From assembly GCA_949300485.1 (NCBI GenBank), contig CASGEL010000002.1, positions 1 through 64,000 on the forward strand: a stretch of DNA of 64,000 nt, read 5' to 3'. The notes under the pieces are model-generated. The model searched no databases, was not told the DNA's origin, and saw only the letters and a list, made by a program, of their open reading frames with translations. Origin of the DNA: an uncultured bacterium (GTDB taxonomy: Bacteria > Cyanobacteriota > Vampirovibrionia > Gastranaerophilales > Gastranaerophilaceae). Of this stretch, positions 1-64,000 are shown in pieces (within the stretch, counting starts at the first letter, position 1; each line of letters begins with the position of its first letter). Position numbers and translations under genes: made by a program.

Positions 1-118
1 TGTTATTGTTTCGCTTACATTGATTACTCGCTTTCGTTAGGGGCTGAGAGTTTTAAATTTTAATTTTTTAATTTTTAATTCAAATAATAAATATTATGTA
101 AATATAAAAGATTTATGC

Positions 119-150
119 TATAATGACCACATAGAGAATATAAGAGGAGA
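119..150 (+). promoter_or_regulatory. ndk promoter -10 and ribosome binding site
   Basis: An extended -10 (TGC followed by TATAAT) lies at 117-124 and a strong Shine-Dalgarno (AGAGGAGA) at 143-150, seven bases before the ndk ATG. This is the conventional leadered start type, in contrast to the leaderless type seen at several other genes here. The preceding ~115 bases hold no gene that I can support. Confidence 0.6.
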
Positions 151-157
151 TTTACTT

Positions 158-631
158 ATGCACACAGAAGAAAGAACCTTTATTGCAGTTAAACCGGATG
201 GCGTTCAAAGAGGTATAGTAGGAGATATTATCAAACGTTTCGAGACAAAAGGTTATAAAATTGTAGGTTTGAAAATGCTCCAAGTTTCAAACGAACAAGC
301 TGAAGCTCATTATGCAGAACACAAAGGAAAACCTTTTTATCCTGCTCTTATTAAATATATCCAAAGCGGTCCGATTGTTGCAATGGTACTTCAAGGTTAT
401 AATGTTGTAGCCGGAGCAAGACATCTAATGGGTGCAACAGATCCTGACAGCGCTGAAGCAGGAACAATCAGAGCTGACTTTGCACAACTTAAAGAATACA
501 ATGTTGTTCATGGATCAGATTCAGTTGAAAGTGCTGAAAGAGAAATTAAAATTTATTTTAACGAAAATGAATTATGCAACAATGGCAAATCTATGTCAGA
601 ACTCGTTATTGAACATCTTGATAATGTCTAA
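158..631 (+). CDS. ndk: Nucleoside diphosphate kinase
   Basis: This 157-residue protein transfers the gamma phosphate from ATP to nucleoside diphosphates through a phosphohistidine intermediate, balancing cytosolic NTP and dNTP pools. The N-terminus ([15 protein letters not shown]) and the active-site segment [12 protein letters not shown], with its catalytic His near residue 118, are family hallmarks. The length is slightly above the usual ~140-150 residues because of a short C-terminal tail. The start is fixed by the AGAGGAGA ribosome binding site. A terminator follows directly, so it appears monocistronic. Confidence 0.97.
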
Positions 632-653
632 GTTTGCAAAAATATAAATAAAA

Positions 654-684
654 AGAACCTGTCAAAACTGGCAGGTTCTTTTTA
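654..684 (+). terminator. Rho-independent terminator after ndk
   Basis: An 11-bp stem (AGAACCTGTCA / TGGCAGGTTCT, one G-T wobble) with an AAAC loop is followed by a T run. It ends only four bases before the tgt -10 box. Confidence 0.9.
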
Positions 685-687
685 TGA

Positions 688-693
688 TATAAT
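688..693 (+). promoter_or_regulatory. tgt -10 box, leaderless-type start
   Basis: TATAAT lies seven bases before the ATG at 701 and overlaps the alternative ATG at 692. No Shine-Dalgarno is present. If this box is used, transcription begins at or next to the ATG at 701 and the upstream ATG would not be transcribed. Confidence 0.55.
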
Positions 694-700
694 GAAAACT

Positions 701-1822
701 ATGAATGAAAAAGATTATTTTAGCTATGAATTAATACATGAAGATGCTCAAACAGGTGCTCGGGCAGGGCTTTTGACAACTCCGAACGGGCAAATAGAAA
801 CCCCTATTTTTATGCCTGTAGGCACAAATTCTGCTGTAAAATCTCTAACCTGTGATCAAATTAAAGATACTGGCGCTCAAATTATTCTTGCAAATTCCTA
901 TCATCTGTATTTAAGGGCAGGAACCAAAAGAATAAGGGAATTCGGCGGAATTCATGGATGGATGAATTGGGATAAACCAGTATTAACAGATTCCGGCGGA
1001 TTTCAGGTTTTTTCATTGTCACACTTGAGAAAAATAACCGAAGACGGGGTAGAATTTCGGGATCCAAAAGACGGAACAAAACATTTTATATCACCTGAAG
1101 TTTCTATGGAAATTCAGCAGGATATTGGTGCTGATATTATTATGGCGTTTGATGAATGTGCTCCTTATCCTTGCGACTATGAAACAGCAAAAGCTGCTAT
1201 GGAGCGCACTCATCGCTGGTTAGAAAGATGCTTCAAAGCTAAAACTAATCCAAAACAAGCATTATTCCCAATCGTTCAGGGTGCATTTTTTGACGATTTG
1301 AGAAAAGAAAGTGCAAGAGTAATTTCAACTTTTGATGCAGTCGGTTATGCAATCGGCGGTGTTAGTGTCGGAGAACCGACAGATATTAAAAATCATTTTA
1401 CGGAACTTACAGCACCGCTATTACCTAAATACAAACCAAGATATCTGATGGGTGTCGGGACACCTGAGGATTTATTAAACGGTATAAAATTTGGTGTAGA
1501 TATGTTTGACTGCGTATTGCCAACAAGAAATGCCCGTCATGGCTCATTTTTTACTTGGAACGGAAAATCCAATATTAAAAATAAAAAATATCAGGATGAC
1601 CATTTGCCGCTTGTTGAAGGCTGCGACTGTTATGCCTGCCGTAACCACTCAAGGGCCTACATCAGGCACTTATGGAGATGTCAGGAGCAAACAGCTTCGA
1701 CATTATTATCTATCCATAATATAAAATTTCTTATCGATTTTGCAAAATCCTGTAGAAAAGCTATTTTAGAAGATCGCTTCGGAGATTTTTATAACGAACA
1801 CTATAACAATCTAATCGGCTAA
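701..1822 (+). CDS. tgt: Queuine/preQ1 tRNA-guanine transglycosylase
   Basis: Tgt exchanges guanine 34 of GUN-anticodon tRNAs for preQ1, the penultimate precursor of queuosine. Visible hallmarks are DSGGFQVFSL (catalytic Asp region, about residue 100), the GGVSVGE substrate loop, the FDCVLPTRNARHG segment with the nucleophilic Asp, and the zinc site CDCYAC followed by a distal His. The length of 373 residues is normal. An ATG at 692 would add three residues, but it overlaps the -10 box, so I chose 701. Its pathway partner queF is at 6154-7059. A hairpin terminator follows at 1931-1963. Confidence 0.96.
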   Translation: MNEKDYFSYELIHEDAQTGARAGLLTTPNGQIETPIFMPVGTNSAVKSLTCDQIKDTGAQIILANSYHLYLRAGTKRIREFGGIHGWMNWDKPVLTDSGGFQVFSLSHLRKITEDGVEFRDPKDGTKHFISPEVSMEIQQDIGADIIMAFDECAPYPCDYETAKAAMERTHRWLERCFKAKTNPKQALFPIVQGAFFDDLRKESARVISTFDAVGYAIGGVSVGEPTDIKNHFTELTAPLLPKYKPRYLMGVGTPEDLLNGIKFGVDMFDCVLPTRNARHGSFFTWNGKSNIKNKKYQDDHLPLVEGCDCYACRNHSRAYIRHLWRCQEQTASTLLSIHNIKFLIDFAKSCRKAILEDRFGDFYNEHYNNLIG

Positions 1823-1930
1823 TAATTTATTTTTGTTACTAGATGCAGAAAAGCAAAATTATGACAATAAAACACTTATTAAATTATCTCAAGCCCTAAC
1901 CGATGGAAAAATTAGTAAACATAAATGACC

Positions 1931-1963
1931 AAAAAGCGAAATTTAAAAAATTTCGCTTTTTTA
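1931..1963 (+). terminator. Terminator between tgt and the convergent gene
   Basis: AAAGCGAAATT and AATTTCGCTTT form an ~11-bp stem with a short A-rich loop and a T run on the plus strand. A-rich sequence on the other side makes it plausible as a bidirectional terminator for tgt and the minus-strand gene ending at 1989. Confidence 0.8.
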
Positions 1964-1988
1964 GTTTAAATATTTTATCAACTATTTT

Positions 1989-2504
1989 CTACGCATCTCT
2001 ATGCCCGACCTTTAACTTGTGGTCAATTACAGCTGTTTTTTGATTAGCCTGAAGTTTACCTGCAATTAACTGGTAAGCTAAAACGGAACCAGAAGCAATA
2101 CCTGAAATTATTTTACCGGATTTTGGCATATTTTTTAACGGATGACGAATAACTTCCCATAATTTTGGTCCTGTTTTTGAAAATGCCTTAGGTAAAGTTC
2201 CAAACAACCAAGAACCGCTCAAGAAAACAGCACCCGTTACAGCTCCATAGAATAAACCTTTTAATGCAGAATTTGCCATCTGATTAGCCACAGAGAAAAA
2301 TTTCCAAACATCAGCAACCCCATCTTTTACGGTCTTACCGTTCTTCTTTTCCTGAGATACCTCAGGCTGATTATTATCCTGGGTAATATTTTGAATTTGC
2401 TCAGGAACCTCCGGCGCCAAATTTTGTAAATCAACCATACCTTTATGCATAGTTCTGCTATCAGTTGCTCTGAAAGTTACCGGGTTAAATCCTACCTTTA
2501 ACAT
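1989..2504 (-). CDS. Lineage-type hypothetical protein with membrane-active segments
   Basis: I do not recognise a described family. From the ATG at 2504 the product has 171 residues. It has a polar Gln/Asn/Glu-rich stretch near residues 30-60, then hydrophobic helices (around GLFYGAVTGAVFLSGSWLFG and SGIASGSVLAYQLIAG) separated by basic residues. Together these suggest an inner-membrane or membrane-associated protein. A GTG at 2513 would add three residues, but the AAGGAG ribosome binding site would then be only one base away; it is eight bases from the ATG at 2504. The NPVTFRA segment near the N-terminus vaguely resembles the FTG motif of other hypothetical proteins in this window. It lies downstream of mutS on the same strand. 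Confidence 0.7.
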   Translation of the reverse strand: MLKVGFNPVTFRATDSRTMHKGMVDLQNLAPEVPEQIQNITQDNNQPEVSQEKKNGKTVKDGVADVWKFFSVANQMANSALKGLFYGAVTGAVFLSGSWLFGTLPKAFSKTGPKLWEVIRHPLKNMPKSGKIISGIASGSVLAYQLIAGKLQANQKTAVIDHKLKVGHRDA

Positions 2505-2572
2505 AATGCACACTCCTTGCTGTTTGTTTAAAACACCAAAATTTACTTTTTTGCTTGTTTGTACACAAATCT

Positions 2573-5152
2573 TTACATTCCGAATAACGACAATTGCGGA
2601 ACCTCATCTCCATTATTTACTATTTTTTTCCGAGATGCAAGGTTATTTGAAAAATCTTTTTGCATTTTTAACATTAAATCTTCTGAACGTCTAATAACCG
2701 CATTTGGTAAACCTGCCATTTTAGCAACCTGAATCCCATAACTTTTACTTGTTCCACCTTGAACAATTTTTCTTAAAAACTCAATCTCACCATCTTGCTC
2801 GGATACTGTAATCCTGTAATTTTTTATTTGCGGATAAGTATTAGTCATCACATTTAATTCATGATAATGCGTTGCAAAAATACATCTTGCCCTAATTTTT
2901 GTTGCAATATACTCTGCAACTGCCCAGGCTATTGCAACCCCATCATATGTACTTGTACCTCTACCTATTTCATCAAGCAATATAAAACTTCTATCTGTTG
3001 CTGAATTTAAAATATACGAGGTTTCAATCATCTCAACCATAAAAGTTGACTGCCCCAACGTCAAATCATCACTGGCGCCAACTCTTGTAAATACTTTATC
3101 AACAACACCAATTTTCGCAGCATCTGCAGGAACCCATGAACCAATTTGGGCTAAAATCGCAATAAGAGCATTTTGCCTCATATACGTAGATTTACCGGCC
3201 ATATTAGGACCTGTTAAAATCATAAACTGCGTAGTATCCACTGAATTTGATTTTAATTCCAAATCATTTGCAACATATTCGCCCAATGGAAGAATTTTTT
3301 CCAAAACTGCATGCCTGCCGTTTTTCACTATAAAATCATCAGACTCATCTATTACTGGTTTACAATAATTATTCTCAACAGCAATTTCAGCTAATGAATT
3401 TATAACATCTGCAATTGCTATACAATCTGCAATTTCTCTAATTTTTGAAACAAATTCTTTTGAATACTCTCTGAAATCAGTAAATAATTTGTATTCCAGC
3501 TCACTGGATTTAAATTTTGCAGACAACACATCATCTTCGTGTTTTTTCAATTCATCTGTTATAAATCTTTCGGCTCCGGTTAAGGTCTGCTTTCTTACAT
3601 AATCCTGCGGAACCATATTAAGATTAGAATTTGTAACCTCTATAAAATAACCGAATACTTTATTATAACCTATTTTAAGATTTTTTATTCCAGTACGTTC
3701 TTTTTCGGCCTCCTCAAAATTAGTCAACCATTCCTCTCCGCCGGTTAACAAATCTCTGAAATAATCCAGTTCGCCACTGACACGTTCTTTTATAATTCCA
3801 CCATCTTTTAGTAACATAGGAGGATTATCAACAATTGTATTATCTATCATTTGAGCATAATCAGAAATTTCATCTCGATAATCCCTTATAGAAACGAACA
3901 TATCATTTTCCAAAGAGTCAGTAGCATCAAGTAATTGAGGCAGCATTAATAATGACAATTTTAAACTTACAAAATCTTTAGGACTTGCGGAACCATTACT
4001 CATTCTTGTTGCTAATCTTTGTATATCATAAACTTTCTCTAATATTTCAGAAAGTAAATAACGGACATTTTCTTTTTGGACAAGTTCAGATACAGCATTC
4101 TGCCTTTTTAAAATATCTTCAACATTTTTTAACGGCTGACAAATCCAATTTTTTAAAAGCCTTGCACCCATATTTGTTTTAGTTTTATCAACCGCCCATA
4201 GTAAAGATCCGTATTTATTTTTTTCTCTTAATGTTTCAACAAGTTCCAAATTTTTTCTTGTTGAAGCATCTAGAATCATATATTCTGACAACTCATAAGG
4301 AACAATCCTATCAAATTTAGGCATATTACCCTTTAAAGTTTCCCACACATATGCTAACAATGCCCCTGCAGCCCGAAAGCCCAGTTTATATTTAGAATAT
4401 CCAAAACTTTCAAGGCTTTGAGTTTTAAACACCGTTTTCAAATTATTTTCAGCAAATGCAGTTTCAAATACAGACGGCGGAATCTTAGAACAATTATACT
4501 TTTTTGTAATTTCATCAGGAAGATCAATCACTTCATCAGGCACTATCTGAAAAGGCTTGATATCTTGCTTAAGACTTGGAGCAACAATTTCTGAAGGATT
4601 TAATCTTGCCAATTCTGCCATTATCATATTTAAAGGGGCCTGTGTCGTTTTAAATTCTCCTGTTGAAATATCTGTATATGAAAACCCAAATAAACCGCTT
4701 TTTTCATCCTTATAAATTGCACAAATATAATTATTAGAATTTTGATTTAATAAGTTGCTTTCAGTCAGAGTACCTGCTGTTATAACTCTGGTAACCCCAC
4801 GTTTAACAAGCCCCTTTGCAAACTTTGGATCCTCTAATTGATCACAAATTGCAACCTTATAATTTTTCTGAACCAGCTTTTCTAAATAAGAATCCGCAGC
4901 CTTTGCAGGAATACCGGCAAGCGGAACTCTTCCTAATTTCGGGCCGGCATCTCTGCCTGTCAATGTGAGTTCTAACTCCTTTGACATAGTCAAAGCATCT
5001 TCAAAAAAAGTTTCGTAAAAATCACCTAAACGATACCATAATAAAATCCCCGGATTTTCCTGTTTTATTTTCAAATACTGCTGCATAACAGGCGTAGTAT
5101 CTTCCAAATTAACATCCCAACTGTTTATGTGATTGATTTCCGCTTTGCTCAT
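2573..5152 (-). CDS. mutS: DNA mismatch repair ATPase MutS
   Basis: MutS recognises mispairs and small loops and recruits MutL. The mismatch-reading motif (GDFYETF, Phe-x-Glu) is near residue 45. The ATPase core has the Walker A GPNMAGKST, the FMVEM signature region, Walker B FILLDEIGRGTSTYDG and the following ATHYHEL. At 859 residues it is full length for MutS1. The extreme C-terminus ends in QLSLFGM; QLSLF matches the canonical beta-clamp-binding peptide, so tethering to the replisome is likely. The -10 region overlaps the ATG, and an ATTATAAT palindrome sits between it and the divergent gene at 5192. Confidence 0.98.
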   Translation of the reverse strand: MSKAEINHINSWDVNLEDTTPVMQQYLKIKQENPGILLWYRLGDFYETFFEDALTMSKELELTLTGRDAGPKLGRVPLAGIPAKAADSYLEKLVQKNYKVAICDQLEDPKFAKGLVKRGVTRVITAGTLTESNLLNQNSNNYICAIYKDEKSGLFGFSYTDISTGEFKTTQAPLNMIMAELARLNPSEIVAPSLKQDIKPFQIVPDEVIDLPDEITKKYNCSKIPPSVFETAFAENNLKTVFKTQSLESFGYSKYKLGFRAAGALLAYVWETLKGNMPKFDRIVPYELSEYMILDASTRKNLELVETLREKNKYGSLLWAVDKTKTNMGARLLKNWICQPLKNVEDILKRQNAVSELVQKENVRYLLSEILEKVYDIQRLATRMSNGSASPKDFVSLKLSLLMLPQLLDATDSLENDMFVSIRDYRDEISDYAQMIDNTIVDNPPMLLKDGGIIKERVSGELDYFRDLLTGGEEWLTNFEEAEKERTGIKNLKIGYNKVFGYFIEVTNSNLNMVPQDYVRKQTLTGAERFITDELKKHEDDVLSAKFKSSELEYKLFTDFREYSKEFVSKIREIADCIAIADVINSLAEIAVENNYCKPVIDESDDFIVKNGRHAVLEKILPLGEYVANDLELKSNSVDTTQFMILTGPNMAGKSTYMRQNALIAILAQIGSWVPADAAKIGVVDKVFTRVGASDDLTLGQSTFMVEMIETSYILNSATDRSFILLDEIGRGTSTYDGVAIAWAVAEYIATKIRARCIFATHYHELNVMTNTYPQIKNYRITVSEQDGEIEFLRKIVQGGTSKSYGIQVAKMAGLPNAVIRRSEDLMLKMQKDFSNNLASRKKIVNNGDEVPQLSLFGM

Positions 5153-5160
5153 ATTATAAT
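5153..5160. promoter_or_regulatory. Palindromic -10 element between mutS and 5192
   Basis: ATTATAAT is its own reverse complement and offers a TATAAT box in both directions in the 39-base gap between two divergent starts. Forward, it suits a start near 5167, with AAGAGG as ribosome binding site for the gene at 5192. In reverse it abuts the mutS ATG, so mutS more likely uses the adjacent TATAAA. This is a prediction from sequence only. Confidence 0.35.
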
Positions 5161-5191
5161 ATTTTTATATCAAAAGTAAGAGGATTTCAAC

Positions 5192-5794
5192 ATGGGTTGT
5201 TTAAAAAACGTAACAAGAGCAATTTTCCTAACCGTTGTGGTAGTTGGGTTTATGGCTCTTGGTGGTCAGGATTGGATTAAATATCAATTCAAAAATTTTA
5301 TAAACCCGAGTCATGATGTTGTTTTGGAAAGAGCTAAAAAAGTCGGTGACTTTTCAAAACTGAATAAAGAATTTGAAATTGAAAAAGCGGCAGGTATTTT
5401 AGGATACAATGCCGTACTGGCAGAACATAAAGCCTCCGGTCAAAAAATGCTAGTTGTAGATTCAGGTGATAAAAAGACTATTTTAACAACAGAAGATATA
5501 AAAGCTGCTGATGCTGAAGATAGAATAAAAACAGCCATAAATAAATTTAAATACCAAGCTGCAACAATTGAAGAATTTCATGTAACAGAAAAAGGTACAA
5601 TGAAATCCTACGGCAAAGATACTCCTTACGTAAGATTTAATGCAAAGGTAAAAAAACTTCCAATCGGAGAAATTTCAGGAATAATCTCTGTTGTTAAAGA
5701 TTCTGAAGGTAACGACAAGATTCTTATTTCTGCGAATGAAAAAGATAGATACTCTCAGTTGATTTCCAATGAATTCTTTAAAGAAATTAAATAG
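5192..5794 (+). CDS. Hypothetical membrane-anchored or exported protein
   Basis: No family is recognised. The 200-residue product opens with a basic N-terminus and one hydrophobic segment (AIFLTVVVVGFMALGG, residues 10-25). No obvious signal peptidase site follows, so a signal anchor with an extracytoplasmic domain is most likely. The remainder is soluble, lysine-rich and predicted alpha/beta, with no Cys pairs or catalytic motif that I can identify. An AAGAGG ribosome binding site is nine bases before the ATG. It is divergent from mutS and convergent with yraN. Confidence 0.75.
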   Translation: MGCLKNVTRAIFLTVVVVGFMALGGQDWIKYQFKNFINPSHDVVLERAKKVGDFSKLNKEFEIEKAAGILGYNAVLAEHKASGQKMLVVDSGDKKTILTTEDIKAADAEDRIKTAINKFKYQAATIEEFHVTEKGTMKSYGKDTPYVRFNAKVKKLPIGEISGIISVVKDSEGNDKILISANEKDRYSQLISNEFFKEIK

Positions 5795-5806
5795 ATTATA
5801 ATAGCT

Positions 5807-6148
5807 TCAAATATTTTTTAAATGATCTATTCTTAAAATCGGTTCTAATGTAATACCAATAACATCAATTTGGTATTGTCTAATATTATGTTCTTGTATA
5901 TATGTCAAAACTCCAATTTTAATATTATTATATTTATTTTTTGTCACAGCTTCTAAAGGTGAACCAAAACCTCCAGATTTTCTGGTTTTAACTTCGACAA
6001 ACACATATTTACTTTTATACTTTGCAATAATATCTATTTCACAAAATTTTGAAAAATGAACATTTCTCTCTACTATAGAATATCCGTTTTTAATAAGATA
6101 TTCACATGCCATATCTTCGCCTTTTTGTCCAAATTCACGATTATTCAT
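5807..6148 (-). CDS. yraN: YraN/UPF0102 family endonuclease-like protein
   Basis: The 113-residue protein has the UPF0102 pattern: GQKGEDMACEYLIKNGYSIVERN, then CEIDIIAK and FVEVKTRK. The last two form the PD-(D/E)XK-type core of E, D and ExK residues characteristic of Holliday-junction-resolvase-like nucleases. The cellular role of the family is unsettled. The gene lies five bases downstream of queF on the same strand and is probably co-transcribed and translationally coupled with it. Confidence 0.9.
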   Translation of the reverse strand: MNNREFGQKGEDMACEYLIKNGYSIVERNVHFSKFCEIDIIAKYKSKYVFVEVKTRKSGGFGSPLEAVTKNKYNNIKIGVLTYIQEHNIRQYQIDVIGITLEPILRIDHLKNI

Positions 6149-6153
6149 ATCTT

Positions 6154-7059
6154 TTATTGCTTAATCCCTGATCTTGCAAAAATATTTATATCTATCAAAT
6201 CTTGGAAACCGTTAAAAGTACAGTTTTTGCTATATCGAACAGGAGAAATATCAATTCCGCCTCGCCTTGTATACAAGGCACATACACACAATTCATCATC
6301 TGAATTTAATAAATCATACAATCTTTTATAAATCATTTCACAACATTCTTCATGAAAATGATACTCGGAACGAAATGATACCAAGTATTTAACTAAACTA
6401 TTTTCATCTATATGAATTTTAGAATTATAATAAATAAAAACATCTCCAAAGTCAGGTTGATGAGTCACCCTGCAATTAGACCTTAAAGAATCAAACTTTA
6501 AATAATACTTATTTTTACTATCCCCCAAATTAGCCAAAAGTAACTCTGGAGATTCATTAAAATTTTCAATCCGCAATGTTTTATCATCAACAAATTTCAT
6601 TAAATCAATAAATTCAGAAAAGATTTCAACACGTCTAGAATTATCATTCAAAAATTCAACAACAATTTTGGTTTTAAGTTTTTCACTCAAATCTTTTTCA
6701 ATCATTGTTTTACAGATATCTAAACATTCATCAACAGTCTTTCCAAATCTATCCATATTAAAAGAATTTAAATATAATTTTAACGATTTGGATTCGACAA
6801 TATATTCACTTTCACAAGCATATTTTATTTTCATCAAGCGAGTAACAGGAAGAGAATTCTCTGTCATTGTTGAAAACTCATACGCATGCCATATATCCCA
6901 TCCCCGAAAAGGAAGATTATTATTATCTATATCATATCGCTTTCTATTTTCAAACCTTGGAACAGCAACCAATAAAGAAGGATCGTAAGAACAACTTTCT
7001 TCAACCTTTCTGCCTAAATATTTTGATGCAATATTATCGGTAATATTTTCATATTTCAT
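6154..7059 (-). CDS. queF: NADPH-dependent 7-cyano-7-deazaguanine reductase, long form
   Basis: QueF reduces preQ0 to preQ1 for queuosine synthesis. The 301-residue length and two-lobed architecture match the unimodular YqcD/E. coli type. Key segments are the substrate motif VESKSLKLYLNSFN near residue 90, the active-site Cys in SNCRVTHQPDFGD, SEYHFHEECCE, and YTRRGGIDISPVR near the C-terminus. The Arg after the Cys replaces the more usual Pro; otherwise the site looks intact. The ATG at 7059 is preceded at exactly six bases by an extended -10 (TGG then TAATAT) and no ribosome binding site, predicting a leaderless mRNA. It cooperates with tgt at 701-1822. Confidence 0.93.
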   Translation of the reverse strand: MKYENITDNIASKYLGRKVEESCSYDPSLLVAVPRFENRKRYDIDNNNLPFRGWDIWHAYEFSTMTENSLPVTRLMKIKYACESEYIVESKSLKLYLNSFNMDRFGKTVDECLDICKTMIEKDLSEKLKTKIVVEFLNDNSRRVEIFSEFIDLMKFVDDKTLRIENFNESPELLLANLGDSKNKYYLKFDSLRSNCRVTHQPDFGDVFIYYNSKIHIDENSLVKYLVSFRSEYHFHEECCEMIYKRLYDLLNSDDELCVCALYTRRGGIDISPVRYSKNCTFNGFQDLIDINIFARSGIKQ

Positions 7060-7065
7060 ACAAAA

Positions 7066-7071
7066 ATATTA
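7066..7071 (-). promoter_or_regulatory. queF -10 box, leaderless type
   Basis: On the minus strand TAATAT, preceded by TGG (extended -10), ends six bases before the queF ATG. This spacing puts the predicted +1 on the A of the start codon. No Shine-Dalgarno fits between them. Confidence 0.5.
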
Positions 7072-7102
7072 CCATAAAAATTTTAATCAAATTTATAAAA
7101 CA

Positions 7103-8425
7103 CTATGCAATTTCTTCATACGCTGCAGGGTTATTTAACAAATCATAATTAATTTCATTTTCATTATCAGCAATAGTTGCAGCCACAACAGCATCTGATG
7201 TAATATTTAGTGTTGTTCTAAACATATCTGTAATTCTTTCTATTGTAAATAAGAACGCAAAACCTGCTACAAGCTGTTCTGGACTTAAGCCCATACCGTT
7301 TAAGATTAGAGCAATAGTAATCAATCCGCCGCCCGGGATACCTGCACAAGTACTTGATGCTACAATAGCTAATATTGCAATTTGAATTATTAAAAACGGA
7401 TCTAACGGAACCTGATAAGCCTGAGCTAAAAATATTACAGCTACAGTTTGCAACAAAGCTGTTCCGTCAAAGTTTAAAGTAGCGCCAAGTGGTATTACAA
7501 AACTTGAAATTTTATGTGAAATACCTCTTTTTTCACAACAGGCAATAGTCAAAGGTAAAGTTGCAGATGAACTTGCTGTCCCAAACGCAACCATCATTGC
7601 CTCTGCGATTGCTGAAAACAACATAGCCGCAGAAACTTTGGAAAAACATTTTAAAAATAGCGGATACACAATAAACATTTGTATTGCAAAACCTACTAAT
7701 AATACCAGCAGATATTTCGAAATTGCCGCAAAAATACCTCCGCCGAAGCTTGATACAGCAACTGCAGTAAGAGCAAACACACCCGGAGCTGCAAATATCA
7801 TAATCCAATCAGTAATCTTCATAGTAGCAGCAAAGACAGATTCAAAGAATGAAACAATAGGTCTGTTTACATCACCAACTTTAGCAAGAGCCAAAGCAAA
7901 CATTAAAACAAAAATTATAATAGGAACCATATTTCCTGCCGCAACAGCTGAAAACGGGTTGCTTGGGATAAAACTTAAAAACAGGTTCAATATATTTCCC
8001 TGTTGCTCCTGCATCGCTGTTGCAACTGAGGCCTGAACATCAGATGCAATATTTGATGCTATATAATGTGCAGCACCTGCACCTGGTCTGACTAACAATG
8101 CTAAAACAGCACCTATAGTTACTGCAATAACCGTCAAAATTCCATAGTATAAAACCATCTTTGAACCGAATTTACCAAGCTGTTTATTATCGCCGACACT
8201 TGTAATTCCAATGATTATAGCAGATACAACCAACGGAATAACAACCATTTGGATTAATCTAATAAATACCTGCCCGATAAAAGTCAATATATTATCAACC
8301 AAAACATTCGGATGAGCATGCAGAAATACTCCGACAAATATACCGGCTATAATACCGAAAAATATATGCCAGTTACGTTTAATACCAAGACCTAAGGCGA
8401 TAAGTATCTGCATGTGAAGTTTCAT
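7103..8425 (-). CDS. Dicarboxylate/amino acid:cation symporter (DAACS/GltP type)
   Basis: This 440-residue inner-membrane secondary transporter belongs to the Na+ or H+-coupled glutamate/aspartate/C4-dicarboxylate family. Characteristic elements appear in order: several hydrophobic helices, the serine-rich HP1 tip (SSSATLPLTI), the TM7 motif as NFDGTALLQ (consensus NMDGT), the HP2 loop (STCAGIPGGG), and TM8 ERITDMFRTTLNITSD with the substrate-binding Asp/Arg/Thr/Asn pattern. The exact substrate cannot be read from sequence. AGAGGA is the ribosome binding site, and a TTGTAT-18-TATAGT promoter fits at about 8464-8493 on the minus strand. Confidence 0.92.
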   Translation of the reverse strand: MKLHMQILIALGLGIKRNWHIFFGIIAGIFVGVFLHAHPNVLVDNILTFIGQVFIRLIQMVVIPLVVSAIIIGITSVGDNKQLGKFGSKMVLYYGILTVIAVTIGAVLALLVRPGAGAAHYIASNIASDVQASVATAMQEQQGNILNLFLSFIPSNPFSAVAAGNMVPIIIFVLMFALALAKVGDVNRPIVSFFESVFAATMKITDWIMIFAAPGVFALTAVAVSSFGGGIFAAISKYLLVLLVGFAIQMFIVYPLFLKCFSKVSAAMLFSAIAEAMMVAFGTASSSATLPLTIACCEKRGISHKISSFVIPLGATLNFDGTALLQTVAVIFLAQAYQVPLDPFLIIQIAILAIVASSTCAGIPGGGLITIALILNGMGLSPEQLVAGFAFLFTIERITDMFRTTLNITSDAVVAATIADNENEINYDLLNNPAAYEEIA

Positions 8426-8609
8426 CTGATTATCCTCTAACTATAAAAATAACTCTACTACTATACAATTTGACTAGATTATTATACAACCTTTAAGCAA
8501 AAATTTCAAATAAATAATAAAAAATGGTATATAAATAGGACAATAAACATATTTGTATTAGCATTTATTTTTTGATAAACTATATACAAAAAATTGAAGG
8601 GAGATAAAT

Positions 8610-9221
8610 ATGGTCAAAATTATTATAGGAATTCTAAGCGCAGCATTGTTAATATGTATTTGTTACATTACATACAGTGAAATTGTTCGTATTCCCAAAA
8701 TAAAACAAGACAGTGTGTTAGAAAATATACTAAATAGAAAATCCGTAAGAAATTATGTTAAAGGGAAAGAAGTAACAGATGAACAAATAGAAAAAATATT
8801 AAAAGCCGGTATGGCTGCACCTTCAGCAAGAAATCTACAACCATGGGAATTCATTGTCGTAAAAGATAGAAAAATTCTTGACGCTTTGGCTGAAAAAAGT
8901 CCTCATGGCAAGATGTTATCTGATGCATCTTTAGCAATAGTAGTAGCAGGGAACCTGAATATAGAAGGAGTAAGCGACTTTTGGATACAAGATACCTCAG
9001 CTGTTACTCAAAATATCCTACTGGAAGTTGAAGCTCTCGGACTTGGTGCTGTTTGGATAGGCGGATATCCCAAAGAAGATAGAGCTAATATGATAAAAAA
9101 AGAGTTAAAATTACCTGAAAACATTATTCCGTTAAATATTATATCTATAGGATACCCTACAGGTAAAGATCAGCCAAAAGATAAGTGGAAACCTGAAAAA
9201 ATCCATTATAATAAATATTAA
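8610..9221 (+). CDS. Membrane-anchored nitroreductase-family flavoprotein
   Basis: Residues ~40-200 form a nitroreductase/FMN oxidoreductase domain, with RKSVRNY near the start, the APSARNLQPWEF flavin-contact segment, the long helix QNILLEVEALGLGAVWIG and ISIGYP at the end. Such enzymes reduce nitro groups, quinones or flavins using NAD(P)H. Unusually, the domain is preceded by a hydrophobic N-terminal segment (residues 3-20, IIIGILSAALLICICYIT) that looks like a signal anchor. An AAGGGAG ribosome binding site supports this start, so the anchor is translated. A terminator overlaps the stop codon. Confidence 0.9.
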   Translation: MVKIIIGILSAALLICICYITYSEIVRIPKIKQDSVLENILNRKSVRNYVKGKEVTDEQIEKILKAGMAAPSARNLQPWEFIVVKDRKILDALAEKSPHGKMLSDASLAIVVAGNLNIEGVSDFWIQDTSAVTQNILLEVEALGLGAVWIGGYPKEDRANMIKKELKLPENIIPLNIISIGYPTGKDQPKDKWKPEKIHYNKY

Positions 9222-9247
9222 AAAAGAGCCTTTTAGGCTCTTTTTTA
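9220..9247. terminator. Bidirectional terminator between nitroreductase gene and tRNA-Leu
   Basis: An AAAAAGAGCC(T) / (A)GGCTCTTTTTT hairpin with a TTT loop has T-rich sequence in both directions. It serves the nitroreductase gene on the plus strand and the tRNA-Leu transcript on the minus strand. Confidence 0.88.
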
Positions 9248-9249
9248 AA

Positions 9250-9333
9250 TGGTGGGCGTGAAGAGACTCGAACTCCCATGCCGAAGGCGCTAGATCCTAA
9301 GTCTAGTGCGTCTACCAATTTCGCCACACGCCC
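9250..9333 (-). tRNA. tRNA-Leu (anticodon UAG), CCA encoded
   Basis: The reverse complement folds as a class II tRNA. The 7-bp acceptor stem is GGGCGTG/CACGCCC with discriminator A followed by an encoded CCA. The D-arm contains AAATTGGTAGA, the anticodon stem is CTAGA/TCTAG with loop CTTAGGA (anticodon TAG), there is an extended variable arm, and the T-loop is TTCGAGT. The long variable arm and anticodon identify leucine (CUN codons). Confidence 0.95.
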
Positions 9334-9346
9334 ATTATTCAATTAT

Positions 9347-9364
9347 CAAAACTTTCGTTTTGAG
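9347..9364. other. Small hairpin upstream of tRNA-Leu
   Basis: TCAAAAC and GTTTTGA form a perfect 7-bp stem closed by a GAAA tetraloop on the minus strand, thirteen bases upstream of the mature tRNA 5' end. It could sit in the tRNA precursor leader or end an upstream transcript; it has no T run of terminator quality. The flanking ~200 bases up to 9545 hold no gene. Confidence 0.35.
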
Positions 9365-9545
9365 GTGCGTCTATCACTCTGTAGAAAACTTGATATTTAG
9401 TCAACTTTTCTTTGGCAGAATGCCTCACACTCAAACAATCGTCATAAAAACAATTTATAATAAGCGATATTGAATGTCAAGAAGAATTTTAATTAAACAA
9501 AAGAATATGTTCGTGATAGTATAGAATGACAAGAGGTTCAAAGAC

Positions 9546-10508
9546 TTGGAAGTTAATAAAATTCAAACAGTTGGTCTGGTAACTTACAGGCCGCAAAGAT
9601 TAAAAAATATATCAGAAATTCCTCGACAACACAACTTATCTTCAGATTGTTTTGTCTATTCAAAGCCTGCAGCAAATCCTCAAATAAATTTTACAGGCTC
9701 TAACGCTCTGAAAAACCTAATTATAAAATACCTGAAAAATAAAAGTTATGAGAATTCAATGCTCGGCTCAAGAAGACCTTATCTTTCCATTGATCCGGAA
9801 CTTGCACCAATGTTAAACAGACTTGAAATTAAAGTAGGCAAAAATGATACGATTGAAGCCTTTGATATTAATCCGAAAAATTCAAATAAATATATAATTT
9901 ACCTGCATGGATTTTCCCAAAATGTTACCAGCAATCAACCGCTATATAAGGCTTTAACTCAAACTGATTTTGGGGTTTTAGCGATTGATTATAGAGGTTA
10001 CGGCAAATATAAAACAAAAGAACAAACAACTGAAACTGAAATTATGCATGATGTCCAAGCTGCTGCTAAATACCTGAATAACAAAGGAATAAATAATATA
10101 GGGCTTGTTGGGCACAGTTTCGGAAGCTATATTGCGGCTAAAACCTCGAACCTGAACAATTTTAAGTTTCAAGTTCTTGTTTCACCAATGCTGTCTTTAG
10201 AATTTTGGCTGAAAAATGTATTAAAAAATCCTAAAAAATATAAAATTGAATATGCATTAATAAAATATATCCCGGGCTTTAAAGAACAATATTACAAGGT
10301 TTTTGAAATTGATAAACATATAACGGAAAACTCTACTCCGACATACGTAATTCACTCCAAAACCGACGGGTATATCAGCGCTCAGGGGGTAAATAAATTT
10401 GTCAAAAAAATTCCAAACGAAAAAGATTATATATTACTCCCAAGAGGCGGACACAGAATGGATGAAAATAAAATTAACAGTATTGTTGAACTTTTAAAAA
10501 AATTGTAA
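9546..10508 (+). CDS. Alpha/beta hydrolase with lineage-type N-terminal region
   Basis: Residues ~95-320 form an alpha/beta-hydrolase fold: the oxyanion region YLHGFSQN, AIDYRGYG, the nucleophile elbow GHSFGS, a late acid in HSKTDGY, and the catalytic His in RGGHRMD. The triad is complete, suggesting an esterase, lipase or peptidase whose substrate cannot be read. The first ~80 residues are not hydrolase-like and contain INFTG (residues 47-51), an FTG motif also found in the 62188-63540 protein. The start is TTG, supported by AAGAGG nine bases upstream; no ATG/GTG alternative keeps that spacing. Confidence 0.87.
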   Translation: MEVNKIQTVGLVTYRPQRLKNISEIPRQHNLSSDCFVYSKPAANPQINFTGSNALKNLIIKYLKNKSYENSMLGSRRPYLSIDPELAPMLNRLEIKVGKNDTIEAFDINPKNSNKYIIYLHGFSQNVTSNQPLYKALTQTDFGVLAIDYRGYGKYKTKEQTTETEIMHDVQAAAKYLNNKGINNIGLVGHSFGSYIAAKTSNLNNFKFQVLVSPMLSLEFWLKNVLKNPKKYKIEYALIKYIPGFKEQYYKVFEIDKHITENSTPTYVIHSKTDGYISAQGVNKFVKKIPNEKDYILLPRGGHRMDENKINSIVELLKKL

Positions 10509-10567
10509 AACTGAAACTTTTGTGCAATACTGAATAATAAGCTTAATCAGAGGGAGCTAAAAGGGAT

Positions 10568-12385
10568 ATGGATTACAAATTAAAAGATACACTTTCAAAA
10601 GATGCTTTCAGGTACGGATATTTAATCAATAAAATCTTTCCATTTATCAAACCTCATATGGGAAGAATAATATTAAATATGATATTGGCAGTTCCTCTTG
10701 GTCTTTTAGACAGTGTTGTAGCTTTTGCGCTAAAACCATATATGGACTGTGTTATTAATGGAAAACCATGGCATCTTTTAGGATTTACAATCGAACAAAG
10801 CCTTCTGGCAACGGTTATTCCTTTTGGTATTATTTTATTTGCAATTGTACAGGGTTTATTAAAATACACAAACAACTACCTGACCGATTGGACAGGAAAT
10901 AAAATTTCTAATGCATTAAAAATAGAATTGTTTAGAAAACTTACCTCTCTTGATCCGAAATTTTATGACATAAATTCTTCAGGACTCGTTTTAACAAGAT
11001 TTTTTACAGATCCTGAAACCGCATCAAAAAATATTATTAATATGATAAAAAGCTTTATTATGACAAGCTTTGGTATAGTAGGTTTAGTTGGAGTTTTGCT
11101 ATATAATTCCTGGAAACTTGCAATAATAGGTGTTGGGATTATGGCTATTGCAATTACCCCGGTAACCCTTATAAGAAAAAGAATTAAAAAAGTATCCAAT
11201 GCCACAATGGTTGTAGGTGGGGATATGACAACAAATTTCAATGAAACTTTTGCCGGGAATAAAATTATGACAGCATATAACCTGCAAAAACTTCAAAATG
11301 AAAAATTTGAACATCAAATAAAAGAACAGTTTAATCTTACAATTTCTTTAACCAAACGAGTCGGCTGGATGTCCCCTATTATGTACTTTATATGCTCTAT
11401 AGGAATTGCACTCGTAATGTTTTACGGAAATCATTTAATTATTAGCGGACAAATGACTGCAGGAAGCTTTGCTTCTTTTGTAACTTCTTTACTCCTTCTA
11501 TATAAACCGGTTAAAGATTTAGGAAGAACCCTTACAGATCTACAAACAACATTTGTTGCTTTAGGCAGGGTATTTGAACTGTTTGACCTTGTTCCTAATA
11601 TTAAAAATAATGAAAACGCAATCAAAATGAATGGTTTAAAATCTGCAATTGATTTTGAACATGTATACTTTGAATATGAGGAAAATACTCCGGTATTAAA
11701 AGATTTTAGTCTTCATGTAAATAAAGATGAAACCATTGCACTTGTTGGAAATTCCGGAGGAGGAAAAAGTACAATAGTAAATTTAATTCCAAGATTTTAT
11801 GATATTCAAAGAGGCTCCATAAAATTTGATGGTATAGATATTAAAAATATTGAAATAGAATCATTAAGAAATAATATATCGTTTGTATTTCAAGATAATT
11901 TCTTATTCTCAGGCACAATAAAAGAAAACATCCTTATGGGAAAAGAAACAGCAACAGAAGAAGAAATACAAGCAGTTATAAAGCTTGCACATCTTGACGA
12001 GTTTTTATCAACACTTGAAAATGGGATTGATACATATGTAGGAGAAAGAGGTGCATCTTTATCAGGTGGGCAAAGACAACGTGTTGCAATAGCAAGGGCA
12101 ATGATAAAAAATGCACCAATTGTCATACTTGATGAAGCAACATCCGCTCTTGATAATGAATCAGAAGCTATAGTCCAAAAAGCCCTTGATAATCTTATGA
12201 AAAATAAAACAGTATTTGTTATAGCTCACAGGCTGTCAACTATAAACAATGCCGATAGAATAGCCGTAATAAATGAAGGAGAACTTGTTGAAATCGGTAC
12301 CCATGAACAATTAATGAATATTCCAGACGGAAACTATAAACACCTTTATGAAATGCAGTTTAAAAATCAAGAGGTTACAGTCTAA
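10568..12385 (+). CDS. msbA: MsbA-type ABC exporter (permease-ATPase fusion)
   Basis: The 605-residue half-transporter has an N-terminal six-helix membrane domain (~1-330) and a C-terminal nucleotide-binding domain with Walker A GNSGGGKST, Q-loop VFQDN, signature LSGGQ, Walker B IVILDEATSALD and H-loop AHRLS. The layout matches MsbA/lipid flippases. With lipid A genes in the same window, export of a lipid A-core precursor is the likeliest job, but other lipids or drugs are possible. It probably acts as a homodimer in the inner membrane. The next ORF starts directly at its stop codon. Confidence 0.88.
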   Translation: MDYKLKDTLSKDAFRYGYLINKIFPFIKPHMGRIILNMILAVPLGLLDSVVAFALKPYMDCVINGKPWHLLGFTIEQSLLATVIPFGIILFAIVQGLLKYTNNYLTDWTGNKISNALKIELFRKLTSLDPKFYDINSSGLVLTRFFTDPETASKNIINMIKSFIMTSFGIVGLVGVLLYNSWKLAIIGVGIMAIAITPVTLIRKRIKKVSNATMVVGGDMTTNFNETFAGNKIMTAYNLQKLQNEKFEHQIKEQFNLTISLTKRVGWMSPIMYFICSIGIALVMFYGNHLIISGQMTAGSFASFVTSLLLLYKPVKDLGRTLTDLQTTFVALGRVFELFDLVPNIKNNENAIKMNGLKSAIDFEHVYFEYEENTPVLKDFSLHVNKDETIALVGNSGGGKSTIVNLIPRFYDIQRGSIKFDGIDIKNIEIESLRNNISFVFQDNFLFSGTIKENILMGKETATEEEIQAVIKLAHLDEFLSTLENGIDTYVGERGASLSGGQRQRVAIARAMIKNAPIVILDEATSALDNESEAIVQKALDNLMKNKTVFVIAHRLSTINNADRIAVINEGELVEIGTHEQLMNIPDGNYKHLYEMQFKNQEVTV

Positions 12386-12733
12386 ATGAAAAATATTGTT
12401 ATAAAAAAATGGATAGAGCCATATAAACTTCTTGAAAGCTTAAAAGAAAATACAAAATATTCTGATTATACATTTACAGGAGTAAATAAAGAGGAAAAGA
12501 AAGCTGAGTTTCTAAAAACATTAGCCTCTGATAAATCTAACATCGGTTTATATATGAAAAATGTAAATAAGTATTACATATTTACATTACAAAATAAAAA
12601 TACAGACACTTGGACAAATCTCTGTAATGAATTTCAAATTTCAGGCAATGACATTGAAATATCGGAAGATACGGAAAAACCTTTTTACCTTATTGATATT
12701 GGCAAAGCTGAGGCTTTCCTTATTTTACAATAA
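12386..12733 (+). CDS. Hypothetical protein coupled to the ABC exporter
   Basis: This 115-residue soluble protein is unrecognised. Its ATG immediately follows the TAA of the exporter gene, so the two are almost certainly co-transcribed and translationally coupled. It has no signal peptide, membrane helix or cysteine pair. The alternation of Lys-rich helices and short strands suggests a small alpha/beta fold. The tight coupling hints at a role linked to the exporter, but no function can be assigned. Confidence 0.75.
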   Translation: MKNIVIKKWIEPYKLLESLKENTKYSDYTFTGVNKEEKKAEFLKTLASDKSNIGLYMKNVNKYYIFTLQNKNTDTWTNLCNEFQISGNDIEISEDTEKPFYLIDIGKAEAFLILQ

Positions 12734-12807
12734 ATTTACAAAAATATGGCAATTTCTCTAAACAAAAATCCTTTATATAAATATAGGGGAAAATAGAACG
12801 GGGAAAT

Positions 12808-13632
12808 ATGACTTATTTTGATTTTTACAATCCAATATCATATAACACACCTTTAAATAGTCTTATATTCAATTATAATACAAAAGATATCTGCATTGGA
12901 CCGACTTATTTTTTCGGAAGCAATAATAACAATTCCATCTGGAATACCAACCCATTTGGAGGCTGGAATTTTTTTAATCCATTTCCAATGCTGTGGAATA
13001 ATTATTCGTTTAATAACTCAAATCCTTTTAGCAATATGAATTCCATTTGGATGTATCAGACATACCATTTTAACGGGACTCCAAAAGCTGAGGCATCTAA
13101 ACCTGATCTATCAATTTCAAGACCGACAGCAGATATTCCCATAAAAGAAGAGAAGGACACTAGCAACAAGAATTCTTCTACGTATATTCAAACTGAAATA
13201 CTAAAAAATGCAAAAAAATATCTCGGTTATAATGAAACAGACGGTTCATCCAAAAAATTCTCAAACAGTAAGGAATGGTGTGCTGACTTTGTAACTTATG
13301 TAGTAAAAGAAAGCTATAAAGAAAAAGGGCTGCCAGCACCTGAGGGATTTGGCAATCACAGGGTAGAAAATCTTAAACAATGGGGTATTAATAATAATAA
13401 ATACCTTTCAATAAATAATAAAGACAATAAAGCAGAGATTATAAAAAATAACGTAAAAATAGGTGATATAATGATACTTCGAGAAAATGGAGCTTCGCAT
13501 ACAGGATTTGTATCTAAAATAAATGATGACGGCTCTTTTGAAGCAATAGAAGGCAACCGTTATGATAAAGTTGCTATTGGTAAATATCCTGCTGACTATG
13601 CTGATCTTAGCGGATTTGTTCAATTAAGCTGA
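12808..13632 (+). CDS. CHAP-domain peptidoglycan hydrolase-like protein
   Basis: The C-terminal ~140 residues form a CHAP (NlpC/P60-like) amidase/endopeptidase domain: the nucleophile Cys in EWCADFVTYV, the catalytic His in SHTGFVSKI, and a following EGNRYD segment. Such domains cleave peptidoglycan peptide or amide bonds. The first ~110 residues are low-complexity, rich in Asn, Phe and Trp, and no signal peptide is visible, which is odd for a wall hydrolase. A YHFNG segment lies in the linker. The ribosome binding site GGGGAAA is well placed. The last 26 bases overlap the convergent coaE gene. Confidence 0.85.
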   Translation: MTYFDFYNPISYNTPLNSLIFNYNTKDICIGPTYFFGSNNNNSIWNTNPFGGWNFFNPFPMLWNNYSFNNSNPFSNMNSIWMYQTYHFNGTPKAEASKPDLSISRPTADIPIKEEKDTSNKNSSTYIQTEILKNAKKYLGYNETDGSSKKFSNSKEWCADFVTYVVKESYKEKGLPAPEGFGNHRVENLKQWGINNNKYLSINNKDNKAEIIKNNVKIGDIMILRENGASHTGFVSKINDDGSFEAIEGNRYDKVAIGKYPADYADLSGFVQLS

Positions 13633-14176
13633 TAACTCGTTCTTTCAAATCCTCAACAGATGCATTGTTATAAATAACCCAATCAGACTTGTCAGCTTTC
13701 TCATCTTGACCCATCTGCTTTGACATTCTTAACTTTGCGTACTCTTTTGTATAATTATTTCTCAAAACTAGACGCTGCTCTCTTATGGTATCATCGCAAT
13801 ATATAAACAAAATTTTATCAAACAAATTCTCCATTCTCGCTTCAAATAACTGAGGAGCTGAAACAAAAACAAAATCTTCTGTATTATTTTGCTTAAAAAA
13901 ATCTTCTATTTTTTTTCGTACCATTGGATACATAAGATTTTCCAATGCAGTTTTCAGTTCATCATTTGAAAAAACAAGATTCCCGAGTTTTGACCTTGAT
14001 ATTTTACCATCATCAAAGACATCATAAATTTTAAAAGTAGAAACTACCTCTTCGCTCTCTAACAAATTATGACAAACTTTATCTGTATCTAAAACCTTAT
14101 AACCGAGGTTTTCAAGGATTTTTTCTACGGTAGACTTGCCACTTGCAATATTTCCAACAATAGCAATTCTAATCAT
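13607..14176 (-). CDS. coaE: Dephospho-CoA kinase
   Basis: CoaE phosphorylates the ribose 3'-OH of dephospho-CoA, the last step of coenzyme A synthesis. The P-loop GNIASGKST opens the protein, followed by the VLDTDKVCH acceptor segment and the LID-like region REQRLVLRNN. The length of 189 residues is normal. It is the third gene of a ybgC-rluB-coaE operon, overlapping the end of rluB by eight bases, and its 3' end overlaps the convergent CHAP gene. Confidence 0.95.
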   Translation of the reverse strand: MIRIAIVGNIASGKSTVEKILENLGYKVLDTDKVCHNLLESEEVVSTFKIYDVFDDGKISRSKLGNLVFSNDELKTALENLMYPMVRKKIEDFFKQNNTEDFVFVSAPQLFEARMENLFDKILFIYCDDTIREQRLVLRNNYTKEYAKLRMSKQMGQDEKADKSDWVIYNNASVEDLKERVISLIEQIR

Positions 14177-14906
14177 TTTTTGAAGCCAACCTGTTTAAAA
14201 AATTCTTCAACTCTTTTATCTGTCGTGGTTTTATAGGCTTAAATTCGCCTCTTTTTAAACCGTCAAGATTTAAAGTTGCATGCTGAATACGTTTTAATGA
14301 AACAACTTCAAACCCCAAATATTCAAACATTCTGCGAATTTGACGATTCATACCTTGATACAATAAGATTTCCATTACCGTATGATTATTATCAACTTCC
14401 AAAACCTCAACCTGAGCATAAGCCGTCTTTCCAGGTTCAAGTTCTATTCCCTTATACATTGTATCAATATCATTTTGAGAAATTTTACCGTTTATTGAAA
14501 CTCTGTATAATTTTGGAACTTTTACTGAAGGATGAGTTAATTCGTTTATCAAATCGCCATCATTTGTAAGTATCAACAAACCCGTAGAATCTTTATCTAA
14601 GCGGCCGACAGGTTTTAACCCTTGTAAAGATTCCGGAAGTAAATCATATATTGTTTTACGCCCCTTTTCATCATCAGATGTAGTTATATACCCGGCAGGC
14701 TTATAAAATCTGTAGTACTCATGCTTTACAGGGTGAATTAATTTTCCGTTGACAAATACCTTGTCCTTTGGTAAAACCGAATACCCTAGTTCTGTAATTT
14801 TTTTTCCATTAACAAGAACTGCTCCTGATGAAATTAATTCATCTGCATTTCTTCTTGAGCAAATACCTGAAGATGCGATATACTTATTTAGACGAGTGCC
14901 GGGCAT
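14169..14906 (-). CDS. rluB: RsuA/RluB-family rRNA pseudouridine synthase
   Basis: An N-terminal S4 RNA-binding domain (residues ~1-60, RLNKYIASSGICSRR) is followed by the pseudouridine synthase core with the catalytic Asp in GRLDKDSTGLLILTNDG and the NRQIRRMF motif. These enzymes isomerise a specific uridine in 16S or 23S rRNA. The 245-residue size is typical of RluB, but the RsuA/RluE/RluF relatives cannot be fully excluded. It overlaps ybgC upstream by 19 bases and coaE downstream by eight. Confidence 0.92.
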   Translation of the reverse strand: MPGTRLNKYIASSGICSRRNADELISSGAVLVNGKKITELGYSVLPKDKVFVNGKLIHPVKHEYYRFYKPAGYITTSDDEKGRKTIYDLLPESLQGLKPVGRLDKDSTGLLILTNDGDLINELTHPSVKVPKLYRVSINGKISQNDIDTMYKGIELEPGKTAYAQVEVLEVDNNHTVMEILLYQGMNRQIRRMFEYLGFEVVSLKRIQHATLNLDGLKRGEFKPIKPRQIKELKNFLNRLASKND

Positions 14907-15313
14907 TTTACTTCCTTTTCAAAAGACTTTGCTAAAACTTCAGGCATTCTACGGTACAACTTACCGTCATTATTAACTGCTACCACTACAACTTCAGCTT
15001 CAAGGTAAGGTTTTAAGTTAACCTTAGACCTGATAGTTTGTTTAAAAGTAACAGTAAAACCTTTGAATTCAGAAATTTCTGTTTCAATAATCATAGCATC
15101 ATCTAATTTGGCAGACATTTTATATTTGATATTCAAGCTGACAACAGGCATAACAATATCATGGTTTTCCACCAAATCCAAAAGGCTATGCCCCATCATC
15201 TCACATAATCCTACTCTGCCCATTTCAAGCCATCTTAAATATGAGCCATGCCAAACCACACCGTAAGCATCAGTGTCAGAATAAAAAACTTTTTGTTCAA
15301 ATATATGTTTCAT
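14888..15313 (-). CDS. ybgC: YbgC-type acyl-CoA thioesterase (4HBT hot dog fold)
   Basis: The 141-residue protein shows the 4-hydroxybenzoyl-CoA thioesterase signature near the N-terminus (YSDTDAYGVVWHGSYLRWLE), with the catalytic Asp in DTDAYG. YbgC enzymes hydrolyse short- or long-chain acyl-CoAs and are often linked to envelope functions. It leads the operon with rluB and coaE. TATAAT ends exactly six bases before its ATG, with no ribosome binding site, predicting a leaderless start; it is divergent from rex. Confidence 0.92.
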   Translation of the reverse strand: MKHIFEQKVFYSDTDAYGVVWHGSYLRWLEMGRVGLCEMMGHSLLDLVENHDIVMPVVSLNIKYKMSAKLDDAMIIETEISEFKGFTVTFKQTIRSKVNLKPYLEAEVVVVAVNNDGKLYRRMPEVLAKSFEKEVKCPALV

Positions 15314-15319
15314 ATCCAG

Positions 15320-15364
15320 ATTATAACATCAAAAGTTAAAATTTAATCACTTTTTATGTATAAT
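15320..15364. promoter_or_regulatory. Divergent leaderless-type promoters for ybgC and rex
   Basis: Minus-strand TATAAT at 15320-15325 lies six bases before the ybgC ATG. Plus-strand TATAAT at 15359-15364 lies six bases before the rex ATG at 15371, with TTAAAA at 15336-15341 as a -35 at 17-base spacing. Neither start has a Shine-Dalgarno. Confidence 0.55.
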
Positions 15365-15370
15365 ATTTTT

Positions 15371-15985
15371 ATGAATAAAAAAATTTCAGAAAAAGTTATT
15401 AACCGTTTAACCCTATATCACTGCATTTTACAAGATTTTATCAGTAAAGGCAATGAATATATTTCAAGTAAACAAATCGCAACACTTTTAAAAATTGATG
15501 ATTCTCAAGTAAGAAAAGATATCAATTTTTTAAATAATTCAGGGAAATCTCGAGTCGGTTACTACGTAAAAGAACTAAAAAAATCCATAGAAACAACCCT
15601 AGGATTTGCAAAAACAAAAAATGCATACATTATAGGTGCCGGAAACTTAGGAATGGCTCTTGCTAAGTATGATAATTTTATTAGTTACGGACTAAATATA
15701 ACAACTCTTTTTGATAATGATAAAGCTAAAATAGGAAAAGAAATTAACAACAAAAAAATTCTGGATATAAAAACTTTACCCAAATTTACAAAAGAACATG
15801 GAGTCGAAATAGCAATACTGACGGTTCCTGGCAAATACGCTCAAGAAACAGCAGAATTTATAATAAAATCAAATATCAAATATATTTGGAATTTTACCCC
15901 TACGGTATTAGATGTTCCGGAAGACATCCAGGTCTGGAATGAAAACCTTATGGGTAACTTCTTGCAATTTACATATAACATATAA
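15371..15985 (+). CDS. rex: Redox-sensing transcriptional repressor Rex
   Basis: Rex is a dimeric repressor that senses the NADH/NAD+ ratio and typically controls fermentation and respiration genes. The N-terminal winged helix (ISSKQIATLLKIDDSQVRKD) is followed by a Rossmann NAD(H) domain with the glycine-rich GAGNLGMAL and the C-terminal swapped helix ending in LQFTYNI. I start at the ATG at 15371 (204 residues) because the upstream in-frame ATG at 15356 overlaps the TATAAT box. The gene carries no downstream terminator of strength. Confidence 0.93.
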   Translation: MNKKISEKVINRLTLYHCILQDFISKGNEYISSKQIATLLKIDDSQVRKDINFLNNSGKSRVGYYVKELKKSIETTLGFAKTKNAYIIGAGNLGMALAKYDNFISYGLNITTLFDNDKAKIGKEINNKKILDIKTLPKFTKEHGVEIAILTVPGKYAQETAEFIIKSNIKYIWNFTPTVLDVPEDIQVWNENLMGNFLQFTYNI

Positions 15986-16125
15986 AACAAATTTAAAAAT
16001 TATATTTATTATAAATAAATCAATCCTTTGATTATTACAAAAATCCCATAAAAATTGATGACTTTTAAAAAATATCCATTAAAAGATTGATGTAATATCT
16101 TTGATTATATTTTATTGTAGGTATG

Positions 16126-16146
16126 GGAAATACTAATCATATTTCC
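16126..16146. promoter_or_regulatory. Perfect 7-7-7 inverted repeat upstream of the flagellar operon
   Basis: GGAAATA, a seven-base spacer and TATTTCC form a perfect inverted repeat 25 bases before the ATG at 16172. It may be an operator or a leader hairpin; there is no T run. The rest of the 186-base gap is AT-rich with no ORF. Confidence 0.35.
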
Positions 16147-16171
16147 GGGGATAAATCAAGGGATAGTTGTT

Positions 16172-17365
16172 ATGTTAAATGAAAAAGTTCAAAATTCAAT
16201 ATCCACAGACCAGTTATATAAAGAATATGACTGGTATCAACATACCTTCCCTCCTATTGTTCAAGAATCATGTGATGAATTTTTTGATAATAATTTCAAA
16301 CTTGAACTTATCGGCATAAGCAAAAATATAAACTGCCTTATGGATAATGAATCCTGTTTTGTAACCAAAATACGTATCAATCAAGAATACGATATGTATT
16401 TCAGACTTACGGACAAAGCTCTTGACATAATCTTGAATAAAGTTTTAGGACAGTCAAAAAATAAATTTAATATAAATAAAATATCAGAACTTGAAGCTAA
16501 AGTCATAACATCATTTAACGACTTTATGTTTGAACATCTTAAAAATGCTTTATCAGAATCTGATCCGACTCAACTCAAACGTAATAATTTTGATCTAATT
16601 CATCTGACTTTTCTAATAAAAGAAGTTGAAGAGTATAATAAAAAAGCAGGTAAAGTAATCATAACACTTCCATTAAGTCTGCTAAAACCGGAACTGATTA
16701 CATCTAACGGCGCAAAATTTTCAGATGACAGTTTTCCAACAAGCGAAACTTATGTCAATGTTCTAATCGGGAAAACAAAATTTTCACTATATGATCTTAA
16801 AAATTTAGAAACAGACGATGTTGTTGTATTTGAAAACAGCAATTTAGAAAACATAACACTATCCATAAACGGTGAAACAATCCCCGTACACTTAAATCCG
16901 AATATGGATATACTTATTACTGAAACAGAAAACGGAGGAGATAATATGGCTGATACTCATAAAAATATATGGGACAGTATTGAAGTAGAAATGAGTGCAG
17001 AATTTGATGCCGTAAAAATAACCCTTGGAGAACTGAAAGATATAGAAGAAGGGCTGGTAGTTGATTTAACATCATTGTATGACAATAATGTAACTCTAAA
17101 AGTAGAAGGTAAATCTATAGCAAGCGGTTCTTTAGTCATCGTAAATGACCGATATGGTGTAAAAATAAACAACGTTATTGCTGACGGAGGCGGTAGTGTC
17201 CAACCGAGAAAAACTAACGAAAACCGCCAAGAAGAATCTGAAGAAGAACAACAACAAAACGAAGTTGAACAAAATACTCAGAATGAAGAAGAACATTTTG
17301 ACAACGAAAATTCTGAAGAAGAATTTGACTACAGCGATTTTGAATTGGAAGATGAAAATATCTAA
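16172..17365 (+). CDS. Two-SpoA flagellar C-ring protein (FliN/FliM-SctQ-like)
   Basis: This 397-residue protein heads a fliO-fliP-fliQ-fliR cluster and should form part of the cytoplasmic motor switch or export-sorting platform. It has an N-terminal ~190 residues without clear homology to my eye, a first SpoA-like domain (~194-255, around YVNVLIGKTKFSLYDLKNLE) and a second (~265-345, around AVKITLGELKDIEEG, VNDRYGVKI). The acidic Glu/Asn-rich tail (~350-397) is probably disordered. This order is that of SctQ/YscQ of type III secretion. A strong internal ribosome binding site before Met259 would yield a FliN-sized second product. FliO next door argues for a flagellar rather than an injectisome system. 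Confidence 0.82.
   Translation: MLNEKVQNSISTDQLYKEYDWYQHTFPPIVQESCDEFFDNNFKLELIGISKNINCLMDNESCFVTKIRINQEYDMYFRLTDKALDIILNKVLGQSKNKFNINKISELEAKVITSFNDFMFEHLKNALSESDPTQLKRNNFDLIHLTFLIKEVEEYNKKAGKVIITLPLSLLKPELITSNGAKFSDDSFPTSETYVNVLIGKTKFSLYDLKNLETDDVVVFENSNLENITLSINGETIPVHLNPNMDILITETENGGDNMADTHKNIWDSIEVEMSAEFDAVKITLGELKDIEEGLVVDLTSLYDNNVTLKVEGKSIASGSLVIVNDRYGVKINNVIADGGGSVQPRKTNENRQEESEEEQQQNEVEQNTQNEEEHFDNENSEEEFDYSDFELEDENI
16934..16948 (+). promoter_or_regulatory. In-frame internal ribosome binding site and start codon
   Basis: GGAGGAG at 16934-16940 is followed by an ATG at 16946-16948 that is in frame with the surrounding gene (codon 259). The spacing is ideal and the site is stronger than the gene's own AGGGAT. 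Initiation here would give a 139-residue protein consisting of the second SpoA domain plus acidic tail, the usual size of FliN. Confidence 0.65.
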
Positions 17366-17412
17366 ATATCAAAAAATATCTATTTAATAAATAAGGGGAG
17401 AATCACAGACTT

Positions 17413-17961
17413 ATGGGCGGATATATAGCAAATTTTACAGTATACACAATGGCTATGACAGGGCTAATATGCTTTGCCGTTTTCATATACAAAAAAGTTA
17501 TGGACGGAACCATGAGAAGTAACAATACTAAATTTCTAAGCCTTGAAGAATCAATGAGTTTATCACCGAGAAAAAGTCTCCATGTAGTAAGAGCCGGAAA
17601 CGAAAAATTTCTGATAGCCTCTGATATAGACAGAACTACATTGATTTCCAAACTAGGAAACTCCGCTCCAATATCACAAACAATTATTGATCGTTATGAA
17701 AAACGTGATGAAAATGATCAATATTATCAACAAATTGATCAACTATATAAGCAAACTACAAATCATAAGCCCATACAGCAACCTGTTAGATTAGAACCGA
17801 TAAAAACAGCACCAAAACAGAAAACTCAAATGGACAAGCGGATTACAAATAATATTTCATCAAATCAAAATCCAAAAACAGTTGTATTAGATTTTGATAA
17901 ACCAAACAACCATGGTTTTTCAACAATGAAAGAAATGGCAAAAAAAATAAACGAACTATAA
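17413..17961 (+). CDS. fliO: FliO-like flagellar export assembly protein
   Basis: FliO is the flagellum-specific factor that helps assemble the FliP ring. The 182-residue protein has one N-terminal transmembrane helix (~residues 8-27) and then a small conserved domain (LEESMSLSPRKSLHVVRAG, EKFLIASD) matching the FliO beta domain. A Gln/Lys/Asn-rich tail of ~90 residues is probably disordered. Its position between the C-ring gene and fliP supports the call, although FliO is poorly conserved in general. Confidence 0.78.
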   Translation: MGGYIANFTVYTMAMTGLICFAVFIYKKVMDGTMRSNNTKFLSLEESMSLSPRKSLHVVRAGNEKFLIASDIDRTTLISKLGNSAPISQTIIDRYEKRDENDQYYQQIDQLYKQTTNHKPIQQPVRLEPIKTAPKQKTQMDKRITNNISSNQNPKTVVLDFDKPNNHGFSTMKEMAKKINEL

Positions 17962-17983
17962 AAAACTATAAGGATAAAATAAA

Positions 17984-18622
17984 ATGGATCAATTACAAAA
18001 CCTAAATCCGGTTATACAACTTTTGATAGTAATGTCATTATTCTCATTACTGCCATTTGTATTTTGCTCAATGACAAGTTTTTTGAGATTTGTTGTTGTA
18101 TTTTCAATGTTAAAAACTGCAATGGGTACCCAGCAGGTACCTCCTGCGATTGTAATTATCGGATTATCAATTATTCTAACATTCTTTACAATGGGTTCTA
18201 CATTTCAAAAAATGTATGATATGGGCTCGATTCCTTATCAAAAAAATCACGACATGATTGCAGCAATTCAAGAGGGTTCAAAACCGTTAAAAGAATTTAT
18301 GCTAAAACAAACAAGAGAAAGCGATCTGACATTTTTTGTTGAAATGACCCACAAAACAGCTCCAAAATCACCGGATGATATTTCTATATGGGAAGTTGCT
18401 CCGGCATATATAATAAGCGAATTAAAAACTTCTTTTGAAATAAGTTTCATCATTTTTGTTCCATTTATCATTTTAGACTTGGTTGTAGCAAACGTACTAT
18501 TAGCACTTGGTATGTTTATGCTATCTCCGACAATTATATCAATGCCTTTCAAACTGCTTATATTTATTGCGGTTGACGGCTGGGCATTAATCGTACAAGG
18601 ACTTGTTTCAAGTTACAATTAG
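17984..18622 (+). CDS. fliP: Flagellar export gate protein FliP
   Basis: FliP forms the core of the type III export gate in the inner membrane with FliQ and FliR. The protein has 212 residues with four hydrophobic helices. Hallmarks are SFLRFVVVFSMLKTAMGTQQVPP, the conserved periplasmic-loop region, and the C-terminal DLVVANVLLALGMFMLSPTIISMPFKLLIF. No separate signal peptide is visible, as in some FliP/SctR proteins. It sits in conserved gene order before fliQ. Confidence 0.94.
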   Translation: MDQLQNLNPVIQLLIVMSLFSLLPFVFCSMTSFLRFVVVFSMLKTAMGTQQVPPAIVIIGLSIILTFFTMGSTFQKMYDMGSIPYQKNHDMIAAIQEGSKPLKEFMLKQTRESDLTFFVEMTHKTAPKSPDDISIWEVAPAYIISELKTSFEISFIIFVPFIILDLVVANVLLALGMFMLSPTIISMPFKLLIFIAVDGWALIVQGLVSSYN

Positions 18623-18646
18623 GAATTTAATTATAAGGAAAAAACA

Positions 18647-19135
18647 GTGGAAATATTACTGGAATATTTAGCTAAAGGATTTTTGATAATGCTTGCAATA
18701 TCTATGCCATGTGTACTTGTAGCAGCGGGTATAGGTCTTGTTGTAGGTATTTTGCAAGCCGTAACACAGGTGCAAGAACAAACAATTGCAGCAGCTCCAA
18801 AAATTTTGGGAGTATTTTTAGTAATTATAATCGGTGGGGTAGGATTTATAAGACTACTTACAAATCTTTTCCAAGAGGGGATGGTACTTGCCTTCAATAC
18901 TGTGCCACACCAAGAAAGTTTTGTTCTTGATTCGGATTATCACAAATACACCACACCTTTTGAACATGAAATGAAAGACAAATTTAAAAATGTAGATTCT
19001 CTTGATGAGATTATGAAAAATCCCGGAAAAGTTCCTTATATAGACAATTATAAACGTGAAAAATACACTCCGGCAGCAAAAACACCAATGCCAAAACCCG
19101 ATTTAGTTGAAACAAACAGAATTCTTGGAAGATAG
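18647..19135 (+). CDS. fliQ: Flagellar export gate protein FliQ with C-terminal extension
   Basis: Residues 1-~85 are a standard FliQ/SctS hairpin of two membrane helices (LVVGILQAVTQVQEQTIAAAPK between them). FliQ is normally ~88-90 residues; here the frame continues for a further ~75 hydrophilic residues rich in Lys, Pro, Asp and Glu, giving 162. The extension has no Cys or recognisable domain and should face one aqueous side of the export gate. The start is GTG, preceded by AAGGAAA. The stop is three bases before the fliR ATG. Confidence 0.92.
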   Translation: MEILLEYLAKGFLIMLAISMPCVLVAAGIGLVVGILQAVTQVQEQTIAAAPKILGVFLVIIIGGVGFIRLLTNLFQEGMVLAFNTVPHQESFVLDSDYHKYTTPFEHEMKDKFKNVDSLDEIMKNPGKVPYIDNYKREKYTPAAKTPMPKPDLVETNRILGR

Positions 19136-19138
19136 TAA

Positions 19139-19921
19139 ATGGAAAATATTGCAACAGAACTAATGAAAATGTTTCCGATGATAAACACCTACCTTATGGC
19201 AGGAGCATTGGTTTTTGCAAGAATTATTGGATTTTTCAGATTTGCTCCGATATTTAACAGAAAAGATTTTCCTGCACTGGTTAAAGTTCCTATGGCATTA
19301 CTTGTAACCATATTTATGGTTCCGTTTTTATCACCTGAAAAAACACTTACGCAATGTGATTCATTTGCTCTGTCAATTTTACTAAACGTAGTAGTAGGTG
19401 CAATGATAGGATATATGGCCCAACTTATAACAATTGCAGTTGATTGCGGAGCAGAAATGATTAATATGCAGATGGGATTATCATCAGCTACAACTTTAGA
19501 CCCGACAACTCAAGCACAAGTTTCCATTCTTACAAAAATGTTTTCCCTGATGGGAATTCTTATATTTATAAATCTTGGCGGAGTATATTGGTTATTCAAA
19601 GCTCTTATGAGAAGTTTTGAAATCTTTCCTATGTATGCTGCGCATCTTCCATTAGGACAACTGATCAAAATGGATTTACTTATAAAAATGAGTTCAAATA
19701 CACTATATATGGGATTACAAATAGCATCTCCTGTTCTTTTAGCAACGTTAGCGCAGGACATTATACTCGGTGTTATCTCAAGAACTGCGCCCCAGGTAAA
19801 CGTATTCCAATTAAGTTTCTTGTTTAAACCTGTTTTAGGTGCGGCAATTTTAGTATGGATTCTGCCGATGCTTATGAATATCATAGAAGATTATTTCTTA
19901 AGTTTTGCAAATATTATATAA
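19139..19921 (+). CDS. fliR: Flagellar export gate protein FliR
   Basis: FliR completes the FliPQR export gate. The 260-residue protein has six or more hydrophobic helices. Typical segments are ARIIGFFRFAPIF near the N-terminus, VDCGAEMINMQMGLSSATTLDP mid-protein (partial match to the FliR core), and ISRTAPQVNVFQLSFLFKP near the end. It directly follows fliQ. A weak hairpin with no clear T run follows the stop. No flhB or flhA is found in this window. Confidence 0.93.
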   Translation: MENIATELMKMFPMINTYLMAGALVFARIIGFFRFAPIFNRKDFPALVKVPMALLVTIFMVPFLSPEKTLTQCDSFALSILLNVVVGAMIGYMAQLITIAVDCGAEMINMQMGLSSATTLDPTTQAQVSILTKMFSLMGILIFINLGGVYWLFKALMRSFEIFPMYAAHLPLGQLIKMDLLIKMSSNTLYMGLQIASPVLLATLAQDIILGVISRTAPQVNVFQLSFLFKPVLGAAILVWILPMLMNIIEDYFLSFANII

Positions 19922-20113
19922 GGGAGAAGAGACGGCAAAAGCCGCCTCATTCATACTTCCCAGCTAAATAATATTTTTCGGAATGGATTTATCTTAATAA
20001 ATTATCCAGCTTTTATATATATTATATACGTTTATGTATATGAGTCAAGTTATTAGTAACAAAATATATTGTTTTCGTTTACTTTATATGTGAAAATATA
20101 TAAAATTTCTAAT

Positions 20114-20344
20114 ATGGACAATTTATCTGAAGATGAACTTCTTGAAAAAATGAGAAATGAAATAAAAGGCTACATCAGGATGCGAGGCTTCACATATGAA
20201 AGTTTAGCAAGACTGATGAGTGAAAAATACGGTTCATCTGTTACCCCGCAGAGTATTAATAACAAACTTTCAAGAGGTTCAATAAAATATATTGACGTAA
20301 TTAAAATTGCATTAGCACTCGGCTACAAAATCACTTGGACTTAA
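20114..20344 (+). CDS. Small helix-turn-helix protein
   Basis: From the ATG at 20114 the product has 76 residues. It resembles the small DUF6471-type HTH domain: RGFTYESLARLMSEK, VTPQSINNKLSRG and a last helix IALALGY. It probably binds DNA as a dimer, but no target can be named. An in-frame ATG 45 bases upstream precedes the likely -10 sequences (TATAAA or TAAAAT, 7-9 bases before 20114), so I favour the shorter form. It is convergent with the decarboxylase gene, only two bases apart. Confidence 0.75.
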   Translation: MDNLSEDELLEKMRNEIKGYIRMRGFTYESLARLMSEKYGSSVTPQSINNKLSRGSIKYIDVIKIALALGYKITWT

Positions 20345-20346
20345 TG

Positions 20347-21771
20347 TTATTTTAAAACTTCAATAACCTCATAATCTGTCAAGTAAGGCAAATGATCTTC
20401 AGTGATAAGTTCACCCGGAAGTAAAATAGAAATTCCAGGCGGACATTCAGCTACGACTTCGCCTGACAATCTTCCGACAGCATCTTTTGTCGGAACAACT
20501 TCTTTTTCAGAAAAATAAGCATCCCTTAAACTCTTTTTAATAATAGGAGTAAGCATTGGCATATGTTTTTTATTTTCTAAATAATAAATATCTTTATAAT
20601 TATGCGTATCAATTTTCTTTAAACAGTCAACAAGATATTCAAAATCAGAACGCTTATTACCTATATTACAAAGAATTAAAATTCCGACATCAGAAGCACT
20701 TTCAACTTCAATACCAAAATCTATTTCCAAAATTGATTCTAATCTCTTACCTGAAAGTCCGTCTGCTTTAATAAACACTTTTGTTACATCTGTTTTATAG
20801 CCAAAATCAGCTTTCAATTGATGAATATGCTCCATTTTATCAATTTCGGAACGGAGATATTTTGCATTAGCAATAGCTCTAGCTAATTGTTTTTGTCCTC
20901 TTTGACTTTGCAAATTTGCACGAGCAGCATCCAAACTTGCCAAAAGCATTAATGATGGGCTTGTCGTATGCAAAAGCATCAATGCTCTTTCAACATCATC
21001 AGCATTTATCAACGAATCTTCCGCAATATGAAGCATTGAAGACTGGCTCATACTTCCGCCTGTTTTATGAAGAGAATGAACAACAATATCCGCACCTAAT
21101 TTTAAAGAAGTTGTCGGAAGTTTTTCATTAAAATTCCATAAACAACCATGAGCCTCATCTACAATTAAAGGAACATTATGTTTTTTACAAATTTTTGCAA
21201 TAGATGCAATATCTGAAACTACACCCTCATAAGTCGGATTAGTAATCCAAACTGCCGAAACATCATCATTATTTTCCAATAATTCTTCGACATCATAAGC
21301 ATCAACATTTCCCCACAAACCCCATTCTGTTAATTTTTCAGGGATAATCCATAAAGGCTCGGCACCGGAAATAATCAAACCTGTTAATATTGACCTGTGA
21401 CAATTTCTATTTACAATAACTTTTTGTCCCTTTTTAGTTAAACCCATAGCAATAGCAAGATTACCTATAGTAGAACCGTTTATAAGGAAAAAAGTTCTTC
21501 TAGCACCAAAAGCTTTTGCTGCTAACTCTTCAGCCTCTTTTATCGGACCTGTTGCAGGAGTTAAAGTACCCAAATTGTCAAACTCATCTGTTGTATCAAC
21601 TAACAGAGCTTTTTTCCCAACCAAATTTCTAAATTCAGGCAAAGTTCCTAAACCCTTTGTATGACCAGGAATATGAAACTGATAAGTTGGATTGTCATAT
21701 GCCGTTTTGAGGGCTTCTACAATCGGGGCGTAAATTTTAGTCTGTTTTTCATTTTTAATTTTATTCGGCAT
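20347..21771 (-). CDS. Orn/Lys/Arg decarboxylase, cyanobacterial-type short form
   Basis: This PLP-dependent fold-type I decarboxylase of 474 residues has the family N-terminal segment FHIPGHTKGLG, GSTIGNLAIAM, the DEAHGCLWNF cofactor Asp, and the Schiff-base Lys in SLHKTGGSMSQSSML. It probably decarboxylates arginine, lysine or ornithine for polyamine synthesis; the substrate cannot be fixed by eye. The length matches the short biosynthetic forms of Cyanobacteria and Firmicutes rather than the ~700-residue acid-inducible enzymes. TATATT ends exactly six bases before the ATG and there is no ribosome binding site. Confidence 0.93.
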   Translation of the reverse strand: MPNKIKNEKQTKIYAPIVEALKTAYDNPTYQFHIPGHTKGLGTLPEFRNLVGKKALLVDTTDEFDNLGTLTPATGPIKEAEELAAKAFGARRTFFLINGSTIGNLAIAMGLTKKGQKVIVNRNCHRSILTGLIISGAEPLWIIPEKLTEWGLWGNVDAYDVEELLENNDDVSAVWITNPTYEGVVSDIASIAKICKKHNVPLIVDEAHGCLWNFNEKLPTTSLKLGADIVVHSLHKTGGSMSQSSMLHIAEDSLINADDVERALMLLHTTSPSLMLLASLDAARANLQSQRGQKQLARAIANAKYLRSEIDKMEHIHQLKADFGYKTDVTKVFIKADGLSGKRLESILEIDFGIEVESASDVGILILCNIGNKRSDFEYLVDCLKKIDTHNYKDIYYLENKKHMPMLTPIIKKSLRDAYFSEKEVVPTKDAVGRLSGEVVAECPPGISILLPGELITEDHLPYLTDYEVIEVLK

Positions 21772-21777
21772 AATAAA

Positions 21778-21783
21778 AATATA
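21778..21783 (-). promoter_or_regulatory. Decarboxylase gene -10 box, leaderless type
   Basis: Minus-strand TATATT ends six bases before the ATG at 21771, with no Shine-Dalgarno between. Plus-strand TATAAT (extended, TGA before it) at 21818-21823 serves the divergent porin-like gene. Confidence 0.45.
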
Positions 21784-21833
21784 CTACAAAAAACTTTAAA
21801 ATCTACATGTATTATGATATAATCTTTACACAT

Positions 21834-23204
21834 ATGAAAAAAATCCTAAAATTTTTACTTGTTTCAGTATTAATATTTATCCCATCATTAGATGCAAAAG
21901 CTGCAGAAGATATAGCTGAAGAACTTTTGGAAACTAAATTTGCGGATGAAGTTGTATTGAATACAGATCCTCAGAAAAATAATATTTTTGAAACTAATAC
22001 CCTGACAAATAAAATTGCATTAGAAACTGAACAAACAGAGCATCAAAAAAAATCACAAGGAAAACTAAAAGAACTATTCGGCTTTGATCTTAATGATGAT
22101 GACGATGATAACAAGGATTCAATCCTTGATAACAACGAACTTGACTTTGAAGTATTTCGCAGATTTGACAAAGACAATGACAATACCATAGATGAAGATA
22201 CTCTACTCGGTAAAATCTATCATTCAAAAATTGTCAGAACAGATATCCAGTCCTTTTTATTAAAAGATGAACTATCTCATGAATTTGAACATGGTCCATT
22301 ACATAAAACACAAATATATGCTGGCTATAGAGGCGGAATAAATGCACTATTTAATCCTTCTTACTCAACTGAATATGATAATGCCACAACGGAAATCGGG
22401 GTATATGGTTCTTTCAGAAATCCTGATTACAAATTTAAAATAAATTTCAATCCTGTACCGTCATCGGGCAGGAATTATCTGGATTCAATATGGGGAGATG
22501 CATATATTATGAATAGCAGTATTCCCAACCATCAAATTGTTGCAGGTTACTCTAGAGTCCAAACAGGTATAGAAGGAGGGTCTTCATCTTTCGTGCTTCC
22601 TTTTGTTGCAAGATCTCAAATTGCAAGAAATTTCGGCAATTCCAGATCCTTAGGTATAAAAGTTATGGGGAACTATAAATACGCAGACTACACACTACAA
22701 GCAGGGTCATCCGGCAGGTCACTGATTTCCGGTTTTCCTGGAGCTGAATTTACAGGCTGGTTAAATTTAAAACCTTTCGGATCACTTGATCATAAATTAG
22801 GGAAATTAACCATAGGCGGTGGGTTTAACGGCGGACACAATCAAATAAATTATAGTGTAGGAAGCTTATATGTAGGATACAGACATAAAAAACTCTGGAC
22901 TAACTTTGAAGCTTCAATAGCAGACGGATACAACGGATCCCAAGGAGTAAGCGAAAATAAAGCATGTGGTTTTGCTTACACCGCAGGATGGAAATTTACA
23001 CCACATCTTCAGCTAATAGGAAGAATTGATCAGTTTGACCCAAATAGAGATATCTCAGGAGACTTAAGCCGGGAATATACAATAGGGATCAATTGGTTTA
23101 TAAAAGGACAGGCACTAAAAATGGTTCTCAACTATGTATTTTGCGATAATCAAAACAGAGAAGACAGCCACAGACTTATTTTAGCTACACAAATATTATT
23201 ATAA
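21834..23204 (+). CDS. Outer-membrane beta-barrel (porin-like) with acidic EF-hand-like region
   Basis: The 456-residue protein starts at the ATG at 21834 with a Sec signal peptide (KKILKFLLVSVLIFIPSLDA, cleavage near AKA-AE). Residues ~75-130 are very acidic, including DNDNTIDED and LNDDDDDNKD. These are spaced like EF-hand or dockerin calcium loops (D-x-D-x-D-x-I-x-x-x-E/D). The remainder alternates amphipathic strands (for example LYVGYRHKKLWTNFEASIADG) and ends in a strand with a terminal Leu, as expected of a barrel. It may be a substrate-selective porin, but the family is not certain. The 27 bases upstream contain TATAAT, so the earlier in-frame ATG is unlikely. Confidence 0.78.
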   Translation: MKKILKFLLVSVLIFIPSLDAKAAEDIAEELLETKFADEVVLNTDPQKNNIFETNTLTNKIALETEQTEHQKKSQGKLKELFGFDLNDDDDDNKDSILDNNELDFEVFRRFDKDNDNTIDEDTLLGKIYHSKIVRTDIQSFLLKDELSHEFEHGPLHKTQIYAGYRGGINALFNPSYSTEYDNATTEIGVYGSFRNPDYKFKINFNPVPSSGRNYLDSIWGDAYIMNSSIPNHQIVAGYSRVQTGIEGGSSSFVLPFVARSQIARNFGNSRSLGIKVMGNYKYADYTLQAGSSGRSLISGFPGAEFTGWLNLKPFGSLDHKLGKLTIGGGFNGGHNQINYSVGSLYVGYRHKKLWTNFEASIADGYNGSQGVSENKACGFAYTAGWKFTPHLQLIGRIDQFDPNRDISGDLSREYTIGINWFIKGQALKMVLNYVFCDNQNREDSHRLILATQILL

Positions 23205-23281
23205 GTGTATAGGCTGGACTTTATACTAAGAATACGATATAATAACTATATAGATGGAAATTATTGAGGATTGGTTTTACG

Positions 23282-24148
23282 GTGAAATATTGTTATAACA
23301 AATTTGGTTTTACTTTAGCTGAAGTTCTTGTAACGCTTGGAATTATTGGAACAATAAGCGCAATTACAATTCCTACAATTGCATACAACTATAGGGCAAA
23401 AGTACTGGAAGAACAGTATAGAACAACATATAGTGACATAAGAGAAATAGGCTCCCGCCTGAATTATGATAAGGGCGACGTAGGTACCTATGCTAATAAA
23501 ACAGACTTTGCTCAATGGCAAAAAGAATTTATGCTAATGATTAACGGCGGTAATAACTTGCTTGAAACTCCTGAACCGGGAAATATTAAACAAACGCTAA
23601 AAGATTTCTATAAAACCGGTGGAGCCAGCCCTGGACCATATTATTTCAACATGGGTACAAATGGTAGAGAAGAAGCAGGGGGAGCCGGCGGTACAGACTA
23701 CTTATGTGATAATGGAAGTATTTGGACCGATTCTCGTGGCAGACTGTGGACATTTAATGATGAAAATAGAATAATATGTGTAGATATAAATGGAATTGCG
23801 AATCCTAACACTTATAATATTGATATCTTTTCTTTTACACCAATGGATGCAGAAATGGTTGCGACCTGGGTATATAATGACAGAGAAAATCCAAATGATT
23901 ATTCTGGAGCAATTATCCCTTGTGATATTGAACAGCAGCATAGGCATGACCTTGGAAACACCAAACCCGAAAAAGCTGATGATGGGAAATATACCAAAGG
24001 ATCCGGTTCAGCTTTAGATTATTGTCCATTCTTTGAACCAATTGAAAATATTGCACCAACAAATAGCTATAAGCCAGGTAAATCAGCAAGAAATAAAAAT
24101 GTTACCGCAGAAGACAATTATTGGAAAGCTTATATTGATTATAAATAA
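23282..24148 (+). CDS. Type IV pilin-like protein with N-methylation motif
   Basis: The N-terminus has the prepilin peptidase motif (FGFTLAEVLVTLGIIGTISA): cleavage after Gly, N-methyl-Phe at +1, Glu at +5 and a hydrophobic helix. The C-terminal ~230 residues form a globular domain with several Cys and Gly-rich loops (YFNMGTNG, GGAGGTDYLCDNGS). I start at GTG 23282, with TGAGGA upstream; a TTG at 23264 is also possible. It may be a minor pilin or type II pseudopilin for surface attachment or uptake. No pilus assembly genes adjoin it, although a PilB-like protein is encoded at 45969-47351. A perfect 20-bp terminator follows. Confidence 0.85.
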   Translation: MKYCYNKFGFTLAEVLVTLGIIGTISAITIPTIAYNYRAKVLEEQYRTTYSDIREIGSRLNYDKGDVGTYANKTDFAQWQKEFMLMINGGNNLLETPEPGNIKQTLKDFYKTGGASPGPYYFNMGTNGREEAGGAGGTDYLCDNGSIWTDSRGRLWTFNDENRIICVDINGIANPNTYNIDIFSFTPMDAEMVATWVYNDRENPNDYSGAIIPCDIEQQHRHDLGNTKPEKADDGKYTKGSGSALDYCPFFEPIENIAPTNSYKPGKSARNKNVTAEDNYWKAYIDYK

Positions 24149-24160
24149 ACAATACAACAA

Positions 24161-24207
24161 GAATACTAAAAAGGTTGAACTATATTTGTTCAACCTTTTT
24201 AGTATTC
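24161..24207. terminator. Perfect 20-bp bidirectional terminator
   Basis: Bases 24161-24180 and 24188-24207 are exact reverse complements (20 bp) around a seven-base loop. The stem core GGTTGAAC/GTTCAACC is flanked by A and T runs on both sides. It ends the pilin-like gene and, on the other strand, the dehydrogenase gene. Confidence 0.92.
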
Positions 24208-24237
24208 ACGATTAAATCAATTTGCCTATCGCAAGAT

Positions 24238-25209
24238 TTAAAACTTCAAAAGAACTTTCAAAGTATCCTTTTGCTTATTTTTTTCAAAACCTTCAATAGC
24301 ATCGTCAATTGAATATGTTGCAGAAATTAATGGAGAAAAATCTATTCTTCCGGATTTTAAAAGTCTTAACGCTGCAGGGAATTGACCGCATCTGGAACCT
24401 AAAACAGTTATTTCATCAATGACAATAGGTGCAAGATTAAATTCTTTTGATGCGGCTACAGTACTTTTCAAAACTAAAGTTCCACGAGGTTTAGTCAAAG
24501 CTAATGCTGTTTCAAACCCTGAAATAGACCCCGTTGCTTCAACTACCAAATCGTACTTTTTCTCTATAACAAAATCATTTAACAAAGAAGTTTCAACCCC
24601 TTGGGATTTTGCTATATCAAGTTTATTTTGATGCTTCCCGACAAGAATCACATCAATATTTTGAGCATTCAACGCTAAAGCAGTAATCAGCCCAAGTTTT
24701 CCATCCCCCAAAACAACAACTTTTTCAAACGGTTTTATATGATGCTGTTCAGTTATCTCCAAAGCCGCAGCCAATGGTTCTACAAACACAGCCTGAGTAT
24801 CAGTGACATCTTCAGGAACCTCAAACAAAACCTCAACAGGCATTGTAAAATACTGAGCAAAAACTCCATCCTTATGAAAAATTCCTAAAGTATGACGATC
24901 AGGACAGTGACGATACATTTTTTCAGCACACCAAGGACAATCAGGCTTTTTACAACCGTAGCTTATCTCCGGAACAACTCTTTTCCCAACTAGAGATTTA
25001 TCATCCCCGTTAACCTCTTCAACAATTCCGACAGCTTCATGCCCTAATATTCCTACATAACCCATATAACCCTTTGTTATTTCATAATCGGTATTACAAA
25101 TCCCGGCCAGAGTAACTCTTACTAAGGCCTCACCTTTTTTAGGAACTGGTTTTTCATAATCATTTACTAATTTTAACTCATTATCTTTTGTAAAAACAAC
25201 AGCTTTCAT
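24238..25209 (-). CDS. Zinc-dependent medium-chain alcohol/polyol dehydrogenase
   Basis: The 323-residue MDR-superfamily oxidoreductase has the catalytic zinc Cys38 in GICNTDYE, the GHEAVG motif (His57-Glu58), and a full structural zinc site (Cys86, 91, 94, 102 in CKKPDCPWCAEKMYRHC). The NAD(P)-binding segment is VVLGDGKLGLITAL. Relatives oxidise threonine, sorbitol or simple alcohols; the substrate cannot be read. The stop of the upstream solute-binding protein gene lies nine bases before its ATG, with GGAGAAAG as ribosome binding site, so the two form an operon. Confidence 0.9.
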   Translation of the reverse strand: MKAVVFTKDNELKLVNDYEKPVPKKGEALVRVTLAGICNTDYEITKGYMGYVGILGHEAVGIVEEVNGDDKSLVGKRVVPEISYGCKKPDCPWCAEKMYRHCPDRHTLGIFHKDGVFAQYFTMPVEVLFEVPEDVTDTQAVFVEPLAAALEITEQHHIKPFEKVVVLGDGKLGLITALALNAQNIDVILVGKHQNKLDIAKSQGVETSLLNDFVIEKKYDLVVEATGSISGFETALALTKPRGTLVLKSTVAASKEFNLAPIVIDEITVLGSRCGQFPAALRLLKSGRIDFSPLISATYSIDDAIEGFEKNKQKDTLKVLLKF

Positions 25210-25218
25210 ACTTTCTCC

Positions 25219-26445
25219 TTATTCTTCTATTGATTTCCAATTCTGTGCAGCTTTATCCAGGACTGTTTTTGTTGAAGCTTTATCAAGTAAAATTTCCTGA
25301 GTAGAAGCATTTATTATATTATTTATATCTTTTTGTCCTTTTTGAGTTCTATATACAGGTTTAATTTTATTTAATTGTTTTGCACTTATCACACGAGCCT
25401 TTGCTGTCAAATCATCTCTGTTGTATTTTGTATAAAAATCATTTTGAAGAGCATGTTCATTAACAGCAAGAATATTCGTTAACTTTGCCAATTCCAATTG
25501 ATTTGATTCATTTGTCAAAAATAACGCAAATTTCAAAGCCTCATCTTTATGAGAAGATTTCAAAGGAATTACAAAATTCATCATAGAAAAATCATTCTGA
25601 CCAAGTTCGCCTGTAATTTGCGGAGCAACATCAGTTTTTTCATAAGTTGCAGGAGCATTCTCTTTAATCATATTTAAAAAATTAGCACCTGCTGTAATAA
25701 GCATTATATTCCCTGCCATATATTTTTCCAAAGATTCCTGTAAAGTCATAGTAACTGTTTCCTTTGGAATTAAATCATTTGAATATAAATATTTAAATAA
25801 ATCAAAGACTTCAACAGATTTTTCAGAATCTATTAATGATGAAGATGCTACTCCATATTTATTTAAAATTTTTAACATTGTATCGTTTTCCGTAATATTT
25901 GGAAGCATTATATATGCACCGGTTCTGACTTTAACTATAGGTGCAAATTGTGCAACCTGAGAATAATTTAACGGCACCTGAATTGCAGATTTTTCTAAAA
26001 GCGATTTATTATAAATTGTAATTGCACTTGTTGCATACCAAGGAATTGAATATATTTTCCCGTTATATGTCAATGCATTCAAAATTTCCTTATTAAATTG
26101 TGTCATATTTTCTTGCGGAATTTCATATAGTGCACCCTTGTGGGCTAAAGTCGCAGAAAAGTCAGGGTTTAAATTTACCAAATCAGGAGGATTATCGCTT
26201 AGAACGGCGGCAAGCGTACGTTTTTCACCCTCAGAAAACGGAACATCAATCCATTTAATTTTTATTTCGGGATTTTCTTTTTCAAAATCCGAAATGACAT
26301 TTTGAATATACGGAGCAAAATCACTCATCTGCAATGTCCAAAATACAACTTCATTTTTATTTTCTTTCTTGCCGCCGAAAATAAAAAATACCGCGGAAAC
26401 TAAGAGTATAGTTACAACTATTATCAGCCAAAATTTTTTACTCAA
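25219..26445 (-). CDS. Extracellular solute-binding protein (family 1, sugar type)
   Basis: The 408-residue protein has an N-terminal hydrophobic segment (FWLIIVVTILLVSAVFFIFGG) that serves as signal or anchor; no lipobox Cys is present. The rest fits the MalE/UgpB-like bilobed fold (VVFWTLQMSDF, VISDFEKENPEIKIKWIDV, PPDLVNLNPDFSATLAHKGAL). Such proteins deliver sugars or glycerol phosphates to an ABC permease, but no permease or ATPase gene adjoins. The start is TTG with GGGAG upstream; the nearby ATG is out of frame. It is followed by the dehydrogenase gene and divergent from rarA. Confidence 0.87.
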   Translation of the reverse strand: MSKKFWLIIVVTILLVSAVFFIFGGKKENKNEVVFWTLQMSDFAPYIQNVISDFEKENPEIKIKWIDVPFSEGEKRTLAAVLSDNPPDLVNLNPDFSATLAHKGALYEIPQENMTQFNKEILNALTYNGKIYSIPWYATSAITIYNKSLLEKSAIQVPLNYSQVAQFAPIVKVRTGAYIMLPNITENDTMLKILNKYGVASSSLIDSEKSVEVFDLFKYLYSNDLIPKETVTMTLQESLEKYMAGNIMLITAGANFLNMIKENAPATYEKTDVAPQITGELGQNDFSMMNFVIPLKSSHKDEALKFALFLTNESNQLELAKLTNILAVNEHALQNDFYTKYNRDDLTAKARVISAKQLNKIKPVYRTQKGQKDINNIINASTQEILLDKASTKTVLDKAAQNWKSIEE

Positions 26446-26471
26446 AACATTGCTCCCTATAACCAGTATGC

Positions 26472-26477
26472 TATAAT
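26472..26477 (+). promoter_or_regulatory. rarA extended -10 box, near-leaderless
   Basis: TGC-TATAAT ends nine bases before the rarA ATG and leaves room for only about three untranslated bases. There is no Shine-Dalgarno. Confidence 0.45.
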
Positions 26478-26486
26478 AATTATACT

Positions 26487-27722
26487 ATGAATAATTTATT
26501 TACGGAACTTGAAAATCAGAATAAACAAATACCGTTAGCTGAAATTTTAAGACCCAAAACATTGGAAGATTTTTTGGGACAAAGTAATGTGATCTCACCC
26601 AAAAGTCCATTATTAAATTTATTGCAAACAAACAGGTTATTTTCACTAATACTATGGGGAACCCCAGGTTGCGGTAAAACAACACTGGCAAGACTTATTG
26701 CGACAAAAACAAAAGCAAACTTTATTGAAATTTCTGCAGTAACTTCAGGAGTAAAAGACATAAAAGATGCCGTAGATAAAGCAAAAGAATCTTTACGAGC
26801 TGGGGTAAAAACAATACTGTTTATTGATGAAATTCATAGATACTCAAAAACTCAACAAGATGCACTACTTCCTCATCTTGAAAACGGAACATTATTTTTG
26901 ATAGGATCAACAACAGAAAATCCATCTTTCCAAGTTGTACCTGCACTTTTATCAAGAGTACAAGTCATAAGATTAAATTCAATAGATGATGAGAGCATGG
27001 CAAAAATAATTAAACGAGGTTTTTCATATCTTGCAAATAACTATACACCTTTAGAATGTGAAAGCGGAGTTTTAGATTTCATAATTAACCTTGCAAGAGG
27101 GGATGCAAGATATTCACTAAACATTACCGAAAACGCTTATTTTGCAAGTGATTTAAAAGATAATAAAAAAATACTAACAGTAAAAACCATAGAAGAAATT
27201 TGCCAACAGAGAAACACAAGATATTCAAGACAAGAACATTACGACTGCGCTTCAGCATTTCAGAAAAGTTTAAGAGGTAGTGATCCTGATGCTGCGATAT
27301 ATTATTTAGCAAAAATGATTGTATCAGGAGAAGATCCAAGATTTATAGCAAGAAGACTTATAACATGTGCAGCAGAAGATGTTGGAAACGCTGATCCTAA
27401 TGCACTTAATGTTGCAATTAATGCATATAAAGCAGTAGAACTTTTAGGTTTACCGGAAGGAAGAATACCACTTGCACAAGCTGTAATATATGTTGCAAGA
27501 GCACCAAAATCAAATGAAACCGTCTGCGCAATCGATGAAGCAATTTCAGATATCACAAGCGGTAAAGATTTTCCACCACCAATGCATCTAAGAGATTCTC
27601 ATTATAAAGATGCTTCAAAATATGGATTTGGAGAAGGTTATATTTACACCCACAGTGCACCTAATATAAAACAGCAATTCATGCCGGATGAATTGCTGAA
27701 TAGAAAATATACAAAGGAATAA
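26487..27722 (+). CDS. rarA: Replication-associated recombination ATPase RarA (MgsA)
   Basis: RarA is an AAA+ ATPase of the clamp-loader clade that acts at stalled replication forks. The protein has 411 residues. It shows RPKTLEDFLGQ at the N-terminus, Walker A GTPGCGKTT, Walker B LFIDEIHRY, sensor 1 GSTTENPSF, the Arg-finger region LLSRVQV, and the tetramerisation C-domain (RGSDPDAAIYYLAKM, DVGNADPNAL). All key residues are present. The gene is monocistronic between the divergent solute-binding gene and the convergent 689-residue ORF. Confidence 0.97.
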   Translation: MNNLFTELENQNKQIPLAEILRPKTLEDFLGQSNVISPKSPLLNLLQTNRLFSLILWGTPGCGKTTLARLIATKTKANFIEISAVTSGVKDIKDAVDKAKESLRAGVKTILFIDEIHRYSKTQQDALLPHLENGTLFLIGSTTENPSFQVVPALLSRVQVIRLNSIDDESMAKIIKRGFSYLANNYTPLECESGVLDFIINLARGDARYSLNITENAYFASDLKDNKKILTVKTIEEICQQRNTRYSRQEHYDCASAFQKSLRGSDPDAAIYYLAKMIVSGEDPRFIARRLITCAAEDVGNADPNALNVAINAYKAVELLGLPEGRIPLAQAVIYVARAPKSNETVCAIDEAISDITSGKDFPPPMHLRDSHYKDASKYGFGEGYIYTHSAPNIKQQFMPDELLNRKYTKE

Positions 27723-27737
27723 ATATTTAAATTTGTT

Positions 27738-29807
27738 CTAACTAGAGAACATTGTAAATGTTTTTTCAATACTTTTTGAAATTAAACTCTTAACAGTATC
27801 ATATTCAGTTGTTAGAGATGAAATTTCAGCATCTAAGTTTTTAGTTTTCAAATCGATTGAATCTTCTTTATAAGTCAACTCAGCTTTTTTAGAAGTATAT
27901 TCAGCTTCAGCTCTTGCTATTGCATCAGTATCTGAAACTTCTACAATATAACCTGTATCATTATATCTTGTTTGATAATAATAACCATCATTATTTAGAG
28001 AAGACATAGAATATCTGCCATCTTTGATTGCACTTTCCAAATATTCGCTATCGTCTATCGCTGCATCTTCTCTCCAACCGTGCTCTAAGATATTGTTATA
28101 TAATTCATCATAAAAATCTGCAGACTTGTTAACTGTTGAAGTCACTGCATCTTCATCGTCTTGAACAATATAATAATAACCTGTATTATCTGTTACATAA
28201 ACTGAAGTTTCAGGAGATTTACCAACAACATAAGAAGATGATGAACCTGACAATGCATTTTCATAATATGTCAAGAATGATGATAACATATTAGAAAGAC
28301 TTACTGCATAATATTCGCCATCATCCAATGATCCAATTCTGTTATAATTGTGAGCATTTTGATATGCACTGTTTTCTGTCATAGACTTGTCGCTGTCTCG
28401 GCTACCAATATCTTGAACATCTTTTGTACTTAAATATGTTTTTAAAATCATATTATAAGCAAATTCTAAAGCTTCACTTGATGCATCGTCAACATTCAAA
28501 CCTTGACCAGTTAAATCTTCTGTTGTTGAATAACCAAAAGCTTTTACAATTGAATCAAACAATTGAACAATTCTATCCTTAAAATCATTTAGAGATGAAT
28601 CAGTTGATCTATTAGATACAACCACAATATCAGTAGCTAAAATATCACCAATAGTCATTTGGTTAATTTCATCTTTATAGTGATTTATAACACCATTTTG
28701 AACGATAGAATATGTTGCCTTACCAGGTTTAAGTGAATTACCCTCAGCATTAATAGCTTGACCACCATTATCAGCATCACCCGGAACTACAGTTGAAGCA
28801 CTCTTTGCTTCATACGCATCGTAATCAGCCTGAATTTGAGCTTTTACTGCAGTATAGATGTCTTGAACTTTAACTGTTGTTTCTGCTCCGTTATCATCTA
28901 ATAATACACCATTTTTATAATCACCTGACATAATTTTCTTTGCATTTTCTATCAATGTGTCTAAAGATGCAATTTCATTAGTCTTATCAGCGTATTCTTG
29001 AGAAGTCGGATCCATATCTGATTTTTCAGATTTTTTATTCTTCAAATCTCTTGTTAATTGATCCAAAACATCATTACTAATTTCATTACCATTAGCTGTT
29101 TTTAATATTTTACTAAGTCTTGTTTTTTCTTCATTATATTCAACACTTGAGATTTCATTCTCACCAATAATAAGTTGAGCCCAATCAATCTGTTTTTGAC
29201 CTATACTCTCACTTAAAATTATATCAGATAAAGTCATTGCGTTAACACTTGATTTATTTAAAGGTGTATCACCCATACCAGCACCAGGATTCCAATCAAC
29301 CCCGTTTGTACCTGATACAGATTGTGTAGCATCAAATGTTATACTGTTATCATCATTCTTAACAGCAACAAAATCCTCTTTGGTAATTGCATTTGCAGTT
29401 TCTTGGGTAACCATTCCTCCAGGAACTAACGCTTGAATAAACTTATCTCTTTGAGATTGAGATCCGATACCACCAGCTTTTGAAATTCCGGCAGCCTTTG
29501 CTGCTGCTGCATATTCAGAATTCAAAACAATAGCACCTGAAGATGTTGTTATCATATATGGGTTATAATCATTTGCTGCTGATGGCATCATTAAAAGACT
29601 GTAGCTTACTCCAAAATCGCCTTCAACAGCATCATTTGACCATACTAATTTGGTAGCATTCATTGCATTAGAATACTCCGTAGAAATATCAGATAACTGA
29701 TTTGTTATCTCAAGCTTTTGCTGAGCCAATTCAGTTGACTTGTATTCACAATCAGCTTTCCTTGCTGTTATACATAAAAATCTTGCTTGTGAAGCTGCCA
29801 ATCCCAT
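27738..29807 (-). CDS. Large lineage-type protein with coiled-coil termini (flagellar-axial-like)
   Basis: I recall similar N-termini (MGLAASQARFL) from hypothetical proteins of gut Melainabacteria but know no function. The 689-residue product has an amphipathic N-terminal helix region (~1-60), a long polar middle rich in Ser, Asp, Asn, Ala and Tyr, and a C-terminal helical region (~620-689, TYKEDSIDLKTKNLDAEISS and onwards, ending KTFTMFSS). There is no Sec signal peptide and only one or two Cys near the N-terminus. Helical termini around a variable centre, without a signal, are the layout of flagellar axial or other type III-exported proteins; this is inference. AAGGA precedes the start. 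Confidence 0.72.
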   Translation of the reverse strand: MGLAASQARFLCITARKADCEYKSTELAQQKLEITNQLSDISTEYSNAMNATKLVWSNDAVEGDFGVSYSLLMMPSAANDYNPYMITTSSGAIVLNSEYAAAAKAAGISKAGGIGSQSQRDKFIQALVPGGMVTQETANAITKEDFVAVKNDDNSITFDATQSVSGTNGVDWNPGAGMGDTPLNKSSVNAMTLSDIILSESIGQKQIDWAQLIIGENEISSVEYNEEKTRLSKILKTANGNEISNDVLDQLTRDLKNKKSEKSDMDPTSQEYADKTNEIASLDTLIENAKKIMSGDYKNGVLLDDNGAETTVKVQDIYTAVKAQIQADYDAYEAKSASTVVPGDADNGGQAINAEGNSLKPGKATYSIVQNGVINHYKDEINQMTIGDILATDIVVVSNRSTDSSLNDFKDRIVQLFDSIVKAFGYSTTEDLTGQGLNVDDASSEALEFAYNMILKTYLSTKDVQDIGSRDSDKSMTENSAYQNAHNYNRIGSLDDGEYYAVSLSNMLSSFLTYYENALSGSSSSYVVGKSPETSVYVTDNTGYYYIVQDDEDAVTSTVNKSADFYDELYNNILEHGWREDAAIDDSEYLESAIKDGRYSMSSLNNDGYYYQTRYNDTGYIVEVSDTDAIARAEAEYTSKKAELTYKEDSIDLKTKNLDAEISSLTTEYDTVKSLISKSIEKTFTMFSS

Positions 29808-29846
29808 ACTTTTCGTAATCCTTTCGACGTACAGTCATTCCTTTAT

Positions 29847-29858
29847 TAATCATGATTA
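29847..29858. promoter_or_regulatory. 12-bp palindrome upstream of the 689-residue protein gene
   Basis: TAATCATGATTA is a perfect palindrome in the leader of the minus-strand gene starting at 29807, downstream of a possible -10 (TATAGT). It is a candidate operator, but AT-rich palindromes of this size can arise by chance. Confidence 0.25.
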
Positions 29859-29919
29859 CGGCATTTTTACTATAAACTTTAAATAATCAGAGCTTTATCG
29901 TAATATTTCGTTACAATAT

Positions 29920-30510
29920 TTATTTTACAATATCAATTATTGCATAAGCATTCAAATCCATTGAGCCATACATTAATTTAATTTGATTATCATTCTCTGG
30001 CACCCATTTCGCAAACAATATTTCTTCTTCCCCAAAATCATCACTTGTTTCTTGTGCTGGAACCTGAGCCATTACATATTGTGATTGATAAAATTTTATA
30101 ACAGAACTATCGCCATCTTTTTCAGCCTTAATTTGATAATGCCCGACAGGCAAAATATCATCACCAACCTTTAACTCGACAGGTAATGATATCACCGGCA
30201 GACTATTTTTATCAGCATTAGAATTTATTATCTCTGTCTCATTACTTTGACTAAATTCTTCTCCCTTTGGAATATTTTTATTGCGCTTCTTTAACCCAAA
30301 CCAATTCCGGTTTTGTTTATCTTTAACTTGTTCAATTGCTTTATCAAAATCTTCATCTGTTACAGGTTTGTCCTGTCCATAAAAGTCTTTAGGAGAATTC
30401 CAATTATCCCATAAATCGCCTGAAGCAGGCAAATCCACATCATCTGCAAAAGCTGGAGAAACAAAGAAAATTGAAAAAATTATAAAAGATATAATATAAA
30501 AATTTTTCAT
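29920..30510 (-). CDS. Exported hypothetical protein
   Basis: The 196-residue product has a Sec signal peptide (NFYIISFIIFSIFFVSPAFA, cleavage after AFA) and a mature part of ~175 residues. The first half is polar and probably disordered. The second half (~105-196) has strands such as PVELKVGDDILPVGHYQIK and ends AYAIIDIVK, suggesting a small beta domain. No family recognised. It lies downstream of the CNNM-like gene on the same strand with a 53-base gap. Confidence 0.75.
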   Translation of the reverse strand: MKNFYIISFIIFSIFFVSPAFADDVDLPASGDLWDNWNSPKDFYGQDKPVTDEDFDKAIEQVKDKQNRNWFGLKKRNKNIPKGEEFSQSNETEIINSNADKNSLPVISLPVELKVGDDILPVGHYQIKAEKDGDSSVIKFYQSQYVMAQVPAQETSDDFGEEEILFAKWVPENDNQIKLMYGSMDLNAYAIIDIVK

Positions 30511-30563
30511 ATTATTATCTTAATGAATTTAAATTGAAAGTAAACCCGACATTTATATGAAAA

Positions 30564-31910
30564 TTATTCTGGAGAAACTTCTTCTGGTTCTTTCTTTTCT
30601 TCTTTAACGATCATCAGCTTAGTAATTCTTGCACCATCGACTTCTTTTACCGTAAATGTAAATCCATTATATTTAACAACATCATCTAACTGTGCTATAT
30701 GTCCAAGCTCTTTGACAACTAAACCGGCAATTGTATCAACATCCTCATCTTCCAAAGTTTTTTCCGGAAGATCAAAATAACTTGCTAATTCATCAAGGCG
30801 CATCATACCATTTGCTAGATATAAATTAGGTCTGATTTCTTTTATATCAAACTCGGCTTCTTCATCAAATTCATCCTGCACATCTCCGAAAATTTCTTCT
30901 AAAACATCTTCTAATGTAATAATACCTGATGTTCCACCAAATTCATCTACAACGACAGCCATCTGGCTTTTATTTTTCTTAAATTCTCTAACTAAATTAT
31001 CCATAGTAATTGTTTCTGGAACTAACATAACTTTTCTTTGGATTTTTTCGATAGGACAAACTTCATCTTTTATAGCCAAAGAATACAAATCCTTAACATG
31101 AATCAATCCTGTAATATGATCAATATCACCTTCATATACAGGGTATCTTGTATATTGATTTTCTGTAGCAACCTTATTTAATTCTTCAAAACTCATATCA
31201 ATAGGAACACAAACCATATCGGTTCGAGGTATCATAACTTCACGTGCCGTTAAATCAGAAAATTTAAAAACATTATGAAGCATATCTTTTTCTGTTTCGT
31301 TTAAAACACCTTCATCATAACTAGTATCAACCAGTAAATCTAAATCCTCAATAGTATGAACGACCCTGGCAGAATTAACCGGAACTCTAAATATTGTCAA
31401 AATACTGTTACAAGCAACATTCAAAACCCATACAAACGGTTTTGAAATTGTCATAAATAAATTCATCGGACGCGCAACATATAATGAAATTTTTTCAGGA
31501 TACTGAAGTGCAATACATTTTGGTACCTGCTCGCCTATAACAACATGTAAGAAAGTCACCACCAAAAAGGCAACTACAGCCGTAATTGGAGCTAAATAAG
31601 CATGAGCCTGAGGAAAATCATCCAGCAATGGTTTCATCATCATTTCGATTGTCGGAGATCCAAACCAACCAATACCTATACTTGCAATAGTAACACCAAC
31701 CTGCACAGCAGCAATAAAGAAATTCATATCTTCTAACGCTTTTAATGCTAATTTAGCATCAACATTACCATCTTTAGTAAGCTGTTCTATTTTTATCCTT
31801 CTTGCTCTGACAATGGCAAATTCGGCAGATACAAAAAAACCGTTTACAAGTAACAATATAAAAACTATCAGCCAATTGGAAATAATTATTCCCAGACTCG
31901 AGTCACTCAT
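30564..31910 (-). CDS. CNNM/CorC-HlyC family transporter-like membrane protein
   Basis: The 448-residue protein has an N-terminal DUF21/CNNM membrane domain (~1-190, including FVSAEFAIVRARR and VVIGEQVPK), a tandem CBS pair (~210-330, around REVMIPRTDM and VVVDEFGGTSGIITLEDV) and a C-terminal CorC_HlyC domain (~355-435). Family members bind Mg-ATP in the CBS pair and are linked to Mg2+/Co2+ export; older annotation calls them hemolysins. It borders the capsid island, whose terminator lies just upstream of its start. Confidence 0.92.
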   Translation of the reverse strand: MSDSSLGIIISNWLIVFILLLVNGFFVSAEFAIVRARRIKIEQLTKDGNVDAKLALKALEDMNFFIAAVQVGVTIASIGIGWFGSPTIEMMMKPLLDDFPQAHAYLAPITAVVAFLVVTFLHVVIGEQVPKCIALQYPEKISLYVARPMNLFMTISKPFVWVLNVACNSILTIFRVPVNSARVVHTIEDLDLLVDTSYDEGVLNETEKDMLHNVFKFSDLTAREVMIPRTDMVCVPIDMSFEELNKVATENQYTRYPVYEGDIDHITGLIHVKDLYSLAIKDEVCPIEKIQRKVMLVPETITMDNLVREFKKNKSQMAVVVDEFGGTSGIITLEDVLEEIFGDVQDEFDEEAEFDIKEIRPNLYLANGMMRLDELASYFDLPEKTLEDEDVDTIAGLVVKELGHIAQLDDVVKYNGFTFTVKEVDGARITKLMIVKEEKKEPEEVSPE

Positions 31911-31955
31911 CCTTTATTTTATCCTCATTTTATAGGTTAATTATAGTATCTTAAC

Positions 31956-31986
31956 AAAAAAAAAGCAAGAGTCAGAATTCTCTTGC
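31956..31986 (-). terminator. Terminator at the left end of the capsid island
   Basis: On the minus strand GCAAGAG / CTCTTGC (7 bp, eight-base loop) is followed by nine T residues. It ends the long minus-strand island operon before the CNNM-like gene. Confidence 0.88.
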
Positions 31987-32035
31987 CATAAATTCATCTA
32001 TATTTTTACCTTGAATATATAATTTATTATTTTAC

Positions 32036-32263
32036 TTATTTTAAAATAAGACAGTCATAAATTTTATCAATTTTATCTTTCATATCAATAACCTGGCTTT
32101 TCAAATCTTCAAATCTGTTATTGGTCGTAAAACGACTTTCAATATCTCTAATTATTTCTCTGTGCTTTTTCTCCAACTGCTCAGGAGTTACAACTATCCT
32201 TTCCTGCACCAAAAACACCAGAACAACAATCACAACAGGTGCATAGTATATAAATTGATCCAT
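32036..32263 (-). CDS. Small phage membrane/coiled-coil protein
   Basis: The 75-residue protein has an N-terminal transmembrane helix (residues 5-20, IYYAPVVIVVLVFLV) and a charged helical remainder (EQLEKKHREIIRDIESRF, then KDKIDKIY) likely to form a coiled coil. This is a spanin- or holin-accessory-like layout, but no lysis family can be assigned. It is the last gene of the island operon, preceded by AGGAGAAA and followed by the 31956-31986 terminator. Confidence 0.7.
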   Translation of the reverse strand: MDQFIYYAPVVIVVLVFLVQERIVVTPEQLEKKHREIIRDIESRFTTNNRFEDLKSQVIDMKDKIDKIYDCLILK

Positions 32264-32329
32264 ATTATTTCTCCTTTATTTTTAATACCGGCTTTACCTC
32301 GGACCACAACATTTAGCAGCATTTACCCC

Positions 32330-33619
32330 CTAGAGGACAATAGGCCAGTAAAAATCTACAAGATATGAAGCGGCATCAAACGGATGTGATAAAAACTTCA
32401 GCTCTTTATTTTGCTTTATTTGACTATATGTAGGAACATCTATCCTTGAAGACCCTTCAATATATCGGAGATTATATATATTATACAAAAGCTTTTCACA
32501 CTTAGGCGAAACATACAAATTAACTTCACCGTTTGCATTTTTGACCTTTGCATTAAAAGCTGCAATTCTGTTTTTGATAGGAGGATTAAATGCTTTTATC
32601 TTAATATCAACATCATAACCATAAGATTCCATCTTCTTTTTAATTATTACATAGTTTGTATATTCACTGGTGCAGCTTCTATTATCTCCTGAAGCATCTC
32701 CGTTTATAATAATTTTTCCTTTATGATTCGGATATCTGTTATAAAATTCCTCGCAGGTTTTTGCGGTGGTAGTATTTTCTAAAACCAGCTCATCAAAATA
32801 AAAAACTTTATCATCTGTTTTATGAGCAAGGACCCAGGCCATCGGGTCTACATTGAAATCACAACTTATATGTACATCTAATTCAGGTTGATATTGAATA
32901 TCCCTGATATTTAGATCAGTAAAATCTTTTACCACTAGATTTGAGCTATAATCACCTGTTTTCCCGAGAACAAAGATATCATAATAATTCTGATCATAAA
33001 GTTTTTTCAATTCATCACAAAAACCGTCAGGCAGATGAATATTTTGCGTTGTCGGGGCACAAATAAGCCTGTAATTCGGAGGCGGATTATTTAAAAATGT
33101 TTTATATATCCAACCTTTATGAACTTCAGGATTTGTGTGCCCAAAAATTCTATAGGTAAAATTTTTCCAAGATGATTTCTTTTGCTGACGCATACGAGCA
33201 AGTAGCATTTTAAAAGTTTCGTATGGAACATCCGACATCTCTTCAATTTCTACAAAACCTAAATTTAAAGATTTTAATTTACTAGGCTCGTCAAAATGTC
33301 TAAAAAGGATTTCGGATCCGTTATGAAACACTATTTTTTGCTCTGCACTAACCCATTTATAGTCAACTTTTTCAACAAAACCAATGTTATCAAAATGCTC
33401 AAAGTAAGTTTTCAACGTTGTATCCCTCACTAAAGTATAAGTTTGTGCCCCAACAAGGCCAGTTATACCAGGAAATTTAACCGCCAATAAAATTCCTAAT
33501 AAAGCCCCGGCAAAAGTTTTACCGGAGCCATATCCGCCTTGATATACAGCAACATCAAGCGAATAACAATGAGGAATTTCCAAGAATCTTCTTTGAGCAT
33601 CTAATAGTTCATATTGCAC
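32330..33619 (-). CDS. terL: Phage terminase large subunit
   Basis: TerL drives DNA into proheads and cleaves the concatemer. The 429-residue protein carries an N-terminal ATPase with Walker A GGYGSGKT and Walker B LGFVEIEEM, followed by an RNase H-like nuclease with acidic residues in SCDFNVDPM, INGDASGDNR and the late PFDAASYLVD. Both active sites appear intact, so it could still package DNA. It overlaps neither neighbour; portal lies 27 bases upstream. Confidence 0.93.
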   Translation of the reverse strand: MQYELLDAQRRFLEIPHCYSLDVAVYQGGYGSGKTFAGALLGILLAVKFPGITGLVGAQTYTLVRDTTLKTYFEHFDNIGFVEKVDYKWVSAEQKIVFHNGSEILFRHFDEPSKLKSLNLGFVEIEEMSDVPYETFKMLLARMRQQKKSSWKNFTYRIFGHTNPEVHKGWIYKTFLNNPPPNYRLICAPTTQNIHLPDGFCDELKKLYDQNYYDIFVLGKTGDYSSNLVVKDFTDLNIRDIQYQPELDVHISCDFNVDPMAWVLAHKTDDKVFYFDELVLENTTTAKTCEEFYNRYPNHKGKIIINGDASGDNRSCTSEYTNYVIIKKKMESYGYDVDIKIKAFNPPIKNRIAAFNAKVKNANGEVNLYVSPKCEKLLYNIYNLRYIEGSSRIDVPTYSQIKQNKELKFLSHPFDAASYLVDFYWPIVL

Positions 33620-33646
33620 TTTTCGATACCTCCAAAGAATATTTGA

Positions 33647-35392
33647 CTACATCACATTTTGAGCGGAAGGCAGTGTATTTAAGTTACTACCTTGCGAAAT
33701 CTTTTGAGTTGTCCCCGATGAAGCTTGAAGGGATGAAGTTTGAGAATTATCATCTTCTGTCAAAAAATTATTAGCATTTTCAACTCCATACTGTTCCATT
33801 GCAAATTTGAAACACTCAAGCCAATCAATTTTTTGAGATACAACACTAATTTTAGTAAATGATTGTATAACTTCAAATAATTCTTTAATACGTGCTTTGC
33901 GTTCAAAAGTTGCTTTTCTGTCTCCATAACGATACACATAATTTGAATTTCTGATTTTATCATCAATTTCAACAAGAAATGTTCTGCCTCTGTCATTTGC
34001 CAAAATTGATTCTTTTCCCAATTTAAAATTAGAAATAATTTCAGCAGTTTTTTCCACCATAGGAACTATGACCTTTCGGTTAATAGACTCCAAAATCATA
34101 TTCAAACGGGCTTCCTGACCGTTAACAGAATAATTGATTTCAGTTGCGGTTTTATCAGAAGTTTGCAGATTTCCGGCCATATTTTTAAAGATTCCTGTAG
34201 CACTCTCGATAGTTGATTTGAAATAATTTAAAAAATCCCAGCCTTGCATGGCCTTATCAAATGAAAGAGGGGTAGGAACAGATGTCATTAAAGATGCATC
34301 ATACTCAATAATTTTACCCGGTCTTACATCCTGCTGACCTTTAAAACAGCCTTTCGGAGCCAAATAAGGAGGATTCATCATAAGCGCTAAGGCATCCAGC
34401 TGTTTATTTAAAATAGTAGAGGATATATTATTCAATATTAAAGCAACACGCAACGGAGAAATACCACGACCTGTTGTCGGACATTCAATAATATTCGCAT
34501 GAATAAACGGATTGATAATATAAGGATTATCTTCAAATCTGATAAACACGCATCTGCCCGCAACAACCGCTAATTTATTTTTCAAAACCTCTCCTGAAGG
34601 CAGCTCAATATCTCCCCAATATTCCAATACTTCAATTTTATGCTCACACGTAGACCTTTTAGCATTTCTTGTTTTTTTTCCTGCCACCACTCCTTTCAAA
34701 ATTTCCAGTTTTTCTTCATCAAGCATATTGTTAGATTTATTTGACTTAATTTCATCTAACGTCTGATAAGTTCTATAAATTTTGGCGCAGCTATCCCAAT
34801 TATCAGCCTCATTTTTATCAAAAACAAAGTCATCATAATGTATAAATCTAACCTTTGCATTGTCATAAATAACTTTATCTTCAACAACAAAATTTTCTTT
34901 TACATTCCTTGAAATTTGCTCTTCTAATGAAATCGCCCGTCTAGTTCTTCTATACTTTGTATCCCATCCGACAAATAAAGTTACCTCACCGGTTTCAACG
35001 ACAGAATCAATAATTTTTTCCATTTCATTTTCAATTTTCATATTTTCAAAAGTATTTACAAGCATTGCTTTTTGTTTGTTCGCATACTTTTGGGTTTCAA
35101 AATCAGTACCTTCAACATCAAACATTCCGTCAGGATGAGAATATAAATTTTGTACAAGATGAGATTTCAGAGTCTGAGCAAGCTCATAAATATCCGGAAG
35201 TTGTATATTGCAATCCCAAGAATTAATTTTAGGAATATCAGAATCATAAATTGCATATTTAATAAGTCTGTTATCCGCTAACTGAGTTGATCTGTCATTT
35301 TCATAATAGTCATATTTTTCAATTATATTGCTCAATAAAAATTGCTCATCAATATAATTTATTTTGTTTTTATCATTTTTTAAATTTTCCAT
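33647..35392 (-). CDS. Phage portal protein
   Basis: The portal is the dodecameric gate through which DNA enters and leaves the capsid. This 581-residue protein matches podoviral portals in size and pattern: KSHLVQNLYSHPDG near the N-terminus, EYWGDIELPSGE, the TTGRGISPLRVALILN region, GKIIEYDAS, and SDKTATEINYSVNGQEARL followed by a long helix. The C-terminus is Ser/Gln-rich. It is located between the GNAT-like gene and terL and is in the same operon. Confidence 0.85.
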   Translation of the reverse strand: MENLKNDKNKINYIDEQFLLSNIIEKYDYYENDRSTQLADNRLIKYAIYDSDIPKINSWDCNIQLPDIYELAQTLKSHLVQNLYSHPDGMFDVEGTDFETQKYANKQKAMLVNTFENMKIENEMEKIIDSVVETGEVTLFVGWDTKYRRTRRAISLEEQISRNVKENFVVEDKVIYDNAKVRFIHYDDFVFDKNEADNWDSCAKIYRTYQTLDEIKSNKSNNMLDEEKLEILKGVVAGKKTRNAKRSTCEHKIEVLEYWGDIELPSGEVLKNKLAVVAGRCVFIRFEDNPYIINPFIHANIIECPTTGRGISPLRVALILNNISSTILNKQLDALALMMNPPYLAPKGCFKGQQDVRPGKIIEYDASLMTSVPTPLSFDKAMQGWDFLNYFKSTIESATGIFKNMAGNLQTSDKTATEINYSVNGQEARLNMILESINRKVIVPMVEKTAEIISNFKLGKESILANDRGRTFLVEIDDKIRNSNYVYRYGDRKATFERKARIKELFEVIQSFTKISVVSQKIDWLECFKFAMEQYGVENANNFLTEDDNSQTSSLQASSGTTQKISQGSNLNTLPSAQNVM

Positions 35393-35394
35393 AT

Positions 35395-35925
35395 TTACCT
35401 CAATTTATAATAATAATTTTTGTATAAACCATACACCTCTATATCCTGCGGTTTCCCGAATCTTAATGTTTCATTTCTCAATGTAGCTTCATATACAAAT
35501 CCGCTTGACTTAAGTAGATTTTTAACTCGGAAATTTTCAGGATAAATTCTTGCAGTAATTTTAAACAATCCAAGTTCGTCAAAACATTTTTTCAAAAAAA
35601 TCTTCCCTGCAAACTTTGTAAAACTTCCCCAAGCACTACTGTCAAAACAAGTTGTCAATTCCGCACTGTATAATAAATTATTATCACCAGTAAAATTATC
35701 TAAAAATACAAATCCCATGAATTTATCATTCATATCAGATATAACCCAAAAATACGGAGAAATATTTTCTATAAACGAATAAATATCAGATACATAATCC
35801 GTAGAAAAATCATCTAATAAGAATTTAAAATATTTACGGAAACAACTTTCTATAAAGGGGATATACTGCAGGTTGCAATATACCCCACATTGTCTGTTAA
35901 TTACAATCCTTTTGAACTTGCACAT
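35395..35925 (-). CDS. GNAT-like acetyltransferase in the island operon
   Basis: The C-terminal half (~90-176) resembles a GNAT fold, with a helix followed by ELGLFKITARIYPENFRVKN and SGFVYEATLR, the typical beta4-alpha3-beta5 region, then a closing strand. The acetyl-CoA loop (R/Q-x-x-G-x-G/A) is not evident, so activity is uncertain. Its stop is two bases before the portal ATG and its ATG follows the 117-residue gene by one base, so it is an integral part of the operon. Confidence 0.7.
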   Translation of the reverse strand: MCKFKRIVINRQCGVYCNLQYIPFIESCFRKYFKFLLDDFSTDYVSDIYSFIENISPYFWVISDMNDKFMGFVFLDNFTGDNNLLYSAELTTCFDSSAWGSFTKFAGKIFLKKCFDELGLFKITARIYPENFRVKNLLKSSGFVYEATLRNETLRFGKPQDIEVYGLYKNYYYKLR

Positions 35926-35926
35926 A

Positions 35927-36280
35927 TTAAATTTTTATTTTTTCAAACTTGACAAAACTGTTTTCACTAACAAAAGAATCAGAAATTCCTGATAGAAGTT
36001 TATCTCTTACAGCCTTTTGGGCGCCAAGATAACCCTCAGCTTGAACTCCATTTATATAAGATTTTGTTTTGCTGTTTTTATTAATAACAAGATAGACAGC
36101 CTCTTTTGAAAAAATCTTATCTCTTGGAACTTTTTTAATATCAGTAATAATCCTTTTCTTTTTCTGTTTTTGAGCATTTCGTAATTCCTGTTTGAATTCC
36201 TGCTCAACTTTCGTTTTCATAATTGCTTCATAAGAAGAATTATTTAACAACATTTTTTCTATATCCTTGTTTTCTTTCAT
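35927..36280 (-). CDS. Island hypothetical protein, basic
   Basis: The 117-residue protein is Lys-rich and unrecognised. The N-terminal ~60 residues look helical (KTKVEQEFKQELRNAQKQKK) and the remainder mixes short strands and helices; no signal peptide, membrane helix or Cys is present. It lies between terS and the GNAT-like gene. The composition and position are compatible with a nucleic acid-binding or structural accessory protein, but no function can be given. Confidence 0.7.
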   Translation of the reverse strand: MKENKDIEKMLLNNSSYEAIMKTKVEQEFKQELRNAQKQKKKRIITDIKKVPRDKIFSKEAVYLVINKNSKTKSYINGVQAEGYLGAQKAVRDKLLSGISDSFVSENSFVKFEKIKI

Positions 36281-36301
36281 ATAAAATAACCTTTCATAAA
36301 C

Positions 36302-36736
36302 TTAAATTTTTTCATCATCAAGGTTCGAAATAGTAATAATTTTCGCTTCGTGATATTGTTCTTCTTCAGGTACTGTAGAAAAGCCCAAATACTTACAAAG
36401 ACTTTCCAGAGCCTTTAATCCTGCCGAAGAATCTCTTAATTTCATCTTTCCGGTGGGATTACCTTCTTTATCTAATATATCCTCCTGTTCCAAAGAAAAC
36501 TCCGCAATTTGTAAAAGTTTCTGGATAACATATCCTTTAGGAACATTCAAAGAATCAATTTGATGCTTTAAATGAGATTTTATTTCATGGATTATGCTCT
36601 CCTTTTCAAGAAGCTCAAGAGAAAAACTTTTCAAATCTTTGCATTTGTATCCGGCTTTTCTTGCAGCAAATTCACCGTCAAGCGTCCTTATATACTCAAT
36701 TACGAACTTTTTTTGCTGTTGTGTTAACTGTTTCAT
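36302..36736 (-). CDS. terS: Phage terminase small subunit
   Basis: TerS selects phage DNA for packaging. The 144-residue protein has the Terminase_2 layout: QQKKFVIEYIRTLDGEFAARKAGYKCK (a helix-turn-helix containing the A-AGY motif), then ESIIHEIKSHL and a C-terminal oligomerisation helix (SSAGLKALESLCKYLGF). It appears intact. A TATAAT box at 36753-36758 on the minus strand gives it its own promoter in addition to read-through. Confidence 0.9.
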   Translation of the reverse strand: MKQLTQQQKKFVIEYIRTLDGEFAARKAGYKCKDLKSFSLELLEKESIIHEIKSHLKHQIDSLNVPKGYVIQKLLQIAEFSLEQEDILDKEGNPTGKMKLRDSSAGLKALESLCKYLGFSTVPEEEQYHEAKIITISNLDDEKI

Positions 36737-36782
36737 CTCTTTACATTTCTTATTATAATTTGTGTTTTTACTAAATAATTTG

Positions 36783-36860
36783 TATAATAGACATGCTATT
36801 TATATTTCGGCTAGTGTAAATCTTAACAGGGGGGAATGAAAACGACTTCCTGTTTTTTTT
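36783..36860 (+). ncRNA. Candidate small plus-strand RNA inside the island
   Basis: A plus-strand promoter (TTGTGT at 36760, 17-base spacer, TATAAT at 36783-36788) predicts a start near 36795. A rho-independent terminator follows at 36825-36860 (AACAGGGGG / CTTCCTGTT with two wobbles, then eight T). The ~65-nt transcript would run against all the structural genes. An eight-codon ORF (ATG at 36793) is also within reach. This is prediction only. Confidence 0.4.
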
Positions 36861-36862
36861 GT

Positions 36863-37501
36863 CTACTTTCTAAACAAATTCACTACAGGAGCATTTAAAG
36901 CCGATATTGATGTTTTAGATTTCAAGTTAAGCAAAGCCTCTTTGTACATGCTCAACCAATATGAAAACTTAAAATATTGAGGGTTTGCTTTTAACCTCAA
37001 GCATGCCCCATACACTAATAATTGTTCTGCAAAGGGCATTGGAATAAGAGATACGTCAGACTCTGCCTCAAAATCCGTTTTTTCTTGATTTTGAGCATCC
37101 AGCACACAATTTTTAGTGTAATAAATAACATCAATAGTTTTATCTTTATCAAACTTTGGAAACATAAGTTTATCTGAAAAACTTGAATAAGCTTCAGCAT
37201 TTGCATTCCCAGTTAAAAACGGTTCAATATTATCCGAAAAATTATACTTTTTACCATCAATAAATAAATATAAAATTCTTCCGTTTACTGTATTATCAAT
37301 TTCAGAAACACCTGCAGGCAAAGATAAATTCATCCTGCGCAGGAGAAAATTCCAGCCCTCAATATTACAAATCTCTTTATTGATAATATTTAAAATAGTT
37401 ATAATGCGTTTATGATCATTTTTTACAAGTTCGGCCATAGAATTAACCTGCTTGTAATTTAATTCTAATAAACATTTATTTATAAGTTCTAAAAAATTCA
37501 T
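36863..37501 (-). CDS. Probable phage head-tail connector protein
   Basis: The 212-residue protein begins with two helices (FLELINKCLLELNYKQ; RIITILNIINKEICN followed by WNFLL). This pattern is common in podoviral head-closure/adaptor proteins such as P22 gp4-like factors. The middle is beta-rich, and the C-terminal helix (QLLVYGACLRLKANP, SYWLSMYKEALLNLKS) fits the same group. The assignment rests on pattern and position between scaffold and terminase; confidence in the exact role is moderate. Confidence 0.65.
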   Translation of the reverse strand: MNFLELINKCLLELNYKQVNSMAELVKNDHKRIITILNIINKEICNIEGWNFLLRRMNLSLPAGVSEIDNTVNGRILYLFIDGKKYNFSDNIEPFLTGNANAEAYSSFSDKLMFPKFDKDKTIDVIYYTKNCVLDAQNQEKTDFEAESDVSLIPMPFAEQLLVYGACLRLKANPQYFKFSYWLSMYKEALLNLKSKTSISALNAPVVNLFRK

Positions 37502-37579
37502 TACATCTCCTTTTTTTTAAAAGTCCGAACAAGAATAATAAAATTCCTGCCCGGACTTTATTATTGAATTCATCTAAAA

Positions 37580-38260
37580 TTATTTAATTAACCCTTGGCG
37601 CAACTGCTCCATAATCAACTTTTCATTTTTAGTGAATTCTTCACCACTCATATTGCCGATGTCTTCACGAGTAAAAATCCTATTCATATTGCTGTCTGAT
37701 GGAGCAGATTGTGCATAAGCCATCAATTTGCTCTTTGCAGCAGAGTTCTCGTCATTCAATGATTTCTCGTATGCAGACTTTTTCAAATATTTATCAACTG
37801 CAGCGTTTTCTAATTTTTCTACAAGTTGAGATATTCGAACTATTTCATCTTTGTCCATATCGTAACCCTTGATATAATTTAGGACATCAACTCTTCCTTC
37901 TCCGTCAAAAAATCCTGGATGTTCTTGATTAAACAATGCCATAGAATTTAATGATGAAGAAACAGGCATTGAAGGAACAGAATTAGGTTGAGTAAAATTC
38001 TGCATTTCAGAATTTTTATAGTTGTTAATTTCTTGAGCTTTCCTAGCTAATTGAGCCATCAAATATTGTCCTTGTTGTCGATTAATTACACCCTTTGACA
38101 AAAGATTATTAATCCTTTGTACGTCTGCACCAATAGCCTGTTCTAATTGATAAAAAAGATTTTTATATCCTAAGTTTTGGGCTGCCTGAGGACTTACGGC
38201 AGATGATGAAATACTATTATTAATTTGCTGCGGAACTTGTCCGCTAATTTGGTTTTGCAT
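37580..38260 (-). CDS. Probable phage scaffolding protein
   Basis: The 226-residue protein is Gln/Asn/Ser-rich and largely helical, with no Cys and a charged helical C-terminus (KNEKLIMEQLRQGLIK). It includes a short ordered-looking segment, HPGFFDGEGRVDVLNYIKGY. Composition, size and location next to the coat gene match scaffolding proteins, which template procapsid assembly and bind coat through their C-terminal helix. I did not recognise a specific family. Confidence 0.6.
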   Translation of the reverse strand: MQNQISGQVPQQINNSISSSAVSPQAAQNLGYKNLFYQLEQAIGADVQRINNLLSKGVINRQQGQYLMAQLARKAQEINNYKNSEMQNFTQPNSVPSMPVSSSLNSMALFNQEHPGFFDGEGRVDVLNYIKGYDMDKDEIVRISQLVEKLENAAVDKYLKKSAYEKSLNDENSAAKSKLMAYAQSAPSDSNMNRIFTREDIGNMSGEEFTKNEKLIMEQLRQGLIK

Positions 38261-38265
38261 AAATA

Positions 38266-38514
38266 CTATTCTCCTTCTGTTTTTTGCAAAGAATTCATAT
38301 ACTGCACAGCTATTTCAATCACATCATCAATAAAACTTGATAATAATACTGAAATCACATACTTGAGCCAATTAGGAAGAGGAAGATTCTTTACTACATA
38401 TTCAACAGCCATCTTCTTTTTTTCTTGACCCTTTCCGCTTCCAAGTTGCTCTTCTGCAACCAAAACAGCGTTCTTTGCTAATTCTTTTATTTGATTTTTT
38501 AAATTTGAAAACAT
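38266..38514 (-). CDS. Holin-like small protein
   Basis: The 82-residue protein contains a segment (VLVAEEQLGSGKGQEKKKMA) resembling the motif of LLH-type phage holins. A hydrophobic C-terminal helix follows (WLKYVISVLLSSFIDDVIEI). LLH holins normally have an N-terminal transmembrane helix, which is missing, so function in pore formation is uncertain. It lies between the coat and scaffold genes, with five bases to the next ATG. Confidence 0.6.
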   Translation of the reverse strand: MFSNLKNQIKELAKNAVLVAEEQLGSGKGQEKKKMAVEYVVKNLPLPNWLKYVISVLLSSFIDDVIEIAVQYMNSLQKTEGE

Positions 38515-38582
38515 ATAAATTCTCCATAGTTAAAAAATGTACCCTCAAACTCTATCTGACGGAATGAGAGTACATTTCAGTC

Positions 38583-39530
38583 CTAGCCTTCCGGTAGTGA
38601 TGATTCTGTTGTTGTAGTTTCTGTATTAGTTGTTTCGCCTGTAGAAATTTCAGGTTCATCTTCAATAACAGAATCTGCAGAAGCTGAAACAACTAATTTT
38701 GCCAAAGATTTAGGCTGTACTGTTTTTGCACCATATAGATATAAACCTCTCACCAAATCTGAGAAAGAATCTTTATCTCTTAAACTTTCAATCTTTGCCA
38801 ACTGGGAAGCAAATGTAATTGCATCATTTGTACCTGCTAAAACATAATATTTATCATCAACTTCAGTAAGGTTAGTACTTACAAGAACATCCATACCGGC
38901 AATTCTACCGATTGAACCTTCTCTTAATGTTTCATCTGCAACTTTATATGCACTGATAAATTCAGGGCTTTGCAATAAATAAGCCTCAATATTAGGGTTG
39001 ATTACGACCCAAGGTTTAATTCCTGAGTATACAGCATCAGAATTTTTTAAAGCTAATGCTAATTTTACAAATTGTTCATAAATAGTTGTTTTGTCCAAAA
39101 TTACAGGAGAATCCTCAGACCCAATTGTATTTTCTTCAGGAACATCTGTATGTAAACCCAAAAGGTAAGAATCTTGTACAACCTCAATGGCTTTTTTAGC
39201 ATTTGTTAGATGAGCCTCCATAATATCTGCATTTGATTGGACCTGAGCAATATCATCTATTTTGAATGCAAAAAACTTTTTTTGATCAATAACCAAATCC
39301 TGAGAAACAGGAGATAAACTTGCATATTCAATATTATCAGAGGTTAAAGTAGAAACGGTTACATCCGCAGGGGTAATAATCTTTACAGTGTCACCTTGAT
39401 TTTTAATTTCACCTTCCCAATTTTTGTTAACACACTGAAGCATTACACAGTTCTTTTCTAACATTTGGTTTAATTTTTTACTCCAGATTTGGGGAATAAA
39501 AGCTGAATAAGTTGAACTAAATTCTGTCAT
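38583..39530 (-). CDS. Major capsid (coat) protein
   Basis: The 315-residue protein matches P22/HK97-fold coat proteins in pattern: an N-terminal helix (FIPQIWSKKLNQMLEKN), GDTVKIITPADVTV (strand-turn typical of the E-loop/P domain), LVIDQKKFFAFKIDDIAQVQS, WVVINPNIEAYLL, and GRIAGMDVLVSTNL. The last ~30 residues are a Thr/Ser/Glu-rich tail. It is the central gene of the operon and appears intact. Confidence 0.85.
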   Translation of the reverse strand: MTEFSSTYSAFIPQIWSKKLNQMLEKNCVMLQCVNKNWEGEIKNQGDTVKIITPADVTVSTLTSDNIEYASLSPVSQDLVIDQKKFFAFKIDDIAQVQSNADIMEAHLTNAKKAIEVVQDSYLLGLHTDVPEENTIGSEDSPVILDKTTIYEQFVKLALALKNSDAVYSGIKPWVVINPNIEAYLLQSPEFISAYKVADETLREGSIGRIAGMDVLVSTNLTEVDDKYYVLAGTNDAITFASQLAKIESLRDKDSFSDLVRGLYLYGAKTVQPKSLAKLVVSASADSVIEDEPEISTGETTNTETTTTESSLPEG

Positions 39531-39590
39531 TTGATTTTTCCTTTCGCTTTCTAACTATAAGTAACTTTATATGAGTGGTGGTCAAAAATT

Positions 39591-41111
39591 TTAATCATCA
39601 TTATAAATTTCTCGAAACTGAAGACCTATAATTGCACAATTATCAGACATTTCAGAACCTTCTATACAAAGTTGTATAGAATAATTACTTCCGCATATTT
39701 CGGCTTTTTCCATAACCTCAGAGGTTACAGACCATACAGGGGCATCATTTTCTTCTAAACTCCAGCAATACTCTAAATCATCAGGTGTGTCATCTCCGCC
39801 CCAGATAAAATGACTGTAATGCTTTGAATATATTAACTCCGCATCGTCACTAACTCCGCTATCATAATCTTTATATATAGAAAATTTAAATTTATTATCA
39901 TTTAAATCATCCAAAATAAAATAAAATTCATCAATAAGCTTTCTTCGCAATATTTTCCCTAAAGATAAAAAGGGAGATTTCCACATAAACTTAATAACAT
40001 TCCCATCAAATGAGGTACCGTAATCTTCTCGGTAAATTTTGCCTTGCGTATCTGCAGTTAAAATGAAAGATTTAAACAATATTGCAGTTGTAATATCCTG
40101 CGGAAGGATTCGCTTATACCAAGCTTTATTTACATAATCATTAATCCATATTGTATGATAATAGATATCATCCAGATACGGGAATAAAACCCATATCTGG
40201 CTTTTATCCGGATAATGAACAATTTTAACATCATCAAGCCTTGCGGCATCAAACTTGCCAAACTCATCTTTTATATTTAAAGAAATTTCTGATCCTAAAC
40301 GAATTTGATTTAATTCTCCAACCTGCTCAAGAGCAAAAATTCCGTTGCTTAAAAAATACTGCTTATTATCAACATTTACAATAGAATTTCTTGCAATTGT
40401 ACCTTTTTCTGCGAACGGAGTAATTGCAAAATCTGACGGGTTAGAACCTGATAGTAAAAAGACCCTTTCCCTTTTATAAATAGCTAAATAATCTTTATAT
40501 GGATTCATAGTAATTATGTCGGCTGTATCAGTATGAAAATCACTAATATAACCTGCATCATCTTCTGTTTCAAAATCATCATATGTACCAAGCGCAGAAT
40601 AATATATTGTAGATTCTTTAGCACACCATACACGTCCTTTATAAACCGTTATACAATCAGGATAAAGTATTGCCCCGCTTTTATCTTTAAGATTACAATC
40701 TACAATATCAAAATTGTCATTATCCTTTATATAAAACATTGCATCCGACTCAGTTGCAACAAGAATACCTCTTAAAAATTTCACAAATTTAACATTGACA
40801 CCGGTTAACGTTTTATCCAACTGCTTTAATTCATTATTAACATCTGAGTAAACATAAACTTTTCCGGAAATTGTAGTAATAACGAGTTTATACTGACTGT
40901 CGGATTCCATTTCTCCCATAGCAGTAATCTGCTCAGCCACCGGAAGTTGAACAAATAAGGTATTTCCTTTTTGTCGAATAATTCCCTTATTATTATAAAT
41001 TTCAATATTTTCAGAATCAGACCAATAAATAACTTTAGGATCCATTCCCAATTCAGTCTTTGTCGAAGCCTGGTTAATACCACCAGATAAATCAAAATAA
41101 TTTACATCCAT
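39591..41111 (-). CDS. P22 gp10-like tail hub/stabilisation protein
   Basis: The 506-residue protein opens with YFDLSGGINQASTKTELGMD, a pattern typical of podoviral stabilisation or hub proteins. It continues as repeated beta-strand units (for example LVITTISGKVYVYSD, YLAIYKRERVFLLSGSNP) consistent with a beta-propeller, as in P22 gp10. It should seal the portal/connector after packaging. No needle or tailspike gene follows, so the particle, if made, would lack known receptor-binding parts. Confidence 0.72.
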   Translation of the reverse strand: MDVNYFDLSGGINQASTKTELGMDPKVIYWSDSENIEIYNNKGIIRQKGNTLFVQLPVAEQITAMGEMESDSQYKLVITTISGKVYVYSDVNNELKQLDKTLTGVNVKFVKFLRGILVATESDAMFYIKDNDNFDIVDCNLKDKSGAILYPDCITVYKGRVWCAKESTIYYSALGTYDDFETEDDAGYISDFHTDTADIITMNPYKDYLAIYKRERVFLLSGSNPSDFAITPFAEKGTIARNSIVNVDNKQYFLSNGIFALEQVGELNQIRLGSEISLNIKDEFGKFDAARLDDVKIVHYPDKSQIWVLFPYLDDIYYHTIWINDYVNKAWYKRILPQDITTAILFKSFILTADTQGKIYREDYGTSFDGNVIKFMWKSPFLSLGKILRRKLIDEFYFILDDLNDNKFKFSIYKDYDSGVSDDAELIYSKHYSHFIWGGDDTPDDLEYCWSLEENDAPVWSVTSEVMEKAEICGSNYSIQLCIEGSEMSDNCAIIGLQFREIYNDD

Positions 41112-41125
41112 AAACTTATATCCTC

Positions 41126-41617
41126 TTATAATTTTTCCTTATACCAACGTATCTTAGAGCGTATAAAACTTCCTACCTCATTCTGAGAAACCCAAGGATA
41201 CGGTGGCAGCCAGATTATATCAATTTTTCCGGCACTTGAAGTTTTCGGATTAGATTTTCCAAACTCATAATGAGTGAATACTGTATTTGGATTAACATCA
41301 AGCCTATATTTTTTACACAATTCCGCACAAAATTTCATACAAGCTTCAAATTGAATTTTTGTTATCGGAAAATTCCCAGGAACAGAGCTTGATTTAAAAC
41401 CGTACATTCCGCACATACAAACACCTGCAGAACCGGTATTTCCTCCTCCGGTATGTGCCGCATAACATCCATCATTACAATTATCATTATCTTCTGGTTT
41501 ATAAAATCCATTATAAATACTCCCATCAGCATCAATTAAATAGTGATAATATTTTTTTTCAAATTCACTTGGATAATACCGTCCGGCACTCCAATGTATA
41601 ACTATTCTTTTTACCAT
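41126..41617 (-). CDS. Phage endolysin, N-acetylmuramoyl-L-alanine amidase (type 2)
   Basis: The 163-residue protein is an amidase_2/PGRP-fold enzyme that cuts the lactyl-L-Ala bond of peptidoglycan. Zinc ligands are likely His8 (IVIHWSAG), His116 (VFTHYEFG) and Asp133 or its neighbours (GKIDIIW). AAHTGGGNTGSAGVCMCGMYG is the conserved central segment. There is no signal peptide, so release would need a holin. It is second in the island operon. Confidence 0.88.
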   Translation of the reverse strand: MVKRIVIHWSAGRYYPSEFEKKYYHYLIDADGSIYNGFYKPEDNDNCNDGCYAAHTGGGNTGSAGVCMCGMYGFKSSSVPGNFPITKIQFEACMKFCAELCKKYRLDVNPNTVFTHYEFGKSNPKTSSAGKIDIIWLPPYPWVSQNEVGSFIRSKIRWYKEKL

Positions 41618-41627
41618 TTAAATCTCC

Positions 41628-41834
41628 TTATAATATTTTCCATTTAGGATTTAAGTGCATATATAAAACTACTGCATTGACTCTGTTTCTCGCATTTAAG
41701 CTTGCTATGATAGAATATATGTGTGTTTGCACAGTTCTTGTAGACATTTTTAATTTCACAGCAATTTCTTTATCTGTAAATCCGCGTGCTACCAAGGTCA
41801 ATATCTCTAATTTCTTTGGTGATAATTTCAACAC
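41628..41834 (-). CDS. Stand-alone LuxR/GerE-type DNA-binding protein
   Basis: The 68-residue protein is only a LuxR-type helix-turn-helix: LSPKKLEILTLVARGFTDKEI, then KLKMSTRTVQTHIYSIIASL. It has no receiver or sensor domain, so it probably acts constitutively or through dimerisation partners. It resembles the HTH of the host response regulators encoded at 54222-55513. It is the first gene of the capsid operon and starts with GTG behind GAGAGAA/AGAGG. A palindrome over its predicted start site suggests autoregulation. Confidence 0.85.
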   Translation of the reverse strand: MLKLSPKKLEILTLVARGFTDKEIAVKLKMSTRTVQTHIYSIIASLNARNRVNAVVLYMHLNPKWKIL

Positions 41835-41849
41835 TTCTCTCTTTCCTCT

Positions 41850-41872
41850 GGTTAATTTAACCTTATATTATA
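41850..41872 (-). promoter_or_regulatory. Island operon promoter with overlapping palindromic operator
   Basis: Minus-strand TATAAT lies at 41867-41872, with TTAAAA as -35 at 18-base spacing. The predicted start near 41860 falls inside GGTTAA-T-TTAACC (41850-41862), a perfect 13-base inverted repeat. Binding there should block or gate the promoter. Confidence 0.5.
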
Positions 41873-41911
41873 TTAAGCTTCTTCAGCAATTTTTAATAAT
41901 ATCTCCATATT

Positions 41912-41962
41912 AAAAAAATTCGGAGGGGAGAAAGGGTAGATAAGATATAACAACCCCTCCGA
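41912..41962 (-). terminator. Terminator between the zinc-ribbon gene and the LuxR-type gene
   Basis: TCGGAGGGG and CCCCTCCGA are perfect 9-bp complements enclosing a ~25-base loop, followed on the minus strand by seven T. The long loop is unusual; it may act as a terminator or an attenuator for read-through into the island. Confidence 0.7.
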
Positions 41963-42004
41963 GCGCAAATAGAGTAAATGATTGAAGGATTTGGTTCTTA
42001 AAGT

Positions 42005-42361
42005 TTAAGATATACCCAATCTCAAATTAGATAAGTTGGAGTAACAACGTTTTTTTACACCGAATTCACTATATCCAAGATAAAATGTACCACGATTAGT
42101 AAAAAGACAGCCATCATACTTACTATGCTCATACATAATTTTTGATTTTGCTCTTGACCAAAATTTTCTAGCTTTATTATTAGTTAATCTGATAGTCGAT
42201 AGAGAGTTTGTATTATCAATTCTTGTAAGTTGTATAACATAATGGCCGCAAACAGGACACTCCGCTAAAATGTCCATATCGCACAACACAAAACCGTCTG
42301 AGGGGAAAAGCGAAAAAGATTTTGTTTCACGCATTCCCCCACAACAATGAATATATCCCAT
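42005..42361 (-). CDS. Hypothetical zinc-ribbon-like protein at the island edge
   Basis: The 118-residue protein has Cys pairs (IHCC near residue 6 and AECPVCGHYV near residue 35) that could bind one zinc, then a basic region (NNKARKFWSRAKSKI) and a Tyr/Gly-rich C-terminus. This suggests a small nucleic acid-binding protein; no family recognised. I start at the ATG at 42361, eleven bases after AGAGG; a GTG at 42370 is too close to the ribosome binding site. It is separated from the capsid operon by a terminator. Confidence 0.65.
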   Translation of the reverse strand: MGYIHCCGGMRETKSFSLFPSDGFVLCDMDILAECPVCGHYVIQLTRIDNTNSLSTIRLTNNKARKFWSRAKSKIMYEHSKYDGCLFTNRGTFYLGYSEFGVKKRCYSNLSNLRLGIS

Positions 42362-42601
42362 AATACACACATCCTCTTATTGTGAGTCTCGGCAAACAGC
42401 TTTACCATCAAGGGTGTGAGCCTTAACCGCTTACATTTTAAGTATATACGATTTTTTATAAAAAAATAGTCCGCACTTTTTCGTAAGTATTAATACGGAC
42501 TTGACAATTATTAAAAATCAGACTAAATCATTGTATAAAGCTGGTAGAGTAGACACATTTGCAAATTTGACAAAATATTTATTTGACAAAATTTTAATAA
42601 C

Positions 42602-42629
42602 TTGCCAAAAAATATACTCAATCTACAAT
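42602..42629 (+). promoter_or_regulatory. Histidine kinase gene promoter, leaderless type
   Basis: TTGCCA (42602-42607), a 16-base spacer and TACAAT (42624-42629) precede the ATG at 42636 by exactly six bases. No Shine-Dalgarno is present. This decides against the longer frame starting at the TTG at 42501. The gap 42371-42601 holds no gene; GTATTAATAC at 42487-42496 is a small palindrome. Confidence 0.5.
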
Positions 42630-42635
42630 AAAAAT

Positions 42636-44354
42636 ATGGGGAAAATATTATTAGTATCACAAGAGGATTCTATAATATGCAATTTCAAAAACTTATTTGG
42701 CAAAAAGCCCTACAAGTTTAAAAATTGCACAGATGAAATATCTATCTATGATTACATTCAAATTGATCCGCCTGATATTTTTATACTTGATGAAAATTTA
42801 AAATTTTCTGATATTAAATCAACTATTAAAAAGATTAAATCAAGCCTTGATAATGCTCAAATCCTTTTGTTAACTTCAGGAGAGAATGTTAATGACGAAA
42901 TTTCAAAACTTGTCAGCGGATTTATTCTTGATAAATTTTCTGAAAACCTAATAGTTTCAACTGTAAATACGCACCTGAAAACAAAAGAAAATCTTGATAA
43001 ACTATCCGAAAAAAATAAAGATTTAGCAGACAGTTTGTATAGACTAAATGTTTTATACAACACAAGTTCTCAATTTGCAGGTACACTTGATACAAAAAAA
43101 CTTATAGATTATATGATTGAAGGACTTGATAAATCACTAAGCTTTGATTTAACATGTACAATTTTTTTCGGACTAAAAAAAGAACCCATACTCATTATAA
43201 ACTCACTATATGATATATCAGAAGAGCTAATGAGTGCATTAAAACTTAGGGCAATATTAAACTATAAATCTTTATTTGAAAACAAAAATGCCCCCTTCCA
43301 AATAGATGAAAAAACTTTAAAAATAATAAAAATCATAAAAAATCCTAATAACAAATTTACATTCTCAATTTTTCAATACGATAATATGTTTGCTCCAATA
43401 GATTTGGGAGACAATTTCTTCGGCTGCATTGAAATATTTAAACAAAATTCATTTACAACAGACGATGCAACCTACTTTCAAACAATAGTTCAGCAGGTTT
43501 CATTGCCGTTAAAAAGTGCAGGGCTATACCAAGAAATTATTGAAAAAAATATCGAACTGGAAAAGTTAGAACGAGTCAAATCAGAATTTATCTCAATAGT
43601 ATCACATGAGTTAAGAACACCTTTAACTCCAATAAGAAATGCCCTTTCAATCCTTTCCAGCGGGAGATGCGGAACCCTTGGCGAAAATGCAGTTAAATTC
43701 ATTGATATGGCAAAAAGAAATGTAGAAAATCTAACAAGTATAATCAATGATATTCTTGATATAAACAAAATTGAAGCAGGAAAAATGGACTTCAATTACA
43801 GAATTATGAACATACATTCCGTAATCGAAAATGTCAAAAACAATTTTGACTGTGTTGCAAAAGAACACGATATAACCTTTGTAACCAAAGAACAAGAAAA
43901 TTTACCGGATATTTATGCCGATTCTCATCGGCTTGACCAAGTATTAACAAATCTTGTTTCTAATGCAATTAAATTCACCCCGACAGGAAAGAAAATTACA
44001 ATAACTTCAGAATTAAAAAATGCTGATGATATCAAAACAAATTCTTATTTTGAAAACGAAATAAAAGATTTAAAAGGAAATTATATTATAGTCAGCGTTG
44101 TAGATGAAGGTATAGGAATAAAAAAAGAAAATTTATTAAAAGCATTTGATAAGTTTACACAAATCGAAAATTCCTTATCCCGAAAAGTCGGAGGTACAGG
44201 ATTAGGATTGCCTATTGCAAAACAACTTATAAAAGCCCACAAAGGCTCTATATGGTGTGACAGTGAAGAAAACAAGGGCTCCAGTTTCCACTTTGCACTT
44301 CCTGTTATAACAGAATCAATAGAAGGAAAGACAATACAAAAAGAACTTTTGTAA
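42636..44354 (+). CDS. Receiver-GAF-histidine kinase (hybrid sensor kinase)
   Basis: From the ATG at 42636 the protein has 572 residues. Residues ~1-115 form a receiver-like domain, with phospho-acceptor Asp likely in IFILDENL but the acidic pocket partly degenerate (ILLVSQEDS). A coiled linker and a GAF-like domain (~150-315) follow. Then HisKA has the H-box SIVSHELRTPLTPI, and the HATPase has N-box LVSNAIKFTP, G1 VVDEGIGI and G2 GGTGLGLPIA. There is no membrane segment, so it is a cytosolic sensor. It could signal to the receiver at 45593. The dxr -10 box overlaps its stop. Confidence 0.92.
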   Translation: MGKILLVSQEDSIICNFKNLFGKKPYKFKNCTDEISIYDYIQIDPPDIFILDENLKFSDIKSTIKKIKSSLDNAQILLLTSGENVNDEISKLVSGFILDKFSENLIVSTVNTHLKTKENLDKLSEKNKDLADSLYRLNVLYNTSSQFAGTLDTKKLIDYMIEGLDKSLSFDLTCTIFFGLKKEPILIINSLYDISEELMSALKLRAILNYKSLFENKNAPFQIDEKTLKIIKIIKNPNNKFTFSIFQYDNMFAPIDLGDNFFGCIEIFKQNSFTTDDATYFQTIVQQVSLPLKSAGLYQEIIEKNIELEKLERVKSEFISIVSHELRTPLTPIRNALSILSSGRCGTLGENAVKFIDMAKRNVENLTSIINDILDINKIEAGKMDFNYRIMNIHSVIENVKNNFDCVAKEHDITFVTKEQENLPDIYADSHRLDQVLTNLVSNAIKFTPTGKKITITSELKNADDIKTNSYFENEIKDLKGNYIIVSVVDEGIGIKKENLLKAFDKFTQIENSLSRKVGGTGLGLPIAKQLIKAHKGSIWCDSEENKGSSFHFALPVITESIEGKTIQKELL

Positions 44355-44360
44355 TATAAT
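44355..44360 (+). promoter_or_regulatory. dxr -10 box, leaderless type
   Basis: TATAAT ends exactly six bases before the dxr ATG and overlaps the region just after the kinase stop codon. No Shine-Dalgarno lies between. Confidence 0.5.
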
Positions 44361-44366
44361 TATGTT

Positions 44367-45500
44367 ATGGAAAAGAGAAAAATAAGCATACTGGGTTCTA
44401 CCGGTTCAATAGGAACTCAAACTCTGGAAGTAATAGAAAAACTTCAGGATAAATTTGAAATAGTAGCACTATCAGGCGGCAGTAATACAAAATTGCTGGA
44501 AGAACAGGCAAGAAAATTCAAACCGAAATATATCTGTATCGGCAATTCAAACGAAAAACTTGATATAAAAGGAATCAAAACTTTATACGGTCCTGAAGGG
44601 CTGAATGAAATCTGTTCAAACAAAGAAAACGATATTATTCTTGTTGCGGTATCAGGAAAAATCGGACTGCGCCCAACTCTAAAAGCTATAGAAAATAAAA
44701 TTACAATAGCACTGGCAAACAAAGAAACACTTGTTATGGCTGGAGATATTGTAATACAAAAAGCAAAAGAAAACGGAGTAAATATTTTACCTGTAGATAG
44801 TGAACACAGTGCAATCCACCAGTGCATAAAAGATATTTCTCAAGTTGATAAACTTATAATTACAGCAAGCGGCGGCCCTTTTCTACATAAGACCGTTGAT
44901 GAAATGAAAAAAGCAACAGTCAAAGAAGCACTTGCCCACCCTCGCTGGCATATGGGTAAAAAAATTACCGTTGACAGTGCAACACTTATGAATAAAGGTT
45001 TAGAAATCATTGAGGCACACCACCTGTTTAACATGCCATATGATAGAATTGATGTGGTTATACATCCACAAAGTATCGTTCATTCCGCTATAGAGTATAA
45101 AGACGGAAGTGTCATAGCGCAATTAGGACTCCCAAGTATGCATATTCCAATCCAGTATGCAATAACTTATCCAAACAGACTTCAAGGTATAAAAACCAAA
45201 AGCTTTAGCTTCTCTGAAATTGCAAGATTGGATTTTGAAAAACCTGATTTTGAAAAATTCCCTGCATTAAATATGGCTTACCAAGCAGGTAAAATAGGAG
45301 GGAGCATGACAGTTTGTCTTAATGCGGCCAATGAAGAAGCTGTTTTTGCCTTTTTAGACGGGAAAATCAATTTATACGATATATACAAAATTACAAATAC
45401 GATGCTTGAAAAACATCAGGTTATAAAAAATCCGACAATAGACGAAATATTTGAAATAGATAATGAAATTAGAACAAAAACAAAAGAGTTGTGCGGATAA
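44367..45500 (+). CDS. dxr: 1-deoxy-D-xylulose 5-phosphate reductoisomerase
   Basis: Dxr converts DXP to MEP in the non-mevalonate isoprenoid pathway, using NADPH. The 377-residue protein has the Rossmann start SILGSTGSIGTQTLEV, ANKETLVMAGD, the metal/substrate segment DSEHSAIHQC, the flexible loop HPRWHMGKKITVDSATLMNKGLE region (partly), and NAANEEAVFAFL. Length is typical. It probably has its own leaderless-type transcript although it closely follows the kinase gene. Confidence 0.97.
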   Translation: MEKRKISILGSTGSIGTQTLEVIEKLQDKFEIVALSGGSNTKLLEEQARKFKPKYICIGNSNEKLDIKGIKTLYGPEGLNEICSNKENDIILVAVSGKIGLRPTLKAIENKITIALANKETLVMAGDIVIQKAKENGVNILPVDSEHSAIHQCIKDISQVDKLIITASGGPFLHKTVDEMKKATVKEALAHPRWHMGKKITVDSATLMNKGLEIIEAHHLFNMPYDRIDVVIHPQSIVHSAIEYKDGSVIAQLGLPSMHIPIQYAITYPNRLQGIKTKSFSFSEIARLDFEKPDFEKFPALNMAYQAGKIGGSMTVCLNAANEEAVFAFLDGKINLYDIYKITNTMLEKHQVIKNPTIDEIFEIDNEIRTKTKELCG

Positions 45501-45592
45501 GCAAAGCATTTACATATTGTAATAATAAGTAGAACAAAAGAAAAACATGTTATACTGTAATTAACAATATTACTGAACTATTAGGGGAGAAT

Positions 45593-45967
45593 ATGAAAAA
45601 GATTCTTATTGTAGATGATGAACAAGATATTGTTGAAAGTCTAAAATTCGTTTTAGAAACTTGTGATTACACATGCTATTGTGCTTATAACGGGGAAGAC
45701 GGCCTAAAACTCGCCAGAGAAATTATGCCGGATTTAATTATCCTTGATGTAATGATGCCTCGTATAAACGGATATAAAATAAGCAGACTGTTAAAATTCG
45801 ATGCGAAATATAAAAATATCCCAATTTTGATGATTACAGCAAGATCACAAGAAGAAGACAAACTCATAGGGGAAGAAACCGGAGCTGACGAATATATAAC
45901 AAAACCATTTGATCTTGACGAAGTAGTTAAAACTGTTCAAAAATACCTGAATACAGAAGAAAAATAA
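45593..45967 (+). CDS. Receiver-only response regulator (CheY-like)
   Basis: The 124-residue single-domain receiver has the acidic pocket (VDDE), phospho-acceptor Asp in LIILDVMMPRING, the Thr in LMITAR and the Lys in YITKPFD. There is no output domain, so it acts by protein contact. It is followed one base later by a PilB-like gene, suggesting that it controls that protein or a pilus/secretion machine. AGGGGAGA is the ribosome binding site. Confidence 0.93.
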   Translation: MKKILIVDDEQDIVESLKFVLETCDYTCYCAYNGEDGLKLAREIMPDLIILDVMMPRINGYKISRLLKFDAKYKNIPILMITARSQEEDKLIGEETGADEYITKPFDLDEVVKTVQKYLNTEEK

Positions 45968-45968
45968 G

Positions 45969-47351
45969 ATGAATATTATTACAAATAAAACACTCGAAAC
46001 ATTAAAATACGATCTAGTAAGAGAAGGACTTGTTCAATATGAAGTTGTTGAACAGGCGGAAGAAATTGCAAACGCTCAAAATATTAATATAGGGCAAGCT
46101 CTTATAAATTCAGGTTTCTTAACAGAAGAACAACTTATAAAATTTTTGGAATCAAAACTCCATACACCATACGTAAACCTTGATGATTATGATTTGGATG
46201 TAAAATGCTTAAAATATATAAATTATTCAGATGCCAGAAGATATAAAATCATTCCGCTGTTTAAAATTGAAAATACCTTAACTGTTGCAATGGCCGATCC
46301 AAGAGATTTATTTGCAATAGATAAGATTATGGAAAGTGCAGAATGTGAAATTGATCCTGTTTTATCTTCAGAAGAAAGTATTTTGAAAAAAATAGACGAA
46401 TTCTACAAGATAGATGTAACTGTCGGAAACATCTCTACTGACTCCAATTCAGGCTATGACTGGCAGGATGAATTACATAAAGAAGATCTGAGCGACAATC
46501 ATATCCAAAAAATCATTAGAGCAATATTAAAACAGGCAATCCTTGAAGAAACTCACGAAGTCACTTTCCAAGGAGAAGAAGACGGCCTTGGAGTCAACTT
46601 TAAGAAAAACGGAGAGCTAAATAACAAAGGAGTTATCCCGACAACTCTGGTATCATCATTTACTGCAAAATTAAAAACATTATCAGAACTTGACCCTTCG
46701 GTATCTGAAGTTCCGCAATTAGGAAAACTTTGTTTTAAGGTAGATAACATAATAGTTTTAGCTACTGTATCAACTTTTCCAACTATTATGGGAGAAAGAA
46801 TTTTCTTAAAAATATATAAACCGCCAAAACCATTAGAAAAAATCATTACCTCAAAATCAGAACTATCAGAAATCAAACAGGCACTTGATAATCCAGGAAT
46901 AATTTTAGTATGCGGTTCTGCATTGAGTGGGAAAACTCATATTATATATTCATTACTGCTTGAAGCGGCCAAGAAAAAATCTAAAAATATTATGACTCTT
47001 GAAAGTATTGCCAAATATGAACTTGAAGGAGTTAATCAATGTGAATTCAATGAAAATGTAGGATTTAATATGGATAAAGCAGCCCGTTTTATTGAGTTTC
47101 AAAATCCTGATATTATATACCTTGAAGGTATCAAATCAAAAGAATCTTTTGATTATTTTTCAAGCCTTGTTTATAACGACAAAACGATTATTATGGAATT
47201 TCTCGCAAATAATATGGAAGACCTTAGAAATAAAATGGCATTTTCTGATTTTGATACCCTAAAATCAATTATATCCTGCATGGTATTTATACATTCAAAA
47301 AACAGTGTAGAGGTCTTTAATAAAGAAACCCTGCTTAAATATTTGGGTTAG
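45969..47351 (+). CDS. MshEN-PilB/GspE-like protein with degenerate ATPase
   Basis: An N-terminal MshEN/GspE-N domain (~1-150, NINIGQALINSGFLTEEQLI) is followed by a T2SS/T4P-type ATPase domain. The protein has 460 residues, versus ~560 for PilB. The Walker A is present but altered (GSALSGKT), the Walker B region (DIIYLEGIKS) lacks the usual GEIRD pattern, and the Asp and His boxes and the tetra-Cys zinc site are absent. It is probably not a normal motor ATPase. MshEN domains often bind c-di-GMP, but the Arg of the motif appears to be replaced. It forms a unit with the receiver upstream. Confidence 0.8.
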   Translation: MNIITNKTLETLKYDLVREGLVQYEVVEQAEEIANAQNINIGQALINSGFLTEEQLIKFLESKLHTPYVNLDDYDLDVKCLKYINYSDARRYKIIPLFKIENTLTVAMADPRDLFAIDKIMESAECEIDPVLSSEESILKKIDEFYKIDVTVGNISTDSNSGYDWQDELHKEDLSDNHIQKIIRAILKQAILEETHEVTFQGEEDGLGVNFKKNGELNNKGVIPTTLVSSFTAKLKTLSELDPSVSEVPQLGKLCFKVDNIIVLATVSTFPTIMGERIFLKIYKPPKPLEKIITSKSELSEIKQALDNPGIILVCGSALSGKTHIIYSLLLEAAKKKSKNIMTLESIAKYELEGVNQCEFNENVGFNMDKAARFIEFQNPDIIYLEGIKSKESFDYFSSLVYNDKTIIMEFLANNMEDLRNKMAFSDFDTLKSIISCMVFIHSKNSVEVFNKETLLKYLG

Positions 47352-47379
47352 GAGCTTTTTATCTTCCAAAAGTATAAAA

Positions 47380-47892
47380 ATGATTACAATAATACAAGAA
47401 CAACCAAATAATTATAATATAACCGAAAATATTGTTAAATTGGCATTTGAAAGTGCACAACATTCTGATGGAAATGAACATATTCTTGTAAAAAAACTAA
47501 GACAAAGTTCCGCATTTATTCCTGAATTATCTCTTATTGCTAAAAACAATAATCAAATTATCGGACATATTATGTTCTCAAAAATAAAAATCAATGAAAC
47601 TACACAGATTGCACTTGCTCCAATTTCTGTTCTCCCTAAATTTCAAAAACAAGGAATCGGGGGTATGCTAATCAAAGAAGGACATAAAATAGCAAAAGAA
47701 CTTGGTTTTGAATTTTCAGTAGTTTTAGGTGATCCTTTATACTATACAAAATTTGGATATATACCTGCATACAATTTCAAAATAAAACCGCCATTTAATA
47801 TAAACACAGAATATTATATGGCAATAAATTTACAAGGCAAAACAACTATTCTTGATGGTATTGTAAAATACTCAAAAGAATTTTTTGAATAA
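47380..47892 (+). CDS. GNAT N-acetyltransferase (YhbS-like)
   Basis: The 170-residue protein has a full GNAT core: LSLIAKNNNQIIGHIMFSK, ALAPISVLPKFQKQGIGGML with the acetyl-CoA loop (QKQGIGG), and a helix then VVLGDPLYYTKFGY. Such enzymes acetylate small molecules or protein amines; the substrate is unknown. It follows the PilB-like gene by 28 bases and may be co-transcribed, then a hairpin follows. Confidence 0.92.
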   Translation: MITIIQEQPNNYNITENIVKLAFESAQHSDGNEHILVKKLRQSSAFIPELSLIAKNNNQIIGHIMFSKIKINETTQIALAPISVLPKFQKQGIGGMLIKEGHKIAKELGFEFSVVLGDPLYYTKFGYIPAYNFKIKPPFNINTEYYMAINLQGKTTILDGIVKYSKEFFE

Positions 47893-47896
47893 TATA

Positions 47897-47930
47897 AAAA
47901 AAGCCCCGCTCTGCGGGGATAAAATTTTTC
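47897..47930 (+). terminator. Hairpin terminator after the GNAT gene
   Basis: CCCCGC / GCGGGG (47904-47918) is a strong stem with a short loop, followed after a few bases by a T run (ATTTTTC). The T run is slightly displaced, so efficiency is uncertain. Confidence 0.6.
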
Positions 47931-48010
47931 TAGGAATTAGGAATAGGAATTAAAATGTCTCTCTTTATTTAAACGGTAATTAAATTTTCTCTCTGTTAAT
48001 ATCTCTCGTG
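47931..48010. repeat. Short direct repeats in the intergenic region
   Basis: TAGGAAT occurs in tandem (two copies plus a partial) at 47931-47950. Three TCTCT-type blocks follow, two of them in near-identical context (AATTAAAATGTCTCTCT and AATTAAATTTTCTCTCT). The function is unknown. The rest of the 254-base gap up to 48146 has no gene. Confidence 0.4.
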
Positions 48011-48086
48011 TTTACTTAATGCTTACATATATATAAAGTATATATGTATTATATAATTTCAAAACTAGTAATTATTGTTACATTAC

Positions 48087-48121
48087 TTAACAAAACAGAG
48101 GAGCATTTCTGCACCTCTGTT
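48087..48121 (-). terminator. Terminator after fabZ (minus strand)
   Basis: AACAGAGG and CCTCTGTT (48094-48101 and 48114-48121) are perfect 8-bp complements with a 12-base loop. On the minus strand a short T run follows. It ends the rfaE2-lpxD-lpxC-fabZ operon. Confidence 0.65.
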
Positions 48122-48146
48122 AAAACTGAAATTAAAATAAATCATT

Positions 48147-48596
48147 TTATTTTAAAGCAAAAGTCATATCAGCTTCTACACATACTTTTCCGTCGACTTT
48201 GCCAACACCATGAGCTTTACAAATAGGTCCTTTGACTTTAGTTAACTCTACTTCAATATCAAATCTATCACCTGGTCTAACCATATTTTTAAATCTTACA
48301 CCATCGACACCAGCATACAAAGTCAACTTACCTTCATATTCAGGCATAGTCATAAGTATAGGTGCAGAACATTGAGCCATAGCTTCCAATTGCAAAACTC
48401 CAGGCATAATAGGATTCCCAGGGAAGTGACCTTGGAAAAAAGCTTCATTCATTGTTAAATTTTTATAACCTTTTGCATATTTTCCGGGTACACATTCAGT
48501 AATTCTATCCACGAGCAAAAACGGATATCTATGAGGAATCATTTCCATAATCTGCAATGTGTCAAAACTCAATATTTCTTTTGTTTCTTCTGACAT
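48147..48596 (-). CDS. fabZ: 3-hydroxyacyl-ACP dehydratase FabZ
   Basis: FabZ dehydrates 3-hydroxyacyl-ACP in type II fatty acid synthesis. The 149-residue hot-dog protein shows HRYPFLLVDRI with the catalytic His and FPGNPIMPGVLQLEAMAQ with the catalytic Glu. It is the last gene of the lipid A operon. That placement is typical, since 3-hydroxyacyl-ACP is shared between fatty acid and lipid A synthesis. lpxA, often next, is absent because a terminator follows. Confidence 0.97.
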   Translation of the reverse strand: MSEETKEILSFDTLQIMEMIPHRYPFLLVDRITECVPGKYAKGYKNLTMNEAFFQGHFPGNPIMPGVLQLEAMAQCSAPILMTMPEYEGKLTLYAGVDGVRFKNMVRPGDRFDIEVELTKVKGPICKAHGVGKVDGKVCVEADMTFALK

Positions 48597-48607
48597 TTTA
48601 CTCTCCT

Positions 48608-49426
48608 TTATATCTCTATTAACTTATCTTTTAAAATCTTTGCAACTTTTATATGAACAGCATGGCCGGCCTCTTTTGCCAAGATCTGACAACGCATATT
48701 CAAAGGATTAACACCGGTCAAATATAAATCACCAATTAAATCCAACATTTTATGTTTAACGGGTTCACAATCAGAACGCAACTTAGTAGTATAACCTCCA
48801 TCATCTGTCATACCTACTGTATTCTCTTCTGTTACCCCTTGAGCAAACCCTAACATCTGAAATTTTTTCAAATCACGATAGAAGCCAAATGTCCTGGCTT
48901 CAATAATCTCATACTTATTCTTAGGATTAAAATTAACAAAACGTCTTGTCAAATCCGGATGGTCATAATTAACTGCATATGAAATAAATAAATTATCGCT
49001 TGGAAGAATTACAAGACTTGTCTTACCATTTAAATAATACACAGGTTCAGAAACTGTATAAAACTTTTCTTTGGCAAAAAAAGGTTTATCAGTCCCTGCT
49101 TCTTTTATTGCCTCTACCCATCCTTTTGAACTTCCGTCCAAAATCGGCACTTCATCTTCAGACATACAGATATCTACAGAATCAATATGACAAAAAGCCA
49201 GTGCTGCTGTTAAGTGCTCAGTGAGCATTGCACTTGCCTTTTTTGAACCCAAAACAACACAATGATCAGTTGATATAACATGATCAACATCAGCAGTAAA
49301 AGAATCTTTATCTTTTACAAAATATCTGATTTTGCCTGAATTTGATGGGAATAACGTCACTTCACATGGTTTATTTTTCATTAAACCATTGCCTGATATC
49401 CTTATTTCTTTCTTTATTGTAGTCAT
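48608..49426 (-). CDS. lpxC: UDP-3-O-acyl-N-acetylglucosamine deacetylase LpxC
   Basis: LpxC is the zinc hydrolase that commits UDP-GlcNAc derivatives to lipid A. The 272-residue protein has the first zinc His and catalytic Glu in LTEHLTAAL (Glu-His), ILDGSSKGW, EARTFGF, the second zinc pair in VKHKMLDLIGDLYL (His...Asp), and the catalytic His in AGHAVHIK. It is slightly shorter than the usual ~300 residues. It is translated between lpxD (five bases upstream) and fabZ, and implies an outer membrane with lipid A. Confidence 0.95.
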   Translation of the reverse strand: MTTIKKEIRISGNGLMKNKPCEVTLFPSNSGKIRYFVKDKDSFTADVDHVISTDHCVVLGSKKASAMLTEHLTAALAFCHIDSVDICMSEDEVPILDGSSKGWVEAIKEAGTDKPFFAKEKFYTVSEPVYYLNGKTSLVILPSDNLFISYAVNYDHPDLTRRFVNFNPKNKYEIIEARTFGFYRDLKKFQMLGFAQGVTEENTVGMTDDGGYTTKLRSDCEPVKHKMLDLIGDLYLTGVNPLNMRCQILAKEAGHAVHIKVAKILKDKLIEI

Positions 49427-49431
49427 TTATT

Positions 49432-50526
49432 TTAATCCTCTTGATGAGCTTCCTCAAAAGATTTCAACATTGGTTCAAACTTTCTGAATTTTGCAAAAAT
49501 TTCTTGAGCATCCTTCATTGTTTTTAACTGTTTAATAAAATCCTTTCTTGGAACTGCAGGAATACCAACAATGATAGACTTTGCAGGGAAGGATTTAGTA
49601 ACACCTGCTTTTGCAGTAATAATAGTATCTGAACCTATTTCAATATGATCAGCAAGTCCAGCCTGACCTGCAATAACAACTCTATCGCCAATCACACAGC
49701 TGCCAGCAATACCTACTTGGGAAACTATTAAACACCCTTTGCCTATTCGACAATTATGACCAATCATAACAAGATCGTCAATTTTCGTATTATCGCCAAC
49801 AACAGTATTCTCAATAGTACCCCTGTCGATTGTACTGTTAGCACCAATCTCAACATTATTACCTATAACGACAGAACCTATAGATGGGATTTTGAATATA
49901 ACCTGTTCAACATCTCCCTCTTTAATTTCGCCTTCTTTTCTTGCGTTTTCAATATTATTAGGATTTTCTGTAACGAAACTGAAGCCGTCAGCACCTAAAG
50001 ATACTCCATGATGTAAAATTACATCATTACCAATTTGAACCCTATCACCGATATTAACACCTGGATGAAAGAAGCAATTGTTCCCAACCTTAACATCACT
50101 GCCAATATAAGAATTTGCTAAAATTTTAGTATTATCACCAATTACAGCATTTGGAGAGACAACTACATTAGCACCAATACAAACATTTTGACCTAATTTT
50201 GCAGAAGGGTCAACTACAGCAGTCGGATGAATATCTTTATTTACAAAAGGAGGGACATAGAACAAGTTTAACAACTTCATCATAGCCAATCTTGGACGCT
50301 CAACCTCAATAGTAGTGAAACCATCAATCTGTACACCTAACGGAACAAGAGCAGCTTTTGCTTTTGATTTTGCTAGATTAGAAATTTCTTCCTCGCCCAA
50401 GGCTAAAGCCAAAGTATTCTCATCACACAGCAGTGGTGGTGCAATATGCGTAATACTCGGACTGGCAACTTTTGTTAACATTCCGCCGACAATTTGTGTA
50501 ATTTCATCTACTGTAAATGATTTCAT
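49432..50526 (-). CDS. lpxD: UDP-3-O-acylglucosamine N-acyltransferase LpxD
   Basis: LpxD adds the second 3-hydroxyacyl chain to the lipid A precursor. The 364-residue protein has an N-terminal uridine-binding domain (~1-105), a long left-handed beta-helix of hexapeptide repeats (from ~105 to 320; for example [19 protein letters not shown]), the catalytic-His segment [11 protein letters not shown], and a C-terminal helix. It is followed five bases later by lpxC. Confidence 0.95.
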
Positions 50527-50537
50527 TTTGATACTCC

Positions 50538-51011
50538 TTATCTGTTATTCTTCATTCTTTCTATAGTATTGGTGGTTGATTTTCCTTTTACAAACTCAAT
50601 AAATTCAACACGTGTATTATTCTTCTTCATTATGTCTGCCTCTGGCAAAGTATCCATAGTATAATCTGCACCTTTTGTATACACATCAGGTTTAATTTCA
50701 TCTAAAAGATCACCAGGACTATCCTCATCAAATAATACCACATAATCAACACATGATAAAGCACATAAAATTTCAGCTCTGTCATTTTCATTATTAATAG
50801 GTCTATTTGGGCCTTTAATAGATCTTACAGACTTATCTGAATTCAGCAAAACAATACAATAATCCGCAAATGATTTTGTTTTTTGTAAATATCTTACATG
50901 CCCAACATGCAAAATATCAAAACACCCATTAGTTGCGACTACTGTTTTGCCGCTTTTATGCAGTTTTTCTACAAATGCAGCTACGTTTTCCCTTCTTAGA
51001 AGTTGTCCCAT
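50538..51011 (-). CDS. rfaE2: ADP-heptose synthase adenylyltransferase domain (RfaE2/HldE C-terminal type)
   Basis: The 157-residue nucleotidyltransferase transfers AMP to D-glycero-D-manno-heptose 1-phosphate, en route to ADP-heptose for the LPS core. It has the HxGH motif as [29 protein letters not shown], and [15 protein letters not shown]. The kinase domain of HldE is not fused here, so a separate RfaE1 is expected elsewhere. It leads the lipid A operon; a TATAAT box and AGAGGG ribosome binding site precede it. Confidence 0.92.
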
Positions 51012-51093
51012 AAATATACCCTCTAATTATTTAATTATACATAAAAAGAGTGAAAAAAACCTATAGTATTAAGAAAAAGTAATAAACAGCCCC

Positions 51094-51324
51094 TCAAACA
51101 TCAATTGAAAATTTACGCTCGCTTGAAACTTTACTTTTAGGATTAACAAAACCCTTCAATTCTTTAGGAATTTTTCTGAACACTCTTGCTACAGTCTGAT
51201 CATTTGAACGGACACTCAACCTCTCCTTAACTAAAGTTGCAGCTATTTTTTCTGTCGGCCTAATGAATTCCTGTACGCATCCTCCAGTAATCCAAGGGGT
51301 AATGATTAATTTATTAACTATCAT
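51094..51324 (-). CDS. Small basic hypothetical protein
   Basis: The 76-residue protein is rich in Lys, Arg and Val, with no membrane segment and one Cys. No family recognised. The ATG is preceded by AAGGAAA at normal spacing, which supports translation. It lies between rfaE2 and the next small ORF on the same strand. Confidence 0.6.
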   Translation of the reverse strand: MIVNKLIITPWITGGCVQEFIRPTEKIAATLVKERLSVRSNDQTVARVFRKIPKELKGFVNPKSKVSSERKFSIDV

Positions 51325-51358
51325 TTAATTTCCTTTCATAACACAAATACTAATCTAA

Positions 51359-51643
51359 CTATTTACTAATTTTTCTGCCTGGTATACTCCAAGGTGCCCA
51401 AACAGAATCGGAATATTCAAGTTTGCTAATCTGATATTTTAAAGCTTCAGACGGAACAAATTCATCTGCACTATTTACACTTAATCTGTATTTAGAAAAA
51501 TCAGGAAGCATTGATCTTGCAGTATTTTTTATATACTGAGAAAGACGTTGCTCTTCTGACATCTTTTTAGCAGTTTTTCTTACTTGTTCCTGCTCTTTTC
51601 TTAGTGATGATAATGTTCTTGCTCCGACTTTATCTATATTCAT
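51359..51643 (-). CDS. Small hypothetical protein
   Basis: From the ATG at 51643 the product has 94 residues, preceded by AAGGA. The N-terminal ~50 residues look helical and charged (LRKEQEQVRKTAKKMSEEQR), and the C-terminus ends in WAPWSIPGRKISK. A longer frame starting at 51682 would overlap the end of asd by 20 bases and lacks a good ribosome binding site. No family recognised. It follows asd on the same strand. Confidence 0.65.
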   Translation of the reverse strand: MNIDKVGARTLSSLRKEQEQVRKTAKKMSEEQRLSQYIKNTARSMLPDFSKYRLSVNSADEFVPSEALKYQISKLEYSDSVWAPWSIPGRKISK

Positions 51644-51662
51644 AATAAAATATTCCTTGATT

Positions 51663-52685
51663 TTAATATAATTCCATTTCAATAACTTTTTTACAAAGCC
51701 TTACAGTATTTAAAGCAGCGCCAATTCTCAAATTATCTGCCACACACCATAGAGAAATACCGTTATCAAAAGCCAAATTCTTTCTAATTCTGCCGACAAA
51801 CACCGGATCTACTCCTGATGCATCTCTTGTTGTAGGATATTCAAAATCAGAAGGATTATCGATAACTGTTATTCCAAATGAATGTTGTAAAATTGCCCTA
51901 ACTTCATCAGGAGTAACAGGTTTTTCAAATTCAATATCAACAGCCTCCGAATGTCCGTTATATACAGGAACACGTGCTGCCGTACATGAAATAGGTAAAT
52001 CTTTTGGCAAATGCAAAATCTTTTTAGTTTCATTAGCAACCTTCATTTCTTCCTTTGTATAACCGTTATCACAGAATACATCAATCTGCGGAATTACATT
52101 GAATGAAATTGGCTTTTTAAAAGCATTTGGAGTAAAATCATCTCCGGCTAAAGTTGCTTTTGTATTTTCCGTCAATTCATTTATTGCCTTCAAGCCTGCA
52201 CCTGAAACAGCTTGATAAGTAGATACAAGCAGTCTTTTAATCGTAAATTTTTCATGCAATGGTTTTAAAACAAGCATTAATTGAGAAGTTGAACAATTAG
52301 GGTTTGCAATAATCCCCTTATGCTTTCTCAAATCTTCATCATTAACATAAGCAATAACCAAAGGTACATCTTCTTCCATTCTGAAGGCTGATGAATTGTC
52401 TATCAAAACCCCACCCCTTTTTACAATTTCCGGTGCAAATTTTTGCGAGGTTGAACCACCGGCAGATGCAAGAACAATATTTACACCATCAAAACTTTCA
52501 GGTTTTGCTTCTTCAACTGTATATTCTCTTCCTTGAAATTCAATTTTTGTACCTGCACTTTTAGCACTTGATAAAAATTTTATACTATTAAATTCAACTT
52601 TTAATTCATCAATAATCTTTGTAATTTCTCTGCCTACAACCCCTGTAGCACCCAAAATCGCAATATTCGGTTTTTGTTTTGACAT
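51663..52685 (-). CDS. asd: Aspartate-semialdehyde dehydrogenase
   Basis: Asd reduces aspartyl phosphate to aspartate semialdehyde in lysine/DAP, threonine and methionine synthesis. Starting at the ATG at 52685 (340 residues), with GAGGGGAAG upstream, it begins KPNIAILGATGVVGREI (NADP-binding). It has the catalytic Cys in NPNCSTSQL and the active-site segment SCTAARVPVYNGHSE. A further in-frame start at 52718 is less well supported. The pathway continues with dapB at 52879-53628, which has its own terminator in between. Confidence 0.96.
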   Translation of the reverse strand: MSKQKPNIAILGATGVVGREITKIIDELKVEFNSIKFLSSAKSAGTKIEFQGREYTVEEAKPESFDGVNIVLASAGGSTSQKFAPEIVKRGGVLIDNSSAFRMEEDVPLVIAYVNDEDLRKHKGIIANPNCSTSQLMLVLKPLHEKFTIKRLLVSTYQAVSGAGLKAINELTENTKATLAGDDFTPNAFKKPISFNVIPQIDVFCDNGYTKEEMKVANETKKILHLPKDLPISCTAARVPVYNGHSEAVDIEFEKPVTPDEVRAILQHSFGITVIDNPSDFEYPTTRDASGVDPVFVGRIRKNLAFDNGISLWCVADNLRIGAALNTVRLCKKVIEMELY

Positions 52686-52795
52686 AATAATAACTTCCCC
52701 TCTACCAGTGTATGCCAACTATCATACTACAAGAATAATATAGTAAAAAGGAATAATCCTAAAATTTAAAAAATCTTAATTATTTTAAAATTGTT

Positions 52796-52836
52796 GTAAA
52801 AAAATAAATCCCCTTATTTTGCTAAAGGGATTTATT
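52796..52836 (-). terminator. Terminator after dapB
   Basis: On the minus strand AATAAATCCC and GGGATTTATT (10 bp, perfect) enclose a 14-base loop and are followed by a run of T. It separates dapB from asd. Confidence 0.88.
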
Positions 52837-52878
52837 ATATAAAAAATTGCCAAATCTAAAACAAATATTACAAAATAT

Positions 52879-53628
52879 TTATTCCATAATATTATCTAAA
52901 CCGTAAATAAAATCTTTATTTTCTCTGACATGCCTGATTGCCATAAGAACTCCGTCCATATAACATTTTCTGTCAATAGAATCATGCCTGATTTTTAAAG
53001 TCTGTCCTGAAGAACCGAATATTACTTCCTGAGAAGCAACAAACCCCGGCATCCTAACAGAATGAATTTGGATATCAGAATACGAAGTGCCACCTCTTGA
53101 GCCCTCAACTGTTTCAACCTCATCACAATTACCGGATTTAAAATTACCTTTAACCTCAGACATCATAAGAGCTGTTTTTATAGATGTACCTGATGGAGCA
53201 TCTTTCTTTTGATTATGGTGATATTCAATAATTTCAGCATTATCAAAGTATTTTGCGGCCATCTTGGCAAATTTCATCATCAATACTGCACCGGTTGAAA
53301 AATTTGGAGCGATAAAACAACCTGTCTTCATATCCATAGAAATTTTCCTCAAAAACGAAATTTCTTCATCTTTTAAACCTGTTGTTCCGATTACCATATC
53401 TATTCCGTTGCGCAGACAGTATTTTGCGTTTTCATATATAAACTGCGGCTGCGTAAAATCTACAAGTACATCGATCTCACAATATCTTTTAGCCTCTTCG
53501 ATTGTACGATATCCATCTCCTTTAACATCAATTTTCGCAACTAAATCCATTGAAGGATCATTTATCACCGCTTCACATACTTCTTTACCCATTTTCCCAT
53601 TTGCACCGCAAACAGCAACTTTTATCAT
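52879..53628 (-). CDS. dapB: 4-hydroxy-tetrahydrodipicolinate reductase
   Basis: DapB catalyses the second committed step of the DAP/lysine pathway, needed for peptidoglycan. The 249-residue protein starts VAVCGANGKMGKEV (dinucleotide-binding), and has DFTQPQ, GTTGLKDEE, the catalytic segment IIEYHHNQKKDAPSGTSIKT with His-His and Lys, and HDSIDRKCYMDGVL near the end. AAGGAGAG is the ribosome binding site. It follows the signalling operon on the same strand. Confidence 0.97.
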   Translation of the reverse strand: MIKVAVCGANGKMGKEVCEAVINDPSMDLVAKIDVKGDGYRTIEEAKRYCEIDVLVDFTQPQFIYENAKYCLRNGIDMVIGTTGLKDEEISFLRKISMDMKTGCFIAPNFSTGAVLMMKFAKMAAKYFDNAEIIEYHHNQKKDAPSGTSIKTALMMSEVKGNFKSGNCDEVETVEGSRGGTSYSDIQIHSVRMPGFVASQEVIFGSSGQTLKIRHDSIDRKCYMDGVLMAIRHVRENKDFIYGLDNIME

Positions 53629-53669
53629 TATTATGCTCTCCTTTACTAAAGTAATCTTCCTGACTACAT

Positions 53670-54200
53670 TTAATAATCTTCTACCGTTGTATCATCATCA
53701 TCCTTTAATGAAGATAAATCATCTTTATATGCAGCATCAAACTCTGCAGGCATCATATCTTCTTCCGGCCATACAGTGTCACTATCGTATCTTGCTGAAC
53801 TCAAGTTTTCTGCAGCTGACAAATCTGAATTTGTCAATACAGTTTCTGACAAAACTGTTCCAGCCATATCACAATCAGTAAAATTACAATATGTCATCTC
53901 TGCATAACTGCAATCGGCTCCTGTTAATATACTTTCAGAAAAATCACATTCCGTAACAACTGCCCTGGTAAAATCTACTGCCGTTAAATCTGCACCATAA
54001 AAATTTACCAATGACAAATTACAGTCTGAAAAAGAACTTGAATTTAAATCAACATCAGAAAAGTCGACTTCCTTAATAACCATATTCGAAAAATCAACTT
54101 CACTTAAATCAACATCTTCTCTATCCTTTTTCCACGCATTAAATTTTTCCGGGGTAGCTTCAATCAAGGATAATAATTCTTCTTTTGTATAATCTAACAT
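53670..54200 (-). CDS. Pentapeptide-repeat protein
   Basis: The 176-residue protein contains about eighteen pentapeptide repeats between ~30 and 130, following the A(D/N)LxX pattern (for example VDFSDVDLNSSSFSDCNLS, GADLTAVDF). These fold as a right-handed quadrilateral beta-helix. The N-terminal ~28 residues are helical. The last ~45 residues are very acidic (SLKDDDDTTVEDY). Function is unknown; some relatives mimic DNA and protect gyrase, but most do not. It is the last gene of the signalling cluster. Confidence 0.87.
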   Translation of the reverse strand: MLDYTKEELLSLIEATPEKFNAWKKDREDVDLSEVDFSNMVIKEVDFSDVDLNSSSFSDCNLSLVNFYGADLTAVDFTRAVVTECDFSESILTGADCSYAEMTYCNFTDCDMAGTVLSETVLTNSDLSAAENLSSARYDSDTVWPEEDMMPAEFDAAYKDDLSSLKDDDDTTVEDY

Positions 54201-54221
54201 TCTTATCTCCTTAAAATATAT

Positions 54222-54848
54222 TTATTTTTCTACTAAATTCATCTGCATTGCAACCAATACAGCTTGGGTTCTATTTGTAACATTTAATTTTTTAAAAATA
54301 CTGTTTAAATGGCTTTTAACAGTAACCTGGCTAAGCACAAGTTTTTCTGCAATAGATTTGTTGCTCTCACCCTGTGTAACTAATAATAAAACATCTTTTT
54401 CTCTGCTAGTCAAGGCATTAACAGAATTTATTTGATTAATTGTAACATTATTAGAAAATTGTTTTTTAGGAGAGTGCCGCGACCTTCTTAAAACAGCTTC
54501 AATTCTTGCCAATAAATTTGGAAGAATAAATGGTTTTACGATATAATCGTCTGCGCCAATTTTTAAACCTGAAACCATTTTTTGATCCTCTCCGACTGCA
54601 GTTACCATAATAATAGGAATATCCTGGCATACAGGATTTTTCCTAATAACTTTCAAGGTTTCCCACCCATCCATATTTGGCATCATAACATCAAGTAAAA
54701 CCAAATCAATATGCCGTTCTGATTCTAAAATCTTCACAGCCTGCAATCCATCATATGCACAAAGAACTTCATACCCATAAAAAGGTAAAACGTCCTCTAA
54801 ATATTTTGGGTTGTCATCAACTAATAGAATTTTAGTTAAATCCGCCAT
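54222..54848 (-). CDS. Response regulator, OmpR-style receiver with LuxR-type HTH
   Basis: The 208-residue protein has a receiver (~1-125; VDDN pocket, phospho-Asp in LVLLDVMMPNMDGW, Thr in IMVTAV, Lys in YIVKPF) that ends LLARIEAVLRR, which is typical of OmpR-family receivers. The output is a LuxR-type HTH (~140-205, LTSREKDVLLLVTQGESNKSI, VKSHLNSIFKKL). It lies 14 bases downstream of another LuxR-type regulator and no kinase gene is in the operon. Confidence 0.93.
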   Translation of the reverse strand: MADLTKILLVDDNPKYLEDVLPFYGYEVLCAYDGLQAVKILESERHIDLVLLDVMMPNMDGWETLKVIRKNPVCQDIPIIMVTAVGEDQKMVSGLKIGADDYIVKPFILPNLLARIEAVLRRSRHSPKKQFSNNVTINQINSVNALTSREKDVLLLVTQGESNKSIAEKLVLSQVTVKSHLNSIFKKLNVTNRTQAVLVAMQMNLVEK

Positions 54849-54862
54849 AATATTCCTTTTTA

Positions 54863-55513
54863 TTATACAATTTTATATTTTAAAGCTTTTAAAGCAGCCT
54901 GCAGCCTGTCATCAACTTCTAATTTTTGTAAAATACTTGCAACATGAGCCTTTGTAGTATTAACACTTATGACAAGATGTTGTGCAATCTCCATATTACT
55001 ATAACCTTCTGTCATTAATTTTAAAATTTGAGCTTCTCGTGCAGTTAAATCATAATTTTTATAAGATTTTTCTGATTCACCCTCTGCTTTTGAATTTGCA
55101 GTTGCCTGCAAAACAATATGAGCAATGCTAGGGTCAAACCAAGCAGCTCCGTCTGCTACAGATTGCACAACTTCAACTAATCTTTGCAAATTTATTTCCT
55201 TTGAGCAATATGCATTTGCTCCGGCTTTTAAACTGTTCAAAACTTCTTTTTCATCATTATGTGAAGTCAAAATAATGATTTTTGTATCTTTATTAATTGA
55301 GTGAATAGCCTGAGTTGCATCTATACCATTCATATTAGGAAGTCCAAGATCCATAATAACAACATCAACGGGATTATTCTTAAAAATTTCAAGAGCTTCT
55401 TCAGCAGAAGATGCTTCATATATAACACCCACATAATCAACATCTTCAAATGTTGTTTTCAAACCAAATCTTGTTAATTCATGATCTTCAACAATTAATA
55501 TATTCTTCTTCAT
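54863..55513 (-). CDS. NarL-family response regulator
   Basis: The 216-residue protein has a NarL-type receiver (~1-120; VEDH pocket, phospho-Asp in VVIMDLGLPNMNG, Thr in IILTSH, Lys in YCSKEI) and a LuxR-type HTH (~150-214, LTAREAQILKLMTEGYSNMEIA and NTTKAHVASILQKL). Its ATG overlaps the end of the TPR gene by four bases, so the two are translationally coupled. Its kinase partner is unknown. Confidence 0.94.
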   Translation of the reverse strand: MKKNILIVEDHELTRFGLKTTFEDVDYVGVIYEASSAEEALEIFKNNPVDVVIMDLGLPNMNGIDATQAIHSINKDTKIIILTSHNDEKEVLNSLKAGANAYCSKEINLQRLVEVVQSVADGAAWFDPSIAHIVLQATANSKAEGESEKSYKNYDLTAREAQILKLMTEGYSNMEIAQHLVISVNTTKAHVASILQKLEVDDRLQAALKALKYKIV

Positions 55514-57057
55514 ATTTTCAATTCCTCTTTTGCCAAACTATAATCAGGGTTTAGATTCAAACTCTTTTCAAAATTTTTATTTGCCTCTGCCATTAGCCCC
55601 TTATTTTTTAAAACAAGTCCAAGATAATAATAATATCTACAATCATTTTCATCAATATATTTTGCTATACCCAAATATGTTAAAGCCTGATCATAAGACT
55701 CATTATCTATTTCAATACGAGCTAAATCAATCCAACCATCTTTAAAATTAGGATTAATAGCAATAGCTTTTTTCAGATAAGCTTGTTCTCTGTCTTTTTC
55801 TAACAATGCCATTTGGTAATATGCTTCATAACATTTAGAGCTATCCTTTAAGATTTTTGAATAGATGTCCTTTGCTTTTTTTCCTTTATCTAATTTCTGA
55901 TAAACCTCTGCCAATTTTACATCAGCAGTATATGTTTTATCTTTTGATGACGCTTTTTTAAAATACTCTTCGGCTTTCTTATAATCTTTATCTCTCACTG
56001 CAATATTACCAAGAATAATCAATGCATCGGATAAAGAGGAATCGATATCTACAGCTTTCAGTGCATAATCTTGAGCTTTTTCATATTCCTTAAGATCATA
56101 ATATACTTTAGCAGTTAAAGAATAAACCTCTTTATTAATACTTTTTTTACCACTTATAGCAGTTTGTAAAACGCGAAGCGCTTTATTAAGTTCATTCTCA
56201 TTATAATAATAATATGCCAAATGATATTTTTTCCAGTAATCATTTTTTGCAGCTTTATACAAAATATATTGTTGAGAAGCGCATAATTCTTTATCAAAAA
56301 CAATAGTATTTATATCACTCTCTTTTAATTCATCCAAATATTTGACTCCGTCTTGCGGTTTATCCGACTGAGAATAAATTTCAGCTTTTAAACGTTTATA
56401 ATTTATATTATCAGGATTTTTAGAAATTGCGACAGCAATAGATTTTTCTGCCTGTTTAATATCGCCATTTTTCATACTGCCAAAAGCTACCAAATAATTT
56501 GCATAATCTGAATCGGTCAAAAGGCTTGCCTGTTTCATCAACTCCCCAGTAGCCTCACGACTCTGATCGTTATACATTATATTAGAATATATTTCAGCCA
56601 AATACATTTGATCCTTATACGTCAATCTATAATTCGGGAAATAATAAAGCTTGACATCATCCTCAAGCAAAGATGAAATTTCATCATCCTGTATTTTTGA
56701 CATAGACAATTCAGCTAAGCTAAAAAAGCCTATAGCTGCCATTTCCTGAGTCAACCTCATATATATATAATCATTAGGAACAATATTTTCGATCAATACT
56801 TTAAAATCCTGATATGAAGAACGAACATTATTCTGCATGAATTTATCCATCGCAATAGTATATTGATTTTTTATAGAATTACGAGTTAAAGAACCCTTCT
56901 TAAGTTCAAAAGAAGGTTGATCAATAACTTCCTGATAGGTTTCCGGGTTATTATCCAACGGATTGATCGGCTTGAGCCCATTCATATCAAATGCGTATAC
57001 CATATTAGAAGACAAATAAACTGTCAAGAAAGATATTATACATATATTTTTTAACAC
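55510..57057 (-). CDS. Exported TPR-repeat protein
   Basis: The 515-residue protein has an N-terminal signal peptide (NICIISFLTVYLSSNMVYA, cleavage near AYA/VYA-F). It contains about eight to ten tetratricopeptide repeats, clearest at the C-terminus (YYYLGLVLKNKGLMAEANKN and upstream ones). It should be a periplasmic or outer-membrane-facing scaffold. Its start overlaps the stop of the HD-GYP gene by one base and its end overlaps the NarL-type gene, so it is translated as part of one operon. Confidence 0.88.
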   Translation of the reverse strand: MLKNICIISFLTVYLSSNMVYAFDMNGLKPINPLDNNPETYQEVIDQPSFELKKGSLTRNSIKNQYTIAMDKFMQNNVRSSYQDFKVLIENIVPNDYIYMRLTQEMAAIGFFSLAELSMSKIQDDEISSLLEDDVKLYYFPNYRLTYKDQMYLAEIYSNIMYNDQSREATGELMKQASLLTDSDYANYLVAFGSMKNGDIKQAEKSIAVAISKNPDNINYKRLKAEIYSQSDKPQDGVKYLDELKESDINTIVFDKELCASQQYILYKAAKNDYWKKYHLAYYYYNENELNKALRVLQTAISGKKSINKEVYSLTAKVYYDLKEYEKAQDYALKAVDIDSSLSDALIILGNIAVRDKDYKKAEEYFKKASSKDKTYTADVKLAEVYQKLDKGKKAKDIYSKILKDSSKCYEAYYQMALLEKDREQAYLKKAIAINPNFKDGWIDLARIEIDNESYDQALTYLGIAKYIDENDCRYYYYLGLVLKNKGLMAEANKNFEKSLNLNPDYSLAKEELKI

Positions 57058-58793
57058 TATTTACTTTCCTCCTTTGGCTCTACTTGCCCTATATAATACT
57101 TATTAAACAGATCTAAAACCCCTCTTTCCTTATCTGACAAATCTTCAGAAGATGCAAACCTATGTATTGCAAAAAGATCGTATTGACTCAATATTTTATC
57201 ATCATCAGATTCTATTTTACCATGGGATTCAGATAAAAACACTCTGACAATTTTATTAACCGGAATAGATAAAAAAGTATTAACCAAATTTTTATCAAAA
57301 TGAGAGCCGGCTCCTTTCAATAAAATATCAAGAACATTCACAATAGGCATTTTATCTCTATAGTGTCTTTTTGAAGTTATAGCATCAAAAACATCAGCTA
57401 CTGCTAATATTCTGCCACCAAGAGTAATTTCTTCTCCCTTAAGATGTCTGTAGTAACCTGTACCATCATATTTTTCATGATGAGAACAAGCCATTTCGGT
57501 AATTATCCTAAAATCAGCCGACATATATATTCTGCTTAATATATCATGTGTAATTCTCACATGCTCTTGAATATGCTTATATTCTTCAGGGGTAAGCTTT
57601 CCATCCTTTTGAAGAATTGAATCTCGGATTCCTATTTTGCCGATATCATGCAATATTGCAGCTTTTTCTAAAAGACTTATATCTTTTGCATCCATACCGA
57701 CTTCCTCAGCCAGAAGAGTAGAATACATACGAACTCTTGTTGAATGACCTGCAGTTATTTTATCTCTTGCATCTATGGACATAGCCAATGTATCAATAAA
57801 GCTTTCAAACATCAATTTTTGTTCATGATACATTTGGAGCTGTTTATCAAATAATTGCGCATTTTCTAATGCAATACTTGCACTTCCGCCGATTGCAACA
57901 AGTAAATCCTCATCATTTTTAGTAAATACACCATCAATTTTATTTATAACCTGAAATGCACCTATGATTTCTCGATTATTATTCATAATCGGCATACATA
58001 GGATTGTCTTAGTTTTGTAACCTGTTTTTGAATCCACCTCCGGATTAAATCTCGGATCATTATATGCATCAGCAATATTTAAAGATTCACCTGTTTTAAC
58101 AACATATCCAGCCAAACCTTTATCTGCAGGAAATCTTATTTCCTGACTGGAATCTAGACCTAAAGCTACCTTTGACCATAATTCATCAGTATCTTTATCC
58201 CACAGGAAAACAGTACATCTATCTGCCTGAATTGCATTTTTAGTTTCTTCAGCAACAACTTTCAATAATTCATCAATATCTGTCAAAGCAGTAATTGAAC
58301 GGCTTATTTTTACCAGAGAAACCAACGGATCACTTTTTGTCGGCAGGGAATAATCCATACCGTTTTGAAGTTGACGAATTCTTGTATTAATAGTATCTGA
58401 TAATGAATATTTATCTTCATCTACAGAAAGCTTTAATGCATTATTATAATGAATTAACGCAACATCTTTATTTAATTCAGAAAAGTTTATATTGCCCAAT
58501 ACCAATTCATTTATTAGTTCTGCAGTATTGCTTAATGAGCGCTTAGCCATATATGTTGCATCATTTAGTAATGACATTGCTGATTCAAATTTATTTTTAT
58601 CGGTAGAATAATTCAAAAAAGCAATCAAACTCATGCATATGGAAATTCCTTCAATAGAATTTCCTGCCTTATAAAGCTCATAAGCTCTATCAATATTAAG
58701 TTTTGCCTGCGAATAATCTTTTTCATCTATCAACTTCAGGCAATGACTTATAAGAATCTCTGCATCTTCTGTTTTTTTCAAACCTTTTGTCAT
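57057..58793 (-). CDS. TPR-GAF-HD-GYP cyclic-di-GMP phosphodiesterase-like protein
   Basis: The 578-residue protein has an N-terminal helical TPR-like region (~1-140), a GAF domain (~165-320) and an HD-GYP domain (~335-510). The metal ligands look complete: the HD motif in ILHDIGKIGI, HVRITHDIL, and SHHEKYDGTG. The GYP element is GYYRHLKG, with Tyr instead of Pro. HD-GYP enzymes hydrolyse c-di-GMP or related dinucleotides. It leads the signalling operon. TATAAA and AAGGTAG are found just upstream. Confidence 0.92.
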   Translation of the reverse strand: MTKGLKKTEDAEILISHCLKLIDEKDYSQAKLNIDRAYELYKAGNSIEGISICMSLIAFLNYSTDKNKFESAMSLLNDATYMAKRSLSNTAELINELVLGNINFSELNKDVALIHYNNALKLSVDEDKYSLSDTINTRIRQLQNGMDYSLPTKSDPLVSLVKISRSITALTDIDELLKVVAEETKNAIQADRCTVFLWDKDTDELWSKVALGLDSSQEIRFPADKGLAGYVVKTGESLNIADAYNDPRFNPEVDSKTGYKTKTILCMPIMNNNREIIGAFQVINKIDGVFTKNDEDLLVAIGGSASIALENAQLFDKQLQMYHEQKLMFESFIDTLAMSIDARDKITAGHSTRVRMYSTLLAEEVGMDAKDISLLEKAAILHDIGKIGIRDSILQKDGKLTPEEYKHIQEHVRITHDILSRIYMSADFRIITEMACSHHEKYDGTGYYRHLKGEEITLGGRILAVADVFDAITSKRHYRDKMPIVNVLDILLKGAGSHFDKNLVNTFLSIPVNKIVRVFLSESHGKIESDDDKILSQYDLFAIHRFASSEDLSDKERGVLDLFNKYYIGQVEPKEESK

Positions 58794-58946
58794 ATTTCTA
58801 CCTTTTTATACATTGTACAATATTTTTCAAAATATTACAAAGACTTTTTTAAACAAAACAGCCAAAATAATTTACCTGTATGATGAAAATTTGTTAAATA
58901 ATGCTACAGTTATAAATGTGGAATCAATACGTGAAAGGTAGTAAAA

Positions 58947-59462
58947 ATGGGAGATACTCTACAAACATTAAAATGCCCGGCCTGCGGAAAAGAAATGGAA
59001 AAGGTATTTATACCTTCTGAAGGCATTAATCTTGATATTTGTACACAAGGCTGCGGCGGTATATACTTTGATAACAGAGAATTTAATGATTTTGATGAAA
59101 AAGATGAAGATATATCAGCAATTCTTGAAAAAATTAATAACAAAAATTTTGAAAAAGTTGACACAACAGCAGAAAGAACATGTCCAAAATGCGGAGCCAA
59201 AATGGTTAAAAACCATTCCAGCGTGAAACAAGAAATTGAAGTTGATGAATGCTACGGATGCGGTGGTAAATTCCTAGACAGAGATGAACTTATAAAAATT
59301 AGAGAAGAATATGAAACAGAAGAACAACGTTCAGAAGACGTTATGCGTTATGTTTATAAAGCAGTTGGTCAAGAACTCGCAGAACAAGACAGAATTTACT
59401 CTGAAATAGTACCACATAGAACTTATGTCAGAAAAATATTTCACAAGTTAACAGGATTATAA
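58947..59462 (+). CDS. Protein with two TFIIB-type zinc ribbons
   Basis: The 171-residue protein contains two CxxC...CxxC zinc ribbons of the zf-TFIIB family: CPACGKEM with CTQGCGG (residues ~10-40) and CPKCGAKM with CYGCGG (~77-110). Each is followed by a helical segment. Such bacterial proteins are of unknown function. A charged helical C-terminus follows (EDVMRYVYKAVGQELAEQD). Its last 22 bases overlap the convergent metallopeptidase-like gene. Confidence 0.87.
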   Translation: MGDTLQTLKCPACGKEMEKVFIPSEGINLDICTQGCGGIYFDNREFNDFDEKDEDISAILEKINNKNFEKVDTTAERTCPKCGAKMVKNHSSVKQEIEVDECYGCGGKFLDRDELIKIREEYETEEQRSEDVMRYVYKAVGQELAEQDRIYSEIVPHRTYVRKIFHKLTGL

Positions 59463-60262
59463 AAAAATCTTGATACACCTGCTAATTCTTTATAATAACC
59501 TGAAGTTAAAAGATCATAAAATTTATTATATGTATTTGGGGCTAATCTTTGGATTGTTACAGAATCTAGATACAGCCCCTCTATAAATCTGGCAAATAAT
59601 TCCGTAGGTTTATTATAGTATTTATTTAACTTATTGATTTTTGAAGCAATACGTGACTGCCGTTTTTGACAAGATCTTAACCTTATATATGCAGCAAATT
59701 CAATCGGCATTTCAGGAAAATCATGTTCTATATTATCTATTGTATAAACTTTTGTTTTCTTAAAAAACACTCCCGAAATCAATTTTATTCTGTCATACTT
59801 TAATAAATATTTAGCATCAGATTTTTTTATATACTTGTCAAATTCTTTAAATTTTTTAGAACGCATAAAGTTCGGATATCGCTGCTTAATAATTTTTTCA
59901 TATACCAAAATTTTTTCTTTAATAATTTTTTTATGTTCAAGCAGTTTTTCACATTTTGAATGTTTATCAACAAAGTGTGTGACTTTTAAGAGTTCTTCTG
60001 TATAAACTGCCGTTTCGGAAGTATCAAAAAGAGCTTCAATTGAACCACCGGTTTTTCCCATAAATGGTTCTATTTTTGAATGCACATAATGAGCAAATTC
60101 ATGTAACAGTGTAGGAACAATCCTTTCTGATGGAATATTTTTCGATATATCTATTCGGTTTTTTAAATAAAACCCCTGATAACCCCTTGCCTTTGTTGAT
60201 GTATGAACATCAATTCCTAGGCTTTTGAAATATTTAATTAATTCTTTTTCCTTTAGAACCAT
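59441..60262 (-). CDS. Putative zinc metallopeptidase (HExxH)
   Basis: The protein has HEFAH in LLHEFAHYVHSK (residue ~60), a typical HExxH zinc motif, and a later Glu in NKPTELFARFIEGLYLD (~residue 240) that could be the third ligand of a gluzincin. The rest is Lys-rich and helical with no signal peptide, so it acts in the cytosol or is exported by another route. I start at the ATG at 60262 (273 residues), because TATAAT ends exactly six bases before it; the earlier ATG at 60292 precedes the box. No specific family recognised. Confidence 0.72.
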   Translation of the reverse strand: MVLKEKELIKYFKSLGIDVHTSTKARGYQGFYLKNRIDISKNIPSERIVPTLLHEFAHYVHSKIEPFMGKTGGSIEALFDTSETAVYTEELLKVTHFVDKHSKCEKLLEHKKIIKEKILVYEKIIKQRYPNFMRSKKFKEFDKYIKKSDAKYLLKYDRIKLISGVFFKKTKVYTIDNIEHDFPEMPIEFAAYIRLRSCQKRQSRIASKINKLNKYYNKPTELFARFIEGLYLDSVTIQRLAPNTYNKFYDLLTSGYYKELAGVSRFFYNPVNL

Positions 60263-60268
60263 AACAAA

Positions 60269-60274
60269 ATTATA
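60269..60274 (-). promoter_or_regulatory. Metallopeptidase-like gene -10 box, leaderless type
   Basis: Minus-strand TATAAT ends six bases before the ATG at 60262, with no Shine-Dalgarno. It lies inside the longer frame that would start at 60292, so only the shorter form should be translated from this promoter. Confidence 0.45.
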
Positions 60275-60387
60275 TTTCAAAAATATTTTCAAATACTTTA
60301 CTTAATTAAACTTAAAAAATATACACATCTACACTCTAGTGCTAAAATTATATTAGGATTAAATATTTCATAGAAAAGGATATGTAA

Positions 60388-60996
60388 ATGAGAAAACTTA
60401 TTTATACAATAATACTTATAATCTTAATTGTAACAGGAATAATTCTTGTTACTGGGAAAATACAGTCTAAAAAGACCACTAAGAAAATTTCTATAAAAAT
60501 GGAACAAATTGAAAAAATCCCTTTTAAACTGGAAAATATGGAAGGTCTTGAGTACAAATTATATAAAATTCCAGAATGGCCGGCAAAATATTTAAAAACT
60601 AAAAGTGAATTCAGCTCTGTATATAAACATAAAAAATTTGTAGTCTATATAAAAGACGAAAATACTCCATTTGCAAAAGAATACGCAGAAACACTTGAAA
60701 AAATAAGCAATGATTCTAACTATAAAAAACATTACAACTTTGTATCCAGAAAAGCAAAAATAACTATAGTTACTATGCAACCAAAAGATATCAGATTAAT
60801 GAAAAAGCATAAAAAAGAATTACCTGAAAATGTATTGACAACAGCCGAAGGAAACGCAAAACTAAATTTTATAAAAGCTTGTGGAAATTTTTGCATAGTT
60901 AATCCTTCTAAAAATCAAATTTTTGCCCTCAAAGGAGACAGCAAAAAAGAGGCTCAAAAATTTGAATATATATTGAATAAATTGAAAAAGTGGTAA
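60388..60996 (+). CDS. Membrane-anchored thioredoxin-like paralogue lacking the redox Cys
   Basis: The 202-residue protein has an N-terminal hydrophobic segment (LIYTIILIILIVTGIILVTG) as signal or anchor. The following domain aligns by eye with the next gene product: YLKTKSEF, KFVVYIKDENTPFAKEYAE, then FCIVNPSKNQIFALKG (possible cis-Pro) and a final Trp. In place of the Cys of the neighbour (GADCPFAQ) it has Thr (ENTPFAK), so it is probably not a redox enzyme. It starts at AAGGA-ATG and is followed within a few bases by its paralogue. Confidence 0.78.
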   Translation: MRKLIYTIILIILIVTGIILVTGKIQSKKTTKKISIKMEQIEKIPFKLENMEGLEYKLYKIPEWPAKYLKTKSEFSSVYKHKKFVVYIKDENTPFAKEYAETLEKISNDSNYKKHYNFVSRKAKITIVTMQPKDIRLMKKHKKELPENVLTTAEGNAKLNFIKACGNFCIVNPSKNQIFALKGDSKKEAQKFEYILNKLKKW

Positions 60997-61007
60997 AGGA
61001 GAAATGT

Positions 61008-61559
61008 ATGCGATATTTTATAGCAACATTGATTATACTTTTAGTTATAGGAATAGGAGTTTCTTCGTGTAACAGCAAAAAAGCTCAACAGACTCAAAAA
61101 CCAGAAATCGAAACCAGTCACGTTGCATCAACAGATCATAATATTCCAACCTTAACTGGAATGGATGGTATTGACTATGTAATAAAAACAATCCCTTACA
61201 ACACTGTTACCTACTTAAAAACAAAAAGTGAATTCAAAAAGTTATATACAGATAAAAAATTTATAATATATTATGTCGGTGCAGATTGTCCATTCGCACA
61301 AGCACTTATAAAAGCGATAGATCCGCTTAGCGCTGATAGTTTATATACTGAAAAGTATAATTTCTATCCGCAAGGAGCTTCCGGTATTAAAAGATTTGAC
61401 TCAATAGAAGAGGCTCAAGCTGATGCAGATTTTTCAAATATATGTCAGGAATTTTGTGTAGTAAACCCTTCCTCAGATCAAATATTTTCAATAAATGGAA
61501 TAGGATATAAAGAAGCTGAAAAAATACCTGATATTCTAAAACAATTATTGGATTGGTAA
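61008..61559 (+). CDS. Thioredoxin-like probable lipoprotein, paralogue of the preceding gene
   Basis: From the ATG at 61008 (AAGGAG upstream; a GTG at 60990 is less well placed) the product has 183 residues. The signal peptide ends in VSSC, a plausible lipobox. The domain shows YLKTKSEFKKLY, KFIIYYVGADCPFAQALI (single Cys at the position of a thioredoxin active site), FCVVNPSSDQIFSING and a terminal Trp. It is a diverged thioredoxin-like fold. It follows the paralogue with overlap of the alternative start, so the two form one transcript ended by the 61561 terminator. Confidence 0.8.
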   Translation: MRYFIATLIILLVIGIGVSSCNSKKAQQTQKPEIETSHVASTDHNIPTLTGMDGIDYVIKTIPYNTVTYLKTKSEFKKLYTDKKFIIYYVGADCPFAQALIKAIDPLSADSLYTEKYNFYPQGASGIKRFDSIEEAQADADFSNICQEFCVVNPSSDQIFSINGIGYKEAEKIPDILKQLLDW

Positions 61560-61560
61560 T

Positions 61561-61590
61561 AAAAGACCCGAAAATATTTTCGGGTCTTTT
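61561..61590. terminator. Perfect palindromic terminator between thioredoxin-like and rubredoxin genes
   Basis: The 30-base stretch is an exact palindrome (15 + 15), with GACCCGAAAA/TTTTCGGGTC in the stem and A/T runs at the ends. It works in both directions, ending the lipoprotein gene and the Fur-rubredoxin operon. Confidence 0.92.
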
Positions 61591-61594
61591 ATTA

Positions 61595-61735
61595 TTATGA
61601 TTCTTTTTCAAATTGATCCTTACCAACAGAACACAATGGACAAAGCCAATCTTCAGGTAAATCTTCAAATGTCACACCGTCGTGTTCACTAGGATCATAA
61701 ACATAACCACATACAGTACAAACCCATTTTTCCAT
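61595..61735 (-). CDS. Rubredoxin
   Basis: This 46-residue ORF has the classic rubredoxin pattern: [20 protein letters not shown], then a helix, and [13 protein letters not shown] at the end. Its two CxxC pairs bind a single iron. It is a small cytosolic electron carrier, often serving rubrerythrin-type peroxidase or oxygen detoxification in anaerobes. It begins two bases after the Fur/PerR stop, so it is in the same operon and probably under the same operator. Confidence 0.93.
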
Positions 61736-61737
61736 AA

Positions 61738-62127
61738 TTAATGTTTTTCCTTTCTCTTTTTACATTCACTACAAATACCATGAAATACTATATCATGACT
61801 TTTAATTTCAAATCCCGTAGCCAACTGTACATTTTTTATTAACCCGGGAGCTATGTCTGCCGGAACATCATATACTTTTTTACATTTTTCGCATATAAAA
61901 TGATAGTGTTCAAATGTATTATGATCAAAATGAGCAGAAGGATCTAAGCCATCAATTTTTTTTATTATTCCGGCATCAGTCAACTGATTCAAATTTCTAT
62001 AAAGAGTAGTAATACCAATATTTGAATTTTCTTGCTGTAAAAAAGATAACAACTCATCCGCTGTCGGATGAATAGCATTACGAGTAAGAATATCAAGTAT
62101 TTTTTCTCTTTGTTTTGAATAATTCAT
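61738..62127 (-). CDS. Fur/PerR-family metal-dependent repressor
   Basis: The 129-residue protein has an N-terminal winged helix ([32 protein letters not shown]) and a C-terminal dimerisation/metal domain with [14 protein letters not shown] and CSEC, the two CxxC giving a structural zinc site. It could sense iron (Fur) or peroxide (PerR). The adjoining rubredoxin gene and the anaerobe-type context favour PerR, but this is inference. A 7-1-7 operator overlaps its promoter. Confidence 0.92.
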
Positions 62128-62141
62128 ATCTTACCTCAAAC

Positions 62142-62156
62142 TGATAACTATTATCA
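62142..62156 (-). promoter_or_regulatory. Fur/PerR box over the operon promoter
   Basis: TGATAATAGTTATCA on the minus strand fits the 7-1-7 consensus TGATAATnATTATCA with one mismatch. It lies 15 bases before the repressor ATG and overlaps a plausible -10 (GATAATAG, with TTGATA upstream at 17-base spacing), so it should give autoregulation of the repressor-rubredoxin operon. Confidence 0.75.
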
Positions 62157-62187
62157 TTTTATCCAATTACTATCAAAAAGTCAACTG

Positions 62188-63540
62188 CTAAGATTTAACA
62201 GATTCTGCTTCTGCAAGTTTCTTTTCAATATCCTTTTTAACCTGATATTCAGGACTAAATTGTCTTACAAGAAGCATTATCGCAGGAACAACAATACCTA
62301 AAGCTCCTATGCATGCTCCAATATTTTTTAAAACAGCACCCCTTTTCAATTTTCTTACAGAGGCAAAAAATTCGTCAACATTCTCACCTGATTTTTCATA
62401 TTGCCCGAGGAGTTTTTCTACTTTACTATGAACACTCCTCAATGCCTCTAAATCGATAAATCTTCTTGTATCTACTTTATTTTTGTCATCAAGTTTTATA
62501 CATTCAATAATACCTGATTCCTTTGCCATATCAATTATTAAGTTAACGTTAGTTCTTTCTGAATTAGCTGAATTGATATTATTAACTGCAAATTTATAAA
62601 TATCAATATCTGATTTATCTGCATCCTTGAATAATTTAAGATGTTCTTTAATAGTCCCATCCGAAAATGCTTCTTTAAATTTCGCATTTTCAATAACCCT
62701 TGCATCTAAATCTATAGACTTATTATGATTTTTTTCAGCATTTCTCTCCAATGCCTTAGCAATCATTGGACCTGCAAAATACATAAATAACCAGAAACCA
62801 CCCTCTTTTAAAACATAACCGAGAAAATCTTGAGGATTTCTTGCATGTGAAAGTCTTTCTGTTGTTATTGCGCCATCAACCAACATCAGATTTCTTACAG
62901 GATCAAAAATAAAATCCTGAAATCCGCCGGTGAAAGAAACATTTTTTTTATCATTAAATCCTGACTGCGTAGTATGTACAGCTGAAAAGGCAGATGAAAA
63001 CGGCACTTGAGAATTTCTTAACCCACTCTCTGACTTTTGCTTTTTCTGTTTCTCAAAATAATCTTTTTTAATCTGTTCTTCAGTATATTTATGCCTGAAT
63101 TTTGTCAATCCAAGATAGCTTAAAGTCGTTGCAACAGATGCAGCGGCAAATCTTGCAACCGTCAATATTTTCATTTGTTTTTGATGTAATAGTGCAGTTT
63201 TCAAACTATTGTGAATAGTTTCTGTTGGCGCTAACTCACAAGCAGCCTTCAAAATATCTTGATTTTTAAATATTCTTACATCAACTTTTGAATCTAACTT
63301 AGCTGGCTTAAACAATATATAACTAAATAATTTATTAAATGCAGGAAGCCCACCAAGCCATATAATTTGAGTACCGAACTCATCAATAAATCTATCTTTT
63401 CCCTCAACTTTGTCACCTGCTATATAAGAAGCGGTAGTAAGACCACAACTATTGGCAACATCTTTTATCGCTAATGGAACATATGAACTGTTATTTCCTA
63501 ATATGGAGTATACTGTACTTGCTGTAATTTTTGGTATCAT
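62188..63540 (-). CDS. Lineage-type hypothetical membrane protein with FTG motif
   Basis: The 450-residue protein has no family that I recognise. It has several hydrophobic stretches (around FAAASVATTLSYLGL, residues 131-145; GGFWLFMYFAGPMIAKALE, ~260-280; and GAVLKNIGACIGALGIVVPA near the C-terminus) separated by Lys-rich soluble parts. VSFTGG lies at 201-206. There is no cleaved signal peptide. It is probably a membrane protein of the same lineage group as the 1989-2504 and 9546-10508 products. The ribosome binding site is weak (AGGA about 13 bases upstream). Confidence 0.75.
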   Translation of the reverse strand: MIPKITASTVYSILGNNSSYVPLAIKDVANSCGLTTASYIAGDKVEGKDRFIDEFGTQIIWLGGLPAFNKLFSYILFKPAKLDSKVDVRIFKNQDILKAACELAPTETIHNSLKTALLHQKQMKILTVARFAAASVATTLSYLGLTKFRHKYTEEQIKKDYFEKQKKQKSESGLRNSQVPFSSAFSAVHTTQSGFNDKKNVSFTGGFQDFIFDPVRNLMLVDGAITTERLSHARNPQDFLGYVLKEGGFWLFMYFAGPMIAKALERNAEKNHNKSIDLDARVIENAKFKEAFSDGTIKEHLKLFKDADKSDIDIYKFAVNNINSANSERTNVNLIIDMAKESGIIECIKLDDKNKVDTRRFIDLEALRSVHSKVEKLLGQYEKSGENVDEFFASVRKLKRGAVLKNIGACIGALGIVVPAIMLLVRQFSPEYQVKKDIEKKLAEAESVKS

Positions 63541-63561
63541 TTTCTTTATTTCATCCTATAA

Positions 63562-63651
63562 CAGGGCAAAACCCTGCCTCAACTTGTGTACTACAAGCCC
63601 CAAATTAAATTCATCAATTTCACGATTGGGGCATTCGCTTTTATAGTTGAG
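63562..63651. ncRNA. Candidate structured RNA upstream of the 450-residue protein
   Basis: Four complementary pairs fit together. CAGGG/CCCTG form a small hairpin (63562-63576). CTCAA (63578-63582)/TTGAG (63647-63651) enclose CTTGT/ACAAG (63583-63597) and CCCCAA/TTGGGG (63598-63631). The stems abut without gaps, like a three-way junction. On the minus strand it would lie in the 5' leader of the gene starting at 63540. No known riboswitch class is recognised. Confidence 0.3.
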
Positions 63652-63756
63652 TTTCGTCGATTATTTTTATTTGTCATACTATTAACCTTCACTTTCAATG
63701 TAAGTAAGCTGAATAATAATAATTGCCATTTATACAATCTATTTTTACATTTGTTA

Positions 63757-63790
63757 AAAAACAAGACCTTAAAATTTAAGGTCTTGTTTT
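63757..63790. terminator. Strong bidirectional terminator
   Basis: AAAACAAGACCTTAAA and its reverse complement form an almost perfect ~16-bp palindrome with A and T runs on either side (core CAAGACCTTAAA / TTTAAGGTCTTG). Confidence 0.85.
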
Positions 63791-63826
63791 AAAATTATTT
63801 TCAACACAACAAATGTTTACTCGTCT

Positions 63827-63877
63827 TTAAAACAAGCCTCTTAATCCACATCTGCTACGTCGAATTTGTATAAACAT
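63827..63877 (-). CDS. Possible 16-residue Arg-rich peptide ORF
   Basis: The minus-strand ORF has ATG, 16 codons and TAA, and reads MFIQIRRSRCGLRGLF. A perfect ribosome binding site (AAGGAAG) is nine bases upstream and a strong terminator is downstream at 63757-63790. A 9-bp inverted repeat (AAATGTTTA/TAAACATTT) flanks it, so the same stretch might instead be a small RNA. Evidence is limited to these signals. Confidence 0.3.
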   Translation of the reverse strand: MFIQIRRSRCGLRGLF

Positions 63878-64000
63878 TTTATTATTCTTCCTTCTTGACT
63901 ATAAAATTAGTATCATAAATATTCTAAAAACACAATAAAAAAATAAAATTATTATAATAATGTAACAATAAAGCCCACAAACAAATAATGTAATATAATT

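Follow-up and report, generated by a model that had tools for sequence, protein, structure and literature searches.

Gene transfer agents (GTAs) of the RcGTA type in the Alphaproteobacteria are encoded by a cluster of head and packaging genes that is kept vertically, is under purifying selection and, in the known cases, is controlled by the host. RcGTA itself is siphovirus-like, with tail genes of its own. The island that we describe here from a member of the Gastranaerophilales can be likened to RcGTA as a vertically kept cluster under purifying selection, but it is of the podovirus type.

The nearest described system is FpGTA of the gut bacterium Faecalibacterium, a podovirus-like operon of ∼10.5 kb with TerS, TerL, portal, scaffold and coat genes and no replication genes, which was found in each of the 12 genomes examined from the genus and yields ∼40-nm particles that contain about 9 kb of DNA (PMC12946183). 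By description the two are alike, each being a small podovirus-like head and packaging operon in a gut bacterium, without replication genes. They differ in that the island belongs to another phylum, includes lysis and nozzle genes and a LuxR-type helix-turn-helix (HTH) gene in the same operon, is conserved across many genera and is accompanied by dispersed proteins with a scaffold-type tail; the particle of the present system is a prediction from its genes. It would be a second, independent and much older case, common to many genera of these nonphotosynthetic gut relatives of the Cyanobacteria. Our literature search of open-licence PMC papers found neither a GTA in the Gastranaerophilales nor a scaffold-tailed toxin system.

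For head-borne effectors, the nearest precedents would be two groups of proteins that differ from those described below in the part that targets the head and in genomic setting. In the MuF polymorphic toxins of temperate phages, a head-associated phage domain is joined to variable toxin domains, and small immunity ORFs accompany them (PMC5576092), whereas the tail found here is of the scaffold type, usually C-terminal and not MuF, and the genes lie outside prophages, scattered in host genomes alongside a capsid that is passed on by vertical descent. Phage polyvalent proteins and T4 Alt are head-packaged effectors injected with the DNA, with PBECR nuclease domains among them (PMC5512222). Such effectors are part of autonomous phages or conjugative elements, whereas the capsid here appears to be domesticated. 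The scaffold-tailed protein family is a new and unexpected finding, which lay beyond the view of the original prediction for this DNA.

A Single Operon with a Predicted Podovirus-Type Particle Gene Set

Our ORF reading of the window (the whole 64,000-nucleotide stretch of DNA analyzed) revealed 14 intact genes between 32036 and 42370, which form one uninterrupted operon on the minus strand, read from 42370 down to 32036 (Table 1). In order of transcription, these encode a 121-residue Cys-rich protein, a LuxR/GerE-type HTH, an amidase, a nozzle, the major capsid protein, a Holin_LLH holin, a scaffold-like protein, a tail adaptor, TerS, a 117-residue protein, a GNAT protein, the portal, TerL and a 75-residue membrane protein. 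Assignments were based on PHROGs, Pfam and a PDB sequence search, and for the nozzle also on an AlphaFold model. The predicted products make the island a particle gene set of the short-tailed (podovirus) type, with a packaging motor and lysis genes.

Table 1. Features of the island, with positions in the window
Feature	Position	Strand	Evidence
Small membrane protein, 75 aa, holin/spanin-like, 3′ of terL	32036..32263	-	Kept in 74/80 loci, dN/dS 0.019
Terminase large subunit TerL, catalytic residues intact	32330..33619	-	Terminase_3 PF04466 4.8e-20
Portal/head-tail connector	33647..35392	-	PHROG 332 8.6e-34; PF12236 above cut-off
GNAT acetyltransferase, conserved cassette member	35395..35925	-	PF13302 1.3e-8; 63/80 loci
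117-aa conserved cassette protein, role not assigned	35927..36280	-	Conserved across loci
Terminase small subunit TerS	36302..36736	-	Terminase_2 PF03592 6.4e-14; PHROG 51 4.3e-17
Tail adaptor, tail tubular protein A type	36863..37501	-	PHROG 6013 5.4e-7; weak match PDB 9k09 tail tubular protein A
Scaffold-like helical protein	37580..38260	-	AF2 all-helical, C-terminal helix-turn-helix, pTM 0.30
Scaffold C-terminal 36 residues, tail in common with dispersed cargo proteins	37583..37690	-	Segment HMM
Holin, Holin_LLH superfamily	38266..38514	-	PF09682 8.5e-7, above Pfam cut-off
Major capsid protein (coat), HK97-type by homology	38583..39530	-	PHROG 267 1.6e-49; PDB 8e16 1.2e-25
Tail nozzle, beta-propeller, P22 gp10/T7 gp12 type	39591..41111	-	AF2 pLDDT 84.7; Foldseek + VIA matches
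Amidase endolysin, Amidase_2	41126..41617	-	PF01510 1.3e-15
Lone LuxR/GerE-type HTH, candidate operon regulator, start codon uncertain	41628..41834	-	PF00196 7e-15
Cys-rich (CC...CxxC) conserved 121-aa protein, operon head	42005..42370	-	Alignment A4, Cys invariant

The original prediction had recognized terS, terL, portal, coat, scaffold-like, amidase and holin-like genes as intact on one strand, and the PHROG and Pfam matches bear this out. The Walker A and acidic nuclease residues that it had read in TerL are likewise conserved: across 81 sequences there is no change in the Walker A, Walker B, coupling-motif or three nuclease Asp residues, other than a Phe in place of one Walker A Tyr in 3 of them. 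The gene that it had called hub-like is present, but its fold identifies the product more precisely as a podovirus tail nozzle. Most of the length of the nozzle model aligns with podovirus nozzles, that of Pa223 being the closest (Z 29.5) and P22 gp10 having a Z of 25.8, and the fold search also returned those of the cyanopodophages Pan3 and Pam1. The lone LuxR-type HTH, which had been overlooked, is matched at the same place in 53 of 80 loci. For the 75-residue membrane protein, a BhlA holin match is weak and under the cut-off.

The gene upstream of the tail adaptor is scaffold-like by its position, helicity and homology, its model being of low confidence; with a pTM of 0.30, the model was judged too poor for a fold search. 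The coat protein varies among species in the length of its C-terminal tail past about residue 284 (283 to 333 aa overall). Several coat orthologs have one stop near residue 284 with similarity resuming beyond it, a possible read-through or frameshift extension.

The flanks of the island are ordinary host genes, encoding a CNNM/CBS protein, a histidine kinase and dxr. As had been predicted, no integrase was found: the whole 192.7-kb contig gave no Phage_integrase match, and a search for att repeats gave no exact flanking repeat, but only chance-like matches of 71% inside coding sequence. There is no replication gene among the cassette ORFs, and the island has no repressor; no spike, fiber or receptor-binding gene was found.

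The Cassette Is Inherited Vertically under Purifying Selection

TerL is not the property of a single strain at a variable site: 45 of the 46 species of the genus have it, mostly as a single copy and with full-length matches of 78 to 93% identity. The sole genus member without it (G001) lacks the portal as well; this genome retains one full scaffold-tailed gene, and either a real loss or an assembly gap could be responsible. Among the genomes surveyed, which are mostly MAGs, TerL extends across about 20 genera, and an ortholog with 73 to 100% identity occurs in 98 of 241 family genomes. It is found in all sampled members of genera g1, g6, g8, g9, g12 and g16, the counts for the six well-sampled genera being 20/20, 20/20, 13/13, 11/11, 7/7 and 6/6. 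The cassettes of g7, g32 and g33 are more divergent and shuffled.

Among 80 genome-assembly loci, 43 carry the complete 13-gene core (LuxR through the 75-residue protein) on one contig, and these 43 do not differ in the order or strand of the genes; none of the 80 has an internal stop in TerL. Median dN/dS values (Nei–Gojobori, pairs with dS <1.8; approximate, as dS is near saturation in many pairs) lie between 0.02 and 0.17 over the cassette. For the three genes singled out in the original prediction they are 0.022 (TerL), 0.051 (portal) and 0.038 (coat), followed by 0.041 for TerS, 0.062 for the nozzle and 0.065 for the amidase; the GNAT, 117-residue and scaffold genes evolve fastest (0.13 to 0.17). 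TerL and coat are thus in the range of the neighboring housekeeping genes (rarA 0.034, CNNM 0.046). Every sampled genus is monophyletic both in an rpoB tree and in a tree built from six concatenated cassette proteins, the main g1 subclades are the same in the two, and on an rpoB tree of 40 genomes the presence of the cassette requires 4 changes, compared to 9.8 in shuffles. The cassette is a core gene set that is inherited vertically with the host and is under purifying selection.

In five genomes (G021 to G025), which form one supported clade of the rpoB tree, terL is separate from the rest of the cassette, and the 75-residue gene has stayed with it. In G024, terL is on a 267-kb contig, at 214 kb, and the rest is on a 93-kb contig, at 23 to 31 kb, so that the distance is at least about 74 kb; in G023 the distance is at least about 24 kb. 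One part is near a contig end in G021 and G022, and G025 was read on the terL side alone. A prophage would not readily account for an inherited translocation that left both parts intact. An apparent split in G185 was dismissed as an effect of contig edges.

Outside the family, coat homologs with 49 to 58% identity are present in other families of the order, where the scaffold-like gene is also linked to the coat gene. In three loci from such families (L202, L203 and L204), the coat gene lies beside a scaffold-like gene, with an amidase gene too in two of the three; terL and the portal were not within the 9 to 20 kb read, and the cassette may be more dispersed there. The TerL proteins of isolate phages reach about 29% identity at best, cyanophages being the closest. 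Autonomous relatives do exist: TerL relatives are found in complete temperate phages of 40 to 47 kb, and the viral contig L170, whose TerL is 54% identical, has tail fibers, an integrase, a DnaB helicase, a replication initiator and a repressor-like gene. Short IMG/VR contigs (L111 to L133) carry close copies of the cassette, several with host flanks; several of these contigs probably derive from bacterial genomes and were misclassified as viral.

The vertical descent of the cassette, its core presence, its low dN/dS and its internal rearrangement, in which the genes were retained, all argue against a cryptic or defective prophage that is merely common and is packaged by helper phages in the manner of a satellite. 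This alternative would suit the lack of replication and integration genes and the relationship of TerL to those temperate phages, but satellites normally retain integration or replication genes, and the stop-free TerL frames, the identical order of the complete cassettes and the lack of an integrase on the 193-kb contig and of att repeats also speak against it. We consider it highly improbable, and the distribution has already largely refuted it. The data support the proposal in the original prediction of a functional, possibly domesticated capsid element that is not a decaying prophage. The cassette is very probably a domesticated and selected set of particle genes, and, as judged from the genes, a GTA-like domestication is strongly supported.

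Dispersed Proteins Carry the Scaffold C-Terminal Segment

Our search for extra cassette genes revealed variable ORFs inserted between the portal, terL and 75-residue genes in 38 loci. An HMM built from the last 36 residues of the scaffold alone detects these ORFs with scores up to 62.8 bits. In a control, 85 of 95 ORFs labeled as cargo scored below 1e-5 and none of 1,602 other ORFs reached 20 bits; the cargo label came from a profile (A5) that contains the same segment, and the independent evidence is the search with the scaffold segment alone. The best noncargo score, 17.5 bits, belonged to a gene that adjoins coat in another family, as would suit a scaffold.

The cargo proteins contain the segment once or twice, in general with YVxxYTRxDGTxVKGYYRS or WVTINGNHV after it. 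In most of them this tail module lies at the C terminus, but some have it at the N terminus. The remainder varies and includes GH108 muramidase (1e-23, 4e-27), DUF6973 (up to 8e-14), class-3 lipase/Mbeg1 and transglycosylase or tail-lysozyme-like domains (PHROG 27932, 5e-21), glycine-zipper membrane segments and a PBECR1 nuclease match just under the cut-off. A common tail module joined to variable enzymatic domains is a feature of polymorphic toxins; Pfam scans of 29 cargo proteins, at the E-values used, returned no match to MuF. Besides the scaffold, the genome of the window has four tailed places, all away from the island, of which two are lipases with a GHSLG motif. Tandem arrays of cargo genes, accompanied by orphan tails, were also observed. 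Orphan tails without an enzyme domain (L311 6354-6551, L301 1020-1322 and L069) resemble the displaced toxin tips of polymorphic toxin loci.

The tail module is essentially absent from isolate phages, in which nothing convincing was found, and was not seen in the phage relatives of the cassette examined. A search of isolate phages with the scaffold sequence gave only a weak match (E 0.5), between the final 32 residues of the scaffold and a protein of a Pelagibacter podovirus.

The C-terminal helix-turn-helix of known phage scaffolds, such as that of P22, binds coat, so proteins with the same segment would be expected to ride inside the particle. We consider it reasonably probable that the scaffold-tailed proteins are capsid cargo. 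If the tail loads proteins, it would be a genetic address for capsid cargo that links GTAs to polymorphic toxins, and a comparison of related genomes that have or lack the cassette would directly test why bacteria keep GTAs.

Some cargo genes have a distinctive neighbor. A divergent ORF of 111 to 149 residues with at least two predicted membrane segments lies at the gene start of 7 of 8 lipase and 14 of 18 DUF6973 cargo genes, against a background of 2.6% for divergent small ORFs with multiple membrane segments at 739 other genes; the lysozyme, glycine-zipper and N-terminal-tail types have no such partner. This is the pattern expected of membrane-acting toxins and their immunity proteins, and it favors toxicity for the lipase and DUF6973 types. 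We give even chances to the view that some of the cargo proteins are toxins with immunity partners.

The tailed proteins might instead be virion enzymes that open walls or membranes to aid the entry of packaged host DNA, in which case the particle would be a GTA alone and would carry no effectors. The podovirus-type gene set with complete packaging, holin and amidase genes is consistent with this, and GH108 muramidase and transglycosylase-like cargo would suit entry enzymes. The immunity-like membrane partners of the lipase and DUF6973 types, the resemblance of the domain polymorphism, tandem arrays and orphan tails to polymorphic toxins, and the PBECR1-like match are less easily accommodated, and we regard a GTA alone as somewhat unlikely.

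Co-occurrence of Cargo and Cassette

Full tails are present in 71 of the 98 cassette genomes and in 33 of the 143 others among the 241 family genomes (odds ratio 8.8, p 3e-14, with genomes counted singly and without phylogenetic correction). In the 12 genomes of g34, the same 5 have both cassette and cargo and the other 7 have neither (5/5 versus 0/7, p 0.0013). The main exception is g5, in which 13 of 18 genomes have cargo, with a more diverged segment, and the cassette is not detectable; this cargo may use a different capsid as its partner. Scaffold-tailed lipase, DUF6973 and lysozyme genes were seen in g5 genomes such as L296 and L297. In the cassette genus g8, cargo is rare (1/7).

The segment could also be a motif for some other partner, such as an export or cell-wall anchor, that the scaffold borrowed by chance. 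The second conserved part of the cargo tail (YTRxDGTxVKGYYRS), which is absent from the scaffold, would fit such a motif, as would the g5 cargo without a cassette and the lack of a covariation signal between scaffold and cargo tails across genera (p 0.07). Set against these are the strength of the match between the first segment and the scaffold C terminus, with no unrelated ORF at 20 bits, the frequent location of cargo between the portal, terL and 75-residue genes, and the joint absence of cargo and cassette in g34; we judge a different partner to be unlikely. The p 0.07 trend itself was discarded because it stemmed from a g7 "scaffold" that turned out to be a cargo gene.

Proposed Mechanism

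We favor, with moderate confidence, a domesticated GTA-like podovirus capsid that is owned by the host in the Gastranaerophilales and also loads tagged protein cargo. The LuxR-type HTH would probably switch the operon on, and the scaffold would shape the coat into the procapsid of a small short-tailed particle. Proteins that end or begin in the scaffold-type, putatively coat-binding tail would most likely be taken up by the procapsid and carried along with the particle. TerL and TerS would then fill the head. With no replication, integration or repressor genes, the cassette has no replicating genome of its own, so host DNA is the most likely content, and we think it likely that the particle packages it. 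The nozzle would close the head and later deliver the contents, and the holin and amidase would lyse the producer and release the particles. Part of the cargo would probably act in the recipient as a toxin or an entry enzyme, and host DNA, proteins or both may be carried from cell to cell by the particle.

A tentative possibility is a host-controlled, capsid-based weapon for protein delivery, in which a polymorphic set of toxins, loaded via the scaffold-type tail into a domesticated short-tailed phage head instead of or besides DNA, would kill or alter neighbors that are without the membrane immunity partners. If true, it would be a head-based counterpart of the tail-based contractile injection systems.

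Regulation of the Operon

The presence of the GNAT gene, the LuxR/GerE HTH and the conserved Cys-rich ORF in the island makes host-type regulation of the operon through the HTH possible. Our search for a promoter motif shared by cassette and cargo genes gave only ribosome-binding sites and paralog copies, and a promoter scan was not above chance. Similar inverted repeats of the type AAGTCCGTATT ... AATACGGACTT were observed at 42440-42500 of the window, upstream of the first cassette gene, and at about 4160-4310 of L288, upstream of a scaffold-tailed gene in another genome; these may be a terminator or a common regulatory element.
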